The notes beneath the pieces were generated by a model that worked only from the letters and a program-made list of their open reading frames with translations, searched no databases and was not told where the DNA came from. This document shows, piece by piece, positions 1 through 64,000 of a DNA stretch of 64,000 nucleotides (position 1 is the stretch's first letter; the number at the start of each line of letters is the position of its first letter). The stretch is from Leptotrichia sp. oral taxon 212 (GTDB taxonomy: Bacteria > Fusobacteriota > Fusobacteriia > Fusobacteriales > Leptotrichiaceae). A program made the position numbers and the translations under genes. The stretch is taken from positions 310,001-374,000 of the forward strand of contig NZ_CP012410.1 of the NCBI RefSeq assembly GCF_001274535.1, in the 5' to 3' direction.

Positions 1-867
1 CACCATTTTTTCTTCTGTTATTCCAAGTCTCTGTGTCAAATCCTGAAAGCCTTCAAGTTTATCCACAAGCTTCTTATCTCTTGCTGCAAATGGAGTAAGA
101 GAAGTATTGTTACCATTTATTATATCATTATCTAAAGTGTTTTTGTCGATTTTACGGACTTTTGCAATGTTATCAATAAATTTTTCATATCTGTTATCAA
201 AAATTCTTGTCAGTTCTGTTTTCAATTCTTCTGACATTTTATCACTTATATAATTTTCACCATAGGATTTATAATCTCCTGTTCTTACAATTTCCATATT
301 TACACCTAGATTATCCAGTAATTTTTTATAGTACAAATTAGTATAATTATAGCCGGTCAGTGTAATATTTGCAGATGCTGATGGCATCATAATAATTTCG
401 TCTGCTATAGTTGCCAGAGGATAATTCTGATTTTCGAGATAGGTTCCATAAGCATAAATCTTTTTATTATTTTTCTTCAGTTCTGCAAATTTTTTACTAA
501 GTTCTTCAACTTTGGCCGAAGAAAGATCAATTTGATCCAGGGCGATTACGACACCTTTTATATCTTTATTTTCTTTGATGCTGTCAAGGCTGTTCAATAT
601 ATCTGTAAAAGAAATATTATATTTTTCAGACCCTGAAAAAAATCCAGTACCTATTATTTTATCTTCGGTTATTTGAGATGGGTTAAAAAATACATAGTTA
701 TAATTTTTAGATTTTTGATTATCTTTACTCTTAAATGAAAAATAAGTTATCATGGAAGTAATAAAAATAAAAAAAACTAAAAATAGTAAAGATAGTTTCA
801 AAAAAAATGAATATATTTCCTTTAATGTAAACATGAAAAAACGTTTTATATAATCAAAAAATTTCAT
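1..867 (-). CDS. sppA: Signal peptide peptidase SppA (protease IV type), N-terminal part
   Basis: Membrane-anchored serine protease that degrades cleaved signal peptides. The reading frame begins at an ATG at 865-867 with a good AAGGAGGG ribosome site and runs off the left edge, so only about 289 residues are seen. A single membrane segment lies near residues 20-43 (SLLFLVFFIFITSMITYF). The N-terminal Clp/crotonase-like domain follows, with the GDYKSYGENYI motif whose Lys200 matches the general-base lysine of protease IV. The catalytic Ser is in the C-terminal half, outside the window. The tandem-domain (67K) form is inferred from the lysine lying in the first domain. Confidence 0.88.
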   Translation of the reverse strand, partial: MKFFDYIKRFFMFTLKEIYSFFLKLSLLFLVFFIFITSMITYFSFKSKDNQKSKNYNYVFFNPSQITEDKIIGTGFFSGSEKYNISFTDILNSLDSIKENKDIKGVVIALDQIDLSSAKVEELSKKFAELKKNNKKIYAYGTYLENQNYPLATIADEIIMMPSASANITLTGYNYTNLYYKKLLDNLGVNMEIVRTGDYKSYGENYISDKMSEELKTELTRIFDNRYEKFIDNIAKVRKIDKNTLDNDIINGNNTSLTPFAARDKKLVDKLEGFQDLTQRLGITEEKMV

Positions 868-955
868 AGTTCCCTCCTTAAGTTAATATGCAGAATTATA
901 ACATTTTAAAGGATAAATAGCAAATAAATAAGAAAAAAGAAAGAAAAGTTAAAAG

Positions 956-975
956 TTGTAAAATAAAGTGTCACT
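956..975. repeat. Left terminal inverted repeat of the IS30-family element
   Basis: Reads TTGTAAAATAAAGTGTCACT. It matches the reverse complement of 2093-2112 at 15 of 20 positions, which is normal divergence for IS30-type ends. Confidence 0.65.
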
Positions 976-1054
976 ATATGGGAAAAAATAAGAACCATAA
1001 AAGTTTTCTATGGTATGATTAATTCACCACAAACAATCAAAGGAGAAAACAGAT

Positions 1055-2079
1055 ATGGTTCAAGAACAGTATACAACAAAAAGAAGAAAAGGGCAACACT
1101 TAAAATTAATAGAGAGAGGAAAAATAGAAGCATTTCTTAAAATAGGAATGTCAAAAGTGAAAATAGCACAGGAGCTGGGAATAAGTGTGAGGACCCTCCA
1201 CAGGGAAATTAAAAGGGGCATGGTGGAGCTTCTGAATACAGATTTATCGACAAGGGGAGTATATTCTGCGGAATTTGCCCAGTCAAAGTATAACAAGGCA
1301 CAGAAGGGGAAAGAAGGAGAACTTAAGATAGGGAAGAACCTCAAACTGGTAAAATATCTTGAAGATTCGATGAAACGGGGAAAGAATTCCCCGTATGCTG
1401 CACTGGAGCAAGCAAAAAGGGAAGGACAGGAAGTAAACATAGGACTGAAGACACTGTATAACTATATACATAGCGGACTGTTTCTGGAATATAGTGAGGA
1501 TGACATGCCCTATAGGAAGAGGAGAAAGAAGAAGGTTGAGTTAAGGAAACGTATAAGGAAGCAGGGAGGGAGAAGTATAGAGGAAAGAGACGAAAGGATA
1601 GGAGAACGGTTAGAGCATGGGCACTGGGAAGTGGATACAGTATTAGGTAAGAAGGGGACATTGGCATGTCTTCTTGTACTGACAGAACGTAAGACAAGGC
1701 TTCAACTGATAAGGAAGCTTGAAAACAGGATAGCATTCATACAGAAGGAAGAATAAAGGGATTAATAGAGGAATATCCAGATTCAATAAAGACACTTACG
1801 AGTGACAATGGGAGTGAATTTATGAAGGTTGATGAGATAGAAGGACAGGGAGTAGGATATTTTTATGCACACAGCTTCAGTTCGTGGGAACGAGGGAGTA
1901 ACGAAAATAATAATAAGCTGATAAGAAGATTTATACCAAAAGGGACAGATATAACAGAAATAACGGAAGAAGAACTAAAGAGTATAGAGGAATGGATGAA
2001 TAATTATCCGAGAAAACTTTTTAATGGAAAAAGCTCAAAAGAAATGTATGATATTGAACTGAAACAGTACATTTCATAA
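1055..2079 (+). pseudogene. IS30-family transposase, frameshifted
   Basis: The first frame (1055-1756, 233 residues) carries the N-terminal helix-turn-helix typical of IS30 (GMSKVKIAQELGISVRTLHREIKRG, about residues 31-55) and the first catalytic Asp, D194, in HWEVDTVLG. It ends prematurely at 1756. The next frame, open from 1723, continues the same protein with the second Asp in TSDNGSEF and the catalytic Glu in the SWERGSNENNNKLIRRF region, ending at 2079. The frames overlap at 1723-1756, so a shift there splits the DDE domain. IS30 elements normally have a single ORF, so this is most likely an inactivating indel rather than programmed frameshifting. An AAAGGAG site precedes the ATG. Confidence 0.85.
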
Positions 2080-2092
2080 TATTTCATAAAAA

Positions 2093-2112
2093 AGTGACAT
2101 TTACTATTGCAA
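2093..2112. repeat. Right terminal inverted repeat of the IS30-family element
   Basis: Reads AGTGACATTTACTATTGCAA and is the partner of 956-975. It lies 13 bp after the transposase stop codon. Confidence 0.65.
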
Positions 2113-2144
2113 TTTACCAAAAGAAAGAAAAGTAAAAAAAAAGG

Positions 2145-2173
2145 TTGACATAATTTCTAAATTATGATACTAT
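2145..2173 (+). promoter_or_regulatory. Promoter of the tRNA cluster
   Basis: A consensus TTGACA (2145-2150) is followed after 17 bp by TACTAT (2168-2173), about 40 bp upstream of the first tRNA. It lies just outside the right IS end and reads into the five tRNA genes. Confidence 0.7.
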
Positions 2174-2213
2174 AATTCTTGTCTGTTAGTGAAAAAGACA
2201 AATGCAAAAATAT

Positions 2214-2288
2214 GCACCCTTCGTCTAGTGGTTAGGACATCGGGTTTTCATCCCGGCAACAGGGGTTCGATCCCCCTAGGGTGTACCA
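2214..2288 (+). tRNA. tRNA-Glu (anticodon TTC)
   Basis: Cloverleaf with acceptor stem GCACCCT/AGGGTGT, anticodon TTC at 2247-2249, T-arm GGTTCGATCC, and an encoded CCA end. A tRNA with U34 in this box is a usual substrate of MnmH, which is encoded at 47547-48581. Confidence 0.97.
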
Positions 2289-2325
2289 TAATTTAATAAC
2301 AGCAATATAAGTTGGATAATGAGAC

Positions 2326-2401
2326 GGTCGCATAGCTCAGTTGGGAGAGCACCTGCCTTACAAGCAGGGGGTCATTGGTTCGAGCCCAATTGTGACCACC
2401 A
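2326..2401 (+). tRNA. tRNA-Val (anticodon TAC)
   Basis: Acceptor stem GGTCGCA/TGTGACC, anticodon loop CTTACAA giving TAC, T-loop GGTTCGAGCC, encoded CCA. Second of five tandem tRNAs. Confidence 0.97.
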
Positions 2402-2408
2402 TTAATTT

Positions 2409-2485
2409 GGAGGTGTAGCTCAGTTGGTTAGAGTGCTTGCCTGTCACGCAAGATGTCGCGAGTTCGAGTCTCGTCACTTCCGCCA
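2409..2485 (+). tRNA. tRNA-Asp (anticodon GTC)
   Basis: Acceptor stem GGAGGTG/CACTTCC, anticodon loop CTGTCAC giving GTC, T-arm AGTTCGAGTCT, discriminator G and encoded CCA. It starts only 7 bp after tRNA-Val. Confidence 0.97.
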
Positions 2486-2518
2486 TTAATTCGACTTGCC
2501 TATAAAGGTAAATATTGT

Positions 2519-2594
2519 GCCGCTTTAGCTCATCTGGTAGAGCAGCTGACTTGTAATCAGCAGGTGGTTGGTTCGAGTCCGACAAGCGGCACCA
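2519..2594 (+). tRNA. tRNA-Thr (anticodon TGT)
   Basis: Acceptor stem GCCGCTT/AAGCGGC, anticodon loop CTTGTAA giving TGT, T-arm GGTTCGAGTCC, encoded CCA. Confidence 0.97.
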
Positions 2595-2607
2595 CTGAAA
2601 AGAATGT

Positions 2608-2692
2608 GGTGAGGTTCCCGAGCGGCCAAAGGGAGCAGACTGTAAATCTGCCGGCTCAGCCTTCGAAGGTTCGAATCCTTCCCTCACCACCA
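2608..2692 (+). tRNA. tRNA-Tyr (anticodon GTA)
   Basis: Class II tRNA with a long variable arm (CCGGCTCAGCCTTCG region), acceptor stem GGTGAGG/CCTCACC, anticodon loop CTGTAAA giving GTA, encoded CCA. Last of the cluster. Confidence 0.97.
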
Positions 2693-2761
2693 TTTTTTAT
2701 TAATAAGAAAAAATAGATATGATAATACAGTTTCTTTATAATTCATAGGAGGAATTACAAT

Positions 2762-3121
2762 ATGGTTAGAAAGTTAAAAGGAGCAAATGCTTCAAAAGGG
2801 GGAAATCAACAGGATATAATCAGACAGGCTCAGGCTATGCAGCAGGAAATGTTGAAAATACAGGACGGATTAAAAGATAAATTCGTTGAAACTTCAGTTG
2901 CAGGTGGAGGAATAACTGTCAAAGCAAATGGACAGAAACAGCTGGTTGACCTGTCAATTTCACTTGATGTATTAAAAGATGCAGTTGAAGAAGGAGATAC
3001 TTCTATAGTTTCAGATTTAATAATAAATGCAGTAAATGAAATTTTAGAAAAAGCTGAAGAAATGGCTGAAAAGGAAATGGAAGTAGTAACTGGTGGAGTA
3101 AGTATTCCAGGGTTATTCTAA
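2762..3121 (+). CDS. ybaB: Nucleoid-associated protein, YbaB/EbfC family
   Basis: Small dimeric DNA-binding protein of 119 residues, the usual length of the family (about 100-115) plus a short N-terminal extension. Recognisable features are the QAQAMQQEMLKIQDGL helix, the AGGGITVKANGQKQLVDLSI strand pair and the C-terminal helix ending in GGVSIPGLF, a typical YbaB end. The ATG follows an AGGAGG site. In many bacteria the gene sits between dnaX and recR. Here it stands alone downstream of a tRNA cluster and is closed by its own terminator. Confidence 0.93.
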   Translation: MVRKLKGANASKGGNQQDIIRQAQAMQQEMLKIQDGLKDKFVETSVAGGGITVKANGQKQLVDLSISLDVLKDAVEEGDTSIVSDLIINAVNEILEKAEEMAEKEMEVVTGGVSIPGLF

Positions 3122-3144
3122 GATTAATAAAAAATAAAGGTATG

Positions 3145-3169
3145 AAACCAGATTTTTCTGGTTTTTTTT
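3145..3169 (+). terminator. Rho-independent terminator of ybaB
   Basis: 8-bp stem AAACCAGA/TCTGGTTT with a TTTT loop, followed by a T run. It starts 23 bp after the ybaB stop. Confidence 0.85.
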
Positions 3170-3273
3170 CTATCTATTATATTTGTATGTAAAATTTAAA
3201 GATATTGTAATTATTCGAATGGAATATAAATTTTGAATTATTAAAAAAGTATAGTGAAAGGGAAATAAGAAAA

Positions 3274-4212
3274 ATGAACAGATACAGTTTGAGAGAAAAA
3301 ATAGAAAAAAGTTTAAAAATTCTTAACGAAGGTCTTGTTGGAAAAGAGAAAGTTATGAAGTTAGGGCTTTTAAGCATTCTTTCAGGGGAAAATATGATAC
3401 TTGTAGGGCCTCCGGGAACTGCCAAAAGTGAAATTTCAAGACGTCTAAGGGAGATAATTGCTGACTGTGATGATGGAGCTTATTTTGAGTATCTGTTTAC
3501 AAAATTTACAACGCCTGAAGAAATATTCGGTCCTTTATCAATAAAAAAGCTTCAGAATGATAAATTTGAGAGAAATACGGAAGGATATATGCCTTCCAGC
3601 AGAATTGTCTTTTTAGATGAAATTTTTAAGGCAAATTCCTCTATACTTAATACACTTCTGACAATACTAAATGAAAGGGTTTTTCATAATGGACTGAAGA
3701 GAGAAAAAACACCGCTTATTTCACTTATAGGGGCATCAAATGAACTTCCGTTTGAAAATGATGAACTGACGGCACTTTATGACAGATTCTTAATTAGGGC
3801 TGTAGTCGGATATGTAAGTGATGATGAGATAGAGACGCTTCTGGATGTAAAGGAAATGAATGTGGTAATACCGGAAGAAATTAAATTTACTGAATCTGAT
3901 TTGGATGAAATAAAAAATGAATCTGAAAAAATAAAAATTACTTCCGTAATAAAAAGAACTATTATTCAGATAAGACAGGACTATAATAAAATTTTTGCTG
4001 AAGACCCACACGAAATAATTTCTGACAGAAAACTGGTAAAAATAGTTAAACTGCTTAAGATATCGGCATATCTAAATGGAAGAGAAAAAGTTGATTTTTC
4101 TGATTTAATGCTTCTTACGAACTGCCTATGGAATAATCCTGAAAATATTGAAAAGGTTACCAGGATGGTTTTAGATGCTGTGAAAAGAAATGTTGCAAAG
4201 GATGAAGAATAA
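3274..4212 (+). CDS. MoxR/RavA-type AAA+ ATPase
   Basis: AAA+ ATPase of the MoxR group, closest in motif pattern to RavA, which works with a VWA partner (ViaA) in protein-complex remodelling. Walker A is GPPGTAKS (residues 45-52), Walker B is VFLDE (D115, E116), and sensor 1 lies in LIGASNELP, followed by the DRF arginine region. At 312 residues it keeps the AAA+ core and lid but lacks the extra C-terminal domains of the roughly 500-residue E. coli RavA. It heads a run of same-strand genes that includes a VWA protein at 4893, which supports an ATPase/VWA pair. The precise target is unknown. Confidence 0.85.
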   Translation: MNRYSLREKIEKSLKILNEGLVGKEKVMKLGLLSILSGENMILVGPPGTAKSEISRRLREIIADCDDGAYFEYLFTKFTTPEEIFGPLSIKKLQNDKFERNTEGYMPSSRIVFLDEIFKANSSILNTLLTILNERVFHNGLKREKTPLISLIGASNELPFENDELTALYDRFLIRAVVGYVSDDEIETLLDVKEMNVVIPEEIKFTESDLDEIKNESEKIKITSVIKRTIIQIRQDYNKIFAEDPHEIISDRKLVKIVKLLKISAYLNGREKVDFSDLMLLTNCLWNNPENIEKVTRMVLDAVKRNVAKDEE

Positions 4213-4220
4213 ATTAATTG

Positions 4221-4346
4221 ATGAGCAGGACTGAAAAACTGATAAAATGGGAAATCAGACTGAAAATACAGCAGCCTGTAAATATAGAAATAGGGAAAGG
4301 AGAGCTGCAGACAGGGGAAATTTTTGTACCGTCTGTACAGTATTAA
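4221..4346 (+). CDS. Small ORF in the MoxR-VWA operon
   Basis: An ATG eight bases after the ATPase stop opens a 41-codon frame (starts MSRTEKLIKWEIRLKIQQP, ends FVPSVQY). Its TAA is immediately followed by the ATG of the next gene (TAAATG), an arrangement that favours translational coupling. It has no recognisable domain. No strong ribosome site is seen, so it may be translated by reinitiation. It could also be the remnant of a RavA C-terminal extension separated from the ATPase. Confidence 0.4.
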   Translation: MSRTEKLIKWEIRLKIQQPVNIEIGKGELQTGEIFVPSVQY

Positions 4347-4871
4347 ATGACAATAGATGAAATAAAAGGCATTACTGAAGAGGAAATAAATCTTGAAATA
4401 TTAGGGATATTGAATGAAGAAAAAGAAATAAACCTTTTTGAAATGACCAGGGAATGTGAAAAGGCTGACAGAAAACAGTTTATGAATTTTATTTTCAAAG
4501 AGCTGATAAATATGGAAGATAATGATATAGACAGAAACATAGACGATTTTTATCGTGACAGGAAACTGAAGATTATTTACATGGACAGACTTTATATCCA
4601 GTCAAATATCATAATATTATTTAATACAAAAGATTCAGGACTTTTCTTTTCAAATGAGTTTTGGGCATATAATAACAAAGGGGTTAACAAAAGGGATCTG
4701 ACTATTGAGACAGTTCAGAAAATAGTGAGAAAGATGTCAGAGATAATCTTAAAGGAAAAAAATACAAGGAAAGAAATTGAAAATTTTCTGGAAAATAACA
4801 GAACCGGTTCTGAAGAAAGAATAATGAATGAGCTTCTGCTGAAACAGATTAATGATAACATATGGCTGTAA
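4347..4871 (+). CDS. Uncharacterised protein of the MoxR-VWA operon
   Basis: 174-residue acidic and lysine-rich soluble protein with no signal peptide or membrane segment. It looks largely alpha-helical, with a short aromatic middle section (GLFFSNEFWAYNN, about residues 98-110). I do not recognise a family. It lies between the AAA+ ATPase and the VWA protein, touching the small ORF upstream and ending 21 bp before the VWA start. This suggests a subunit or adaptor of the same system, but that is inference from position only. Confidence 0.7.
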   Translation: MTIDEIKGITEEEINLEILGILNEEKEINLFEMTRECEKADRKQFMNFIFKELINMEDNDIDRNIDDFYRDRKLKIIYMDRLYIQSNIIILFNTKDSGLFFSNEFWAYNNKGVNKRDLTIETVQKIVRKMSEIILKEKNTRKEIENFLENNRTGSEERIMNELLLKQINDNIWL

Positions 4872-4892
4872 AAAGAGAAAGGAAATAGAATA

Positions 4893-6533
4893 TTGAAAAT
4901 TGAAATTTCGCTGACATCACATCTTGTAAAGCCAATAAAATATTATATAAACAGTATCTACAGAAAAAAAGTTGCTCCAAGGAAAGGAAGTATAATATAT
5001 AGTGATTTCGGTCCTGCCGGAGTTTATATAGGTGATAATCGAATAGTTAGTATAAATGAAAATGGACTTTCGGCTGAAGATGATGAAGTAAAGTGCATGA
5101 CAATGGAAGAATTTATAAAAAATTCCCATTTTCCTGAAAGTCTGTATGTATCATCAAATGAAGAAGGGGCAATTGAAAATATAAAAGTTGCAGAAGCCGC
5201 AGAAAAATATATTGGGGAAAAGAATAAATACAGGCTTGTATTTAAGGATAGCTGCAGTTTAGTGAAAAAATGTCTTGATTATTCTGAAGAGAATTTTTTT
5301 GGAAATTCAGAAGATATTACTGAAAGCAATCTTAGTGAAACAGGTCTTTTAAAACAGAAGGCAAAAAATAAGACAGGAGCTGTAAAATGGTTTTTACAGG
5401 ACTTGAATTATTATAAATCCGCATCTGACGAACTGGAGCTGGAAAAGGCTTTTTCCATAAATGAAGTTTCAGGTAATGAAAAGGAAGAATTCAGAAAACT
5501 GAATATAGGAAAAATTATAAAAAATTATGAGGAAGTTCCACTTAATGATGATATAATGAAACATCTTAATAAGGAATACAGGGAGATGCTTGATTTTTTC
5601 AGGGAAATAAATAGTGAGAAAATACCTGATCCTGTTATGAAAATTGTAATAAAAATTATTAGAGTGCTTGAAGAAATAATACTCGGATATGAACATAATG
5701 AAAATTCAATAAAAGGTCTGGGAGGAGATTTTACTTTTAAGCAGCTCAAGGAAATGGGAGATGAATTTAGACATCTTGTACAGGAAATGAACAGAAACAG
5801 GCATATAAGGGATGTCCTGAAGAGGCTTGGAAAAGGGAGCACCTCTGTTGAGAAAAAGGACGAAAGTAAAGTCGCAAAGATAAAAAAGGATGAGCTGTTT
5901 GGAATAAATAAAAGTGGAAATATATCAAGAATACTGCCTTCAGAACTTTTAAACCTTGAAGATGAGAATTTGAAATATCTTTTTTATGCAAAATATCTTG
6001 AAAACAGTCTTTTAACTTATGAAATTAAGGGAAAAGATGAAATTGAAAAAAATGAGACAGAAGAGAAGATAAGTAATAAAGGCCCAATTGTAGTATGTCT
6101 TGATACTTCAGGAAGTATGAAAGGAACGCCTCTCTTAAGGGCGAAAGCGCTGGTGCTTTCAATTACAAAAATATTAAGGGAAGAAAACAGGGAACTATAT
6201 GTTATACTGTTTGGAGCAAAAGGTCAGTTTCAGGAAATTTCACTGGAAGGAGAAGAAGACATCTGCAGGGCAATAAAATTTCTAAAAAAAAGCTACGAAG
6301 GAGGAACTGATTTTGAAACACCGTTAAGACGTGGAATAGAAATAATTTCTGAAAAGGAAAATTATAGAAAAGCAGATATATTAATGGTGACAGATGGTTC
6401 CTGCCGTATATCCTATCAGTTTAAGAGAGTGCTGAAGGAAGAAAAGGAAAGACTGGATTTCAAAATATATACTGTCATCTGTGAAGCAGACAGGGTGGAA
6501 AAGGATTTCAGTGATGGAGTAATAGTTATTTGA
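4893..6533 (+). CDS. VWA-domain (ViaA-like) protein with an N-terminal LRAT/papain-like domain
   Basis: 546 residues, TTG start with an AGAAAGGA site 10-15 bases upstream. The C-terminal third is a VWA domain with an intact metal site: DTSGSM (D404, S406, S408), T472 in GGTDF and D501 in VTDGS, in the pattern seen in ViaA, the partner of RavA. The first about 130 residues resemble a permuted-papain (LRAT/NlpC-like) fold: KGSIIYSDFGPAGVYIGDNRIV around residues 31-52, then a Cys at 121 in FKDSCSLVKKC. The catalytic His expected before G-(V/I)-Y-(I/V)-G is Ala42, so this domain looks degenerate. The middle is helical and charged. It probably works with the ATPase at 3274. Confidence 0.8.
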   Translation: MKIEISLTSHLVKPIKYYINSIYRKKVAPRKGSIIYSDFGPAGVYIGDNRIVSINENGLSAEDDEVKCMTMEEFIKNSHFPESLYVSSNEEGAIENIKVAEAAEKYIGEKNKYRLVFKDSCSLVKKCLDYSEENFFGNSEDITESNLSETGLLKQKAKNKTGAVKWFLQDLNYYKSASDELELEKAFSINEVSGNEKEEFRKLNIGKIIKNYEEVPLNDDIMKHLNKEYREMLDFFREINSEKIPDPVMKIVIKIIRVLEEIILGYEHNENSIKGLGGDFTFKQLKEMGDEFRHLVQEMNRNRHIRDVLKRLGKGSTSVEKKDESKVAKIKKDELFGINKSGNISRILPSELLNLEDENLKYLFYAKYLENSLLTYEIKGKDEIEKNETEEKISNKGPIVVCLDTSGSMKGTPLLRAKALVLSITKILREENRELYVILFGAKGQFQEISLEGEEDICRAIKFLKKSYEGGTDFETPLRRGIEIISEKENYRKADILMVTDGSCRISYQFKRVLKEEKERLDFKIYTVICEADRVEKDFSDGVIVI

Positions 6534-6559
6534 TTTATAAATAAAAGAAAGGAAGAAAA

Positions 6560-7738
6560 ATGGAGAAAAAAAATATAAATAAAATGATACTTCTGATGTT
6601 TTTCTGTATCATAGTCTATAATCTTGCACATCCGGCAACTCCGGGACTTATAGAACTGAGAAACTGGAAGAAAAGTATTTCAGGAGAATTTCTGGCAGTA
6701 ATGAGTACGGCAATGTTCATTTCGTCGCCGTATTTAGGAGCGTTAGCAGATAATATAGGAATGAAAAGGATATTTGTTTTTATGCCGCTTATGTATGGAA
6801 CTGCACAGGTGTTTTTTGGATTTGTAAATTATCTGCCGGTAATTTTTCTGGCGAGAGCTTTCTCAGGATTTGCTTCGGGTGGTACATATGCTGTGGCTTT
6901 TGGATATGTGGGCTATCTGTCATCAAAAGAAACAAAAAGTAAAAATATAGCAAAAATCAGTTCAGCTGCAGTAATTGGAGGAGCAATAGGTCAGAAGACA
7001 GGGGGAATGGTTGCTAAAATTGATACAAGATATCCTTTCGGACTTCAATTTATATGTGGATGTATAGTTTCACTGCTTATATTTTTAATCTTAAAAGAAA
7101 TAAAAGATAAAAAAGATGACGGAACGGAAGTAAGGGAAAAGAAAAATCTTAATCCTTTTGCAACTTTCAGATATATATTTGAACTTGATAACTTTTCAAA
7201 GTTTTTCTGTTTTATAATATTTCTTTCAAGCATTGGAATATATTCGTATGCCAGTGCACTGAACTATTTTCTGAAGTTTCAGGTTAAGGTAACTTCAGAT
7301 ACAATTGGAACATTTGTTATGTTTTCTTCGCTTCTTGCGTTTTTGGGAACAAGTGTCATTTTAGTAAGACTTATTAAAAAATATGATGAAAAATTAATAC
7401 ACAGAACGATGATTTTCATTGGAATTATACTGATGTCAATCATATTGTTCAGACTTAATCTTGGAACAGTTTCATACGTACTGATGGCAATATACACAAT
7501 GACTTATGAAATAGTCAGATCCCTTGGAAATAGTATCATTGCTCATAGGTATAAGGATGAGCAGGGGAAAATACTGGGAGTAGCTTCTGCTGTAGGATTT
7601 TTAGGAAATGCAATGGGCTCACTGCTATCAGGATATCTGCTTAATGCAAATTCACGTTTACCTTTTATAGTAAATATCTCCATAATGTCAGTTGTACTTG
7701 TATTTCTCTTTGTTCAAATGGCAGCAGAAAAAAAATAG
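6560..7738 (+). CDS. MFS transporter
   Basis: 392-residue inner-membrane protein with about twelve hydrophobic segments, the length and pattern of the major facilitator superfamily. The loop between segments 2 and 3 carries a GALADNIGMKRI sequence matching the MFS motif A (G-x-L-x-D-x-x-G-r-k), and a charged central loop (KEIKDKKDDGTEVREKKN) separates the two halves. The substrate cannot be told. Drug or metabolite efflux is the usual role for this subgroup. It starts 26 bp after the VWA gene, so it may share that transcript. Confidence 0.82.
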   Translation: MEKKNINKMILLMFFCIIVYNLAHPATPGLIELRNWKKSISGEFLAVMSTAMFISSPYLGALADNIGMKRIFVFMPLMYGTAQVFFGFVNYLPVIFLARAFSGFASGGTYAVAFGYVGYLSSKETKSKNIAKISSAAVIGGAIGQKTGGMVAKIDTRYPFGLQFICGCIVSLLIFLILKEIKDKKDDGTEVREKKNLNPFATFRYIFELDNFSKFFCFIIFLSSIGIYSYASALNYFLKFQVKVTSDTIGTFVMFSSLLAFLGTSVILVRLIKKYDEKLIHRTMIFIGIILMSIILFRLNLGTVSYVLMAIYTMTYEIVRSLGNSIIAHRYKDEQGKILGVASAVGFLGNAMGSLLSGYLLNANSRLPFIVNISIMSVVLVFLFVQMAAEKK

Positions 7739-7748
7739 CAGGTCATGC

Positions 7749-7777
7749 TTGACATATATTAAAAAATATTGTAACAT
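7749..7777 (+). promoter_or_regulatory. tetR promoter
   Basis: TTGACA at 7749-7754, a 17-bp spacer and TAACAT at 7772-7777, placed about 44 bp upstream of the tetR start. The operator-like sequence begins 6 bp downstream of the -10 box. Confidence 0.65.
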
Positions 7778-7783
7778 GTCATT

Positions 7784-7800
7784 AGACTAATGGTCGGTAA
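7784..7800. promoter_or_regulatory. Putative TetR operator, upstream of tetR
   Basis: AGACTAATGGTCGGTAA matches 13 of 17 positions of the palindromic site at 8522-8538 and keeps the GGTCGGT half-site. It would cover the transcription start, consistent with autorepression. Confidence 0.6.
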
Positions 7801-7820
7801 AATGATTAGGAGATGTTGAC

Positions 7821-8456
7821 ATGGATAAAAAAGTGAGAATTGTAAAAAAGCATAATGAACGGAAACAGGAAATTATTAATACAGCTCTTAAAATATTTAT
7901 TCATAAAGGCTATGAAAAAACCAGTGTAAATGACATATTAAATGAAATTGGTATAGCAAAAGGAACATTCTATCATTATTTTAAGGCAAAAGAAGAAGTT
8001 CTGGATGCAGTAATAGCTGATACTACTGAAACTATTGTAAATAAAATAGAAAAAATAATAGCTGATAATTCTCTAAATGCTGAAGATAAGCTGCTGAAGG
8101 CTTTTTCAGAAATGAGAGTAGCCCCTGATATGGGAGAGAAGTTCCTTTCGGATATTCATAAACCTGAAAATGTACTTATGCATCAGAAGATACTTACTTC
8201 ATCAATCAAAGCGTTTGTTCCGTTAATGGTAGAGATTGTAGAAGAGGGTATTAAGCAGGGGAAATTTACTAGCCAATATCCTAAAGAATATATGGAAATT
8301 GTCTTGTGCTCTGCAATTGTACTGTTAGACGATGGAATTTTTGAAAGGACAGAAGAAGAAAAGGTGAAATTACTTGCCGCACTTATTTCTTCCCTCGGAA
8401 AAATGTTAGGGTCAGAAAATGTATCTTTCTATAATAAGATTATGAAAATTCTGTAA
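7821..8456 (+). CDS. TetR-family transcriptional regulator
   Basis: 211 residues. The N-terminal helix-turn-helix is clear: RKQEIINTALKIFIHKGYEKTSVNDI, then IGIAKGTFYHYFKAKEEVLDAVI (about residues 12-70), the TetR signature. The C-terminal ligand-binding region is helical and not diagnostic. A pair of related operator sequences lies upstream of this gene and upstream of the MFS gene at 8577, so it most likely represses itself and that exporter until a ligand binds. Confidence 0.9.
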   Translation: MDKKVRIVKKHNERKQEIINTALKIFIHKGYEKTSVNDILNEIGIAKGTFYHYFKAKEEVLDAVIADTTETIVNKIEKIIADNSLNAEDKLLKAFSEMRVAPDMGEKFLSDIHKPENVLMHQKILTSSIKAFVPLMVEIVEEGIKQGKFTSQYPKEYMEIVLCSAIVLLDDGIFERTEEEKVKLLAALISSLGKMLGSENVSFYNKIMKIL

Positions 8457-8466
8457 AATAATTTAT

Positions 8467-8509
8467 AAATATAAACTGTCAAAAAATAAGTAACAGACAG
8501 TTTATATTT
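8467..8509 (+). terminator. Stem-loop between tetR and the MFS gene
   Basis: Perfect 14-bp inverted repeat (AAATATAAACTGTC / GACAGTTTATATTT) with a 15-nt loop, 10 bp after the tetR stop. It has the place of a terminator, though the following T run is short. Confidence 0.55.
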
Positions 8510-8521
8510 TACCCATATTAA

Positions 8522-8538
8522 AGACTGACGGTCGGTCT
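8522..8538. promoter_or_regulatory. TetR operator upstream of the MFS exporter
   Basis: AGACTGACGGTCGGTCT is a near-perfect palindrome centred on one G (AGACxGAC-G-GTCxGTCT). It lies 39 bp before the exporter start and matches the site upstream of tetR. Confidence 0.68.
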
Positions 8539-8576
8539 ATTTTGGTTACATATAAATATAAAGGAAGGTAGTAATT

Positions 8577-9854
8577 ATGAAAAATTTCTATAAATTATGG
8601 CTAGGGGAACTTATTTCAAGTATAGGAAGTGGAATGACGGCATTTGCATTATCTGTATATGTATATAAAAAAACGGGAAGTGTAAGCTATGTTTCGCTTA
8701 TAACTTTACTTTCATTTATGCCGTCTATCGTTCTCAGCCCGATAGGCGGTCTGCTGGCTGACAGGTATGACAGAAGACTTCTGATGATAATAGGAGATCT
8801 ATTTTCAGGATTGGGACTTGTTTATATTTTGTGGAGTATACAGGCAGGAGAAAAAAGTATAGTGCCTATTTTTGTCGGAATTACATTTAGCAGTATTTTT
8901 ACTTCACTTTTAGAGCCTTCCTACAGAGCAACTCTTACAGATATTCTTGAAGAGGAAAATTATGCAAAAGCAAGCGGACTGATCCAGGTTGCAGGCAGTG
9001 CAAAATACTTAATTTCTCCTGTCATCGCAGGAATGATTCTTTCTGTGGCAGATATCAGGGTAATTTTACTGCTGGATATTCTGACTTTCATTACAACCTG
9101 TCTTATGATTTTTTTAGTCAGAAAAAGTATGAACAGTGAAACGCAAAATTACAAAAAAGATTCCTTTAAAGGATTATTGGAAGGCTTATTCATAATAAAA
9201 GAAAATAGGGGAGTATATTTTTTAGTAATTATTATGTTCTTTGTATGCTTTTTTATGGGGTTTATTCAGATACTCATAAGACCTATGATATTGGCATTGA
9301 GCAGCGTAAAAACTGCAGGAATAATGGAATCGCTATGTGCTGTAGGACTGCTCATTGGAAGTTTATGGATAGGAATTGCAGGGATTAAAAAAAATTATTC
9401 GAAAATATTAGCAGTAGCCTGTTTTTTCTGCGGAATTTTCATGTCAATGACCGGAGTAAACGAAAACCTTAATATTATAGGGATAAGCACCTTTCTATTT
9501 TTTTCTACATTACCTTTTATGAATTCCTGTGCTGATGTACTTGTAAGGGTTAGCATACCAAATGAATTACAGGGAAGGGTATGGGGTCTTATAAGTTTGA
9601 TTACGCAGATGGGAACAGTTGTTGCCTATATAATTTCAGGTATTATGGCGGATTATGTTTTTGAACCTATGTTTAATAAAAATGGAATATTAGTAGAGAA
9701 TATAGGAATAATAATAGGTACGGGGAAAGGACGTGGAATAGGGTTTATGTTAATTCTTTCAGGAATAGGGATGCTTATTATGGCAATTGTTATCTGGAAA
9801 AATGGAGAAATTAGAGAAGTATCTGAAAAATGCGTTGATTTGAAGTTTAAGTAA
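8577..9854 (+). CDS. MFS efflux transporter (MFS_3 / macrolide-efflux-like)
   Basis: 425 residues with about twelve membrane segments. It begins WLGELISSIGSGMTAFALSVYVY, characteristic of the MefA/MFS_3 type. The motif A loop reads GGLLADRYDRR (about residues 59-69), and YRATLTDILEEENYAKASG follows the fourth segment, as in that family. It has a strong AAGGAAGG site before the ATG. The palindromic operator 39 bp upstream and the preceding TetR gene indicate ligand-inducible efflux. The substrate is not predictable from sequence alone. Confidence 0.85.
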   Translation: MKNFYKLWLGELISSIGSGMTAFALSVYVYKKTGSVSYVSLITLLSFMPSIVLSPIGGLLADRYDRRLLMIIGDLFSGLGLVYILWSIQAGEKSIVPIFVGITFSSIFTSLLEPSYRATLTDILEEENYAKASGLIQVAGSAKYLISPVIAGMILSVADIRVILLLDILTFITTCLMIFLVRKSMNSETQNYKKDSFKGLLEGLFIIKENRGVYFLVIIMFFVCFFMGFIQILIRPMILALSSVKTAGIMESLCAVGLLIGSLWIGIAGIKKNYSKILAVACFFCGIFMSMTGVNENLNIIGISTFLFFSTLPFMNSCADVLVRVSIPNELQGRVWGLISLITQMGTVVAYIISGIMADYVFEPMFNKNGILVENIGIIIGTGKGRGIGFMLILSGIGMLIMAIVIWKNGEIREVSEKCVDLKFK

Positions 9855-10079
9855 TTTATAATAGAAAAAATGATGTTTTGAATTAATTTTCTCAACATCA
9901 TTTTCTTCAAAAATTTTAAAAGTCTTGAAATCCACATTTCTTACAATTTCTTTTATCTGAGGGTTTACCGTTTCGTTAGTAAAGTGAATTGTATTTTTTT
10001 TAATATAACCTCCATTTATAATGCTTCCTGATAAAATAAGAAATATTAAAATTTTTAATAAATTCTTTCTGGCTTTCAT
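9759..10079 (-). CDS. Short hypothetical exported protein, possibly truncated
   Basis: 106-codon frame with a signal-like start (MKARKNLLKILIFLILSGS) and a GAAGGAAG ribosome site. The first about 75 codons lie in the gap after the MFS gene and read like real coding sequence (IHFTNETVNPQIKEIVRNVD). The last about 30 codons are antisense to the exporter's 3' end and of poor quality. It is probably the 5' remnant of a longer exported or lipoprotein gene whose 3' part was lost. Confidence 0.42.
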   Translation of the reverse strand: MKARKNLLKILIFLILSGSIINGGYIKKNTIHFTNETVNPQIKEIVRNVDFKTFKIFEENDVEKINSKHHFFYYKLLKLQINAFFRYFSNFSIFPDNNCHNKHPYS

Positions 10080-10098
10080 AGTATCTTCTTCCTTCTCA

Positions 10099-10767
10099 CT
10101 AAATTTCCTTTGTTTTTAAATAAAACGGCATAAGCAGTCTGAAACCTTTTAAAAATTCCTGAGTTAAATCTTCAGGTGTTTTAAATTTACTGATTTCTTC
10201 CACATCATATTTAACCAGAACCTTTCTTATGAGTCCATTTTTCATATCTTTAAGGAGTATTTCCCTGTTTGTTTTGTTTCCTTCTATCCTTTGGAGTTTA
10301 CAGTCATCTTTGCTGTTTTTATATTGAACAAAATAATATAAAGGTGGCTCAATCGGTAAATCTAGCACTTTATTCTGCCTTTCAAGGGTATTTTTTCCAA
10401 TTTTTCTTTCTATAAAGCCAACCTCAAGGGAGATACCTACTTTCTTGGTTTTCTCATTTTTAAAAACTCTAAGTGCAAATTCAGGTTCTTCCACACTTTC
10501 GTCTTCCCTTTTGAAAAATACCCACAGAAAAGGTCTTGCAATCTGCGCCTGATTCATCCAGCTGCTGATCTTCTGCACATGAAAATTATCCAGTTTTTCT
10601 TCCAGAGATTTGGCAATCTGTGTGAAAATTTTTCTTGCTTCCTGTCCATTTTTGCGGAAAAGCTCCATATCTTCTTTCAGGTCTCCTGCCTTTTCAGGTT
10701 TTATATATTTTTTTTCAGCATAATCCGTGTATCTGATAAGTGGTGTATAATCAAATTTTTTATTCAT
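10099..10767 (-). CDS. Conserved hypothetical protein
   Basis: 222 residues from the ATG at 10765-10767, preferred over an upstream TTG because AAAGGA sits about 10 bases before the ATG. It is soluble and mixed alpha/beta, with no signal or membrane segment. Distinctive stretches are SSWMNQAQIARPFLWVFFKRE (about residues 70-90) and a repeated charged strand pattern, then LPIEPPLYYFVQYKNS. I suspect the HI_0552-type hypothetical family but cannot confirm it. It lies on the minus strand after the trp operon and is separated from it by a terminator hairpin. Confidence 0.7.
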   Translation of the reverse strand: MNKKFDYTPLIRYTDYAEKKYIKPEKAGDLKEDMELFRKNGQEARKIFTQIAKSLEEKLDNFHVQKISSWMNQAQIARPFLWVFFKREDESVEEPEFALRVFKNEKTKKVGISLEVGFIERKIGKNTLERQNKVLDLPIEPPLYYFVQYKNSKDDCKLQRIEGNKTNREILLKDMKNGLIRKVLVKYDVEEISKFKTPEDLTQEFLKGFRLLMPFYLKTKEI

Positions 10768-10879
10768 TTTCTTTATCCTTTTCAATTTTATTTTTTAGAT
10801 TATAGCATATTTTTTGAACATTTTATTTTTATTTCTTTAATTTTTATAATATTTAGTATGAAATAGATATTTATATGTA

Positions 10880-10935
10880 AAAAACTATCTAAATATGGTT
10901 TAAAGATATCTTAATCCATAAATTAGATAGTTTTT
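10880..10935 (-). terminator. Terminator after trpA (inverted repeat)
   Basis: Perfect 13-bp arms AAAAACTATCTAA / TTAGATAGTTTTT with a 30-nt loop. Reading leftward from trpA the second arm ends in T residues, so it can terminate the trp transcript. It may act in both directions. Confidence 0.6.
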
Positions 10936-10991
10936 GATTAGGTATGTCAGATAAATTTTAAGAAAATAGCTTAAAAAAGTATTGTAGATTT

Positions 10992-11753
10992 TTAAACTTC
11001 AAACAGTTTATTTATTTCATTAACAGTAAATTCAACATTTTCAGAAGAAGTTAGCGCAACAATACTCGTTCCTACAATGACTCCATCGACATATTGTCTC
11101 ATTTTTTTTACATCTTCATTGGTTCTTATTCCAAATCCTAAAGAAACAGGAAGTTCAGAAACATTTTTAACTTCTGAGATGAAATTTTTTAGTCTTTCCA
11201 AGTCGACCTGCTTTGTACCTGTAACTCCTAGAGAACCGATTGCATATATGAAACCATCTCCCAGTGATGCAATTTTTGAAATTCGTTCTTCAGAAGTAAC
11301 ACTTACAAGAGGAATAAATGATATATTATTCTTTTTCAGTTTTTTTGAGATTTCATGTGCTTCTTCAAAAGGAAGATCAGGAATAATAATTCCTTTAATA
11401 CCTGATTTTACACATTTTTCAATAAAATTATCAATTCCATAAGCAAAAACAAGGTTGTAGTATACTAGAAAAACTAGAGGTTTTGTAATTTTATCCTTTA
11501 CTGAAGTCAAAAGTTCAAAAACAGTATCAGTAGTAATTCCTGCTTCTGAGGCTATAAATGAAGCATTTGAAATAAGTTTTCCGTCAGCCAGCGGGTCTGA
11601 ATAGGGAATTCCTATTTCCAGAATATCTATTGAAGTTCTGTCTAAATTAAGTAAAAATTCCCTAGTAAAATCAGTACTTGGATAACCTGCCACAATATAT
11701 CCTACATTAACTTTTTTCTTTTCATTGAATATATTAGAAATATTTCTATTCAT
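10992..11753 (-). CDS. trpA: Tryptophan synthase alpha subunit
   Basis: Cleaves indole-3-glycerol phosphate to indole, passed to TrpB. 253 residues, normal length. Catalytic residues are visible: the Glu of [14 protein letters not shown] (about residue 47) and the Asp of [10 protein letters not shown]. The phosphate site is seen in [10 protein letters not shown] and [10 protein letters not shown]. The start overlaps the end of trpB by 8 bases, indicating translational coupling. It is the last gene of the trp operon. Confidence 0.96.
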
Positions 11754-12963
11754 TTACATTCTCTCCTTTCAATATAGAAAATACAGTGTGCATATCCTTG
11801 TCCCCCCTGCCGGAAACATTTACGATTATAGTTTCTCTTCTGTCTTTTGACAGAGTAGGACATAATTTTTCAAGGTATGCAAGTGCATGGGCACTTTCAA
11901 TGGCAGGAATAATCCCTTCTTTTCTTGTAGTAAAAATAAGTGCTTCCATGGCTTCATTATCAGTTATTGCCTCATAGGACACCCTTCCAGTTTCAAACAG
12001 ATGAGCATGTTCAGGACCTACTCCAGGATAATCAAGTCCTGCTGAAATAGAGTGAACAGGACTTATCTGTCCGTATTTGTTTTGCAGTACATATGTTTTC
12101 ATCCCGTGGATGATTCCTTCTTTACCTAAAGTCAGTGTAGCGGCATGCATATCTGTTGTAATACCGTGCCCACCAGCTTCAATTCCGTAAAGTTTTGTAG
12201 TTTTATCATTAAGGAATCCTGAGAATATCCCTATGGCATTACTTCCGCCGCCTACACAGGCAATGACATGGTCAGCATGTTTTCCAAGACTTTCTATCTG
12301 TCTTCTTGCTTCACTTCCAATAACTGACTGGAAATCCTTTACCATTGAAGGATAAGGATGAGGGCCTACGGCGGAGCCTATGACATAAAAGACATTTTCT
12401 ATCTCTGCAACCCACGATTGTATAGCTGCAGTTGTGGCTTCCTTAAGAGTTTTTAGTCCATCTTCTACAGAAACAACCTTTGCTCCAAGGAGTTCCATAC
12501 GGAAGACATTAAGTTTCTGTCTTTCAATGTCAACAGCTCCCATATATACTTCACATTCAAGCCCTAGAAGTGCCGCGGCAGTGGCAGTAGCAACTCCATG
12601 CTGTCCTGCACCTGTCTCTGCTATGACTTTTTTCTTTCCCATTCTTTTAGCAAGCAGCACCTGTCCGAGAGCATTATTTATCTTATGAGCTCCTGTATGG
12701 TTTAAATCCTCCCTTTTCAGGTAAATGTCATGCCCATAGTGATTACTTAGATTGTTTGCATAAAATAACGGTGTTTCACGTCCTACGTAGTTTTTAAGGA
12801 GATACTGGAGTTTTTCCTGAAAATCCTTATCATTTTTGACTTTTTCATATTCCTTTTCCAGCTCTATCAGAGCAAACATTGCAGTTTCAGGAACATACTG
12901 TCCTCCAAATTTACCAAAATAGGCTTTTTCATTAAAATCATTATTTTTAGGGTTATTTTTCAT
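11746..12963 (-). CDS. trpB: Tryptophan synthase beta subunit
   Basis: Pyridoxal-phosphate enzyme joining indole and serine to make tryptophan. 405 residues. The PLP lysine is in [18 protein letters not shown] (about residues 83-100), and the phosphate loop is GGGSNAIG. The GQYVPET start and the HALAYLE segment are typical of TrpB1. It lies 44 bp after trpF and overlaps trpA, and it channels indole within the alpha2-beta2 complex. Confidence 0.97.
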
Positions 12964-13007
12964 CTCGTTTTCCTTTCTTTCATATGATTAAATTTAACAG
13001 ATAGATT

Positions 13008-13673
13008 TTACTGTAAATTCTTATTTTTGATTTCAGATATTACTCCTTCAATCAGTTTTCTGTTTTTACGGTTATTTATTTCAACTTTGCTGTTTACATC
13101 AAGTATAGCAGGACTGTATGAAAGGGCTTTGGCTATATTTTCCTTTTCAAGTCCTCCTGCAAGTATAAAAGAACATTTTTCCATACTGCTTAAGATACCC
13201 CAGTCAAATATAATTCCATTTCCACCTGCATTTACTCCCTTTGCATCAAATAATGGAAATTCTATATATTTACTGTATTCTTTTATTTCAGGTAGGCTAT
13301 CTTTTACGCTGAAGGCTTTCCATATTTTTATTTTTTTATTATATTCCTTTTCATATTCTTCAAGTTTTAAATAGAGTTCTTCACAGTATTCGGGAGTTTC
13401 ATTTCCGTGCAGCTGAACAGTATCAATGTCAGTCTTTTTAATTATATCGACAATATTTTTAATCTTTTCATCGAGAAAAACTCCAACTGTTTTTTTCCCT
13501 GCCGAGTGTGTAATTTCAGTAATTTTTTTTGCAAGTTCATTAGAAACAAATCTCGGACTTTTTGAAACAAAGATACATCCAAAGTAATCAATTGGCAAAT
13601 CTTTTAATTCCTGAATTTCCTCAATACTTCTTATACCACATATTTTCAGTCTGGTAAACCTGTTATTATTCAT
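13008..13673 (-). CDS. trpF: Phosphoribosylanthranilate isomerase
   Basis: Isomerises phosphoribosylanthranilate to CdRP. 221 residues, slightly long. LKICGIRSIEEI at the start carries the catalytic Cys, the Asp is expected in DTVQLHGNE, and the phosphate site is FILAGGLEKENI. It sits 18 bp downstream of trpC and is not fused to it, unlike in enterobacteria. Confidence 0.94.
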   Translation of the reverse strand: MNNNRFTRLKICGIRSIEEIQELKDLPIDYFGCIFVSKSPRFVSNELAKKITEITHSAGKKTVGVFLDEKIKNIVDIIKKTDIDTVQLHGNETPEYCEELYLKLEEYEKEYNKKIKIWKAFSVKDSLPEIKEYSKYIEFPLFDAKGVNAGGNGIIFDWGILSSMEKCSFILAGGLEKENIAKALSYSPAILDVNSKVEINNRKNRKLIEGVISEIKNKNLQ

Positions 13674-13691
13674 ATTTTTTCCTTTCCTGTT

Positions 13692-14420
13692 TTAAAATAT
13701 CAGTCCCTTCATAAGAGCTTCTCCAATAAGAAGGGCATCAACATTAAGATTTTCTGCATATTTAAAGTCATCCTTAGATAAAAATCCGCTTTCGCTGACA
13801 AGAAGAATATTTTTAAGAATTTCTTCAGGAATAAATTTTATAAGTTCCCCTGTTGTTTTTATGTCTGTATTGAAGGTATTAAGATTACGGTTATTTATTC
13901 CCAGTATTTGTAAATCCGGTATTTTTAAAGCCCTTTCAAGTTCATTTTTATCGTGAATTTCCACTAATACATCAAGTTCAAGTTCGTGAGCCAGACGGTG
14001 CAGTGTATGCAGTTCCTCATCATTTAACATTCTTACTATAAGAAGTATTGCAGAAGCTCCAAGAAATTTAGCATGAGCCACCTGAAAAGGAGTGTAAATA
14101 AAGTCCTTTCGCAATATTGGAATATGAGGGAAGTTTTCAGAAACAGTCTTTATAAATTCGTTATTCCCTTTGAAATATTCCTCTTCCGTAAGAATTGAAA
14201 AGGCTGCGACTCCATTTTCAACATAGTGTTTAGCCTGATTTAAAAGATTAAAGCTGTTATCGGCTATTTTTCCTTTGGAAGGTGAAGCCCTCTTGATTTC
14301 ACCTATTATTTTTAAGCCTTCCTGCTTTAAGGCATCTCTGAAAGATGGTCTTTTATATACCTTTTTTTCCTTTTCCAGCTGTATTTCACGTTTTTCCTTT
14401 ATTTCAGATAATATATCCAT
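13692..14420 (-). CDS. trpC: Indole-3-glycerol phosphate synthase
   Basis: Ring closure of CdRP to indole-3-glycerol phosphate. 242 residues, somewhat shorter than the usual 255-260. Motifs are IGEIKRASPSKG (catalytic Lys), ILRKDFIYT, LVEIHDKNELERAL and LGINNRNL, followed by VSESGF and LIGEALM near the end. It follows trpGD by 44 bp. Confidence 0.95.
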   Translation of the reverse strand: MDILSEIKEKREIQLEKEKKVYKRPSFRDALKQEGLKIIGEIKRASPSKGKIADNSFNLLNQAKHYVENGVAAFSILTEEEYFKGNNEFIKTVSENFPHIPILRKDFIYTPFQVAHAKFLGASAILLIVRMLNDEELHTLHRLAHELELDVLVEIHDKNELERALKIPDLQILGINNRNLNTFNTDIKTTGELIKFIPEEILKNILLVSESGFLSKDDFKYAENLNVDALLIGEALMKGLIF

Positions 14421-14464
14421 TGTTACCTCGCTTTTTTAGTTATAAAATTTTTAATTTATTTACC

Positions 14465-16108
14465 TTACTGTTTTTCAATATAGTTTTTATAAAAATTATA
14501 GACTTTTCCACTATTTATAGCTTCAAGTATTAAAGGTTTAGCTTCTGCAGGATGTTTAACAAAATCTGCAGCATAGAGGGCAAACATTGCATTTAATATT
14601 ACAATATCTGATTTAGGTGAATTTTCTTCTCCTTTAAGGGTTCTTACAAGAATTTCTGCATTTTCTTCAGGAGTTCCACCTTCAATGTCGGCATGAAAAG
14701 CCCTTCTAAATCCAAATGTTTCAGGAGAAACAGTATATTCAAGTATTTTGTCACCTTTTACTTCTACAATTTTCGTCTCGTCACAGATGGAAATTTCATC
14801 AAGCCCGTCATTTCCCCTTACAACAAGTGCATGCTCCCTTCCAAGAAGCTGTAATGTTTCAGCATAAAGTCTATGAACGGGTTCATGGTAAAGTCCTACA
14901 AGCTGATATTTCAGCTTTCTGTTTGGATGAAGAAGAGGCCCTAGTACATTAAATACAGTCCTTATTCCAAGTCTCTGTCTTACTTCCCTCACTTCACCTA
15001 CGAGATTATGGAAAAATGGTGCATGGAAAAACGCAAGATTGGTATTTTCAAGCTTATTCAGCTGATTAATAATTGATTTTTCCATAGTTAATCCCAGTTT
15101 ATCAATTACATCGCTGCTTCCGCTTTTACTTGTTACAGATTTATTTCCATGTTTTGCCACTTTTACTCCCATGGCAGCAACAATAAAGGCAACAGTAGTA
15201 GAAATGTTTATTGTTTTAAGTCCGTCTCCTCCTGTTCCGCACAGATCAATCATAGGATTGTCATCTGAAAAAGTAACACTGTATTCGAGAATGTTTTTTA
15301 CAAAAGCTGTAAGAGATTCAGGATAGAGGCTTTTTTCAGAAATAAGTACAAGGAGCGCTCCCAGCTGGACAATATCATAATTTTTAGAATTTATTACTTC
15401 ACATATTTCCTTAAAATCATTATCAGCTAAAGGGATATTATCCTGTAATTTTTTCAGATATTTTTTAAAAACTTCATCTGCTTTTTTTCTTTCTGTTTCT
15501 TCAGTATTTTTATCGTTGCTCTGTAGAGTTTCTTTTTTTGTATTTGAAATAAAGTTCTTTATAATATTTTTACCATATTCTGTAAAAAATGATTCAGGAT
15601 GAAACTGGATGCCATAAATATCTTTTGTTTTATGTTCCAGAGCCATTATAATTCCGTCATCGGATTTTGCTGTTACTGTAAGTTCTTCAGGAAGATTTTC
15701 TTCGCTTACGTATAGGGAATGATAACGCATTACATTAAATTTTTCAGGCATGTCCTCAAATAAAATGGAATTTTTATCAGTTAATGTAATTTCTGAAGTC
15801 TTTCCATGCAAAGGTGTTTCAAGTTTTTCAATCTTTCCATCAAAAACAAGACCAAAGGCCTGATGACCAAGACATATGCCAAGGATAGGAATATTCTCAA
15901 TGTTTTTAAGAATTTCAAGACATATACCGCTGTCCTTAGGGTGTTTAGGTCCGGGAGATAGAACAATCCTGCTAGGGTTTAGTATTTTGATTTCCTCAAG
16001 TGTAATTGCGTCATTTCTCACAGTCTTTACTTCTTCATTTGTAAGCTCCCTAAAATATTGTTCTACATTAAATACAAAAGAATCATAGTTATCAATCAGT
16101 AATATCAT
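14465..16108 (-). CDS. trpGD: Fused anthranilate synthase glutaminase (TrpG) and anthranilate phosphoribosyltransferase (TrpD)
   Basis: 547-residue bifunctional protein. Residues about 1-190 are a class I glutamine amidotransferase with the nucleophile in ILGICLGHQAFG and the His/Glu pair in GIQFHPESFF. A charged linker (about 190-215) leads into TrpD with its glycine loop DLCGTGGDGLKTINIS, KHGNKSVTSKSGSSD and the Mg-binding NDGLDE segment. The same fusion is known from enterobacteria. Only 2 bp separate it from trpE, so it is made together with its synthase partner. Confidence 0.96.
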   Translation of the reverse strand: MILLIDNYDSFVFNVEQYFRELTNEEVKTVRNDAITLEEIKILNPSRIVLSPGPKHPKDSGICLEILKNIENIPILGICLGHQAFGLVFDGKIEKLETPLHGKTSEITLTDKNSILFEDMPEKFNVMRYHSLYVSEENLPEELTVTAKSDDGIIMALEHKTKDIYGIQFHPESFFTEYGKNIIKNFISNTKKETLQSNDKNTEETERKKADEVFKKYLKKLQDNIPLADNDFKEICEVINSKNYDIVQLGALLVLISEKSLYPESLTAFVKNILEYSVTFSDDNPMIDLCGTGGDGLKTINISTTVAFIVAAMGVKVAKHGNKSVTSKSGSSDVIDKLGLTMEKSIINQLNKLENTNLAFFHAPFFHNLVGEVREVRQRLGIRTVFNVLGPLLHPNRKLKYQLVGLYHEPVHRLYAETLQLLGREHALVVRGNDGLDEISICDETKIVEVKGDKILEYTVSPETFGFRRAFHADIEGGTPEENAEILVRTLKGEENSPKSDIVILNAMFALYAADFVKHPAEAKPLILEAINSGKVYNFYKNYIEKQ

Positions 16109-16110
16109 TT

Positions 16111-17448
16111 TTATTCATCCCTTTCCTTAGAGTTATTTTTAAATATATTTAAAACAGATGCTCTTTTATGAGTTATCTCTTCATATTCTTTTTCTTTTAT
16201 AGAATCATATACAATTCCTGCACCTGCCTGAATAAATACATTAGATACATCACTTTTTCTGAAAAAATCTGAATTTTCTTCAGGAAGTTCCTCTTTGGAG
16301 AAATTCTCTGACAAATAATCTTTATTCATAAAGAAAGCACTTCTTATAACTATTGCAAGCTGCATATTTCCATTAAAATGCAAAAATCCTATTCCTCCAC
16401 CATAAATGTTTCTTTTATATTCTTCAAGTTCACCAATTATTTCCATTGCTCTTATTTTAGGTGCACCACTTAATGTACCGGCAGGAAAAACTGAAGAAAC
16501 AATATTAAAAAGTGAAACATCATTTCTTTTCTGGCCAAATACTTCTGAAACGATGTGCATTACATGCTGGTAGTGTTTTACATGCATCATATTTTTTACA
16601 ATGACTGAACCTTTTTCGGCAAATTTTCCTATATCATTTCTAGCCAGGTCTACTAACATTCTATGTTCTGCACATTCCTTAGGATCATTCAATAAATCCT
16701 GTGCAAGAAGAGAATCTTCATTCGCATCCTTTCCACGAGGTCTTGTTCCTGCAATAGGAGCAATGTAAATATTATTGGAAAGAATTTCAGCCAGTATTTC
16801 AGGACTTGATCCTACCACATCTCCATATTTTGTAGGAAAATGATACATATATGGAGAAGGATTAGCTTCTGCCAGTTTTCTATAGAATTCAAGAGAATCC
16901 ATATTTGATTCGAGGCAAAGCTGTTCACTTAATACAACCTGAAAAATATCTCCGTCTTTTATATATTCTCTTGCCTTTTCCACCATATCATAAAAATGTT
17001 CTTTTTCTTTATTTAAGTCAGTTTTTATTTTATAGAATAATTTTTCTTCAAAGTTTTTCTCATGTAAAGTGTATTTTTCAAGAAAAGTGTAATATTTTTC
17101 CTTGTCTCCATAAAAAGTGTATGTTTTACTGATTTTTGAATAATGCAGATATGCCTTCGCATTGGCAAAAATAAACTGTGGAAATTCAAACTGACTTTTC
17201 TCTTTTTTCTCAATTTTTTCAAAAAAATGTATAGTTTCATAGGAAAAAACTCCAAAAAGTCCTGCAAATGGAGCTATTGATTTCTGGTTATTGTAAAAAA
17301 GTTCCAGTGTTTTGTAGTTATATTCGTAAGAATCTACATAGTCACAGTCGATTCCAATTATAATCTGGTTTGCATCTTCAGCCATATAAGATTTTTCAAA
17401 TTTTTCTTTTATTACGGAATAGTAGTGTATTGCATTTTTTGTCAGCAT
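16111..17448 (-). CDS. trpE: Anthranilate synthase component I
   Basis: Converts chorismate to anthranilate, using ammonia from TrpG. 445 residues, normal for the compact form. Chorismate-site motifs are seen: the IAPIAGTRPRG stretch, AEHRMLVDLARNDIG, and the SGAPKIRAMEIIGELE block, followed by YGGGIGF and IQAGAGIVYDS. The start has an AGGAGGA site. It is the first structural gene after the leader peptide and attenuator. Confidence 0.96.
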   Translation of the reverse strand: MLTKNAIHYYSVIKEKFEKSYMAEDANQIIIGIDCDYVDSYEYNYKTLELFYNNQKSIAPFAGLFGVFSYETIHFFEKIEKKEKSQFEFPQFIFANAKAYLHYSKISKTYTFYGDKEKYYTFLEKYTLHEKNFEEKLFYKIKTDLNKEKEHFYDMVEKAREYIKDGDIFQVVLSEQLCLESNMDSLEFYRKLAEANPSPYMYHFPTKYGDVVGSSPEILAEILSNNIYIAPIAGTRPRGKDANEDSLLAQDLLNDPKECAEHRMLVDLARNDIGKFAEKGSVIVKNMMHVKHYQHVMHIVSEVFGQKRNDVSLFNIVSSVFPAGTLSGAPKIRAMEIIGELEEYKRNIYGGGIGFLHFNGNMQLAIVIRSAFFMNKDYLSENFSKEELPEENSDFFRKSDVSNVFIQAGAGIVYDSIKEKEYEEITHKRASVLNIFKNNSKERDE

Positions 17449-17516
17449 AATATCCTCCTAATATTTTATTTAGTAAAAAAGAAAGCCCTCCGTAATAGAG
17501 GACCTGTAAATAAAGA

Positions 17517-17547
17517 AAAAGCATCGTATTTACACACCGATGCCTTT
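17517..17547 (-). terminator. trp attenuator terminator
   Basis: On the minus strand, AAAGGCATCG pairs with CGATGCTTTT (10 bp including one G-U pair) across an 11-nt loop and runs into T residues, 69 bp before trpE. Its left arm overlaps the sequence needed for an alternative antiterminator. Confidence 0.8.
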
Positions 17548-17632
17548 ACCTGTATTTATTATAATGAACAGACTATATGAAATCCTAAATTGCCGGTGAA
17601 ATATTATTAAACTGTATTTAATATGTTCCACC
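17535..17632 (-). promoter_or_regulatory. trp leader: alternative RNA hairpins
   Basis: Three competing pairings are visible on the minus strand. Region 1, GGTGGAA inside the Trp codons (17626-17632), pairs with region 2, TTTCACC (17595-17601). Region 2's CACCG (17594-17598) can instead pair with CGGTG (17535-17539), which would break the terminator arm. A ribosome stalled at the Trp codons would cover region 1 and favour the antiterminator, the classic attenuation logic. Confidence 0.72.
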
Positions 17633-17654
17633 ATAACCAATTTAGTCTTTTCAT
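17607..17654 (-). CDS. trpL: trp operon leader peptide
   Basis: A 15-residue peptide, MKRLNWLWWNILNTV, with three Trp codons. A GGAGAG ribosome site lies a few bases upstream. It precedes the attenuator and trpE by about 160 bp. The Trp density and the pairing of its codons with the downstream RNA make it a tryptophan-sensing leader. Confidence 0.85.
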   Translation of the reverse strand: MKRLNWLWWNILNTV

Positions 17655-17694
17655 TTTAATCTCTCCAATCTTTTTTAATTTATTTTATGAGGTA

Positions 17695-17723
17695 AGTATA
17701 CAATAAAAAGATATATTTGTAAA
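17695..17723 (-). promoter_or_regulatory. trp operon promoter
   Basis: On the minus strand TTTACA (17718-17723), a 17-bp spacer and TATACT (17695-17700). Transcription would begin about 30 bp before the leader peptide start. Confidence 0.68.
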
Positions 17724-17765
17724 ATATTATTTTTCAATAAGATACATATATATTTTAAATGATTA

Positions 17766-17781
17766 TATGACCATGGTCATA
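17766..17781. promoter_or_regulatory. Perfect palindrome, possible operator
   Basis: TATGACCATGGTCATA is a perfect 16-bp palindrome in the gap between the divergent trp and PTS promoters, 54 bp upstream of the PTS -35 box. It is a candidate regulator site, perhaps for the RpiR protein of the PTS operon. Confidence 0.45.
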
Positions 17782-17834
17782 AAAAATGTATTAAGGTATA
17801 TTTTGGAGTCATAGTAATAAATCTGGTATATTAC

Positions 17835-17863
17835 TTGAAAAAAATCAAAAAATAGAGTATACA
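17835..17863 (+). promoter_or_regulatory. Promoter of the PTS-GH4 operon
   Basis: TTGAAA (17835-17840), a 17-bp spacer and TATACA (17858-17863), 36 bp upstream of the EIICB start. Confidence 0.62.
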
Positions 17864-17899
17864 TTATTAGCTTAAAAATAAGGACAGGAGGAATAAATT

Positions 17900-19450
17900 A
17901 TGGACAGAGCGAAAATTTCAGAAGAAGTACAAAGATTTGGAAGATCATTGCTGTTACCTATTGCAGTTATGGCACCTGTGGGTATGATACTTGGTATTGT
18001 CAATGCACTTACACAGGCTTATTTAGTATCAAAAGTACCTCTATTGGGGAATCCTGCAATCAAATTATTTTTAACATCAGTAAAAGATTCAATGAGTATA
18101 ATTTTTAGTAACATCCCTATTTTATTTGCGATGGGAGTGGCTTATGGAGTTTCACGTAAGGAAAAAGGAATATCAGTATTCTCTTCGGTAATTTCATATA
18201 TTGTTCTGCTTGCAGGTTCAAATGTATATTTGAAAATTACAGGAACACTTATTAAGGAAAAGGAACTCATGGATAAAGCCGGACAGGCTATGGTTCTTGG
18301 TATACAGACTGTAAGAATGGATGTGTTTGGAGGAATTATAAGTGGGCTTATAGCGGCAAAGCTGACTGACAGATTTTATAAGACAGAGCTGCCCGTTGCT
18401 TTTGCCTTTTTCAGTGGGAAAAAATTAGTTCCTATACTGTCGATATTTGTAACTTCAGTAGCATCTTTCATAGCAACACCGCTTTGGATGTACTTTACAA
18501 AAGTGCTTGCCGGAATGTCAGTGATATTGTTACATCCGTTAGGACCATTTGTAAATATAATTATGGTAAGACTGCTTATACCTTTTGGACTTCATCATAC
18601 ATGGAGTGCGCTGCTTAGATTTACTGAAGCTGGAGGAGTATATCAAATAGCCGGTAAAACTTACGTAGGAGTACTTCCTGCAGCAAATGAGATAATATTT
18701 AATTTAGGTCCTAACAGTCCTGAATGGCAGATGATGCCAAAACTGACAAGATTCTTAGCACAGAATCAGATGATAGATACGCTTTTCATGTTTCCGGGAA
18801 TTGCTTTTGCAATGTATAAAACTGCCTATAAGAAAAATAAGCCTCTTGTAAAAGGAATTCTGATTACAATGGTTCTAACTGCGTTTTTAGGGAATATAAC
18901 TGAACCGCTGGAATTTTCATTCCTGTTTATTTCGCCTGTATTATATCTAATGTATATTTTAATTGGTGCTGCATCTTCATTGGCACTTGCTTTTATGGGA
19001 ACTGCTGTAGGTTATATAAGGGGAACGATTTTTGATTTCATAATATTTGGGGTAATGTATGAAAATAGTAAATTCTATAATATTATAATAGTAGGAGTAG
19101 TTGCAATGTTTGTAAGCTATTTCACTTTTAAATGGTATATATTAAAAAGAAATCTTATTACTCCTGGAAGGGAAGAGGAAGTAAGTGACAGTAAACTTTT
19201 AGTTGAAAAAAGATATAAGGAGATAGCAAAAATAGTAGTTGAGGCACTAGGAGGAAAAGAAAATATCGTAAATGTCGAAAACTGCATATCAAGATTAAGA
19301 ATAGATCTTAAAGATAAAAATATTATAAACAGGGAAAGATTAAAAGAAAGTGGTACTCTAGGAATATTTTTCCCAAGTAAGAATCATATTCATATTGTAT
19401 TTGGGCCGCATGTGGAATTTGTAAGAAATGAGGTCGATGAACTGTTGTAA
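17900..19450 (+). CDS. PTS EIICB, alpha-glucoside/maltose type
   Basis: Membrane sugar permease of the phosphotransferase system, importing and phosphorylating a glucoside at carbon 6. 516 residues. The N-terminal about 420 residues form the EIIC domain of the glucose superfamily (multiple membrane segments, FGLHHTWSALLRFTEAGG, ITEPLEFSFLFISP). The C-terminal about 85 residues are EIIB, with the phosphorylated Cys in VENCISRLRIDLKDKN. No EIIA domain is present, so phosphate must come from another EIIA. It resembles MalX/AglA-type permeases and is followed by a GH4 phospho-alpha-glucosidase-like gene, which fits the assignment. Confidence 0.88.
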   Translation: MDRAKISEEVQRFGRSLLLPIAVMAPVGMILGIVNALTQAYLVSKVPLLGNPAIKLFLTSVKDSMSIIFSNIPILFAMGVAYGVSRKEKGISVFSSVISYIVLLAGSNVYLKITGTLIKEKELMDKAGQAMVLGIQTVRMDVFGGIISGLIAAKLTDRFYKTELPVAFAFFSGKKLVPILSIFVTSVASFIATPLWMYFTKVLAGMSVILLHPLGPFVNIIMVRLLIPFGLHHTWSALLRFTEAGGVYQIAGKTYVGVLPAANEIIFNLGPNSPEWQMMPKLTRFLAQNQMIDTLFMFPGIAFAMYKTAYKKNKPLVKGILITMVLTAFLGNITEPLEFSFLFISPVLYLMYILIGAASSLALAFMGTAVGYIRGTIFDFIIFGVMYENSKFYNIIIVGVVAMFVSYFTFKWYILKRNLITPGREEEVSDSKLLVEKRYKEIAKIVVEALGGKENIVNVENCISRLRIDLKDKNIINRERLKESGTLGIFFPSKNHIHIVFGPHVEFVRNEVDELL

Positions 19451-19462
19451 GAGGAGCAGCAA

Positions 19463-20227
19463 ATGAAAAACATATTTAGAAATTATGAAAAAATGAATGC
19501 GACAGAAATAAAAATATTGCAATATATTATTAAAAATATTGATGAAATACAGAAAATAACAGTAAAAGAATTAAGCCAGAGATTATTTGTATCTAAAACA
19601 ACTATAATAAATCTGGCAAAAAAATTGGGATATGAAGGATTTTCTGAATTGAGATTTTTCCTGAAAAATATTTCTGAAAGAAAGACTGAAAATCAGGAAG
19701 AATATATTTCTGAAAAAAATGATGTAAATGATATATTTGAAGAAATGTCTCATGAAATAAACAGAACCCTTATGATACAGGATAGGGAAGAAATAGAAGA
19801 AGTTGTAAAAAAAATCATAAAATCCAGAATAGTATATATAATTTCAAGAGGTGGTTCTGTTCACACTGGAGAATACTTGAATTCGAGACTTGCAGCCTGT
19901 AAAATAAAATCTATATTTATTTCGGATATAAATCTCATAAATGCTGTGATTGAAAATGTACTGGATAATGAAATGATAATTTTTCTTTCACAGTCAGGAA
20001 CTACAAGAACAATAGTAGATGTGGCATTAAAAGCTAATCTGATGGGAATTGAAACAGTTGCAATTACATCTTTCGGAAAAAATGAACTGCAAAAGTACTG
20101 TACAAACAATTTGTATTTTTATGCCAATGAAACTGATACGAAAAAAAACGATGTAATTTCGAGGGTAGGAATGAATATAGTCACACAGCTTCTAATAGAA
20201 TATATAAAAAAGGATGTGAATCAGTAA
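19463..20227 (+). CDS. RpiR/MurR-family regulator
   Basis: 254 residues: an N-terminal RpiR helix-turn-helix (ATEIKILQYI, ITVKELSQRLFVSKTTIINLAKKLGYEGFSELR, about residues 12-68) and a C-terminal SIS sugar-phosphate-binding domain (IVYIISRGGSVHTGEYLNSRL, IIFLSQSGTTRTIVDVALKA). Such proteins sense phosphosugars. It starts 12 bp after EIICB, and its stop overlaps the start of the GH4 gene (TAATGG), so it is the local regulator of this operon. Confidence 0.93.
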   Translation: MKNIFRNYEKMNATEIKILQYIIKNIDEIQKITVKELSQRLFVSKTTIINLAKKLGYEGFSELRFFLKNISERKTENQEEYISEKNDVNDIFEEMSHEINRTLMIQDREEIEEVVKKIIKSRIVYIISRGGSVHTGEYLNSRLAACKIKSIFISDINLINAVIENVLDNEMIIFLSQSGTTRTIVDVALKANLMGIETVAITSFGKNELQKYCTNNLYFYANETDTKKNDVISRVGMNIVTQLLIEYIKKDVNQ

Positions 20228-21549
20228 TGGAAAGAAAACCGATGAAAGTTACCATTGTTGGAGCAGGAAGTACAAGGACACCGGCATTGATAGGAAGCAT
20301 AATAAAATTAAAAGAGAGATTCCCAGTAAAAAAGCTAGTGTTTTATGATATTGATATGGATAGGGTTGAAAAGATGCGAGTTTATATGGAATTAATGATG
20401 AAGACACATTCTCCTGAAACAGAGCTTATCTTTACAGGAAATAAAGATGAAGCGTATAAAGATATTGATTTTGTATTTTGTCAGATGCGAGTTGGAGGCA
20501 GTGAGTATAGAAGTTATGATGAAAAAATACCTTTGAAATATGGAATTATAGGTCAAGAAACTTGTGGTCCTGGAGGATTTGCATACGGGATGAGATCAAT
20601 AGGGGATATGATAGAAATGGTAAATGATGTAAGAAAATTTTCAAAGGAAACATGGGTGCTTGATTATACAAATCCTGCTGCAATAGTAGGACTTGCATTA
20701 CAGACTGTCTTTCCTGATGATAAAAGACTTATGAGCATATGTGACCAGCCTTATTCAATGCTGAAAACTTTTTCCCAGATTTTAAATGTTCCTCAGAAGG
20801 ATTTAAAACCGAGATATTTTGGACTGAATCATTTTGGATGGTTTACAAATCTTTATTACGAAGGAAAAGATTTGTTACCTGAATTGAAGGATTATATAAA
20901 AAATAATGATTTTAAGCCATATAACGCAGAGCAGAGAGATAAATCATGGCTGGATACTTATCTGAATGTAAATAAGATGATGAAATATTTTGATGATTAT
21001 GTACCAAACACATATTTACAGTATTATTTTTTCGGTAATGAACTTGCTAAGGAGGAAAATCCTGAATTTACAAGAGTAGATGAAGCAAAAGCCGGACGTG
21101 AGAAGAAAGTTTATGATATATGTAAAAAAGCTGAAGAGCAGGGAAATTTAGATAATCTTCCTTTTCTTGTAGGAGAAGTTCACGGAAATATGATGGTTGA
21201 GATTGCTGAAAGCATAGCTTATAATTTGGAAAATGAATTTGTATTAATGATGAAAAATGATGGAATAATAAAAAATCTTGATGAAAATATGCTTGTGGAA
21301 GTAGGTTCAAGACTTGGGAAGGATGGTCCTATACCTTATGGTTATGAAAAAATAGATGATTTTTATAAGGCTCTTATAGATAATCAATATATTTATGAAA
21401 AATTAACAGTTGAAGCATGTCTTGAAGGAAATTATAGAAAGGCTTTGCAGGCATTGACATTAAATAGAACTGTTATTAATCCTGAAAAAGCTGCTCTAAT
21501 ACTTGAAGATATGATAAAAGTAAATAAAAAATACTGGGAACTGAAATAA
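20227..21549 (+). CDS. GH4 family phospho-alpha-glucosidase-like protein
   Basis: NAD- and Mn-dependent glycosidase that hydrolyses 6-phospho-glucosides made by the PTS. 440 residues, as in MalH/GlvA. It has the Rossmann start VTIVGAGSTRTPAL, the highly conserved PLKYGIIGQETCGPGGFAYGMRSIG, and the Mn ligands Cys172 (SICDQPY) and His202 (GLNHFGW). In the alpha-glucosidase members I know, the CDMP motif follows the Cys. Here it is CDQP, so the preferred linkage or substrate may differ. The end (TVINPEKAALILEDMIKVN) is GlvA-like. Confidence 0.9.
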   Translation: MERKPMKVTIVGAGSTRTPALIGSIIKLKERFPVKKLVFYDIDMDRVEKMRVYMELMMKTHSPETELIFTGNKDEAYKDIDFVFCQMRVGGSEYRSYDEKIPLKYGIIGQETCGPGGFAYGMRSIGDMIEMVNDVRKFSKETWVLDYTNPAAIVGLALQTVFPDDKRLMSICDQPYSMLKTFSQILNVPQKDLKPRYFGLNHFGWFTNLYYEGKDLLPELKDYIKNNDFKPYNAEQRDKSWLDTYLNVNKMMKYFDDYVPNTYLQYYFFGNELAKEENPEFTRVDEAKAGREKKVYDICKKAEEQGNLDNLPFLVGEVHGNMMVEIAESIAYNLENEFVLMMKNDGIIKNLDENMLVEVGSRLGKDGPIPYGYEKIDDFYKALIDNQYIYEKLTVEACLEGNYRKALQALTLNRTVINPEKAALILEDMIKVNKKYWELK

Positions 21550-21566
21550 TCTTTAAGGAGGAACTG

Positions 21567-22778
21567 ATGATAATCTATTCTGAAAATATCTATACTCCTG
21601 AAGGAGTAAGAAAAGGATATATTGAAATAGAAGGTAAAATAATTAGAAATATCTGTACTGATGAAAATGAACTGAAAAATAAAAGTGATCAGATAAAAGA
21701 TTATACGGACTTCTATATAATACCAGGGTTTATTGATAATCATGTACATGGCTGGGGAACTGGTTCATTTTGGAAGGAAGGAACAGAAGAAGCCATGTAC
21801 AATATGAAAAAAGATCTTGTCAAGGTAGGAGTTACTTCTTTTTTAGGAACAACAGGTGCAGATTCATTGGAAAAAATAACAGACACATTGAAAGAGGCAA
21901 GAAAAGTCATTGATAGAGAAAAAGAACAGATAACAGGAGCTGAGATGACAGGAATACATCTGGAAGGTCCTTTTATCGGTAAAGAATATAAGGGAATGCA
22001 GAAAGAGGAATACTGTATTAATCCTGATATAGATATTTTAAAAGAATTTCTCAATATTATGGGAGAAGAGAATATAAAATTGATGACATTAGCTCCTGAA
22101 CTGGATGGTTCTCAGGAAATGATAAAATTTTGTAATGAGAAGAGCATTGTTGTACAAGCAGGACACACTTCGGCCACTTTTGAAGATATGAAAAAAGCTG
22201 TACAGGCTGGACTAAAAGGAGTCACTCATACATATTCGGGAATGAGGGGATTTCATCATAGGGAGCTTGGGGTAGTCGGAGCAGTCATGTACTTTGAAGA
22301 ATTATATGCTGAATTTGCAAAACAGACTGGCCTAACAGTAAAACCTGAAGCTTTTGATATTATGTATAGACTAAAAGGTGTTGATAAAATGCTTCTTACT
22401 ACTGATACAGTTGGATTATCAAGAGGAGAGAAGGAATTTTATCATTATATAAGAAAAGCCAGATTTATTCCTGAGGGAGATAAGATAAAAGTATTATATG
22501 ATGACGGTCATGAAGAAGTGAAGGATAGGACAGACTATGAAAATATAAAGGATTTGGAGTTAGGATTCTTAGGTTCTGTTCAGAATATATTAAAAAGAGG
22601 AAAATATTCCCTGGAGGAAATTGTAAAAATGGCTTCCTATAATCCTGCTGAATATATCGGGATTAATGACAGAAAAGGAAGTTTAGAACCAGGAAAAGAT
22701 GCTGATATTCTAGTTTTAGATAAGAACTATGATTTGATATGTACTGTCTGCAGAGGAAAAATAGAATTTGAAAAATAA
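21567..22778 (+). CDS. NagA-like N-acetylglucosamine-6-phosphate deacetylase homologue
   Basis: 403-residue metal-dependent amidohydrolase of the NagA family. Metal-site motifs are GFIDNHVHG (about residues 51-59), HLEGPF with the conserved Glu, and QAGHTSATFEDM, with the final Asp in LLTTDTVGLSRG. The usual THLFNAM is THTYSGM. The segment after GVVGA, which in NagA carries the substrate-binding DGxH, reads FAKQTGLTVKPEAF. It may therefore deacetylate a different phosphosugar. It is the last gene of the PTS-GH4 operon, 17 bp after GH4 with an AAGGAGG site. Confidence 0.82.
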   Translation: MIIYSENIYTPEGVRKGYIEIEGKIIRNICTDENELKNKSDQIKDYTDFYIIPGFIDNHVHGWGTGSFWKEGTEEAMYNMKKDLVKVGVTSFLGTTGADSLEKITDTLKEARKVIDREKEQITGAEMTGIHLEGPFIGKEYKGMQKEEYCINPDIDILKEFLNIMGEENIKLMTLAPELDGSQEMIKFCNEKSIVVQAGHTSATFEDMKKAVQAGLKGVTHTYSGMRGFHHRELGVVGAVMYFEELYAEFAKQTGLTVKPEAFDIMYRLKGVDKMLLTTDTVGLSRGEKEFYHYIRKARFIPEGDKIKVLYDDGHEEVKDRTDYENIKDLELGFLGSVQNILKRGKYSLEEIVKMASYNPAEYIGINDRKGSLEPGKDADILVLDKNYDLICTVCRGKIEFEK

Positions 22779-22840
22779 GTTTATTTCAATCTGCAAAATA
22801 CTCTGAAAAGCATAACTTTGAGAATAAATGATAAATTATA

Positions 22841-22867
22841 TTTATAATCTTATGAAGAGATTATAAA
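22841..22867. repeat. Intergenic stem-loop after the PTS-GH4 operon
   Basis: 10-bp arms TTTATAATCT / AGATTATAAA with a 7-nt loop, 62 bp after the deacetylase stop. No T run follows, so its role as a terminator is uncertain. A second, wider inverted repeat (TTTTATTTGC at 22902-22911 and GCAAATAAAA at 22956-22965) lies between it and the next promoter. Confidence 0.4.
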
Positions 22868-22992
22868 TGCAGTTTGAAATTTAAAATTTTGAGGTTGTGC
22901 TTTTTATTTGCATATTTTATAATTTATTTTTACAATATATCATGTGCTTTTAAAAGCAAATAAAAGGAAAAATAGCCTAAATTTTTAAAAAA

Positions 22993-23021
22993 TTGACATC
23001 TTTCAAGGCATATGATATAAA
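22993..23021 (+). promoter_or_regulatory. Promoter of the lone EIIA gene
   Basis: Consensus TTGACA (22993-22998), 17-bp spacer, TATAAA (23016-23021), 38 bp upstream of the ATG. Confidence 0.7.
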
Positions 23022-23059
23022 AGGATAAGAGAAAAATCAAAAAATCAGGAGGAAACATC

Positions 23060-23386
23060 ATGGACGAAAAATTAGATTTGGAAACAGTTGCAATGACACT
23101 TATAGGCCGTGCAGGAGAAAGTAAAAGTCTTGCATATCAGGCACTTACTGCGGCAAAAGAAGGTAAATTTGAAGAAGCGGAAGAATTCATGAAAAAAGCA
23201 AATGATGAAATGATAAAAGCACATGAAATACAGACTGATTTAATAGTAAAGGAAGCAGGCGGAGAAAAAATAGATGTGGGTCTTATAATGGTTCATTCTC
23301 AGGATCACCTGATGGGAGCAATCTTATTTAAGGATCTTGTAAGGGAATTTATTGACCTTTATAAAAAAATACATGATGATAAATAA
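23060..23386 (+). CDS. PTS EIIA, lactose/cellobiose family
   Basis: 108-residue all-helical phosphocarrier of the LacF/CelC/ChbA family. The phosphorylated His is in the conserved VHSQDHLMGAILFKD segment near residues 76-90. It passes phosphate from HPr to an EIIB, but no EIIB or EIIC of this family is encoded nearby, so it must serve a permease elsewhere. The GH1 phospho-glycosidase 1.8 kb downstream suggests beta-glucoside use. It has its own consensus promoter and an AGGAGG site. Confidence 0.92.
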   Translation: MDEKLDLETVAMTLIGRAGESKSLAYQALTAAKEGKFEEAEEFMKKANDEMIKAHEIQTDLIVKEAGGEKIDVGLIMVHSQDHLMGAILFKDLVREFIDLYKKIHDDK

Positions 23387-23516
23387 CAGTAAAAGAAAGA
23401 AAAATAAATATTTCTTAACAGAACATGAACTGTCTGTATGGTAACAGTAAATTTTAAAAGACTCTGTAATATCTGAAGAAATAGAAGTTAAAATAAAAAT
23501 AGGGAGGATTTTGATT

Positions 23517-24446
23517 ATGGTTTTGCATAAAAAAAAGCTTAATAAGTATATTATAATAGCTGTTTTTACTATGTTACAGATATCATGTGGAGGGAATCCT
23601 AAAAATGGGAATTCAGGAAATTCTAAATTAGATAATACTAAAAGTGTGAACAGCGTGACAGGGAAAACTGGAAATAATTCTAAAACGGTAAATTCAACAC
23701 AGGCTGTGAATCCAGATGGGATGACTATAGAAACACGGTATAATGTTCCTGCTGGTTACAAAAGAGTTGCTGTCGAAAATGGAAGTTTTGCAGATTTTCT
23801 GAGAAAACAGAAACTCAAGCCTTACGGAGAAAAAGCACTGTACTATAACGGACAGGCTAAAAGAAGTGAAGGGGTATATGACAGTGTAATTGATGTGGAA
23901 ATAGGTGACAGGGATTTGCATCAGTGTGCAGATGCCATAATGCTCATAAGGGCAGAATATTTTTATCAGAAGAAGGAGTACGATAAAATTAATTTTAATT
24001 TTGTTTCGGGATTTAATGCCCAGTACAGCAAATGGATACAGGGATACAGAATAAACCCGAATGGAAAAGGCTCCTACTATAAGAAGGCTTCTCCGTCAAA
24101 TACTTATAAAGATTTCAGAAGTTTCATGAATATTGTATTTGGATATGCAGGTACATTGTCCATGGAAAAGGAAATGAAACCTCAGTCTCTGGAAAATATG
24201 AAAATAGGAGATGTATTTATCATGGGAGGAAGTCCTGGACATGCTGTAATTATTGTGGATATGGCTGAAAATGACAAAGGGGAAAAGATATTCATGCTTG
24301 CACAGTCATATATGCCGGCACAGCAGACGCAGATTCTGATTAACCCTGCAGACGGAGATATGGGAGTATGGTATTCACTGAAAGGAAAGACTGTACTTGA
24401 AACTCCTGAATGGAGATTTCCAATAGAAAAATTGAGAAAATTTTGA
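23517..24446 (+). CDS. DUF4846-type lipoprotein
   Basis: 309 residues from the ATG at 23517 (GGAGG 9 bases upstream), which fits better than a TTG at 23511. A lipoprotein signal ends in LQISC-GG near residue 24, followed by a low-complexity N/S/G/T linker (about 25-70). The rest matches the DUF4846 pattern as I know it: NVPAGYKRV at the start, HQCADAIMLIRAEY in the middle, and DVFIMGGSPGHAVIIVDMA then AQSYMPAQQ near the end. The G-H and Q-S-Y-M-P positions look like an enzyme site, but the activity is unknown to me. It is followed after 9 bp by a racemase-like gene. Confidence 0.78.
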   Translation: MVLHKKKLNKYIIIAVFTMLQISCGGNPKNGNSGNSKLDNTKSVNSVTGKTGNNSKTVNSTQAVNPDGMTIETRYNVPAGYKRVAVENGSFADFLRKQKLKPYGEKALYYNGQAKRSEGVYDSVIDVEIGDRDLHQCADAIMLIRAEYFYQKKEYDKINFNFVSGFNAQYSKWIQGYRINPNGKGSYYKKASPSNTYKDFRSFMNIVFGYAGTLSMEKEMKPQSLENMKIGDVFIMGGSPGHAVIIVDMAENDKGEKIFMLAQSYMPAQQTQILINPADGDMGVWYSLKGKTVLETPEWRFPIEKLRKF

Positions 24447-24455
24447 GGTGAAACT

Positions 24456-25103
24456 TTGAAAATAGCAGTAATGGCAGGCACTCCCATAGATACAAATATG
24501 GGAGCTGTTCTTCTTGAAAAAAATGGATTTTCTGAAAATGAAATAATAAGAATACCGGTATCTGAAAATCCTGTAAAACAGACAATATTTCAGACTTCAG
24601 AAACAGAATATAAGGAAAAGGTAATAAACGGTCATATAGACAACATAAAAAAGGTTGACTGCAATATCCTTTTTGTATATTGCAATTCGTTGAGCGGAGC
24701 AGTAGATTTTGAAAAACTGCAAAAGAAAAATGATATAAATATAGTTACTCCCATGCAGGTGTATAGGGAGATAGCTGATAAATATAAAAAAATAGCTGTA
24801 TTTGCTGCAAATGCGCAGGGACTTGCCGGAATAGAAAATGCCATGTTTAAAGGTAATAGCAATATTAACATAACAGGGATGACATTTCTTGAAATAGTAA
24901 AGGAAATTGAAAAAGGAACTTTACCTGAGGTAATCGCAGAAAAATTTCATTTTGGCAAACTTGCAGAGTATCTTAAGAACTTAGGAAATGAGGCAATTCT
25001 TCTTGGATGTACTCATTTTCCATATATTGAAAATGAAATCAGGAAGAAATCTGAAATGGAAATAATAGATCCTTCACAGAAAATGCTGGAAAAATTAAAG
25101 TGA
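24456..25103 (+). CDS. Aspartate/glutamate racemase family protein
   Basis: 215 residues, TTG start with a GAGGTG site, 9 bp after the DUF4846 stop. Asp/Glu racemases use two Cys. Here they are in VYCNSLSGA (about residue 71) and LLGCTHFPYIE (about residue 184), each in the right context. It could supply a D-amino acid for cell-wall synthesis, or racemise or cleave another substrate of the superfamily. The tight pairing with a lipoprotein gene is unusual. Confidence 0.82.
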   Translation: MKIAVMAGTPIDTNMGAVLLEKNGFSENEIIRIPVSENPVKQTIFQTSETEYKEKVINGHIDNIKKVDCNILFVYCNSLSGAVDFEKLQKKNDINIVTPMQVYREIADKYKKIAVFAANAQGLAGIENAMFKGNSNINITGMTFLEIVKEIEKGTLPEVIAEKFHFGKLAEYLKNLGNEAILLGCTHFPYIENEIRKKSEMEIIDPSQKMLEKLK

Positions 25104-25191
25104 GAATCATAAAAGATATGTAAAAATTGTTTATCGGAACAGCAGTCAGAATAGCAGAAGGTCAGGACAGTTACTATATTAATTAATATGA

Positions 25192-26625
<1,434 letters not shown>

Positions 26626-26693
26626 TCAGTATCCTGATAATCCTTCAAAATCTATACGGCTTATAATAATAAACTGAAAGGAATTGGCAGATA

Positions 26694-27419
26694 ATGGATA
26701 AAAGTAATGGAAAATGGGATAAACTGCGTATATTTTCAGGTGCTCAGTTAAAATATATTGCCTTTTTATCGATGCTTATAGACCATGTGAATAAAGCGCT
26801 GATATACCCTTTTCTGAGTGGTGAAGGAATCTTACAGCGTATAAGTGATGTATTTGACATTTTAGGAAGGATAGCATTTCCACTGTTTGCCTTCTTTCTT
26901 GTGGAAGGGTTCTTTAAGACAGGAAACAGAAAAAAATATCTCTTCTACCTCGTATTTTTTGGAATAATTTCTGAAATTCCGTTTGATATGTTCCAGTCAA
27001 GCGTGTTTTTTGAGCCAAATTCCAATAATGTAATGTTTACTCTGGCTTTAATGCTGATAACAATATGGATTATAGATACTTTAAAATTAAAGATGCAGAA
27101 AATTCCTAAATATATCTGGTATTTTCTTTCATCTGTAATTGTTGGAATAATGTGCATTATATCAATGGTTACAGGAATGGATTATGAGTATCATGCAATT
27201 ATGATTGGATATTTCTTCTATATTTTCTATGATAAACCTGTATTTGCAATATTTTCAGGATATCTTGCAATTTTTAAGGAATTATGGTCATTACTTGGAT
27301 TTGGTCTGATACTTACATATAATGGGAAACGTGGAAAGCAGAATAAACTGTTAAATTACTGTTTTTATCCGGTTCATCTTTTAATTCTGGGAATATTGAG
27401 AATGATTTTAAAAATATAA
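26694..27419 (+). CDS. TraX-family membrane protein
   Basis: 241 residues, about seven membrane segments. Motifs are SGAQLKYIAFLSMLIDHVNKAL, then LGRIAFPLFAFFLVEGFFKTGNRKKYL and IISEIPFDM, all typical of TraX-like proteins. TraX of F plasmid acetylates pilin, and chromosomal homologues are thought to be membrane acyltransferases. No conjugation genes are nearby, so the local role is unknown. Confidence 0.85.
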   Translation: MDKSNGKWDKLRIFSGAQLKYIAFLSMLIDHVNKALIYPFLSGEGILQRISDVFDILGRIAFPLFAFFLVEGFFKTGNRKKYLFYLVFFGIISEIPFDMFQSSVFFEPNSNNVMFTLALMLITIWIIDTLKLKMQKIPKYIWYFLSSVIVGIMCIISMVTGMDYEYHAIMIGYFFYIFYDKPVFAIFSGYLAIFKELWSLLGFGLILTYNGKRGKQNKLLNYCFYPVHLLILGILRMILKI

Positions 27420-27430
27420 AAAATACTAAA

Positions 27431-27454
27431 CTTAAAATTAAAATTAATTTTAAG
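27431..27454. repeat. AT-rich perfect inverted repeat at the small-peptide promoter
   Basis: CTTAAAATTA / TAATTTTAAG, 10-bp arms with a 4-nt loop, 11 bp after the traX-like stop. It covers the -35 position of a TATAAT box at 27472-27477. It could be a traX terminator without T run, or an operator. Confidence 0.4.
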
Positions 27455-27471
27455 AATAAATAAAAATATGG

Positions 27472-27506
27472 TATAATATCTCATCCTCTAATGATTGGAG
27501 GTGAGA
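27472..27506 (+). promoter_or_regulatory. TATAAT box and RBS-sequestering hairpin
   Basis: A TATAAT at 27472-27477 is followed by TCTCATCCTC (27479-27488), which pairs with GAGGTGAGA (27498-27506) through one bulged T. The stem hides the GGAGG ribosome site (27497-27501) of the small ORF at 27509. Confidence 0.5.
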
Positions 27507-27508
27507 AT

Positions 27509-27592
27509 ATGATTCCAGAGGAAGAAATTCTGAAAATATTTTTACTGCTTTTATTGGAATTAATACAAATTCTAATTGAAAAGTATATGTAA
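27509..27592 (+). CDS. 27-residue hydrophobic peptide, type I toxin-like
   Basis: An ATG after a strong GGAGGTGAG site opens a 27-codon ORF. It has an acidic start (MIPEEEILK), a leucine/isoleucine-rich core able to span a membrane, and a Lys-Tyr-Met end. It sits in its own unit: TATAAT box, ribosome-site hairpin, ORF, perfect terminator. That layout and the peptide's character resemble membrane toxins of type I toxin-antitoxin systems or small regulatory peptides. No antisense RNA gene can be proven from sequence alone. Confidence 0.55.
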   Translation: MIPEEEILKIFLLLLLELIQILIEKYM

Positions 27593-27597
27593 AAATG

Positions 27598-27629
27598 AAA
27601 AAAGAGAGTGCGTCTTCACTCTCTTTTTT
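27598..27629 (+). terminator. Terminator of the small-peptide gene
   Basis: Perfect 13-bp stem (AAAAAAGAGAGTG / CACTCTCTTTTTT) with a 6-nt loop. T-rich in both directions. Confidence 0.88.
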
Positions 27630-27808
27630 AGTATATGACTCCATCGGAATTTACAATTTATTATAACACATATTTAATTTTTTATCAACTTTTAATATTT
27701 AAGAAAATCAGCAAACTTAAAAAATTATGTTATAAAAAAGAACAGATTATGATGGAATATTTCAATTTTTTAGGTATAATAAGAAAAAAGATAAAGAAAG
27801 GAGAAAAT

Positions 27809-28666
27809 ATGCTTGCTGACTATCATATCCACTGCAAATATAGCGATGACTCTGAAGAAAAACCTGAAAAAATTATAAAAATTGCCATTGATAAGAGTAT
27901 TAATGAAATATGCTTCACTGATCACGTAGATTATGGGATAAAACTGGATAAGGAAGTTTTTGAAAAAATGAGTGAAAATGAGAAGAGAAGTTGGAAAGAA
28001 AAAACTGGAAGAATTGATTTGAATGTAGATTATTCCAATTATTTTGAAGAAATTCAGGAATTAAAAAAAGAATACAGAGACAAAATTACAATAAAACAGG
28101 GACTGGAATTTGGAATGCAGACACACACAGTAGAGGATTTCCAGAAACTGTTTGATAGTTATAAATCCAAATTAGATTTTATCATACTTTCCTGTCATCA
28201 AATTGAAGATAAGGAATTCTGGACAAAGGAATTTCAGAAAGGAAAAATGCCTGATGAATATAATACCGAATACTATGAAGAAATCTATAAAGTAGTGAGT
28301 CAATATAGTAATTATAGTATTTTAGGACATCTCGACCATATACAGCGATACAATGAAATGATACATCCATTTGAAAAGTCCCGGGAAATTATAACAAAAA
28401 TTCTTAAAAAGGTAATAGAGGATAATAAAGGTATTGAAGTAAATACATCAAGTTTTAGATATGGCTTGAAAGATCTAACTCCTGAACGGAATATACTGAA
28501 GCTTTATCATGAACTGGGAGGAAAAATAATAACAATAGGTTCAGATGCTCATAAGGCAGAAGATGTGGGTACGTATATTCCTTATATTCAGGAAGAATTG
28601 AAGAAAATAGGGTTTAATTATATCTGTACTTTTGAAAAGATGGAACCTGTATTTCATAAATTATAA
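27809..28666 (+). CDS. Histidinol-phosphatase-like PHP protein
   Basis: 285 residues from the ATG at 27809, chosen because AAAGGAG precedes it and the PHP domain starts at once with DYHIHCKYSDDS. An upstream in-frame extension lacks a ribosome site. Metal ligands of the HisJ type are present: HIH, FTDHVDYG, QGLEFG, LSCHQIED, LGHLDHIQRY and IGSDAHKAEDVG. Known HisK/HisJ enzymes dephosphorylate histidinol phosphate. No other his gene is nearby, so a different phosphoester substrate is possible. Confidence 0.86.
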   Translation: MLADYHIHCKYSDDSEEKPEKIIKIAIDKSINEICFTDHVDYGIKLDKEVFEKMSENEKRSWKEKTGRIDLNVDYSNYFEEIQELKKEYRDKITIKQGLEFGMQTHTVEDFQKLFDSYKSKLDFIILSCHQIEDKEFWTKEFQKGKMPDEYNTEYYEEIYKVVSQYSNYSILGHLDHIQRYNEMIHPFEKSREIITKILKKVIEDNKGIEVNTSSFRYGLKDLTPERNILKLYHELGGKIITIGSDAHKAEDVGTYIPYIQEELKKIGFNYICTFEKMEPVFHKL

Positions 28667-28691
28667 AAATTTAAAAATAGGAGGAATAAAT

Positions 28692-29078
28692 ATGAAAATA
28701 GACCATGTGGCAATTTATGTAAACAATTTAGAAAAAACGAAGGAATTTTATGTGAAATATTTCCAGGCAAAGGCAAATGAGAAATATCATAATAAAAATA
28801 CAGGATTACAGACATATTTTTTAAGTTTTCCAGACAGTGAGACAAGGCTGGAAATAATGACACGTCCTGAGCTTTCAGCAAGAAAAGACAGGGTAATGAA
28901 TGAGGGGTTTATTCATCTGGCTTTCAGTGTTGGAAGTAAAGAAAAAGTAGATGAACTGACAGAGGGACTTGTAAAAGATGGATTTAGATGTTTAAGCGGT
29001 CCTAGAACAACAGGTGACGGTTATTATGAAAGTGTTGTAGAGGACTGTGAAGGAAATTTGCTTGAAATAACAGAATAG
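28692..29078 (+). CDS. VOC-family (glyoxalase-like) protein
   Basis: 128 residues from ATG 28692, which has AGGAGGA just upstream; an earlier in-frame start would overlap the previous gene. Two beta-alpha-beta-beta-beta modules: IDHVAIYVNNLEKTKEFYVKYFQ, then LEIMTRP, then GFIHLAFSV and SVVEDCEGNLLEITE. The metal ligands of glyoxalase I (His5 region, Glu in LEIM, His in FIHLAF, final Glu) are in place. It may be lactoylglutathione lyase-like or a related lyase or isomerase. Confidence 0.82.
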   Translation: MKIDHVAIYVNNLEKTKEFYVKYFQAKANEKYHNKNTGLQTYFLSFPDSETRLEIMTRPELSARKDRVMNEGFIHLAFSVGSKEKVDELTEGLVKDGFRCLSGPRTTGDGYYESVVEDCEGNLLEITE

Positions 29079-29398
29079 GAAGAAATATTACAAGTTTAAA
29101 TAATATGAAAAATAGAATAATAAAAAAATAGTTAAAAGGCAAGGTATTTATTATTACATAAAAAGAAAAAATGCTAGGAGGTAATAAAAAATTATGGAGT
29201 AGTCAGGGAAAATTTAATAAATATAAATTTATTTTATAATAGTTTAACATTTATTTTTTAAAATATCATTGTAAATATTGATTTTTTATGATAAACTTAT
29301 AAAGTAAACAAAAACATTTCTAATCTACATTTATTAAGGAAATTTATAAAAATAAAGGATAAATAAATCTGGTGGTTTTAAGAGACCAAGGAGCAAAA
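29079..29398. other. 320-bp gap upstream of the ABC transporter
   Basis: Very AT-rich and without an ORF. A ribosome site-like AGGAGG at 29177 leads only to ATG-GAG-TAG. I see no convincing promoter or metal-regulator box, although the next operon would be expected to have one. Confidence 0.5.
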
Positions 29399-30496
29399 AT
29401 GTATAGAACAGAAAAAATGTCAAATCTGACAAAAGGAAAAAAAGGTGTAGAAGACGGGGGAGCAATGAAATTTATAATTGGATTTATATTGCTGTTAATA
29501 GCTATCTTCATGGCAACTTCATTTGGAAGATACTATGTGCCACCTGGGAAGGTTTTTTCGGTTATTCTTTCTTCTTTAGGGATAGTTGGGAAACTGCTTT
29601 CAAAATTTTTTTCAATTTTTGGAATAAGGAACAGCAGCTATACGCCTGTAGATTACAATGTAATAATTAATATAAGAATACCAAGGGTTATAGGGGCTGT
29701 TCTTGTGGGGATTTCACTGGCAATATCAGGTACTGCGTATCAGGGAATATTTAGAAATGTACTTGTGTCACCTGATCTTCTTGGAGTGTCAAATGGAGCA
29801 TGTGTAGGTGCAGCTCTTGGGATACTTCTGGGATTTCATAATGTTGGAGTACAGGTTCTGGCATTTGCTTTTGGAATAATAGCGGTTATTCTAACATTGC
29901 TGATTCCTAAAATAATAAGAAAAGACAATACAATAATCCTTGTCCTTTCAGGAATTGTCATAAGCGGGTTTATGGCATCAGTGATAGGGCTTCTAAAATA
30001 TGTTGCCGATCCTGAAACTCAGCTTGCAGATATAGTTTACTGGCAGCTGGGAAGTATAGCAAAAGTAGATTACAGCAAAGTGCTTTCAATTTTTCCGAGC
30101 ATACTGGTATGCAGTGTGGTACTAGTACTTATGTCATGGAGGATAAATCTGATTTCACTTGGGGATAATGAGGCAAAAACAATGGGGGTAAACCTGAAAA
30201 TAGAAAGAAATGTAATAATAGTATGCTCCACTTTGCTTACGGCATCATCAGTCTGCATCTGCGGTACTATAGGCTGGATAGGACTTATTATTCCTCATCT
30301 TTCAAGGCTTCTGGTAGGTAACAGTAACACAAGAAGCTTGCCATTTTCAGGAGTTATAAGTGCAATATTTCTGCTTATAGTCGATACTCTGGCAAGAACT
30401 GTATCGTCAGGAGAAATACCTCTCAGTATACTTACAGGCTTTATTGGAACACCATTCTTTATATGGTTGCTGGTCAGACGGGAAATGATAATATGA
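29399..30496 (+). CDS. FecCD-family iron-siderophore/heme ABC permease
   Basis: 365 residues from ATG 29399 with an AAGGAG site. The first membrane segment begins only at MKFIIGFILLLIAIF (codon from 29465), so a start there is the alternative. About ten hydrophobic segments, with FecCD motifs: NIRIPRVIGAVLVG, SGTAYQGIFRNVLVSPDLLGVSNGA, GTIGWIGLIIPHLSRLLVG, and GEIPLSILTGFIGTPFFIWLL at the end. Overlaps the ATPase gene by four bases (ATGA). Confidence 0.92.
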   Translation: MYRTEKMSNLTKGKKGVEDGGAMKFIIGFILLLIAIFMATSFGRYYVPPGKVFSVILSSLGIVGKLLSKFFSIFGIRNSSYTPVDYNVIINIRIPRVIGAVLVGISLAISGTAYQGIFRNVLVSPDLLGVSNGACVGAALGILLGFHNVGVQVLAFAFGIIAVILTLLIPKIIRKDNTIILVLSGIVISGFMASVIGLLKYVADPETQLADIVYWQLGSIAKVDYSKVLSIFPSILVCSVVLVLMSWRINLISLGDNEAKTMGVNLKIERNVIIVCSTLLTASSVCICGTIGWIGLIIPHLSRLLVGNSNTRSLPFSGVISAIFLLIVDTLARTVSSGEIPLSILTGFIGTPFFIWLLVRREMII

Positions 30497-31314
30497 CGGA
30501 AAGAAAATTGTTATTAAAAGTAGAAAATATTGCATATAGCTATGCATCTGTTTCAAAAGATAGGAAAAATGAAAGAAATATTTTTTCAGATGTAAGCTTT
30601 GAACTTTTCAAAGGTGAGATTTTAAGCATACTGGGACCTAATGGAACAGGAAAATCAACATTGCTGAATTGTATAGCTGGACTTCTGAAAATAAATGGCG
30701 GAAAGATAATGTATGGCGATACAAGTATTGAAGAGCTGACATACAAGGAACGTTCCAGATTTCTTGGATATGTTTCCCAGAATGTCCATATAGAGTATGA
30801 CTATTCTGTAAGAGATTATATAGTAATGGGAAGAGCGCCTCATTTGAGAATGCTTGAAAAACCTGGGAAAGAAGATTATTACCTTGTGGATAGGGCAATA
30901 GAGGAGCTGGGAATAGAAAAACTGAGGAATAAATCATCCAGAATGCTGAGCGGAGGAGAAAAGCAGATGATTTCCATAGCAAAGGTAATGGTACAGGAGC
31001 CTGAAATCATAATATTTGACGAACCTACTTCTGCTCTTGATTATGGGAATCAGCTGAAAATAATGAAACTGATAAGAAGCCTTTCTGAGAAAGGTTTTAC
31101 AGTCATAATGACTACTCATGATCCGAATCAGGTAATACTGCTTGATAGCAAGGTGGGAATTATGAACAGGGAAGGGTATTTTGAAATTGGAGAAAAGTAT
31201 AGTGACATAATGAAGGAAGAGGTACTGTCCGATCTGTACAGAACTGATATAAAAATGGTTTATGTGGAGGAACTTGGAAGGACAATATGCGCTTCAAAAA
31301 AAATTAATCTGTAA
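30493..31314 (+). CDS. ABC transporter ATPase, FecE/FepC type
   Basis: 273 residues from the ATG at 30493 that overlaps the permease stop (ATGA), the usual coupling. Walker A is GPNGTGKST, then YVSQNVHIEYDYSVRDYIVMGR (Q-loop), signature MLSGGEKQMISIAK, Walker B EIIIFDEPTSALDYG, switch His in TTHDPNQ. It powers the FecCD permease. Confidence 0.95.
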   Translation: MTERKLLLKVENIAYSYASVSKDRKNERNIFSDVSFELFKGEILSILGPNGTGKSTLLNCIAGLLKINGGKIMYGDTSIEELTYKERSRFLGYVSQNVHIEYDYSVRDYIVMGRAPHLRMLEKPGKEDYYLVDRAIEELGIEKLRNKSSRMLSGGEKQMISIAKVMVQEPEIIIFDEPTSALDYGNQLKIMKLIRSLSEKGFTVIMTTHDPNQVILLDSKVGIMNREGYFEIGEKYSDIMKEEVLSDLYRTDIKMVYVEELGRTICASKKINL

Positions 31315-31344
31315 AATTTTAAATAAATATATGGAGGAGAAAAA

Positions 31345-32394
31345 ATGAAAAAATTTAAGAAAGCGTATTTACTGAGTTTACTTCTGCTAATTTTGACACT
31401 TGTATCATGCCAGAATAAGCAGGAAGCAAAAGTGGAGACAAGGGAAGTGACAGATCAGGCAGGAACTAAAGTTGAAATTCCTAAAAATGTTGAAAAAATA
31501 GCCGATTTATGGCATGCGAATAATCAGGTTGTACTCCTGCTTGGGGGAGCCGACAAGCTTGTAGCAACTACCAATCCTATAAAGAAAAATCCCTGGTTTG
31601 CAAAGGTATATCCTAGAATTAAAGATGTTGCGGCACCTTTCAATGGAAAAGACCTGCAGGTGGAAGAGCTTATGAAGCTGAATCCTGATGTTGTACTGAC
31701 TTCGAATGATGCCGAGTTAAAAGCTGTAAAAGATGCAGGATTGAAAGGAGTAAAAGTAACTTTCAAGGATTTTAACGGACTTAGGGAAACAATTAAAATA
31801 ACAGCAGATGTAATAGGTGGAGAAGCTCCTAAGAAAGCGGAAGAATATATAAAATACCTTGATGAAAATATAAATTACATTTCAGAAAAAATGAAAAATG
31901 TAAAACAGGATAAAAAGGTAAAAGTGCTGCATATTGTAAGTGGGGAAAATTTATTAAAAGTGGACGGTACAAAGACTATAATTAATGAATGGATAGAACT
32001 TGCAGGAGCAGAAAATGTAGTGAAAAAAGAAGGAAATCAGCTGGAACTTACTATGGAAGAAATTGTAAAGCTGGATCCGGATGTAATAATAATAGGAAGC
32101 AATAATGCAAATGAAGCAGTAAAAAAACTGAAAGAAGACAAAGTATGGGCAACATTGAAAGCTGTAAAATCCGGTAAAGTATATGCAAATCCAATGGGAA
32201 CTTTCCCTTGGGACAGATACAGCGCTGAAGAAGCTTTGCAAATTTTATGGGCGGCTCAGAAATTCAACCCGGAAGTATTTAAAGATTTAAACATGGTAGA
32301 AAAAACAAGAGATTTCTATAAAAGATTCTTAAGCTACGATTTAAGCGAAGAAGATGCAAAAAGAATACTGAATGCTGAAAATCCTGCAAAATAA
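31345..32394 (+). CDS. Iron-complex substrate-binding lipoprotein
   Basis: 349 residues, lipoprotein signal ending LTLVSC-QN. Two-lobed class III binding protein (FepB/FhuD/BtuF type): REVTDQAGTKVEIPKNVEKIADLW at the start, LMKLNPDVVLTSND and LDPDVIIIGSNNAN in the two lobes joined by a long helix. Ligand type (siderophore, heme or cobalamin) is not decidable by eye. Completes the three-gene transporter, 30 bp after the ATPase with a GGAGGAG site. Confidence 0.9.
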   Translation: MKKFKKAYLLSLLLLILTLVSCQNKQEAKVETREVTDQAGTKVEIPKNVEKIADLWHANNQVVLLLGGADKLVATTNPIKKNPWFAKVYPRIKDVAAPFNGKDLQVEELMKLNPDVVLTSNDAELKAVKDAGLKGVKVTFKDFNGLRETIKITADVIGGEAPKKAEEYIKYLDENINYISEKMKNVKQDKKVKVLHIVSGENLLKVDGTKTIINEWIELAGAENVVKKEGNQLELTMEEIVKLDPDVIIIGSNNANEAVKKLKEDKVWATLKAVKSGKVYANPMGTFPWDRYSAEEALQILWAAQKFNPEVFKDLNMVEKTRDFYKRFLSYDLSEEDAKRILNAENPAK

Positions 32395-32425
32395 TGAAAT
32401 AGGGAACAACAAAAAAAGTAATATG

Positions 32426-32519
32426 AAACAAAAAAGCATGGCTCAGAAAATCAGACCGTGTAATGCAGATATGCATATAAGCTGGAAACTGAAAATCTTC
32501 AGACCATGTTTTTTGTTTT
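32426..32519 (+). terminator. Terminator after the ABC operon
   Basis: Outer arms AAACAAAAAAGCATGG (32426-32441) and CCATGTTTTTTGTTTT (32504-32519) pair except for one bulged G. The long inner part holds further partial pairing. T residues fill the 3' arm. It may stop both the ABC operon and the convergent nadR transcript. Confidence 0.6.
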
Positions 32520-32600
32520 AAAAAAATAGAATTAAAATTTAAATTGAAAGGTATATTCTGGAAAAATCTAAGGGAGGAACAATATTAATTTCATACATTT

Positions 32601-33689
32601 TTACATAAATGAATCAGCAATTTCCTGCAAATTATCCTTTCCTGCCAAATAGCCTTTTATAATTTCCTGGCATGCAAGGTATCTCTGTTCATAATCGGAT
32701 GATTTTACAATGATGTAAGGTATATTGTACTCTTTATACAGTTCCTTAAGTAGTTTCTGGAATTTTTCCCGACGGTCTGTTTCACCTATTGAACGGAGCC
32801 CGTCATTTACCCACTTTACATTATTTTCAAGAAGGATAGTAAGGTCAAATTTATAATTATGGACAAATTCCCTTATGATGGGGTTATCACGTTTTTCATA
32901 AGTAAGGCAGAATGCCAGTGTAGTTATGTAGTCTGTATCTATCAAAGCGAATTTGTTGGCATTTCTTGCGGCATACAGTACATTTGACTGATGTCCAAAT
33001 ACGATTTTTTCATAGTCGGAATACTGGAGGGAATCTTCATCGCCGCCAAGTTTTTCAAAAACATATTCACGTCCATATTCCCATGCAGAGGAAGTGTTGA
33101 AAACATTTGCCAGTTTATCTATCATTATACTTTTTCCGCTACTTTCACCGCCACAGATTGTAATAATCGGAATTAGATGTTCCCTTACTTCACGAGGAAG
33201 ATATTCCCAGTATTTACTTGGATTTTCTCTGATTTCCCATGAATTTACAGGGTATTCGAGATATTCCGGATCGATGGATTTTGTCTCGGAACCAAAAAAT
33301 TTTAAATTGTATTTTTCATCATTTTTTCTGTTGCTTATAAACAGGACATCATTTTCCCAGTCCAGGTTGGGTTCCCGTTTTTCCATTTCAGTTTTAAGAA
33401 GGGCTGACCATTTTTCCCAACCTTCAGGAAATGATGGACAGTTACTTTCATCAAAGAGAAAAGATGAAATGTTATTCTGATTCTTAAAAGTCTGTTTTAC
33501 AAATCTCAGTCTGTCTTTCGCAGTAATTTCTTTTATAAAACGTGAGTTTGATATCATTTCTGTATCACCTTCATCCGAATAGGAAACTACAACATAAACT
33601 TTATCAACTAATCCACTTGCCCTTTGTATCAGGTTAACATGTCCTATATGTAAAGGTATAAATCTTCCTACAACAATTCCAATCTTCAT
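32601..33689 (-). CDS. nadR: NadR: NMN adenylyltransferase / nicotinamide riboside kinase
   Basis: 362 residues. N-terminal nucleotidyltransferase domain with GRFIPLHIGHVNLIQRA (the H-x-G-H motif), then a kinase domain with Walker A GGESSGKS and the DTDYITTLAFC, WVNDGLRSIG segments. It makes NAD from nicotinamide riboside or NMN. The helix-turn-helix repressor domain of enterobacterial NadR is absent, so it should be a plain salvage enzyme. It has no operon partner. Confidence 0.93.
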   Translation of the reverse strand: MKIGIVVGRFIPLHIGHVNLIQRASGLVDKVYVVVSYSDEGDTEMISNSRFIKEITAKDRLRFVKQTFKNQNNISSFLFDESNCPSFPEGWEKWSALLKTEMEKREPNLDWENDVLFISNRKNDEKYNLKFFGSETKSIDPEYLEYPVNSWEIRENPSKYWEYLPREVREHLIPIITICGGESSGKSIMIDKLANVFNTSSAWEYGREYVFEKLGGDEDSLQYSDYEKIVFGHQSNVLYAARNANKFALIDTDYITTLAFCLTYEKRDNPIIREFVHNYKFDLTILLENNVKWVNDGLRSIGETDRREKFQKLLKELYKEYNIPYIIVKSSDYEQRYLACQEIIKGYLAGKDNLQEIADSFM

Positions 33690-33750
33690 GTGTATTCACA
33701 TCCTTTGCATTGTAATGATTAAATTTATAATATTATAGCATAATAAAGAA

Positions 33751-33898
33751 AATGTCTCAAAATGAAAATTATAAAATAGGATAAAAAAATATATTTATTC
33801 ATTCATTAAAATTTCACTTACATAAAATAGTAAATGAAATTATAAAAAATCATAAATATATTTTATATTTTTTTAAGTTTTCTATTTTGATATAGCCT
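33751..33898. repeat. Hairpin repeat family, short copy (B)
   Basis: An internally shortened, diverged copy of the repeat seen complete at 48587-48815. Its core (TTAAAATTTCACTTACAT) and right end (ATTTTGATATAGCCTT) match that family. The right end runs into pdxT and supplies its last codons and stop. Confidence 0.62.
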
Positions 33899-34475
33899 TT
33901 TTACACATGTCAATAAAAAATTTATGAACCCGCAAATCATCATTCAGTTCAGGATGATAGGAAGTAACGAGTATATTATTTTCCTTTGCGGCTACTATAT
34001 TTCCGTCAACTTCTGAAAGAATTTCGACATTTTCCCCGACTTCTGTAATATAAGGTGCACGGATAAATGTCATCGGAACTTTGCCAACATGTTTAAATTC
34101 ATTTTCGGTAAAAAAACTTCCGAGCTGGCGACCATAAGCATTTCTTTTTACTTTTATGTCCATAAGGCTAAGATGTACACGGTCGTCATTTTCAATTTTT
34201 TTTGCGAGAAGAATTAATCCTGCACATGTTCCGAAAGTTGGCAGTCCATCTGAAATAAGCTTCCTGATATCATCAAATAAATCAAGGTCGTGCAGAAGTT
34301 TACCTATTGTTGTACTTTCACCGCCTGGAATGATGAGACCATGAATGCTGTTATTTAAAATTGCATTGCTCAAATCAGATTTTTTTCGGATTTCAAATGT
34401 TTCTACACCAATTTTTTCAAGTATTTTTTCATGTTCGATAAAAGCTCCCTGCAGAGCTAGAACTCCTATTCTCAT
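33882..34475 (-). CDS. pdxT: PdxT, glutaminase subunit of PLP synthase
   Basis: 197 residues. Releases ammonia from glutamine for PdxS in pyridoxal-phosphate synthesis. Start [14 protein letters not shown], nucleophile in [11 protein letters not shown], and the His/Glu pair in [10 protein letters not shown] are all present. The start overlaps the pdxS stop. The last six residues (KKAISK) and the stop lie in the terminal part of a dispersed repeat (copy B), so the C-terminus may have been rewritten by its insertion. Confidence 0.95.
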
Positions 34476-35344
34476 TATTTACCTCTTTCAGCCATTAACA
34501 GCTGAATTTCATTTTCATTAATTCCGACCATGGCTTCCCCTAAATCTTCAGAAATCTCAGCCAGTATCTTAGGATCATTATAGTTAGTAACTGCTTTTAC
34601 TATTGCCTGCGCTCTTTTTACAGGATCTCCTGATTTGAAAATTCCTGATCCTACAAAGACACCTTCTGCACCAAGCTGCATCATAAGAGCCGCATCAGCT
34701 GGAGTTGCAACCCCTCCTGCAGCAAAGTTTACGACAGGTAATTTTCCATTTTCATGGACAAATTTTACTAAATCAAATGGAACCTGCAATTCTTTAGCAG
34801 TAAAATAAAGCTCGTCTTCCCTCATGTTCTGAATTCTTCTTATTTCCTGATTCATCATTCTCATATGTCTTACAGCCTGTACAATATCTCCAGTTCCTGG
34901 TTCACCTTTTGTTCTTATCATAGAAGCACCTTCGGCAATTCTTCGGAGGGCTTCCCCTAAATCTTTTGCACCGCAGACAAAAGGAACTTTAAATTTCTTC
35001 TTGTCTACATGAAATTTATCATCGGCAGGTGAAAGAACTTCACTTTCATCTATATAGTCAATTTCTATAGCTTCTAAAATCTGTGCTTCCACAAAATGTC
35101 CTATTCTTACTTTTGCCATTACAGGAATTGAAACAACTTCCTGAATGCTTTTTATCATTTTAGGATCGCTCATTCTTGAGACACCGCCTACAGCTCTGAT
35201 ATCAGCCGGAATTCTTTCAAGCGCCATAACAGCCGCAGCTCCTGCAGCTTCAGCTATTCTTGCCTGTTCAGGAGTGGAAACATCCATTATGACTCCACCT
35301 TTAAGCATTTGTGCCAGATTCTTGTTCAATTCGTATCTTTCCAT
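34475..35344 (-). CDS. pdxS: PdxS, PLP synthase lyase subunit
   Basis: 289 residues, normal for the family. Builds pyridoxal 5'-phosphate from ribose 5-phosphate, glyceraldehyde 3-phosphate and ammonia. [31 protein letters not shown] with a catalytic Lys, GEPGTGD and [16 protein letters not shown] are clear. Overlaps pdxT by one base. Confidence 0.97.
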
Positions 35345-35387
35345 GATTTAATCGTCCTTTCTTTTTTATAATCTTGTTTTTGCTATA

Positions 35388-35416
35388 ATTATAGCCCTAT
35401 TTATCAGTTTTTTCAA
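35388..35416 (-). promoter_or_regulatory. pdxST promoter
   Basis: Minus strand TTGAAA (35411-35416), 17-bp spacer, TATAAT (35388-35393), 44 bp upstream of pdxS. Confidence 0.7.
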
Positions 35417-35599
35417 ATATAAATTTTGAATATCGAGTTATATAAATTATATTATTATTTTATATATTAATATTTTCTTCTGTTCTGATAGATATCCCAT
35501 TTTGATTTTCTAAATTTTAAAATAGAAAAATCAAAGAAAATATGTTATACTGTTATAGGTAAATTATAATAAAAATCAAATATAAGGAGGAAATTTATT

Positions 35600-36004
35600 A
35601 TGAAAAAAGGATTATTAGTATTATTTATGGCTTCTATGCTTGTTTTTGCTGAAAATCAGAATGTTGCCAAGAAACATGACAAAACTGCCAAATTAGAGAA
35701 AGATTCTTATTGTACAGTTCCAAAAAGTCATAGTGATTTCAAAAAAATAAACGGGAAAGATTACAGAGTTGACGTAGAATTTGAAAAATGTGTATTTGAT
35801 TCAGAAACTTATGAAAATGTAAAAGTTGGAGTTTTAATTCAAAATGTTGAAAAAACTGAAAAATACCTGAAAAAATACAAGTATATGCATTTGAAGGCTG
35901 GAAAAAATTTAGTTTACAATGCATCAGATAACAGCTACTACTATAATGGTTCATGGGCTTTCAATAATGACAAGGCGTATCCGACAGTATTTGATGGAAA
36001 ATAA
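35600..36004 (+). CDS. Small secreted hypothetical protein
   Basis: 134 residues with a signal peptide (MKKGLLVLFMASMLVFA-EN). The mature part has two Cys (in SYCTVPKS and EKCVFDS) that could form one disulfide, and is rich in Lys, Tyr and Asn. The AAGGAGG site is good. No family recognised. Its location would be periplasmic or secreted. The neighbours (pdxS divergent, the methyltransferase downstream) give no clue. Confidence 0.75.
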   Translation: MKKGLLVLFMASMLVFAENQNVAKKHDKTAKLEKDSYCTVPKSHSDFKKINGKDYRVDVEFEKCVFDSETYENVKVGVLIQNVEKTEKYLKKYKYMHLKAGKNLVYNASDNSYYYNGSWAFNNDKAYPTVFDGK

Positions 36005-36093
36005 AATTAGATATAAGTAAAGTGGGGCAACAGAAAAATTAAGGATAAAAAAGGATAAAATATATTAATAACAGTAATGATAAAAAATAACTG

Positions 36094-36109
36094 CTGTCAA
36101 ATTTGACAG
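36094..36109. promoter_or_regulatory. Perfect palindrome CTGTCAAATTTGACAG
   Basis: A 16-bp perfect palindrome between the small secreted protein gene and a terminator, 165 bp before the methyltransferase. Possible operator; no evidence beyond its symmetry. Confidence 0.35.
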
Positions 36110-36116
36110 AATTGAT

Positions 36117-36144
36117 AGAGCACTCGAAAGGGTGCTTTTTTTAT
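36117..36144 (+). terminator. Terminator before the methyltransferase operon
   Basis: AGAGCACTC-GAAA-GGGTGCTTTTTTTA: a stem of 6-7 bp with one G-U pair, GAAA tetraloop and a T run. Confidence 0.75.
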
Positions 36145-36258
36145 ATATTGATTTTAAAATGAGGTAATGTTAAAATCATTTTATACGGTCAGCAGCGTAT
36201 CTGTTAAAAAATTAAATTTTTGTATACACTTAAATAGTTACAATAAGGAGGGAAACTG

Positions 36259-37026
36259 ATGGGAATAAAGAAAAACTCTGAAAATGAAAAGATAAGAAAA
36301 AGCGTAGATGAATTTTATAGAAAGATTTCGCAGGATCAATACAGGACAGAGGTTTCTCCTGAAGAAGTGAGTGCGTCCCTTGGATATAGTAGTGAAATGA
36401 TGGAACGGCTGCCGAAAGGAACGGATCTTGGACTTTCGTGCGGAAATCCTCTTGAAAATTTTGAGATGGAAAATGGGGAAACACTTATAGATTTAGGATG
36501 TGGAACAGGAAAAGACTTATTTCTTACAAGGATAAAGTATCCTGATTCAGGGATTCTTTATGGACTGGACAGATTAGCTGAAATGATATTGAAGGCTGAA
36601 AAAATAAGAGATATGAAGAAGTTTAAAAATATTGAATTTAAGCAGGGAACACTTACATCAATGCCATTTGAACCAGAAAGTATGGATAAGGCAATAAGCA
36701 ACTGCGTAATAAACCTTGAGCCGGAAAAACAGACTGTATATAACGAACTTTATAGAATATTGAAAAATGGAGGGAAGTTCTATATTTCAGATATTATGCT
36801 TAAAAAGGAATTGCCGGAAGAATGGAAAAAATCTGAGAAAATGCACAATACATGAGTTGGAGGGGCACTTCTGGAAGAAGAACTGGAAAAGATAATAGAA
36901 AAGGCAGGATTTAAAAATATAATTATTTTAAAAGATGAAGTTACGGATGCCTATGCTGAAAAATGGGGATATGGTTTAAAAATAAAGGAATATATTCAAA
37001 GGGGAATGATTATGGGTAAAAAATAA
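36259..37026 (+). CDS. ArsM-like SAM methyltransferase, candidate selenoprotein (UGA at codon 199)
   Basis: Class I methyltransferase of the arsenite-methyltransferase group: LGLSCGNPL, then the SAM loop LIDLGCGTGKDLFL, SNCVINLEPEKQ and GGKFYISDIML. After residue 198 comes an in-frame TGA (36853-36855), and the same frame continues for 56 sense codons, giving VGGALLEEELEKIIEKAGF, the normal ArsM C-terminus. In ArsM proteins the residue before (V/I)-(G/A)-G-A-L is a conserved Cys, so the UGA stands exactly at a catalytic Cys. Full length would be 255 residues. Alternatives are a nonsense mutation or a 198-residue truncated protein. The N-terminal Cys pair of classic ArsM is missing, so arsenic may not be the substrate. 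AAGGAGG precedes the ATG. Confidence 0.72.
36868..36880 (+). promoter_or_regulatory. Candidate bacterial SECIS hairpin
   Basis: CTTCT-GGA-AGAAG forms a 5-bp stem with a GGA loop. The loop begins 18 nt after the UGA, inside the 16-37 nt range reported for bacterial SECIS elements, and its first base is G, as required. The outer stem is weak. Confidence 0.45.
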
Positions 37027-37059
37027 TCTGACGATATAAAACAGGAGGAACTTTAAAAT

Positions 37060-37746
37060 ATGAAAAAGAATGAAATGATGATTTGCGGCAAAAAATGTAT
37101 TCTGTATTTAAACGAAGATACAGAATATATACTGATACAGCCTGTGGATGAAAATGATATCAGTGTACTGGATAGTGAAGTGAAGCACATAGAAGAAAAT
37201 GCAGACAGGAATTTTAGCCTTGTGGCGTTTAAAATAGAAGACTGGAACAGCGAACTTACTCCATGGGAAATGTCCCTTCTTCGAGGAAAAGGGAACTTTG
37301 GAGATGGCGCTGCCGGAACATTGGAATTTATAAAAAATGACCTGATACTGGCTGTGTCAGAATATATAAATATTGAAAATAAAGAGATAAAGTATATTTT
37401 AGGTGGGTATTCACTGGCAGGGCTGTTTTCATTATGGAGCGGATATCAGACGGATATTTTTGAAGGAATAGCTGCAGTTTCTCCGTCAGTCTGGTATAAA
37501 GGATGGATAGAATACGTGGCAGCTGGAAAACCTTTATCAGAAAAAATTTATCTGAGCCTCGGAGATACAGAAGAAAAAACAAAACATCAAATTTTATCTA
37601 AAATAGGCGATAATATAAGAAAACAGCATGAAATTCTTGAAAAATCAGAAAATGTGAAGACAGTTCTTGAATGGAATGAAGGAAATCACTTTCAAAATCC
37701 TGATATAAGAACTGCAAAGGGATTTCTGTGGGTGATGAATAAATAG
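37060..37746 (+). CDS. Esterase-like alpha/beta hydrolase
   Basis: 228 residues, cytoplasmic. The nucleophile Ser lies in ILGGYSLAGLFSLW (G-x-S-x-A-G, esterase D-like), the acid Asp is likely in LSLGDTEEK, and the His in WNEGNHFQNP. The pattern resembles small esterases of the YbbA/Fes type. It follows the methyltransferase by 33 bp with AGGAGG, so the two are probably co-transcribed. The substrate is unknown. Confidence 0.75.
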   Translation: MKKNEMMICGKKCILYLNEDTEYILIQPVDENDISVLDSEVKHIEENADRNFSLVAFKIEDWNSELTPWEMSLLRGKGNFGDGAAGTLEFIKNDLILAVSEYINIENKEIKYILGGYSLAGLFSLWSGYQTDIFEGIAAVSPSVWYKGWIEYVAAGKPLSEKIYLSLGDTEEKTKHQILSKIGDNIRKQHEILEKSENVKTVLEWNEGNHFQNPDIRTAKGFLWVMNK

Positions 37747-37766
37747 GGGATTTGAGGTAATAATTT

Positions 37767-38301
37767 ATGAAAAAAATTTTAATAATAACATTATTTTTAT
37801 TACTAATTTATTATTGTTTTAATAGGGTGAGATAATTAAAGAAAATCATTATGAAATTTCAATGCGTCGTTTAAATTATGGAGATAATGATAAAATTTCT
37901 AATATTGAAAATATAAATTTTGACAATGGCAATATAATTATTAAATTAAAAAGTTTGCAGAATAATTTATATTTAGAAACCATAATAATTTATTACAAAG
38001 AAAAAAAATAGGAGAAATTTCCATAAATGAAAATTTATATGTTGAAAGTATAAGTAATAGTAAATATATTGATATCAACAGTTATATTTTTGAATATCCT
38101 ATTAATAATGATTTGCTTTGGATTTTAGGAGAAAAGAATGAAAAATATAACATATCTTCTGGACCATATATGGAAAATGAATTTATATTTGAAACTGTCA
38201 TAAAAGACAAGGCTAATAATAAAATATATAATTTAAAACGTGAAATAGATATACTGTTTGTAGAGCAAGGAAAAACCAGAAGATGGACTTTTGACCATTA
38301 A
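37767..38301 (+). pseudogene. Small exported hypothetical protein, two frameshifts
   Basis: An N-terminal signal/anchor (MKKILIITLFLLLIYYCFNR) ends at a stop at 37833-37835. The continuing frame (GEIIKENHYEISMRRLNYGD) runs to a stop after a run of A at about 38010. A third frame (GEISINENLYVESISNSKY) continues to 38301. Joined together they give one plausible exported protein of about 175 residues. The second shift is at an A-tract, where indels or sequencing error are common. No family recognised. Confidence 0.6.
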
Positions 38302-38621
38302 TATTATTTCTTAAAATATATTTGATAAGTCATATTGATAGAAGTGTATAAGTAAGAAATATTATAAAAAATAGACCTGATTTTATGCGAGAATTTAACC
38401 GAAATTTATTTAGAAAAAAAGAGGAATGAATAGAAGAATATGGCATGATGTGGAGATAAAAAAATGAGAAGTCAAAAGATTAAATTATAAATAAAAATTA
38501 AATTTTTTAAAATTAAAAGGAATTGTCACAGGGCATTTAAATGACTTTATTTTAAATATCAGATTATGGTATAATTAATGCATATTGGAATTTATAGAGA
38601 AATAAAAGAGGGTGTGATTTT
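38302..38621. other. 320-bp gap before the AAA/PDDEXK gene
   Basis: No intact gene. A 14-codon frame (MREFNRNLFRKKEE) at 38384-38428 looks like a remnant of an unknown protein. A TATAAT at 38570-38575 may be the -10 box of the next gene; its -35 region is poor. Confidence 0.4.
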
Positions 38622-40278
38622 ATGAGAAAAAAAGCTGTTCCTGTGGGGATTGAAGATTTTGAAAGAATAATAAGGGAAGAATATTATTATGTAGATAAAA
38701 CGATGTTAATAGAGGAATTATTAATAAATAGAGCTCCTGTAACACTTTTTACAAGACCTCGACGATTTGGAAAAACACTGAATATGTCAATGATTAAATA
38801 CTTTTTTGATGTAAAAAATAAAGAAGAAAATAAAAAACTTTTTGAAAATTTAAAAGTATCTAATAGTGAATATATGAGTGAACAGGGGAAATATCCTGTT
38901 ATTTTCATTTCGTTGAAGGATTTGAAAGGAGATACTTGGGGAAAATGTTTTGAAAATCTCAAAAAAACAATGTATAAAATTTTTAATGAATACGAATTTG
39001 TGAGAGAGAAATTAAATATGGTTGAAAAAAGAGAGTTTGATAAAATTTGGGAAATGAAAGATAGTGAAGAAAACTTTAAAACTTCACTCTTAGATTTATC
39101 AAATTATTTAAATAAATATTACGGAGAAAAAGCCATAATTTTAATTGATGAATATGATGCTCCAATAATAAACGCTTTTGATAAAGGATACTACAATGAA
39201 GCAATAAACTTTTTTCAAACATTTTACAGTTCAGCATTAAAGACTAATAATTCCTTGAAATATGGTATTTTGACAGGTATAACAAGGATTATAAAGGAAG
39301 GAATATTTTCAGGCTTAAATAATTTAAAAGTAGATACGATATTGAATAAAAAATATTCAGAATATTTTGGACTTCTTGAAAGTGAAGTGATTGAAATGCT
39401 TGATTACTTTGGTATGAGATATAAAATTGAAGAGGTTAAAGAATGGTATAATGGATATATTTTTGGAGAAAGTGAAGTCTATAATCCCTGGTCCATTGTG
39501 AATTATATTGATAATAGAGAAATCAAGGCATATTGGGCAAACATTTCAGGAAATACTCTTTTAGAAAATATGCTTAATTATGCTGGAGAAAGTGTTTATG
39601 ATGATTTGAAAAGGTTTACTGACGGAGAAAGTATTGAAAAATATATTTCAGATGGAACAACAATAAAAAGTCTTTTAAGCAATGATGATGAGATATGGCA
39701 ATTGCTTTTATACAGTGGATATTTAACAAAAGATGAAAAGCAGGAAAAAGAATCTGACTCAAATGTTTATAATTTAAAGATACCAAACAAGGAAATACGA
39801 AAATATTTTGGAAATATGTTTTTGAACAGATTTTTTTGGAACAGAAGTGAAGACTAACATTCTGATAAAAGCACTTGAAGGTGGAGATATTAAGAAATTT
39901 GAGGAAACACTGGGAGAAATAATGATAAATATGCTGAGTCATTTTGACTTGGACAAGGAAATGGAGAAGATATATCAGGTGTTCATGATAGGGCTTGTTG
40001 GATTTTTAATGGGGAAATACGAGATTATTTCAAATGATGAAAGCGGATATGGAAGATATGACCTTGCAATGATTCCAATAAAAAGTAATGAGAAGGCTTA
40101 TCTTATGGAATTTAAAATATCAAAGACAAAAAAGGGAATGGAAGAGAGTGCAGAGAAGGCATTGAAACAAATTGACGAGAAGAAATATGATACAAAGCTG
40201 AGGGCAAGAGGTATAAAGAATATATTAAAGATTGGAATTGCATTTTATGGAAAAGAAGTGAAAGTTACTTATAAATAA
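38622..40278 (+). pseudogene. AAA-ATPase-like / PD-(D/E)XK nuclease family protein, frameshifted
   Basis: N-terminal AAA-ATPase-like region: VPVGIEDFERIIREEYYYVDKTMLI, then FTRPRRFGKTLNMSMI (Walker A-like) and AIILIDEYDAPI (Walker B). The C-terminal nuclease-like domain has DLAMIPIKSNEKAYLMEFKISK (D...E-x-K). The first frame stops at 39857. Removing one T from the T7 run at 39831-39837 restores NRFFGTEVKTNILIKALEGG and joins the parts without loss. The family is common, often multi-copy and of unknown function. The break may be a real pseudogene, phase variation or a sequencing error. Confidence 0.82.
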
Positions 40279-40330
40279 AACTTTAATTAGAGGTGTGGAA
40301 CAATAATAAGTAAAAGCTACATTCTACTAA

Positions 40331-40374
40331 AAAAACTGCCTTCAGGGGTTTTATCCCTCCAAGGCAGTTTTTTT
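40331..40374. terminator. Bidirectional terminator
   Basis: AAAAACTGCCTT / AAGGCAGTTTTT outer stem with an inner AGGG/CCCT pair, between the convergent AAA/PDDEXK and clpB genes. Confidence 0.85.
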
Positions 40375-40436
40375 CAATGATTCAGGTTTAATCAAGTATG
40401 TCAAAAATTTTATTATAAATATTGTTCATGTATTCG

Positions 40437-43001
40437 CTAGTTTTTTACAGTATATGTCAACTTTTCTCCGTCGCTGTCTATTAGTATTGTACTGTTTTCA
40501 GGTATTTCATTAGACAATATCATTTTTGAGAGGTTAGTTTCTATATCCTTCTGTACAAATCTTTTCAGCGGTCTTGCTCCGTAAGCAGGATCATAGGCTT
40601 CGTTTACAATGAAATCAAGAGCATTGTCAGTGAATTCCACTTTTATAAACTGTTCCTTAAGCTTACGGTTAATGTCTTCCAGAATAAGTTTGATAATATT
40701 TTTAACACTGTCTTTTCCAAGTGATTTGAATATAATTATATCATCTATTCTGTTCAGGAATTCAGGCTTGAATCTATGTTTCATTTCATCAAGCACAGCT
40801 TCCTTCGTAGTATCTGAAAGCTGAGGATCTTCAAGTATTATTTCACTTCCGATATTTGAAGTCATTATAACTATAGTATTTTTAAAGTCTACAACTTTTC
40901 CCTTTCCGTCAGTAAGACGTCCGTCATCAAGCAACTGTAATAGGACATTAAATACATCCGGATGTGCTTTTTCTATTTCATCAAAAAGGATTACTGAATA
41001 AGGTTTTCTTCTGACTGCTTCAGTAAGCTGTCCACCTTCTTCATATCCTACATATCCCGGAGGTGCTCCTATCAGTCTAGTGACACTGAATTTATCCATG
41101 TATTCACTCATATCAATTCTCACGATATTGTTTTCATCATCAAACAGGTTAAGTGAAAGAGTTTTTGTCAGGTAAGTCTTACCTACTCCGGTAGGGCCTA
41201 GGAATATGAATGAACCTATAGGTCTGTTTGGATCTTTCAGTCCTGCACGTGATCTTATGATAGTGTCACTGATTGTTTCAATAGCTTCATCCTGACCAAT
41301 GACACGTTCCTTCATATATTTAGCCAGATTCAATATTTTTTCCTTTTCTCCCTGCATCAGTTTTGATACAGGAATTCCAGTCCATTTTCCAACAATTTCA
41401 GCAATTTCCTCACTGTCAATTTCCTGTTTCAGAAGTTTATTGTTATCATGTTCCTTGGCTTTTTCCTGTAATTCTGTTCTGTCCTTTTCAAGCTGAGGTA
41501 ATACTCCGTATTGTAATTCAGCAAGTTTGTTATAGTCATTCTTTCTCTGTGCAGCTTCAATTTCAAGTCTTACTTTTTCAATTTCTTCATTAAGTTTCTT
41601 AATTTTTTCAACTTCCTGTTTTTCATTTTCCCACTGTGATTGGAATGCAACCTTCTTTTCATTCAGTTCAGCCAGTTCCTTTTCAAGGTTTTCCAGTCTG
41701 TCCTTTGAAGCCTGATCCTTTTCTTTTTCAAGGGCAACTTTTTCAATTTCCAGCTGCATTACACGTCTTGTAACTTCATCAAGCTCTGTTGGCATTGAAT
41801 TAATTTCAGTTTTTACCTTTGCGGCGGCTTCATCAATCAGGTCAATAGCCTTATCAGGCAGAAATCTGTCATTTATGTATCTGTCACTCATTGTTGCGGC
41901 AGTAACAAGGGCATTATCTGTAATTCTTATTCCATGGAATATTTCAAATTTTTCTTTCAGTCCACGAAGTATTGAAATTGTATCTTCCACAGAAGGTTCA
42001 TTTACCAGTATTGGCTGGAATCTTCTTTCAAGGGCCGCATCTTTTTCTATATATTTTCTGTATTCATCAATAGTTGTAGCACCGATTACCTTAATTTCTC
42101 CACGTGCAAGCATTGGTTTTAAAAGGTTTCCAGCATCCATTGAACCTTCAGTTTTACCTGCACCTACAATATTGTGGACTTCATCTATGAATAATATTAT
42201 TCTTCCGTCACTGTTTTCAAGCTCATCAAGTACTGCTTTAAGTCTTTCTTCAAATTCTCCCCTATATTTTGCACCTGATATGAGGGCTCCCATATCAAGT
42301 GAGAATATTGTCTTGTCCTTTAGATTTTCAGGAACGTCACCATTAAGTATTCTCTGTGCAATTCCCTCTGCAATGGCAGTTTTACCAACTCCAGGTTCTC
42401 CTATCAGGATAGGATTATTTTTATTTCTTCTTGATAAAATCTGAATGGCACGTCTTATTTCATTGTCCCTTCCTATTATCGGATCAATTTTACCTTTTCT
42501 TGCCAGCTCAACAAGATCTTTACCATATTTATCAAGAGCTTCATATGTATTTTCAGGGTTGTCTGTCATAATTTTTTTACCTCCTCTTACTCCTTCCAGA
42601 GCATTTTCAAACTGTTTTTTTATAATACCGTTTTCCTTAAGAAAACTGTTGTTGTCATAACTCGCCAGAAACAGATGTTCTGTACTTATGTACGCATCTT
42701 CCATTTTCTTGGCATAATCTTCTGCACCTACTAAAACTCTGTTCATTTCTGCATTTGGCCTCGGATCTGAAACTCCGCCTTCAATTTTTGGCATCCGGTT
42801 CAGTTTTTCTTCCAGTTTTTTCATGAGGTCAATTGTGTCTATCCCCATTTTCTTCAGAAGGTTAGGGATAAGTCCGTTCATCTGTCCTATTAATGCAAGA
42901 AGCAAATGCTCAACCTTCATATCGGAATGTTTATATCTAATCGCAAAGTTATGGGCTTCCGAAATAGCTTCCATACTTTTCTGCGTAAAGTTATTTTCCA
43001 T
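40437..43001 (-). CDS. clpB: ClpB disaggregase
   Basis: Hexameric Hsp100 that rescues aggregated proteins with DnaK. 854 residues from ATG 43001, which has an AAGGAG site at correct spacing; the ATG nine bases earlier is too close to it. N-domain (about 1-140), first AAA+ with GEPGVGKT and [15 protein letters not shown], a long coiled-coil M-domain (about 400-530) and second AAA+ with GPTGVGKT and [13 protein letters not shown]. It stands alone, controlled by the CIRCE element upstream. Confidence 0.97.
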
Positions 43002-43067
43002 ATCTATCATTCTCCTTTTTTACTATGTATGTGATAAAAGCCTTTTATTTCCTGGCTTTTCTATTTG

Positions 43068-43094
43068 TTAGCACTCTATATCCTTGAGTGCTAA
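43068..43094. promoter_or_regulatory. CIRCE element (HrcA operator)
   Basis: TTAGCACTC-N9-GAGTGCTAA, an exact consensus match, between the clpB promoter and its start. It predicts heat-shock control of clpB by the repressor HrcA. Confidence 0.97.
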
Positions 43095-43098
43095 CAAT

Positions 43099-43127
43099 AA
43101 TATATCACAATTAAATTTATATGTCAA
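43099..43127 (-). promoter_or_regulatory. clpB promoter
   Basis: Minus strand TTGACA (43122-43127), 17-bp spacer, TATATT (43099-43104), directly followed by the CIRCE repeat. Confidence 0.8.
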
Positions 43128-43319
43128 TACTTTTTCAAAAAAATTTTTATTTTTTTATCTTATATGATAAAATACATCTGAAATATAGAAAAAATAGATA
43201 AAATTTTCTTCAGACAGATAAACTATGAATAAATTTAAAGAAAACGTTAAAAAAAATTTGTATAATTGGATAAATGTGGTAAAATTAATAGTAGACAAAA
43301 AAATTGGGAGGATACCGTT

Positions 43320-45038
43320 ATGGATTTTATTAAAAAATATGAGTACTGGCTAAGTTCCGATTCTATTGATGAGAAAGATAAGGAAGAGCTGAGAAGTCTA
43401 AAAGATAATCAGAAAGAAATCGAAGACAGATTTTTTAAGGATCTGAGCTTTGGTACAGGGGGAATAAGAGGAGTAAGAGGAATAGGAACAAACAGAATTA
43501 ATAAATACGTAATAAGAAAAGCAACACAGGGGCTTGCTAACTATATGATTAAATACAATGAAAAGGAAGCAAAGGAAAGAGGAATAATAATTGCCCATGA
43601 CTGCAGAATAGGTTCGAGGGAATATGCCCTTAATACTGCAAGGGTAATGGCGGCAAACGGAATAAAGGCATATATTTATCCTGATTTGAGATCTACCCCG
43701 GAATTGTCGTTTGGTGTAAGATATAAAGGATGTCTTGCAGGAATAGTTGTAACTGCAAGTCATAATCCTGTAGAATACAATGGATATAAAGTTTACTGGG
43801 AAGACGGAGCTCAGGTGGTAGACCCACATGCAACTTCGATAGTGGCTGAAGTAAATAAGATAGCTACTCTTGAAGAAATAAAAGTAGTGTCTGAAGAAGA
43901 AGGAAGAAAACAGGGGCTTATAATTGAACTGGATAGTAAAATTGATGATGACTATATTGCAGAGATAAAGAAACAGACATTGAAGACAGACATTCCTGGA
44001 AAGGAAGACTTCAAGATAGTATATACTCCGCTTCATGGAACAGGTGGAAGACCTATGAAGAGAATACTGTCTGATTTTGGATACAGTTTTGAAGTTGTAA
44101 AAGAGCAGATAGAACCTGACGGAAACTTCCCTACAGTAGTTTATGCAAATCCTGAAGAAGTGGCGGCATTTAAGCTGGGAACAGCTTTAGCTGATGAAAC
44201 TGGAGCAAAAATTGTCATGGCAAATGATCCAGATGCAGACAGAATAGGAATAGCCGTAAAGGATGACAATGATGAATGGTACTATCCTAACGGGAACCAG
44301 GTAGGACTGCTATTATTACAGTATCTTCTAAACAACAAGAAGGATATCCCTGCAAATGCACAGGTAATAACTACAATAGTTTCAACACCTATGATAGATG
44401 TAATAGCACCTGCAAAGAATGTGGGAGTTATGAAGACGCTTACAGGATTTAAGTATATAGGGGAAAAAATAAGACAGTTTGAAAAGAAAGAGCTTGACGG
44501 AAGCTATTTATTTGGATTTGAAGAAAGCTACGGATATCTGATAGGAACTCATGCAAGAGACAAGGATGCCCTTGTAACATCAATGATAATAGCAGAAATG
44601 GCGGCATATTATAATTCTATCGGAAGTTCAATCTACAAGGAACTGCAGAAGCTTTACAAGGAATTCGGATTCTATCTTGAAGGGATAAAATCAGTCACAT
44701 TAAAAGGGAAAGACGGAATAGAAAAGATGGCGGAACTGATGGCAGGTCTGAGGGAAAATGTAAAGGATACAGTAATAGGTAAGAAAATAAAGATAAAGAG
44801 GGATTTTGATTCACATAAGGAATACAATCTTGAAACAGGGGAAGTGAAGGAAATACATCTTCCAAAGGAAAATGTTCTTCAGTTTGTTCTTGAAGATGAT
44901 ACATATATAACAGCAAGGCCATCAGGAACAGAACCTAAGATTAAGTTCTATTTCAGCGTGAATTCGGATTCAAATGAAAATGTTAAGGAAAAACTTGATA
45001 AAACAATGAAAGAGTTTGAAAAATTCTTAAATTTATAA
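43320..45038 (+). CDS. Phosphoglucomutase/phosphomannomutase
   Basis: 572 residues from ATG 43320, chosen for its GGGAGGA site; upstream in-frame codons lack one. Alpha-D-phosphohexomutase family: the phosphoserine loop is VTASHNPVEYNGYKVYW, the metal loop NDPDADRIGIAV, the sugar loop FEESYGYL, and the phosphate loop RPSGTEPKIKFY. Length and order match the PgcA-type enzymes that interconvert glucose 1- and 6-phosphate. Confidence 0.93.
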   Translation: MDFIKKYEYWLSSDSIDEKDKEELRSLKDNQKEIEDRFFKDLSFGTGGIRGVRGIGTNRINKYVIRKATQGLANYMIKYNEKEAKERGIIIAHDCRIGSREYALNTARVMAANGIKAYIYPDLRSTPELSFGVRYKGCLAGIVVTASHNPVEYNGYKVYWEDGAQVVDPHATSIVAEVNKIATLEEIKVVSEEEGRKQGLIIELDSKIDDDYIAEIKKQTLKTDIPGKEDFKIVYTPLHGTGGRPMKRILSDFGYSFEVVKEQIEPDGNFPTVVYANPEEVAAFKLGTALADETGAKIVMANDPDADRIGIAVKDDNDEWYYPNGNQVGLLLLQYLLNNKKDIPANAQVITTIVSTPMIDVIAPAKNVGVMKTLTGFKYIGEKIRQFEKKELDGSYLFGFEESYGYLIGTHARDKDALVTSMIIAEMAAYYNSIGSSIYKELQKLYKEFGFYLEGIKSVTLKGKDGIEKMAELMAGLRENVKDTVIGKKIKIKRDFDSHKEYNLETGEVKEIHLPKENVLQFVLEDDTYITARPSGTEPKIKFYFSVNSDSNENVKEKLDKTMKEFEKFLNL

Positions 45039-45077
45039 AATAAAAAATTATATAAAGAGGGTAAAAAAATAAGGGAG

Positions 45078-46193
45078 ATGGAAAAAACAGAAAACGGAAA
45101 AATAGAAAAAAACGTAGATGCACTTTATCTTCATATTCCTTTTTGTGAAAAGAAATGTGAGTATTGTGACTTCTGCACATTTGTAAATATGAGCCGTGAA
45201 TATGAAAAATATACGGAAGCACTGGTGAAGGAACTTAAAATGTATCCGGAGTATGAATATGACACAGTATATTTTGGAGGAGGAACACCATCTCTACTGC
45301 CTGTCGAACTGCTCTCATATATAATGGAAAATATGAAATACAGAAAAGACGGAGAAATAACACTGGAACTCAATCCAAATGACATGTCTTTTGAAAAGCT
45401 GAAAGAATTAAGAAAAATGGGAATAAATAGGCTCAGTATAGGAATACAGAGTTTTCAGGATCATGTACTTAAATTTATCGGGAGACTGCATAGCGGCGAG
45501 GATGCCATAAGGGTGTTCAGGGATGCCAGAAATGCAGGATTTGAAAATATTTCCATTGATCTGATGTTCGGTATTCCTAATCAGAGTCTTAAAGATCTGA
45601 AAAAGGATCTGAAAACAATACTTCTGCTTTCTCCTGAAAATATATCGATATATTCTCTTATCTGGGAAGAAGGCACAGTGTTCTGGAGCAAGCTTCAGAA
45701 AGGAATATTATCTGAAATTGATCAGGATCTGGAAGCTGAAATGTATGAAGAAATAATAGATTTTCTACAAAAGAATGGCTATATCCATTATGAAATATCT
45801 AATTTTTCAAAAAAGGGAATGGGTGGAGTACACAATCTGAAATATTGGAGAAACAAGGAATTTATAGGAGCAGGATTAAGTGCGGCCACGTATTATAAAG
45901 GAAAAAGATATAGTAATGTGAGATCTTTCAGTAAATATTACAGATGTATTGAAGAAAATATTTTTCCTGTAGATGATAAAAGCATAGAAACAGTTGATAA
46001 AGAAGAAGAGGAAAAACTTAAAAATATGCTTGGATTAAGACTCATAGAAGAAGGGACGGAATATTTTGAAGCTGAAAAAGTAAAAAAACTTTTAAATGAG
46101 GGACTGCTTGAAAGATTTGACAGCGGCAGAAGAATGAGGCTGACTAGGAAAGGGATTATGCTTGCAAATAATGTATTTGTTGAATTTATTTGA
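45078..46193 (+). CDS. hemW: HemW-like radical SAM protein
   Basis: 371 residues. Radical SAM cluster motif C-x3-C-x2-C in PFCEKKCEYCDFC (about residues 22-32), then DTVYFGGGTPSLLP, and RLSIGIQSFQDHVLKFIGR, SIDLMFGIPNQSL. It has the C-terminal domain of the coproporphyrinogen III oxidase-like group. HemW is thought to deliver heme rather than oxidise coproporphyrinogen. The Cys after CDF (CDFC-T) is the usual HemW pattern. Confidence 0.9.
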   Translation: MEKTENGKIEKNVDALYLHIPFCEKKCEYCDFCTFVNMSREYEKYTEALVKELKMYPEYEYDTVYFGGGTPSLLPVELLSYIMENMKYRKDGEITLELNPNDMSFEKLKELRKMGINRLSIGIQSFQDHVLKFIGRLHSGEDAIRVFRDARNAGFENISIDLMFGIPNQSLKDLKKDLKTILLLSPENISIYSLIWEEGTVFWSKLQKGILSEIDQDLEAEMYEEIIDFLQKNGYIHYEISNFSKKGMGGVHNLKYWRNKEFIGAGLSAATYYKGKRYSNVRSFSKYYRCIEENIFPVDDKSIETVDKEEEEKLKNMLGLRLIEEGTEYFEAEKVKKLLNEGLLERFDSGRRMRLTRKGIMLANNVFVEFI

Positions 46194-46236
46194 AAAAACA
46201 GTTATAATATGGAAAAAATTAAAGCAGGGAGAAATT

Positions 46237-46920
46237 ATGGAACTTAACAGTGATAAAATATCTCAGAATTATCAAAGTATTCTTGAAGATATAAAAAAAT
46301 ATTCACCTTATCCTGAAAAAGTAAAAATATTATTTGTAAGCAAATATCTGAATATTGAAGAACAGGAAACCTTAATAAATATGGGATACAGCTATTTCGG
46401 AGAAAATAGGGCACAAGTTTACAGAGATAAAATGGAAAGATTTTCCAGTGAAAAGTATGAGAATTTAATTTGGGATTTTATTGGAAGGTTGCAAAAAAAT
46501 AAAATAAAGTATATAATAACAAATATAAATTTGATACATTCAATAGATTCTTTTGATTTATTGGCTGAGATTAATAAGAAAGCTGTTGAAAATAATAGAA
46601 TTGTTAATGGTCTGATACAAATTAACGTTTCTAAAGAGGAATCCAAGACAGGAATTTATATAGAAGATTTTCAGAAAGAATCAGAAAAATATTTTTCTAT
46701 GAGCAATGTTAAAATTAAAGGTTTCATGACAATGGCTCCTTTAGATGCAGAAATTGATGAAATAGACGGATATTTTTCAAAAATGTACAATTTAAAAAAA
46801 GAGTATGAAAAAAAATACAGTTATTGTAATGAGCTTTCTATGGGAATGTCAAATGATTATATAGAAGCGCTGAAAAATGGTGCTACTATACTTAGAATAG
46901 GAAGCAGATTATACTGGTAA
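46237..46920 (+). CDS. yggS: YggS/YBL036C-family PLP-binding protein
   Basis: 227 residues from ATG 46237 with a CAGGGAGA site; the frame is open further upstream into hemW, but that start is unlikely. PLP homeostasis protein with the Schiff-base Lys in ILFVSKYL (about residue 35), then YFGENRAQ, WDFIGRLQKNKIKYI, and ELSMGMSNDYIEALKNGATILRIGSRLYW at the end. Precedes sepF, a pairing common in Gram-positive genomes. Confidence 0.93.
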   Translation: MELNSDKISQNYQSILEDIKKYSPYPEKVKILFVSKYLNIEEQETLINMGYSYFGENRAQVYRDKMERFSSEKYENLIWDFIGRLQKNKIKYIITNINLIHSIDSFDLLAEINKKAVENNRIVNGLIQINVSKEESKTGIYIEDFQKESEKYFSMSNVKIKGFMTMAPLDAEIDEIDGYFSKMYNLKKEYEKKYSYCNELSMGMSNDYIEALKNGATILRIGSRLYW

Positions 46921-46936
46921 TTAGGAGGTTAGTGTT

Positions 46937-47440
46937 TTGGGATTAAAACAAAAATTTTTGGAATTTTTCGGTGAAGAAGTTGATGACGATACGACAGTAG
47001 AAAATGAAAAAGTGGAAGAAGAAGTTGTAACAAAACAGCAACCTAAACAACAACAGGCCAAGACCTACAGTCACGTAGAGTTTGATCATCCAGAAGAAAA
47101 GGAAAAAAAAGGTATTAACATTTTTGGTGGAGGAAAGAAGGAGGAAATAGGAAAGATGAAAGTAAGCTATGTCTCAATAATTAGACCGAAAGTCTTTGAA
47201 GATTCCAGATTAATAGCAGACTCGATAAAAGAAAAGAAAGTTGTAACATTCAGTTTAGAGTTTTTAGAATTTGAAGTAGGACAGAGAGTAATAGATTTTG
47301 TTAGTGGAGCGGCTTATGCGATGGATGCACATCTTTCAAAAGTTACAGATAAAGTTCTTACATCTATTCCAAATGGAGTAGGATATGAAGATATTGACAC
47401 TTCATTAGAAGAAGAAAAAGACGGAAGTAAATTATTATAA
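46937..47440 (+). CDS. sepF: SepF cell-division protein
   Basis: 167 residues, TTG start with TAGGAGG. It has an N-terminal amphipathic membrane-binding helix (MGLKQKFLEFFG), a variable acidic and Gln-rich linker, and the C-terminal SepF domain (VSYVSIIRPKVFEDSRLIADSIKEKKVVTF, then DFVSGAAYAMD). It anchors FtsZ at the division site. Well known from Firmicutes, Actinobacteria and Cyanobacteria, and present here beside two-membrane genes. Closed by a terminator hairpin. Confidence 0.92.
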   Translation: MGLKQKFLEFFGEEVDDDTTVENEKVEEEVVTKQQPKQQQAKTYSHVEFDHPEEKEKKGINIFGGGKKEEIGKMKVSYVSIIRPKVFEDSRLIADSIKEKKVVTFSLEFLEFEVGQRVIDFVSGAAYAMDAHLSKVTDKVLTSIPNGVGYEDIDTSLEEEKDGSKLL

Positions 47441-47450
47441 TTAAAATTGA

Positions 47451-47499
47451 AAAATATACCTTAGTTATTATAAATTATAATAATTTAAGGTGTATTTTT
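47451..47499 (+). terminator. Terminator of sepF
   Basis: AAAATATACCTTA...TTATTAT and ATAATAATTTAAGGTGTATTTT form a long imperfect stem ending in T residues, 11 bp after the stop. Confidence 0.6.
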
Positions 47500-47546
47500 G
47501 TTATGTAAAAAAGTATAAATAAATTTTGACCTGTTAGGGGAAATAT

Positions 47547-48581
47547 ATGATTATAATGCAAAGTTATGAAAAATTAACGGAAAAAATAAAAAAAGGAAGA
47601 AAACTTTTATTTATTGATGTAAGAAGTCCTTCAGAATATAGAGAGGCAAGAATACCTGGAGCAATAAATATACCTGTATTTTCAGATAAGGAAAGGGAAT
47701 ATATCGGAACACTCTATAAAGTGGAAGGAAAAAGAACGGCAATAAGGGAAGCGGTAGGAATTGTAGGTGAAAAAATACAGGATATATATATTGAATTTGA
47801 AAAACATTATGAGAGAGATATGGAAATTATAGTATATTGTGCAAGAGGGGGTATGCGTTCATCAACTGTTGTCTCCCTTTTTAAGGAATTTTCATTGCCT
47901 GTCATAAAACTGGAAAATGGCTATAAAGGCTATAGACAGTTTTTAAATGATAATCTCCCGAAAATGCTTAAAGAAAAAGAATTTGTTGTTCTATATGGAA
48001 AAACTGGATCGGGAAAAACAAACATACTGAAGGAAATAGAACAAAAAGGATATGATGTGCTTGATCTTGAAAAATGTGCCAATCACAGAGGTTCGCTGCT
48101 AGGTGGGATAGGTCTTGGAGGAGATACCACACAGAAAAATTTTGAAGCCCGTGTACTAGACAGTATATTGAAATCCCAATCAGATGTAATATTTACAGAA
48201 GGAGAAAGTAAGAGAATAGGTAGTGTTATTATGCCGAATTATTTATTTGAAGTTATTTTTGGGGCAAGAAAATTTTTCATAGAAACAGACATGGACAAAA
48301 GGATTAAAATAATCAGTGAGGAATATCTGAAGGAAAGCTATGATGAAAATGAAATTTTTGAAGCACTTGAAAAACTTGCAAGATATATTGGTGAAAAAAA
48401 GAAAAATGAATATGTAGAAAAGCTGAAAAATAAGCAATTTGATGAAGTGATAAGGGATCTTATGGAAAATTACTATGATAAGGTGTACAAGACAAAAAGC
48501 CATACTTTCGAGAAAACATTTGACAATGTAGATGAGGAAAAGTGTGCTGAAGATATAATAAAATATGTATTTGGAATATAA
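47547..48581 (+). CDS. mnmH: tRNA 2-selenouridine synthase MnmH (SelU)
   Basis: 344 residues. Rhodanese domain with the catalytic Cys in IVYCARGGMRSS (about residue 98), then a P-loop domain GKTGSGKTNILKEI and ANHRGSLLGG. It replaces sulfur by selenium at wobble U34 of tRNA-Lys, -Glu and -Gln, using selenophosphate. Its presence implies SelD and a selenium-using cell, which supports reading the UGA at 36853 as selenocysteine. GGGG-A6 spacing before the ATG is good. Confidence 0.94.
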   Translation: MIIMQSYEKLTEKIKKGRKLLFIDVRSPSEYREARIPGAINIPVFSDKEREYIGTLYKVEGKRTAIREAVGIVGEKIQDIYIEFEKHYERDMEIIVYCARGGMRSSTVVSLFKEFSLPVIKLENGYKGYRQFLNDNLPKMLKEKEFVVLYGKTGSGKTNILKEIEQKGYDVLDLEKCANHRGSLLGGIGLGGDTTQKNFEARVLDSILKSQSDVIFTEGESKRIGSVIMPNYLFEVIFGARKFFIETDMDKRIKIISEEYLKESYDENEIFEALEKLARYIGEKKKNEYVEKLKNKQFDEVIRDLMENYYDKVYKTKSHTFEKTFDNVDEEKCAEDIIKYVFGI

Positions 48582-48586
48582 AAAAC

Positions 48587-48815
48587 TTAAATGAGGCTGT
48601 ATCAAAATTTAAAAATAACGTGAAAATTATAGTTATGAATTATTTATAATTTCACAATGCAAAACAGGAAATGAATTTAGAAAAAGTCATCAACCTGATT
48701 TTCCAGGTGAATTTTGACTTTTTCTTTATGAATGACTGTTTTGTATAAGTGAAATTTTAGTAAATGAATAAATATAGTTTTCATATTCTTTAAATTTTGA
48801 TACAGCCTCATTTAA
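48587..48815. repeat. Hairpin repeat family, complete copy (A)
   Basis: 229 bp bounded by a perfect 27-bp terminal inverted repeat (48587-48613 and 48789-48815) that contains GAGGCTGTATCAAAATTT. The interior is also largely self-complementary, so the whole unit folds as a long hairpin with the centre near CCTGATTTTCCAGG (48694-48707). It lacks an ORF and lies between the convergent mnmH and EamA genes. The arrangement is MITE-like. Confidence 0.8.
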
Positions 48816-48838
48816 ATTTCTGTACAATATAAATTTTA

Positions 48839-49804
48839 TTAAATGTCAGCCTCTTTCACCTTATCAATACCTTCTATATCGACTTTGACTTTTCCTAAAT
48901 TTAGATACAGTATGGAAGCAATCAGTGTAGTTCCTGCTACAAGCTGCACAGGAGATAAAAATCTCTTATAAACAATGGCTTCTGTAACGACTGAAGTCAG
49001 TGGAAACGCAAGTTCACAGAAAGTTGAAACGGAAGCTGTAACACTTTTCAGTCCATTGTAGTAAATAAGTATGGCTATCAGTCCAAATATTGCAATAAAT
49101 GATGACAGAGATATTAAGCCTATGTTGCTGAAGTAAAGATTGAGACTTTTTTCCGTATTTCCTGAAAAAAGTACAAAGAACAGTGTAACCACTGTAGTAA
49201 AAAAGAATCTGTAAAATGTACTTGTCAGGAAGGAAAATTTATATACGACTTTTTTTCCAAATACAGTTGCACTTCCAAAGGAAAAAGCGGCAAGCAGTGA
49301 ATACATGGCAGCCAGAACATTATTTTTTGGTAAAAGTGCCGGACTTTTAAATTCAAATGTCAGAAGATATATTGCAATTAACGAAATAGTAGCAATTATA
49401 TAAAATTTTTTTGAAGGTCTTTCCTTTAAAATAAAGAAGGCAAGCAAGACAGCGAATATAGGCTGTGCCTTCTGAATAAGTATGACAATGCTGAATTTGC
49501 TGAATTCACTTAGCTGAAGTGCTTTCACAATGGAAAGAGTTCCTAAAGTTCCTCCAAATAATGCAATCAGTATGAAAAATATATAGTCATTTTTAGTAAA
49601 TTTTTTCAGTTCACTGTACTGGCTGAAAAAAAGTATTGATAAAATAATAGTTGGTATTACGTGAGCAATAAAAACTATAAAATTGACATCGTAAAAATGA
49701 AATTTTGAAAAATATGCAGGAGTAAGCAGAACACCATCAAGTCCCCACATAACAGCGGCAATTACAATTAAAAAAGCGCCTAAAAGAGTATTTTTTTTCT
49801 TCAT
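48839..49804 (-). CDS. EamA-family (DMT) transporter
   Basis: 321 residues, ten hydrophobic segments in two EamA repeats (ILLGAFLIVIAAVMWGLDGV and AAMYSLLAAFSFGSATVFGK). The first is followed by FFGGTLGTLS-like loops and ERPSKKFYIIAT between the halves, as in drug/metabolite exporters. The substrate is unknown. Its stop lies 24 bp from the hairpin repeat copy A. A second EamA gene is at 51190-52080. Confidence 0.87.
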   Translation of the reverse strand: MKKKNTLLGAFLIVIAAVMWGLDGVLLTPAYFSKFHFYDVNFIVFIAHVIPTIILSILFFSQYSELKKFTKNDYIFFILIALFGGTLGTLSIVKALQLSEFSKFSIVILIQKAQPIFAVLLAFFILKERPSKKFYIIATISLIAIYLLTFEFKSPALLPKNNVLAAMYSLLAAFSFGSATVFGKKVVYKFSFLTSTFYRFFFTTVVTLFFVLFSGNTEKSLNLYFSNIGLISLSSFIAIFGLIAILIYYNGLKSVTASVSTFCELAFPLTSVVTEAIVYKRFLSPVQLVAGTTLIASILYLNLGKVKVDIEGIDKVKEADI

Positions 49805-49920
49805 TATTTTTTCCTTTCTACAATAACATATTAAAATATCAGTTGAAATATGCTATAATTAAACATTATTTCAGATTATAACATAAAATGAATGAAAATA
49901 AAAATATGAAAGGAAACTGA

Positions 49921-50967
49921 ATGAGTATAATTTTAGCAATAATAATACTTGGAATTATTATTTTTTTACATGAACTTGGACATTTTATGACAGCAAAATA
50001 TTATAAAATGCCGGTTATGGAATTTGCAATAGGAATGGGTCCAAAGATGTTTACAAAAAGGATAGGTGAAACAGATTATTCTATAAGAATATTACCGTTA
50101 GGTGGATTTGTAAATATTGCCGGTATGCAGCCAGAAGAAAATCCTGAGAATGAAATTCCAGGAGGATTTTATACAAAACCTGCATTTAGCAGATTTGTTG
50201 TCTTGATTGCTGGTGTAATGATGAATTTTTTGACAGCTCTCATGGCAATATTTATTTTAATTTCAATGACAGGTATGGTGCCACCAAAATATATAGATCC
50301 TGTTGTTGGAGTGATTCAGCAAGATTCAAGAGCTAGGAATTTTTTACAGTCTGGAGACAGAATTATGGAAATAAATGGAGTAAAAATTTCTAACTGGAAG
50401 GATTTACAGAAAGAAATCTTAAAAGTTAATGGAACTGAAAAAAAGTATAATGATGAGGATGTTTCTGTAAAAATATCCAGAAATGGAAAAGAGATATCAG
50501 GCAATGTGAAATTAACATATAATAAAGATGCAGAATCCTATATTTTAGGAATTCAGATACAGCAGCCTAACGTTTCGTTATTGAAAAAAATGGAAATTTC
50601 TGTCTATTCCTTTGCAGAATATTTTAAAATGATGGTGCAGGGGCTGAAAATGCTTATTACTGGAAAAGTTTCAGCAAAAGAGATAACAGGGCCTGTAGGA
50701 TTGCCTAAATTTGTAGGGGAAGCCTATAAGTCCGGTGGAGGATTGGCGCTTATACAGATTTTTATAATATTATCTATAAATATAGGTCTTATGAACCTGC
50801 TTCCCATACCAGCACTTGATGGTGGAAGACTTTTATTTGTAATACCGGAATTTTTAGGAATAAAGGTAAATAAAAAAATAGAAGAAAAAATCCATATGGC
50901 TGGTATGATACTGCTGTTGATTTTAATGGTCTTCATCATATTCAATGATGTGACAAAGTACTTCTAA
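49921..50967 (+). CDS. rseP: Site-2 protease RseP
   Basis: 348-residue membrane metalloprotease. Zinc site HELGH in the first segment (FLHELGHFMTAKYY), one PDZ domain (GDRIMEINGVKISNWKDLQKE, about residues 145-190) and the third ligand in NLLPIPALDGG. It cleaves membrane anti-sigma factors or signal-peptide remnants. The stop codon lies at the beginning of hairpin repeat copy C. Confidence 0.95.
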   Translation: MSIILAIIILGIIIFLHELGHFMTAKYYKMPVMEFAIGMGPKMFTKRIGETDYSIRILPLGGFVNIAGMQPEENPENEIPGGFYTKPAFSRFVVLIAGVMMNFLTALMAIFILISMTGMVPPKYIDPVVGVIQQDSRARNFLQSGDRIMEINGVKISNWKDLQKEILKVNGTEKKYNDEDVSVKISRNGKEISGNVKLTYNKDAESYILGIQIQQPNVSLLKKMEISVYSFAEYFKMMVQGLKMLITGKVSAKEITGPVGLPKFVGEAYKSGGGLALIQIFIILSINIGLMNLLPIPALDGGRLLFVIPEFLGIKVNKKIEEKIHMAGMILLLILMVFIIFNDVTKYF

Positions 50968-51193
50968 TGAAGGTTTTAAGAGAAATTTAAAGTATAATAT
51001 AAAAAAATATATTTGTTTCATTTATTAAAATTTCACTCATATAAAACAGTTATTCATTAAGGAAAAATAAAAATTTGCCTAAAGGCTGTTGATTTTCCCT
51101 AAATTCATTTCTTGTTTTACATTGTGAAATTCTAAATAATTCACAAATATATTTTTTATATTTTATATTTTTATTTTTAAAAATTCTCATTAA
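50964..51193. repeat. Hairpin repeat family, copy C
   Basis: In reverse complement it matches copy A along its length, for example TTTCACAATGTAAAACAAGA against TTTCACAATGCAAAACAGGA. The two ends are degraded (TAATGAAGG, and TTAATGAGAATTTTTAAA in reverse). The left end includes the rseP stop and the right end includes the EamA stop. Confidence 0.72.
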
Positions 51194-52080
51194 AGTCTTT
51201 TCTGCAGAAGGAATATGGATGAAAAGACCATTAAAAATCCTAGCAGTTCAATTGGGGAGAAATTCAGTTTGAAAATTATTACAGATAATATTGCGGCCAG
51301 AATAGGTTCAAAAGCTGTAAGTATACCTGCTAATGACGATGAAATATAGTTAAGGCTTGCAATATATATTAAATATGCAATGGCAGTACCTAAAATTACT
51401 ACAATCACAACTTGAATGACAGATTCAAAATTCACATCACCTTCAATTTTCCAGAAAGGATGAATTATATTTGCTACGAAACTTCCTACAAACATTCCCC
51501 AGCCGACAACTGTAATACTTCCGTATTTTTTCAGAAGTCTTTTTGGCTGAATGGAATAAAAGGCAATCATAATGGCTGATGCGATTCCTATTAAAAGAGC
51601 ATCTGTAGATCCTGATAAATTTGAAAAATTTCCTTTTGTTGCAATAAATACAACACCTAAGATAGTCGTGAGCAGTAAAATCACAGTTGATATAGACGGC
51701 ACTTTTCTATTTTTTAATGATTCATAGATGAAAATAAAAAAAGGTGCTGTAAACTGTAGAATCGTTGCAAATGATACGTTGCTTAATTCGATTGTTCTAA
51801 AGTAAGTGAACTGTACAAAGTATATTCCGGCAATTCCAAACAGAAGGATTCCTATAATATCTTCTGCTCTTTTAAATGGTTTGAATATAGATTTTTTTTC
51901 AATAAAAATAACTGCCATAAGAAGCAGTATCCCAGAAACGGCAGTTCTTACAGATACAAGCCAGTCTGATGAAAAATGGAATTCTTTAAATAATATTTCT
52001 CCTGAAATCCCTGAAATGGACCATAGACTGGATGCAAGACTGGCAAGTAGCATGCCGTACAAGCGAACTTTTGTCTTCAT
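51190..52080 (-). CDS. EamA-family (DMT) transporter
   Basis: 296 residues, two EamA repeats (GMLLASLASSLWSISGISGEI and ALLIGIASAIMIAFYSIQPKRLL), ten membrane segments, ending in LGFLMVFSSIFLLQKRL. It belongs to the RhaT/S-adenosylmethionine-exporter-type DMT fold; the substrate is unknown. It is not a close copy of the other EamA gene at 48839, so the two are likely older paralogues with different substrates. Confidence 0.87.
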   Translation of the reverse strand: MKTKVRLYGMLLASLASSLWSISGISGEILFKEFHFSSDWLVSVRTAVSGILLLMAVIFIEKKSIFKPFKRAEDIIGILLFGIAGIYFVQFTYFRTIELSNVSFATILQFTAPFFIFIYESLKNRKVPSISTVILLLTTILGVVFIATKGNFSNLSGSTDALLIGIASAIMIAFYSIQPKRLLKKYGSITVVGWGMFVGSFVANIIHPFWKIEGDVNFESVIQVVIVVILGTAIAYLIYIASLNYISSSLAGILTAFEPILAAILSVIIFKLNFSPIELLGFLMVFSSIFLLQKRL

Positions 52081-52204
52081 TTTTTTACCTCGTTTTCTCT
52101 TTTTTTGTTATTTATATACAGTTAAATTTGAAATTATTTCGAAATGAAATATTTAAAAATTATGTGCATCCAGAAATTAGTATACCACAGGAATAGAAAA
52201 AAGA

Positions 52205-52400
52205 AAAATAAAATGTTAACATAAAAACTATATTTCTTTGTTTACTAAAATGTTACTTATACAAAATAATCATTCATCAATGAAAAAACAAAATTTACCA
52301 AAAAGTTTTTGATTCTTCCTAAATTTAAATTCTATTTTGCATTGTAAAATTTTAAATAACTAGAAATATAGTTTTTACGTATCATATTTATATTTATTTT
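52205..52400. repeat. Hairpin repeat family, copy D
   Basis: Same orientation as copy C. AAAACTATATTTCTTTGTTT, ATCATTCATCAATGAAAAA and TTTTGCATTGTAAAATTTTA match copy A, but the termini are lost. It fills most of the 326-bp gap between the EamA gene and the META-domain gene. Confidence 0.68.
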
Positions 52401-52406
52401 TATAGC

Positions 52407-53222
52407 TTATCTTATTTTTTGAAAAATTAAATTTTTTCCATTTTCTGTACTTAAAATTAAAGTATCTTTATCAGCAAGCTTAATTTTTTTAACATTTTGA
52501 AGAAACGTTACAAAATCTCTTTCCAGTCTCATCAGATTATCTGGACCTGCCATTCTTGTGGAAGATAAAACACCTATTCTTATATTATTATGATTAGTAA
52601 TTGTATAGCTGGAGAAATAATCATTTACACCTGAATTACCGTTTACACCGTCTTCTGAAAAAGCAATCGTAACATATTCATTGCTTCCTAAATTTCTTCC
52701 CGCCATGTTTACAAGCTTCCATTCAGTATTTAAAATTTCTCTGTTTAATGGAGCTGATTCACTTTCATGTTTACCGGATGTTCTTAACTTTCTAAAAGTT
52801 AAAGTATCTCCTTTTGTATTTTCCAATATAAGAGTATCCTTATCATGTCTTACTTTTTTAGCAGAACGTAAAATTCTCAGGAATCTTTCTTCAAAATTCA
52901 TAGCACTTCGAGAACCTGACATAAGATTTACACTTAATTCAGAGAAAGAAATGGAGTCGTTATTTACTTCATATCTTCCTGAAAATCTGTTTACTCCGGA
53001 AAAACCGCTGACACCATTTTTTGTAAAGCTGAGAGAAATTTTAGCATCATCGTCTACTGTTATTGAACCTACATTTTTTTCTTTAAGGGTAACAAGCTGC
53101 CATGATGTTTCTCTTAAATTATTAATACTGTCAGTTTTTTTTCTCCAAGGAAAAGCATTTGAGATAAAACAGCTAAAAATAAAAATAGTAAAAATTCCAA
53201 CTAAATAAAATCTTTTTTTCAT
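52407..53222 (-). CDS. Double META-domain (HslJ-like) exported protein
   Basis: 271 residues. A signal sequence (KRFYLVGIFTIFIFSCFISNAFP) with a Cys that may be lipidated, then two META repeats: LRETSWQLVTLKEKNVG...GFSGVNRFSGRYE (about 35-145) and ILNTEWKLVNMAGRNLG...GNSGVNDYFSSYT (about 160-270). META proteins such as HslJ are envelope proteins linked to stress or motility. The tandem arrangement suggests internal duplication. Confidence 0.85.
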   Translation of the reverse strand: MKKRFYLVGIFTIFIFSCFISNAFPWRKKTDSINNLRETSWQLVTLKEKNVGSITVDDDAKISLSFTKNGVSGFSGVNRFSGRYEVNNDSISFSELSVNLMSGSRSAMNFEERFLRILRSAKKVRHDKDTLILENTKGDTLTFRKLRTSGKHESESAPLNREILNTEWKLVNMAGRNLGSNEYVTIAFSEDGVNGNSGVNDYFSSYTITNHNNIRIGVLSSTRMAGPDNLMRLERDFVTFLQNVKKIKLADKDTLILSTENGKNLIFQKIR

Positions 53223-53347
53223 TTTAAATACCTCTTTTCTGTTTTTTGTTAATTTAATGATAGCACAATCTGATTAAAGTAAAATGAGAAAATTTTTATT
53301 TGTTGAACTAAAAATAAAATTGACAAAAATTAAAATATATAAATTAA

Positions 53348-53373
53348 TTAACTAAATTAATTAATTTAGTTAA
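53348..53373. promoter_or_regulatory. 26-bp perfect palindrome
   Basis: Arms TTAACTAAATTAA and its exact complement with no loop, directly before the ATG of the next ORF. Symmetry of this kind suits a MarR-type operator. A frameshifted marR gene lies 400 bp downstream. Confidence 0.5.
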
Positions 53374-53592
53374 ATGATTGATGGTAACAAAATAAAAGAA
53401 AGAGATGAAAATATTAGAAAGAGAAAAACGCAAGTTACAGTAGGTGGAAATATAAACTATTTTTTTAAGAATATGGAAACTAAAGTATCGTTACAAGGTG
53501 GAGCAGAGCTAATTCTCTATTTGCCTATTACAGAAAAAATTATCACATTTACAGGACTCGATACTACAATAGGAATGACATATCCATTTTAA
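53374..53592 (+). pseudogene. C-terminal remnant of an outer-membrane barrel protein
   Basis: 72 codons with alternating hydrophobic strands (VTVGGNINYFF, METKVSLQGGAELILYLP, FTGLDTTIGMTYPF) ending in Phe, as outer-membrane barrels do. No signal sequence precedes it and the ATG follows a palindrome without a ribosome site, so this is probably the 3' end of a once larger autotransporter or porin-like gene. Confidence 0.45.
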
Positions 53593-53776
53593 TGTTTTCA
53601 AATATTTTCTGTTAATATGTCAGAGACCAGTTTTGTAGAAATCAGATTTATGAGGAGACTCAAATGCAAGAATAAATTAGAAATTTAAGAATAAAGCTTT
53701 TTTTAAAGGCTATAAGATGGAATATGGTTCTGAAAATAAAATTTTTTTAAAATAATAGAAACGATAAGGAGAAAGT

Positions 53777-54198
53777 ATGATAAATTTATTTGAACTTGTA
53801 GAAGAAATAAACAAAAAATTTTTAGAAAGATATTATGAAATTAGTGAAGGTATAGAAAAAAAATAGAACTATCTGAAAGGGATTTATATTATTTACGAAT
53901 AATTTTTGAAGCAGGAAAGTTAAATCTGACTGAATTTTCAAAAATTTCTAAAGTATCAAAACCTGCAGGGACAAAAATAATTAATAAGTATTTGAAAAAA
54001 GGATATGTAATAAAGGAAATATTAGAAGAAGATAAAAGATTTTCGTATATACAGCTTTCAGATGAAATAAGAGAGCATCTTGAAAAAGATCAACAAATTG
54101 CAAGTAAAGTATATGAAAATTTTTTATCAGTACTAAATAAAAATGAAAGAGAACAGTTGGAAGGTCTATTGATAAAAATAAAAAATGCTTTTAAATAA
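53777..54198 (+). pseudogene. MarR-family regulator, frameshifted at an A-tract
   Basis: ATG 53777 with AAGGAG gives MINLFELVEEINKKFLERYYEISEGIEKK and then a stop. The run of eight A at 53856-53863 lacks one A: nine would read KKIELSERDLYYLRIIFEAGKLNLTEF and join to the winged-helix part (KISKVSKPAGTKIINKYLKKGYVIKE). Full length would be about 140 residues, normal for MarR. The break may be real, phase-variable or a sequencing error. Confidence 0.72.
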
Positions 54199-54275
54199 AA
54201 AATGATATAGAGAAAAATTTCGAAATAATAGAAAATTACAGCCATTTTAGGGATATCAATTTTTTAAAAATTGAG

Positions 54276-54304
54276 TTGACAAAAGTATAAAAAAGTAATA
54301 TTAT
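54276..54304 (+). promoter_or_regulatory. Promoter of the RND efflux operon
   Basis: Consensus TTGACA (54276-54281), 17-bp spacer, TATTAT (54299-54304). Confidence 0.78.
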
Positions 54305-54310
54305 ATATCA

Positions 54311-54328
54311 AGTGACTTATTGGTCATT
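54311..54328. promoter_or_regulatory. Putative TetR operator of the efflux operon
   Basis: AGTGACTTATTGGTCATT has the inverted pair TGAC/GTCA around TTATTG, as in many AcrR-like operators, and overlaps the expected transcription start. Confidence 0.6.
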
Positions 54329-54362
54329 TTAAAAACAAGAAGATTAATATAGGAGTTTTGTA

Positions 54363-54971
54363 ATGGGAAAATTAAGTGTTGAAGAGAAGGAAGCTAAAAA
54401 AGATAAAATTATAGAAAAATCAATGGAACTATTTCGTGAAAAAGGTTATCATACAACAAAAGTTGAAGAAATAACAAAAGCTCTTGGAATATCTAAAGGA
54501 AATTTTTATACTTATTTTAATTCAAAAGAAGAAGTTTTATATGAAATACTGGATATAATTAAAAGTGAAAAAATCAGAATGCTAGAGGAAATAGATACAA
54601 ATAAAGCTCCAAAGGAAATTTTAAAGGACTTTATAGAAGATTATAAACAATATGTTTTTAAATATTTAAAGAAAGTTACCCTGCAAAATATGGATAATTT
54701 TCTGAAAGATGAAAGAGTAGTAAATTATGTAGTGGAAATCCAAGATATATTAATAGAATTTCTTAAAAAAAATATTGTTGAAAGAATCGGAGGAAGTAAA
54801 AATAAAGTTTATGATCTGAGATTTATAACAGAATTTATATTTATATCAATGGATGGTTTTTTTCTGGATGAGCGTTTGACGGAAAAGTTAGAAATAAAAA
54901 GAAAATATGAACTGACTATGGAAAATAGGATTGATCAGATAACGGAATTTATATATAACGCATTAAAATAG
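54363..54971 (+). CDS. TetR-family regulator of the efflux operon
   Basis: 202 residues with the typical N-terminal helix-turn-helix KIIEKSMELFREKGYHTTKVEEITKALGISKGNFYTYFNSKEEVLYEI (written here in part; about residues 13-60). The C-terminal domain is helical. It is the first gene of the TolC/AcrA/AcrB operon and has an operator-like palindrome at its promoter, so it most likely represses its own operon until a drug-like ligand binds. Confidence 0.9.
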   Translation: MGKLSVEEKEAKKDKIIEKSMELFREKGYHTTKVEEITKALGISKGNFYTYFNSKEEVLYEILDIIKSEKIRMLEEIDTNKAPKEILKDFIEDYKQYVFKYLKKVTLQNMDNFLKDERVVNYVVEIQDILIEFLKKNIVERIGGSKNKVYDLRFITEFIFISMDGFFLDERLTEKLEIKRKYELTMENRIDQITEFIYNALK

Positions 54972-54992
54972 AAAGGAGAAGTTTGATTTGTA

Positions 54993-55025
54993 ATGTTTTA
55001 TAAGTCATACGAAGCTGAAAAATGA
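54993..55025 (+). CDS. Short upstream ORF before the TolC-like gene
   Basis: MFYKSYEAEK, ten codons. Its TGA overlaps the TolC-like ATG (ATGA). The only good ribosome site in this gap (AAAGGAG, 54972-54978) lies before it and none lies directly before the TolC-like ATG, so coupled translation is likely. Confidence 0.4.
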   Translation: MFYKSYEAEK

Positions 55026-56296
55026 AAAAAATAGACAAGAAAATGTTTGCTTTGCTTACATTATTTGCGATGCCTCTTTTTGGAGAAAAAATAACAATTC
55101 AGAATGCGACGGAAATGGCAGTTAAAAATAACAGGGATATAAAAAAAGGTATGCTAGAAATTGAAAAAAATAGACTGGATGTGAATAAGACCTGGAAAAA
55201 TTCCTATTTTAAAGTATCGTACAATGCTTCGGCGAGCATGTATTTTAAGGAAATAAAATCTCCATTTGCAGGCAGCTACAACCAGTCTTATGGGCATAAT
55301 ATAACATTGACGCAGCCTATTTATACAGGGGGAGCAATTAAAACAGGAATAGAAATTGGAAAAGATGTACTCTCCTTAAGTGAACTCAATCTTGATAAAA
55401 TAAGAAAAGATACAATATTAAGCACAGTGCAGGCTTATATAGATGTATATGATGCTCAAATTTCTTTAGGGGTCCTTGAAAAATCAAAGGAAGCATTATC
55501 CAAAAATTATGAAATCCAGAAAGAAAAATATAACTTGAGAATGGTTACAAAACCTGAATTTATAGAAGCTGAAAGAAGTCTGAAAGCAATAGAGGCATCC
55601 ATAATAGAACAGAAGTCAAATATAGAGATTGCAAAGGAAGCACTTGGAATACTTATAGGCTATTCAGACAGTGCAAAAATAGAAATTGTGCCATTTGGAG
55701 TCGAAGAAAACTTCAGTAAGAAGGTTGCCTTAAAAGATGATATGGCAAAACTGACAAATCAGAATACTGAATATCAGATGGCTCTTAGACAGAAGGAAAT
55801 ATCGAAAAAAACAATAAATCTGAAAAGGGCGGATTTACAACCTACAGTTGCGGGAGTTGTAACATATGGAACTTCAAATAATACAAAAATGTCAGAACTT
55901 GCAAAGGAAAAAAACTATAACGGAACAATAGGTCTTAATCTTTCGTGGGATTTATTTGATTGGGGAGCAAGAAAATTTGAAGTGCAGAAGGCACAGAAAG
56001 AATATGAAATAAAGGAAATAGAAGCTGAACAGGCATTAGATAATATAAAGGTAAATATGAAGAAAGTTTACTATCAGCTCCAGGCATTGGAAAAAAGTCT
56101 GGAGGCAAAGAGAATTGCTGTGGAAAAAGCTGAAGAAGTATATGAACTTGAACAGGAGAGATACAACTATAATCTGATAACAATGAAAGATCTTCTTGAT
56201 GCGGAAACAACTTTAAGACAGAGCAGAACAGACTACGAGAGTACAAGATTGAACTATTATTACCTGATTTCAAGATATGGTTCATTTCTGGATTAG
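55022..56296 (+). CDS. TolC-family outer-membrane efflux protein
   Basis: 424 residues: signal peptide (FALLTLFAMPLFG-EK), then the two repeats of the TolC fold, with coiled-coil helices and barrel strands (SWDLFDWGARKFEVQKAQKEYE, LDAETTLRQSRTDYESTRLNYYYLI). It forms the outer-membrane channel for the AcrA/AcrB-like proteins downstream. Confidence 0.92.
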   Translation: MKKIDKKMFALLTLFAMPLFGEKITIQNATEMAVKNNRDIKKGMLEIEKNRLDVNKTWKNSYFKVSYNASASMYFKEIKSPFAGSYNQSYGHNITLTQPIYTGGAIKTGIEIGKDVLSLSELNLDKIRKDTILSTVQAYIDVYDAQISLGVLEKSKEALSKNYEIQKEKYNLRMVTKPEFIEAERSLKAIEASIIEQKSNIEIAKEALGILIGYSDSAKIEIVPFGVEENFSKKVALKDDMAKLTNQNTEYQMALRQKEISKKTINLKRADLQPTVAGVVTYGTSNNTKMSELAKEKNYNGTIGLNLSWDLFDWGARKFEVQKAQKEYEIKEIEAEQALDNIKVNMKKVYYQLQALEKSLEAKRIAVEKAEEVYELEQERYNYNLITMKDLLDAETTLRQSRTDYESTRLNYYYLISRYGSFLD

Positions 56297-56334
56297 GTTT
56301 AAAAAATAAAAATTATGTGAAGGAGTAACGTAAG

Positions 56335-57399
56335 ATGATAAATAATAATTTATCTGCTAAAAAAAGAATATATAGCAATATGATGAAGACAATGGCTGTA
56401 ATTATTATGACTGGAATTTTTGCCATTTCCTGTGGAAAAAAGAAGGAGAAGAAGGCTGAAGAAAATCTTAGACCTGTAAAGGTACAGACAGTAGGTCAAA
56501 ATACAATTTCATTGGGGTATACAGTCAGCGGGACTATAAAGGGGAAGGAAGAAATTCCTTATACTGCCACTTCAAGTGGAGAAGTAACTGTAGTAAACGG
56601 TAAAAATGGAGATTATGTCAATGCAGGACAGGTTATAATAGCAATAGACAATCAGGCTGCAAGAGCAAACGCAATGTCAGCTTCTTCAAATTATGAAGCT
56701 GCAAGAATAAATTACGAAAAGTATAGAACTCTTTACAATAAAAGACTTGTAACAGAAACTGAATATCTGAACGCAAAGACAAATTATGATAGTGCAAGAG
56801 CAAATTTACAGACTGCAAATGATTCAAACAGTAAGTCAGTAATAAGAACTAATGTGAACGGAGTTTTAGCCAACCTTAACATAGAAAGACATCAACAGGT
56901 TGCTGCAGGACAGTCGTTGTTCACTCTTGTAAACGAATCGGAAATGATACTGGAAGTAGGAGTTTCGCCTCAGATAGTGGGAAAAATACAGGTAGGTACA
57001 ACTGCTAAAGTCAAAATAGATGAATTGAATAAAGAAGTTGAAGGGGAAGTATATGAAATATCAGGAGCGGCACAAAATGCAACAAGACAGTTTTTAGTAA
57101 AAATAAAAATGCAAAATCCTGATAGGGAACTGAAAAGTGGAATGTACGGAACAGCAAGTATTGATACAGGTGCGGAAGAAGGTGTCGTAATTCCTAAGGA
57201 ATCAATAGTTGTAAGAGGAGTAGAACAGATTGTATATATAATAAAAGATGGGAAAGCAGTGGCAATACCTATAAAAATAGTTAATCAGAATGAGACATAT
57301 GCAGCTGTGACAGGAGACGGTCTTGCAGTTGGTTCAGAACTTGTTGTTGATGGGCAGAATGTCGTTCAAGATGGAGAAAAAGTAAAGAAAGTTAATTAG
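56335..57399 (+). CDS. RND periplasmic adaptor (AcrA/MFP type) lipoprotein
   Basis: 354 residues, lipoprotein signal ending FAISC-GK. It has a lipoyl-like hybrid domain (GEVTVVNGKNGDYVNAGQVIIAID), a helical hairpin (about 110-165), then the lipoyl half and beta-barrel (SVIRTNVNGVLANLNIERHQQVAAGQ) and the membrane-proximal domain. It links the inner-membrane pump to TolC and starts 38 bp after the TolC-like gene. Confidence 0.93.
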   Translation: MINNNLSAKKRIYSNMMKTMAVIIMTGIFAISCGKKKEKKAEENLRPVKVQTVGQNTISLGYTVSGTIKGKEEIPYTATSSGEVTVVNGKNGDYVNAGQVIIAIDNQAARANAMSASSNYEAARINYEKYRTLYNKRLVTETEYLNAKTNYDSARANLQTANDSNSKSVIRTNVNGVLANLNIERHQQVAAGQSLFTLVNESEMILEVGVSPQIVGKIQVGTTAKVKIDELNKEVEGEVYEISGAAQNATRQFLVKIKMQNPDRELKSGMYGTASIDTGAEEGVVIPKESIVVRGVEQIVYIIKDGKAVAIPIKIVNQNETYAAVTGDGLAVGSELVVDGQNVVQDGEKVKKVN

Positions 57400-57425
57400 G
57401 AAAACCGGAAGGAAGGAGAAATAAA

Positions 57426-60400
57426 ATGACAGTAGCGGAGTTCGCAACCAAGAGGGTCGTTTCTACAACGATGATAATATTATTCATGATTTTTTCCGGT
57501 TATACTGCGATTAAGAACATGAAGCAGGAACTGATGCCGGATTTTAACTTTCCTTTTGTCGTTATTCAGACAAAATGGACCGGAGCAGTATCTGAAGATG
57601 TGGATACACAGATTACTAAAAGAGTGGAAGAAGCATCCCTGAATGTGGACGGAATAAAAAATATAACTACAACTTCTGCATACGGGACATCAGTAGTAGT
57701 AGTGCAGTTCAACTTTGGAGCAGACAGTGACATAAAGAAAGTACAGGTACAATCTGAAATAGATAAGATAAAAAATGATTTGCCAAAAGATGCAGATTCT
57801 CCTGTAGTATCAGGATCAGGAGCTGTTTCAGGAAACAGTTCAATGGCATTGTTTATAACTTTAAAGGGAGCTGATGAAGCTACTCTTACTTCATTTGTAA
57901 ATGAGACAATGAAACCAAGGTTACAGAGAAACAGAGGAATAGGAGAGATAGCGGTAACCGGAGGAACTGAAAGGGAAATAAAGGTTGAACTTGATCCATA
58001 TAAATTGAAGGCTTTCAATCTTTCGGCTCCTGAAATATATTCTAAGATACAGGCAGCAAATACAATAACGCCTGCAGGAACTGTAACTGATGGAGGAAAA
58101 AAGTTCATATTGATGGTTTCAGGAGAACTAAAATCTCTTGAGCAGGTGGAAAATATAATCCTGTCAAATAATAATGGACAGACTTTAAGACTTGCAGATA
58201 TTGCCAAAGTAAGTTTTGGAACAAAAGAGAGAGAAACTTATACAAGGGTAAATGGTAAAAACTCAATAGGGGTAATAATAGAGAAAACAAGAGATGGAAA
58301 TATAGTTGAAATTGCGAATACTGCAAAAAAACAGCTTGAGGAAATGAAACCGTTATTCCCTAAAGGTGCAAGTTATGACCTTATTACAGATAATAGTTTG
58401 ATGATAAAGGATTCCATATCAAATGTTACAAGCAGTGGATTACAGGCTTTGGTAATAGCGGCGATAGTTCTGCTTGTGTTTTTGAAAGATATAAGGGCAT
58501 CAATATTCATATCGCTTTCAATACCTATTTCAGCGATGTTTACTTTATTTCTTTTAAATACACAGGGAATTTCACTGAACATGGTTTCCCTTATGGGACT
58601 TGCTCTTGCGGTAGGATCACTGGTAGATAACTCGGTTGTTACCCTTGATAATATATTTGATCATATGCAGGAATATAAGGAACCGCCGAATGTAGCGGCG
58701 ATACGTGGAACAAATGAAGTCATAATGCCGATGATAGCTTCAACTATGACATCAGTATGTGTATTCCTTCCAATAGTTATATATGACGGATTTACAAAGG
58801 AAGTATTTAAAGGAATTGCACTTTCGATAATGTTTGCACTTGGAGCCTCGATAATTGTGGCAATGCTCTTTATTCCACTGGTTTCAAGTAGATTTTTGAA
58901 TCTTCAGAAAATACTTGAAAGTAAGGATAAGGCTAAATATTTTAATGCTTTCAAAGACTGGTATAAAGGAGTCATAGCGGTTTCTTTAAATAATAAGTGG
59001 AAAATTTTTATCGGTACGTTTGTAGGATTTATAGCAACTATGGTAATTCTTGGACCTTTTATAAAAACTTCCTTCTTTCCTACAATTGACAACAAGAAAT
59101 ATTCTGTAGTCGCATCCCTTGCAACAGGACTTGATTTGGAAAAATCATATGAAATAACTAAAAGAATAGAAGAGGCAGTAAAGAGTGATAAAAATACAAA
59201 GACTTTCTATTCAATTTCAAGAACAGATGCAGCTATAGTCAATGTGGATGTTAATAAGGATACATTTAAGGCTATGGAAAGGATAAGAGAGAAACTGAAG
59301 GATATTCCTGATGTAAATCTTACGGTACTTGCTGATGAAACAACCAGTGCAAATGCAACTAAGGATTATTCCTTCCAAATAGAAGGAGATAATGCAGATG
59401 AGTTAAATAGAATTGCAAATTCAATTATTACTGATATAAAAAAAGAAAACTGGATGAAAGATGTAAAATCTTCAACTGAAGGAGGATACCCTCAGGCAAA
59501 GCTTGAAGTAAACAGGGTAAAGGCTGAAAGTTACGGAATAAATGTAACAAATTTGACAACAATGCTTAATATGACAATATTAGGTATAGCACCTATAGAA
59601 GTTTCAGAAGGAACTGAAAGACTTGATGTAACATTGCAGTTTGAGGAACAGTACAGAAATTCGCTTGAAAAAATACTGAATCTGGAAGTAAAGACTTCCA
59701 GTGGGACATATGTAAGAATAGGAGACATAGCCACACTTTCAAATGTGGAAGGTGCTTCAACAATAACAAAATATAATGGTTCAAGAACAGTTACTGTAGG
59801 ATTTAACCTTGACAGTTCAAAAGGATTTAATGATGCCGCAAAGTTTATTAATGCTTCATTTAAGAAAACAAATCCTGCAGAAGGATATGTACTTGCTACT
59901 GCAGGTGCTGCAAGAAACCAGCAGGACATGGGTGGAGAAATGTCACGGGCTTTAGGACTTTCTATTGTACTTATATATGTAGTCCTGGCAGTACAACTTG
60001 AGTCATTTATATTGCCTTTCGTAATAATGACATCTTTGCCGTTGTCAATAATAGGAGTTGTAATCGGAATGGTTGTAACACGTGTACAGCTGAGCATGTT
60101 TGTCATGATAGGTATAATAATGCTTATGGGAATGGTTGTTAACAATGCCATTGTACTTCTTGATTTTGTTGCCAATATGCGTCAGAAAGGAGTTCCTATA
60201 AGGGAAGCACTTATAGAATCAGGTGGCTCAAGACTACGTCCAATACTTATGACAACGCTTACGACGGTGCTTGGTTGGATACCTATGGCACTTGCTATAG
60301 GTGGAGGAAGTGCAGGATACTATCAGGGAATGGCCATTGCAGTAATGTTTGGACTGTCGTTTTCAACACTGCTGACTCTTATATTTATTCCGGTATTTTA

Positions 60401-60473
60401 TTTGATAGTTGAAGAAGCTAAGGAAAAAAGAGCCGAAAAAAAGAGAGAAAAAGAAAAATCTCAAACAGTATAA
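57426..60473 (+). CDS. RND efflux pump (AcrB/MMPL-HAE1 type)
   Basis: 1015-residue proton-driven pump with twelve membrane segments in the usual one-plus-five arrangement and two large periplasmic loops. Start KRVVSTTMIILFMIFSGYTAIKNMKQELMPDFNFP, first-half motif GLALAVGSLVDNSVVTLDNIFDH (proton-relay Asp pair) and second-half MLMGMVVNNAIVLLDF (partner motif). The end is charged (KEKRAEKKREKEKSQ). Likely drug or hydrophobic-compound export. Confidence 0.94.
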   Translation: MTVAEFATKRVVSTTMIILFMIFSGYTAIKNMKQELMPDFNFPFVVIQTKWTGAVSEDVDTQITKRVEEASLNVDGIKNITTTSAYGTSVVVVQFNFGADSDIKKVQVQSEIDKIKNDLPKDADSPVVSGSGAVSGNSSMALFITLKGADEATLTSFVNETMKPRLQRNRGIGEIAVTGGTEREIKVELDPYKLKAFNLSAPEIYSKIQAANTITPAGTVTDGGKKFILMVSGELKSLEQVENIILSNNNGQTLRLADIAKVSFGTKERETYTRVNGKNSIGVIIEKTRDGNIVEIANTAKKQLEEMKPLFPKGASYDLITDNSLMIKDSISNVTSSGLQALVIAAIVLLVFLKDIRASIFISLSIPISAMFTLFLLNTQGISLNMVSLMGLALAVGSLVDNSVVTLDNIFDHMQEYKEPPNVAAIRGTNEVIMPMIASTMTSVCVFLPIVIYDGFTKEVFKGIALSIMFALGASIIVAMLFIPLVSSRFLNLQKILESKDKAKYFNAFKDWYKGVIAVSLNNKWKIFIGTFVGFIATMVILGPFIKTSFFPTIDNKKYSVVASLATGLDLEKSYEITKRIEEAVKSDKNTKTFYSISRTDAAIVNVDVNKDTFKAMERIREKLKDIPDVNLTVLADETTSANATKDYSFQIEGDNADELNRIANSIITDIKKENWMKDVKSSTEGGYPQAKLEVNRVKAESYGINVTNLTTMLNMTILGIAPIEVSEGTERLDVTLQFEEQYRNSLEKILNLEVKTSSGTYVRIGDIATLSNVEGASTITKYNGSRTVTVGFNLDSSKGFNDAAKFINASFKKTNPAEGYVLATAGAARNQQDMGGEMSRALGLSIVLIYVVLAVQLESFILPFVIMTSLPLSIIGVVIGMVVTRVQLSMFVMIGIIMLMGMVVNNAIVLLDFVANMRQKGVPIREALIESGGSRLRPILMTTLTTVLGWIPMALAIGGGSAGYYQGMAIAVMFGLSFSTLLTLIFIPVFYLIVEEAKEKRAEKKREKEKSQTV

Positions 60474-60518
60474 AATGAGGTATAATATAGTGAAATAATT
60501 TTTAGGAGGATGGTAGGT

Positions 60519-60815
60519 ATGAAGAGACTGGAAGTGTATTTTGACTCATTTTTTCTGGAAAAAGTAAAAGAAGAACTGAAAGAATATGGTTTAGAAAAAT
60601 ATGTGCTAGTCCCTGAAGTTTTCAGTGACTGGGGAAAGCATCTGAAGCATTTTAACAGTCATTTGTGGCCAGGAACAGACAGTATTCTTATAGCCTATGT
60701 TGAAGATGAACAGGCAGAAGAAATTATGAGGGTCATAAAAAAAATGAAAATAGATGTAGGACATATGATATCTATGGGAGCGGTACTTATTCCTATAGAC
60801 GATATGCTATTATAA
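60519..60815 (+). CDS. PII-like protein linked to RND transporters (PG0541 type)
   Basis: 98 residues from ATG 60519; an ATG at 60510 overlaps the AGGAGG site and is less likely. It has a ferredoxin-like PII fold pattern (MKRLEVYFDSFFLEKVKEELKEYG at the start, ILIAYVEDEQAEEIMRVIKKM, MGAVLIPIDDMLL at the end). Similar small proteins often follow RND pumps in Bacteroidota and Fusobacteriota, and may sense the load or energy of the pump. It completes the operon, 37-45 bp after the pump gene. Confidence 0.78.
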   Translation: MKRLEVYFDSFFLEKVKEELKEYGLEKYVLVPEVFSDWGKHLKHFNSHLWPGTDSILIAYVEDEQAEEIMRVIKKMKIDVGHMISMGAVLIPIDDMLL

Positions 60816-60833
60816 ATAACAGTGAAAATATGT

Positions 60834-60891
60834 AATAAGGAAAATATTTTTATCTTTAAAATGAATAAAAATAATTTTCCTTATTTTTTTT
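60834..60891 (+). terminator. Terminator of the RND operon
   Basis: AATAAGGAAAAT and ATTTTCCTTATT form a perfect 12-bp stem (with extended AT pairs inside), followed by an 8-T run. Confidence 0.87.
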
Positions 60892-60993
60892 AAAAATGGA
60901 GCGAAAACATCAAAAAAATATTTTTTAAATAAGTTAAAAAAGAATATTCAATTTAAAGTTGTAAATAAAAAGATAAAAATGATATAATTAAAT

Positions 60994-61051
60994 AAGTTAA
61001 AAAAGTTGGTAAAAAAATAAAAACTTTTTTTTGAAAAGTTAAAAAAGTTGG
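60994..61051. promoter_or_regulatory. Direct repeats upstream of the ROK gene
   Basis: AAGTTAAAAAAGTTGG occurs exactly twice (60994-61009 and 61036-61051), 42 bp (about four helical turns) apart, with a partial third copy near 60930-60945. The AAGTTAA core occurs inverted at 62295-62301 before mglB. It may be the ROK operator. Confidence 0.5.
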
Positions 61052-61101
61052 GTATATTATGAGTAACAGAAAGAAGAGAACCTAAAAAGAGGAATATAAA
61101 A

Positions 61102-62277
61102 ATGCAGAAGTTAAACACAACAGATTATAAAGTCATGGAAAAAATAATGAAAAATTCCAAGATATCCAGAACAGATTTGTCAAAATATTTAGAACTGACA
61201 CCTGCAGCAATTTCCAAAATAATAAAAAAGTTACTCTCTTATAACCTCATAGTTGAAAAAAACACACTGTTTTCAACAGGTGGAAGACCTAGAGTGACAT
61301 TGGCAATTAATAAAAATTACAAAAAGATAATAGGAGTCAATCTGGGAGCAGGATTTATAAACATTGTTGAAAGTAATCTGAATGGGGAAATAATAGGTAT
61401 AACTGAAAGGAAATTTGCATTTAAAGGACAAGAAAAGGTTCTTGAACTGCTAGATGAGGAACTGACAAAAACCCTTAGTAAGTATGATGCAGAATCAGTA
61501 GTTGGAATAGGGCTTGCAACACATGGTGTTGTTGACAGAAAAAAAGGTACTGTAATAGTTTCGCCTCATTTTAAGTGGAGAAATCTGGAGCTGAGGAAAG
61601 AATTTGAAAAGAAGTATAATCTTCCTGTAATTGTTGAAAATGATGTAAGGTCAATGCTTATAGCTGAACATAATTATGGACATGCAAAAAATATGAAAGA
61701 TTTCATATTCCTATATATTAAGAATGGAATAGGAGCGGCAATTTTTCTGAATGGGAAAATTTTTGAAGGAAGTAATTATGGAGCTGGAGAAATAGGACAT
61801 TTCATAGTAAATGAGCATTCGAACATACAGTGCCGCTGTGGAAAATATGGATGCCTTGAAACTGAATCTTCAGAACAGGTACTCATAAACAAAGTGATGT
61901 GGAAACTGGAAGAAGATGAAAAAAAGGAAGTGGGTAAAAATCTGGATATAACAATGGTTTACAGTAAAGCACAGAAAAGAGAGGAACCTTATTATTCTAT
62001 AATAAAGGAATCTGTGTACAATACAGGAAAAGTAATGGGAAATGTGCTTAATATGATTGATGTGAATGATATTATAGTGGCAGGAGATATTACAACTACA
62101 GGAGAACTCTTCATAAGAAATTTTAAAAGGGGAATAGATGCCATGCTACTTGAAGAATTCAACAAAAAAATAAAAGTAAGGACTACAAAGCTTGAAAATA
62201 TGACAGGGGTTTATGGTGCAGTTTCACTTATAACAAGTAATCTGTTTGAAGGGGAAAAGTTAATCAAGGTCAGATAA
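61102..62277 (+). CDS. ROK-family transcriptional regulator
   Basis: 391 residues. An N-terminal winged helix (SRTDLSKYLELTPAAISKIIKKLLSYNLI, about residues 19-47), then the ROK sugar-kinase-like domain with the phosphate loops and the zinc motif in FIVNEHSNIQCRCGKYGCLETES (H...C-x-C-G-x2-G-C-L-E). The GAGG site is nine bases before the ATG. It lies upstream of mglB/mglA and may control sugar uptake there (NagC/XylR-like). Confidence 0.92.
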   Translation: MQKLNTTDYKVMEKIMKNSKISRTDLSKYLELTPAAISKIIKKLLSYNLIVEKNTLFSTGGRPRVTLAINKNYKKIIGVNLGAGFINIVESNLNGEIIGITERKFAFKGQEKVLELLDEELTKTLSKYDAESVVGIGLATHGVVDRKKGTVIVSPHFKWRNLELRKEFEKKYNLPVIVENDVRSMLIAEHNYGHAKNMKDFIFLYIKNGIGAAIFLNGKIFEGSNYGAGEIGHFIVNEHSNIQCRCGKYGCLETESSEQVLINKVMWKLEEDEKKEVGKNLDITMVYSKAQKREEPYYSIIKESVYNTGKVMGNVLNMIDVNDIIVAGDITTTGELFIRNFKRGIDAMLLEEFNKKIKVRTTKLENMTGVYGAVSLITSNLFEGEKLIKVR

Positions 62278-62341
62278 TTGATTATGTTTTAAATAACTTA
62301 ACTTAGTTAGGTAATAAAAAAATTTATATAGAGGTGAAGAA

Positions 62342-63373
62342 ATGAAAAAGATTTTATTGTTGATGTTAGCAATGGTAATGTTGCTATCATGTGGTGGAGA
62401 AAAAAAAGCCGATGGAGGTGCAGCGGGAGGAGACAAACCGGCAGAAGGTAAAAAAGTTAAAATTGGAGTTACTATCTACAAATATGATGATAACTTCATG
62501 GCAACATTGAGAAAAGATCTTGAAGCATTTGCAAAAGAAGATGCAAATATAGAATTAATCATGAACGATTCTCAAAACAGTCAGGCAACTCAGAACGAAC
62601 AGGTGGATGCACTTCTTTCAAAAGGTGTAAACGTACTGGCAATCAATTTGGTGGATCCTGCAGCAGGACAAACTATTATTGATAAGGCAAAAGCTGCAAA
62701 TGTACCTGTAGTATTCTTTAACAAGGATCCAGGAACAGAAGCATTAAAAACTTATGATAAAGCTTATTACGTTGGAACAAAACCTGAAGAATCAGGAATA
62801 ATCCAAGGACAGTTAATTGAAAAAGTATGGAAAGCAAATCCAGCATTAGATTTAAATAAAGATGGTGTTATGCAATATGTTATGATTAAAGGAGAACCAG
62901 GACACCCTGATGCAGAAGCAAGAACAGCTTATTCAATAAAAGAATTAAATGGTAAAGGTATAAAAACTGAAAAATTACAGGAAGATACAGGAATGTGGGA
63001 TGCGGCTCAGGCAAAAGACAAAATGGATGCATGGCTTGCAGGTCCTACAGGTTCTAAAATAGAAGTTGTAATTTCAAATAATGACGGTATGGCATTAGGT
63101 GCTTTAGAAGCTTTAAAAGCTCACCAGAAAAAATTACCTGTATTTGGAGTAGATGCGTTACAGGAAGCATTAACATTAATTGAGTCAGGAGAATTAGCAG
63201 GAACAGTATTAAATGACGGAACAAACCAGGCAAAAGCAGTTTTAGAACTTTCAAGAAACTTGGCTAATGGAAAAGACCCAGTTGAAGGTACATCATGGAA
63301 ATTAGAAGAAAAAGCAGTTAGAGTTCCTTATGTAGGTGTAGATAAAGAAAATTTAGCACAATTTAAAAAATAA
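62342..63373 (+). CDS. mglB: Galactose/glucose-binding lipoprotein MglB
   Basis: 343 residues, lipoprotein signal ([11 protein letters not shown]) and a low-complexity linker (about 20-35). Periplasmic-binding fold: [48 protein letters not shown]-like and [18 protein letters not shown]. It supplies sugar to the MglA/MglC ABC transporter. It lies 64 bp after the ROK gene with a GAGGTG site. Confidence 0.93.
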
Positions 63374-63397
63374 TTGAATAATTAATAGTTGAATTGT

Positions 63398-63445
63398 ATA
63401 CCGTAAATAAAAACTCTGTTAAATTTTATTTGCGGTATCTTTTTT
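63398..63445 (+). terminator. Intercistronic hairpin between mglB and mglA
   Basis: ATACCGTAAATAAAA and TTTTATTTGCGGTAT pair over 15 positions (one G-U) with an 11-nt loop, then CTTTTTT. It probably acts as a partial terminator that makes more of the binding protein than of the ATPase. Confidence 0.75.
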
Positions 63446-63461
63446 AGGAAGAGGTGAACAG

Positions 63462-64000
63462 ATGGAAAATTCTCAAAATAGACATGAATATGTTTTGGAA
63501 ATGGAAGGAATCAGTAAGGAATTTCCTGGGGTAAAAGCACTTGATAACGTTACTTTGAAAATACGTCCCAACAGTGTTCATGCACTTATGGGAGAAAATG
63601 GTGCAGGAAAATCTACACTGATGAAATGTCTTTTCGGAATATACAAGAAGGATACAGGGGAAATATCACTGGAAGGACAAAAAATAGAATTTAAAAATTC
63701 AAAGGATGCACTCGAAAAAGGAGTTTCCATGGTGCATCAGGAGTTAAATCAGGTTACACAGAGAAACGTAATAGATAATATATGGCTTGGAAGATATCCT
63801 AAAAAAGGTTTATTTATAGATGAAGACAAGATGTACAAAGATACAAAAGAGATATTTGCAAGACTGGATATAGATATAGATCCTAAAACGAAAGTAAGCA
63901 GACTTTCTGTTTCACAGATGCAGATGCTTGAAATTGCAAAAGCAGTTTCATATGATTCAAAAGTGCTGATTTTAGATGAGCCTACCTCATCCCTGACAGA
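63462..64000 (+). CDS. mglA: Galactose ABC transporter ATPase MglA, N-terminal part
   Basis: Runs off the right edge after 179 codons. The first ABC domain is clear: [21 protein letters not shown], Walker [11 protein letters not shown]-loop region MVHQELNQ, signature [15 protein letters not shown], Walker [13 protein letters not shown]. The sequence [19 protein letters not shown] is typical of MglA/RbsA. GAGGTG precedes the ATG. Confidence 0.95.

Follow-up and report, generated by a model that had tools for sequence, protein, structure and literature searches.

An ArsM-type methyltransferase gene of Leptotrichia with a probable selenocysteine codon at an arsenic-ligand position

Arsenite methyltransferase containing selenocysteine (Sec) is a published selenoprotein, recorded in 39 organisms (PMC5029168 Table 3) and included among selenoproteins also in PMC9312934; Sec-ArsM with the motif UxxG, exemplified by WP_011987699.1, has likewise been described (PMC13188914, crediting Fomenko and others 2007). 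In the Cys-containing enzyme CmArsM, Cys72, Cys174 and Cys224 bind As(III) (PMC5552862), and Cys156 and Cys206 of human AS3MT are confirmed as As(III)-binding (PMC3877260). Here we describe a gene from Leptotrichia sp. oral taxon 212, lying in a stretch of 64,000 nucleotides (the window; contig NZ_CP012410.1, positions 310,001 to 374,000), that very probably encodes a Sec-containing ArsM-type methyltransferase, one that would bind and methylate trivalent arsenic through Sec199, Cys61 and Cys149.

The gene opens with an ATG at 36259 and closes with a TAA at 37024-37026. It contains a single in-frame TGA, such that the standard-code ORF ends at 198 amino acids and read-through gives 255 codons. 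This agrees with a first-pass annotation of the sequence, which had noted an in-frame UGA at codon 199 followed by 56 further codons. A standard gene call that stops at the UGA yields a 198-amino acid protein without the third metal ligand, and the enzyme would then be overlooked or labelled as broken. The features of the locus are as follows.

36245..36252, + strand: ribosome-binding site AAGGAGGG, read from the sequence.
36259..37026, + strand: predicted gene for a Sec-containing ArsM-type methyltransferase, 255 codons plus TAA, assigned from domains, alignment with structures, a model and fold matches.
36439..36441, + strand: codon for Cys61, equivalent to CmArsM Cys72, from structure-based alignment and comparison of homologues.
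36703..36705, + strand: codon for Cys149, equivalent to CmArsM Cys174, from structure-based alignment and comparison of homologues.
36853..36855, + strand: UGA codon 199, predicted to be read as Sec, equivalent to CmArsM Cys224, from alignment and homologues.
36856..37023, + strand: the 56 codons 3' of the UGA, under strong purifying selection as judged by dN/dS.
36868..36880, + strand: short SECIS-type hairpin CUUCU[GGA]AGAAG, weak by itself, assigned from its position and from covariation over Sec forms.

A Pfam search of the 255-codon product returned class I methyltransferase domains. The best NCBIfam model was NF008823, arsenite methyltransferase, at 212.4 bits, which is below its cutoff of 263; the next were three ArsM-related selenoprotein models. 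The protein is placed as a relative within the Sec-ArsM group, outside NF008823 proper. An AlphaFold2 model built on a 31-sequence alignment had a mean pLDDT of 94.2, and its 13 best fold matches were all ArsM or AS3MT structures, with moderate TM-scores (0.57-0.65). Both a SAM-dependent methyltransferase domain and an ArsM-like fold, as expected of the ArsM/AS3MT family, were therefore found. When the protein was aligned to solved structures, Cys61 corresponded to CmArsM Cys72 and Cys149 to Cys174, and UGA199 fell exactly on Cys224, just as the annotation had proposed in placing the UGA at a conserved ArsM Cys; the protein thus keeps each of the three As(III) ligands, as C61, C149 and U199. 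The annotation had also held that the N-terminal Cys pair of classic ArsM is absent, and this proved correct in part: the cluster of the CmArsM Cys44 region is missing, but the Cys72 equivalent, C61, is present.

Across 47 homologues, the position equivalent to residue 199 is occupied by Sec (UGA) in 30 and by Cys in 17, and thus by Cys or Sec in every homologue compared; two remote matches, L098 and L099, in which the key position was unreadable, are left out. Orthologues with the UGA, which the annotation had suggested seeking in sister species, are present in related genera: among 40 relatives, G015 (74% identity) and G003 (about 40%), both members of the same family, carry it at the same codon as the window gene. 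Within 98 genomes of the phylum, strong UGA-bearing matches came only from these two and from some ArsM-DUF2284-like genes. The gene is present in 10 of 15 genomes of the family of Gemella cuniculi (UGA in 8, Cys in 2), and of 391 genomes sampled from the class to which the Ezakiella genome belongs, 14 carry UGA forms.

In a tree of these genes, some deep joins of which involve long branches and are uncertain, the window gene and its G015 counterpart group next to those of the Gemella family, whereas the copy in G003 falls in a separate clade with Ezakiella and Fenollaria. Since the two lie in different clades, it is likely that the gene entered this family (Leptotrichiaceae) by transfer at least twice. 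Horizontal transfer has apparently carried the lineage of the window gene from one phylum to another. The two Cys forms of the Gemella family, G504 and G098, branch from within the Sec forms, the pattern that Sec-to-Cys changes would produce, and such natural Sec/Cys pairs allow a direct test of what advantage selenium brings to arsenic methylation. Many Sec forms (L101, L103, L105-L109, L057 and L077-L083) have a Cys two residues before the Sec, in CTU or CGU, which is possibly a selenenylsulfide partner; the window gene has NTU and lacks this Cys. The ArsM-like genes of the order-level relatives L061-L064 carry Sec in WFQUEGG, with Ser at the Cys174 position, and L062 has a second UGA, located in its DUF2284-like part.

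When the window gene was compared with G015, the 56-codon tail beyond the UGA gave a dN of 0.078 and a dS of 1.71 (dN/dS about 0.05), and the codons before it, which are less constrained than the tail, a dN of 0.20 and a dS of 1.45; dS is close to saturation in this comparison and the ratios are accordingly rough. Even so, the pattern of substitution makes it evident that the tail is translated.

In almost every Sec form, a stem with a GGN or AGUU loop lies behind the UGA, some 20-29 bases from its U. The mean stem in Sec forms was 6.6 bp, compared with 3.8 after synonymous codon shuffling, and in Cys forms 3.8 bp, compared with 3.5. Among GGN-anchored stems, 81 of 90 positions pair over 15 distinct sequences, whereas 10,000 partner shuffles gave 44 on average and never more than 71; the anchoring rule is independent of pairing, and the shuffle disregards relatedness. 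Most stem positions in the Sec forms show several Watson-Crick pair types. The window stem is 5 bp long, and where its innermost pair is U-A, G015 has C-G, so that both sides differ. A SECIS-type hairpin behind the UGA is thus found at the level of the group, with covariation; the window copy by itself is not significant.

The genome contains a single cluster of selA, selB, yedF, selD and tRNA-Sec with anticodon TCA (G000:C1, about 2,065,760 to 2,071,352), so that selA, selB, selC and selD, which the annotation had left to be searched for, are all present. The selD gene has an in-frame UGA of its own, in the context CGGUNSK, at a position that we equate with the catalytic Cys of the SelD family. 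There are also three strong matches to GrdB (glycine reductase type), one of which, read through a UGA, shows STUGTCTRC. Formate dehydrogenase was rejected as the genome's reason for having Sec, no match to it being found in the genome, which has the GrdB-like genes instead. A tRNA-Sec was detected in 24 of the 26 UGA-form genomes and in 7 of the 16 Cys-form genomes (p 0.0009, a value overstated because the eight genomes of the Gemella family do not count as independent), and it is retained in both Gemella-family genomes with a Cys form. MnmH (tRNA 2-selenouridine synthase), from which the annotation had argued that the organism probably makes selenophosphate, is confirmed at 47547-48581 of the window, and its presence makes it likely that selenophosphate serves tRNA in addition to Sec.

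Taken together, comparison of sequences strongly supports Sec decoding at UGA 199, whereby the short hairpin 3' of the UGA at 36853 would direct SelB, bearing Sec-tRNA(Sec), to insert Sec199 and give the protein of 255 amino acids. One could argue that the UGA is instead an ordinary nonsense mutation or a sequencing error, leaving a pseudogene or a 198-residue protein, in line with the end of the standard-code ORF and the weakness of the window hairpin. However, 30 of the 47 homologues share the UGA at this codon and the rest have Cys, the tail is conserved at a dN/dS of about 0.05, and the Sec machinery is complete. All this speaks against the idea, as does the original argument that chance would hardly place a nonsense mutation here; the pseudogene reading is rejected on grounds of conservation, and we regard the explanation as a whole as very improbable. 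A frame that stays open through the UGA would also suit another amino acid, for example Trp, inserted through an altered code or leaky read-through. Homologues without the UGA carry Cys and never Trp, though, the genome has tRNA-Sec and the Sec machinery, and further UGAs lie at known Sec positions (SelD and GrdB), so that we give this idea almost no credence. Nor did we find what the annotation had named as telling against Sec, namely a genome without the machinery, or relatives lacking the tail or carrying a residue other than Cys.

No ars gene lies beside the methyltransferase gene, which stands alone. Searches covering two arsenic efflux genes, Acr3 and ArsP, found neither in this genome, nor in the tested Leptotrichia-type relatives and Gemella genomes. 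Among more distant Sec-ArsM genes, those of L071 and L075 have an ArsR-family gene immediately 5' of them, and L079 has the order ArsR, SBF/Acr3-type transporter, ArsM. In the gap 5' of the window gene is a perfect 16-base palindrome, CTGTCAAATTTGACAG (36094-36109), followed by a terminator-like hairpin and a T run. Its single further match in the window is weak and no more than chance would give, and it is possibly an operator or a piece of the upstream terminator region. An ORF of the same orientation (37060-37746), which has an AGGAGG of its own and only a sub-threshold esterase-like match, begins 33 bases 3' of the gene and is possibly co-transcribed with it. The Cys-form gene of G504, a Gemella-family genome, lies immediately 3' of selA (L100:73-2250), a possible link to selenium metabolism. 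In Gemella cuniculi (L054:946-3741), the gene comes after one for a CobW-type GTPase that contains a CFCC motif and one for an aquaglyceroporin-type (MIP) protein, and the same GTPase lies ahead of it in L101, L103 and L109.

By homology, the product would be a SAM-dependent class I methyltransferase that binds and methylates trivalent arsenic at Cys61, Cys149 and Sec199. The Sec would stand in for the ArsM/AS3MT Cys that is both arsenic ligand and redox-active, and probably helps ligands to exchange or the active site to be reduced again. Since the gene is alone and Acr3 and ArsP were not found, we infer the arsenic role from this homology and from the ars operons around more distant Sec-ArsM genes. 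The same absence in the tested genomes, together with the position 3' of selA in G504, would fit an enzyme into which Sec is inserted but whose main substrate is antimony, selenium, another metalloid or chalcogen, or a small thiol. Set against this are the three retained As(III)-ligand positions, a best family and fold that are those of ArsM, and the ArsR and SBF/Acr3-type genes adjoining more distant relatives, and we consider such a substrate unlikely. It is similarly doubtful that the window gene, G015 and the Gemella-family clade form a selenoenzyme for a task other than detoxification, whether methylation of selenium or soft metalloids or production of a methylarsenite weapon, an idea prompted by the lack in these bacteria of the arsenic efflux genes tested. 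The interpretation of the gene as a Sec-ArsM, first put forward in the annotation, is supported as a whole.

The published Sec-ArsM of the NF008823 type shares with the window gene an ArsM domain, one Sec and the UxxG motif (here UVGG), but the window gene scores below the cutoff and has neither the N-terminal Cys cluster nor ars neighbours. CmArsM and human AS3MT are Cys forms whose structures have been solved; they have the same methyltransferase fold and three arsenic-ligand positions, whereas the window protein has Sec as third ligand, no Cys44-type N-terminal Cys and a shorter C terminus. NF041536 (ArsM/DUF2284), NF041537 (ArsM/AhpD) and NF047649 (MTase/UXPK-star) also have Sec in an ArsM-like domain with UxxG; they carry an extra domain or a second Sec, unlike the single-domain, one-Sec window protein, and the DUF2284-type genes compared have Ser at the Cys174 position (SNSV) in place of its Cys149. 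The suggestion that the gene represents a distinct subfamily finds weak support, in that the N-terminal Cys cluster is missing but Sec at this ArsM position is already published. In PMC5029168, PMC9312934 and PMC13188914, the clade of the window gene and the Gemella-family genes is not mentioned. Sec-ArsM is therefore an already known kind of enzyme, and what is modestly new is its sub-cutoff lineage, here and in Gemella, that lacks the N-terminal Cys cluster.
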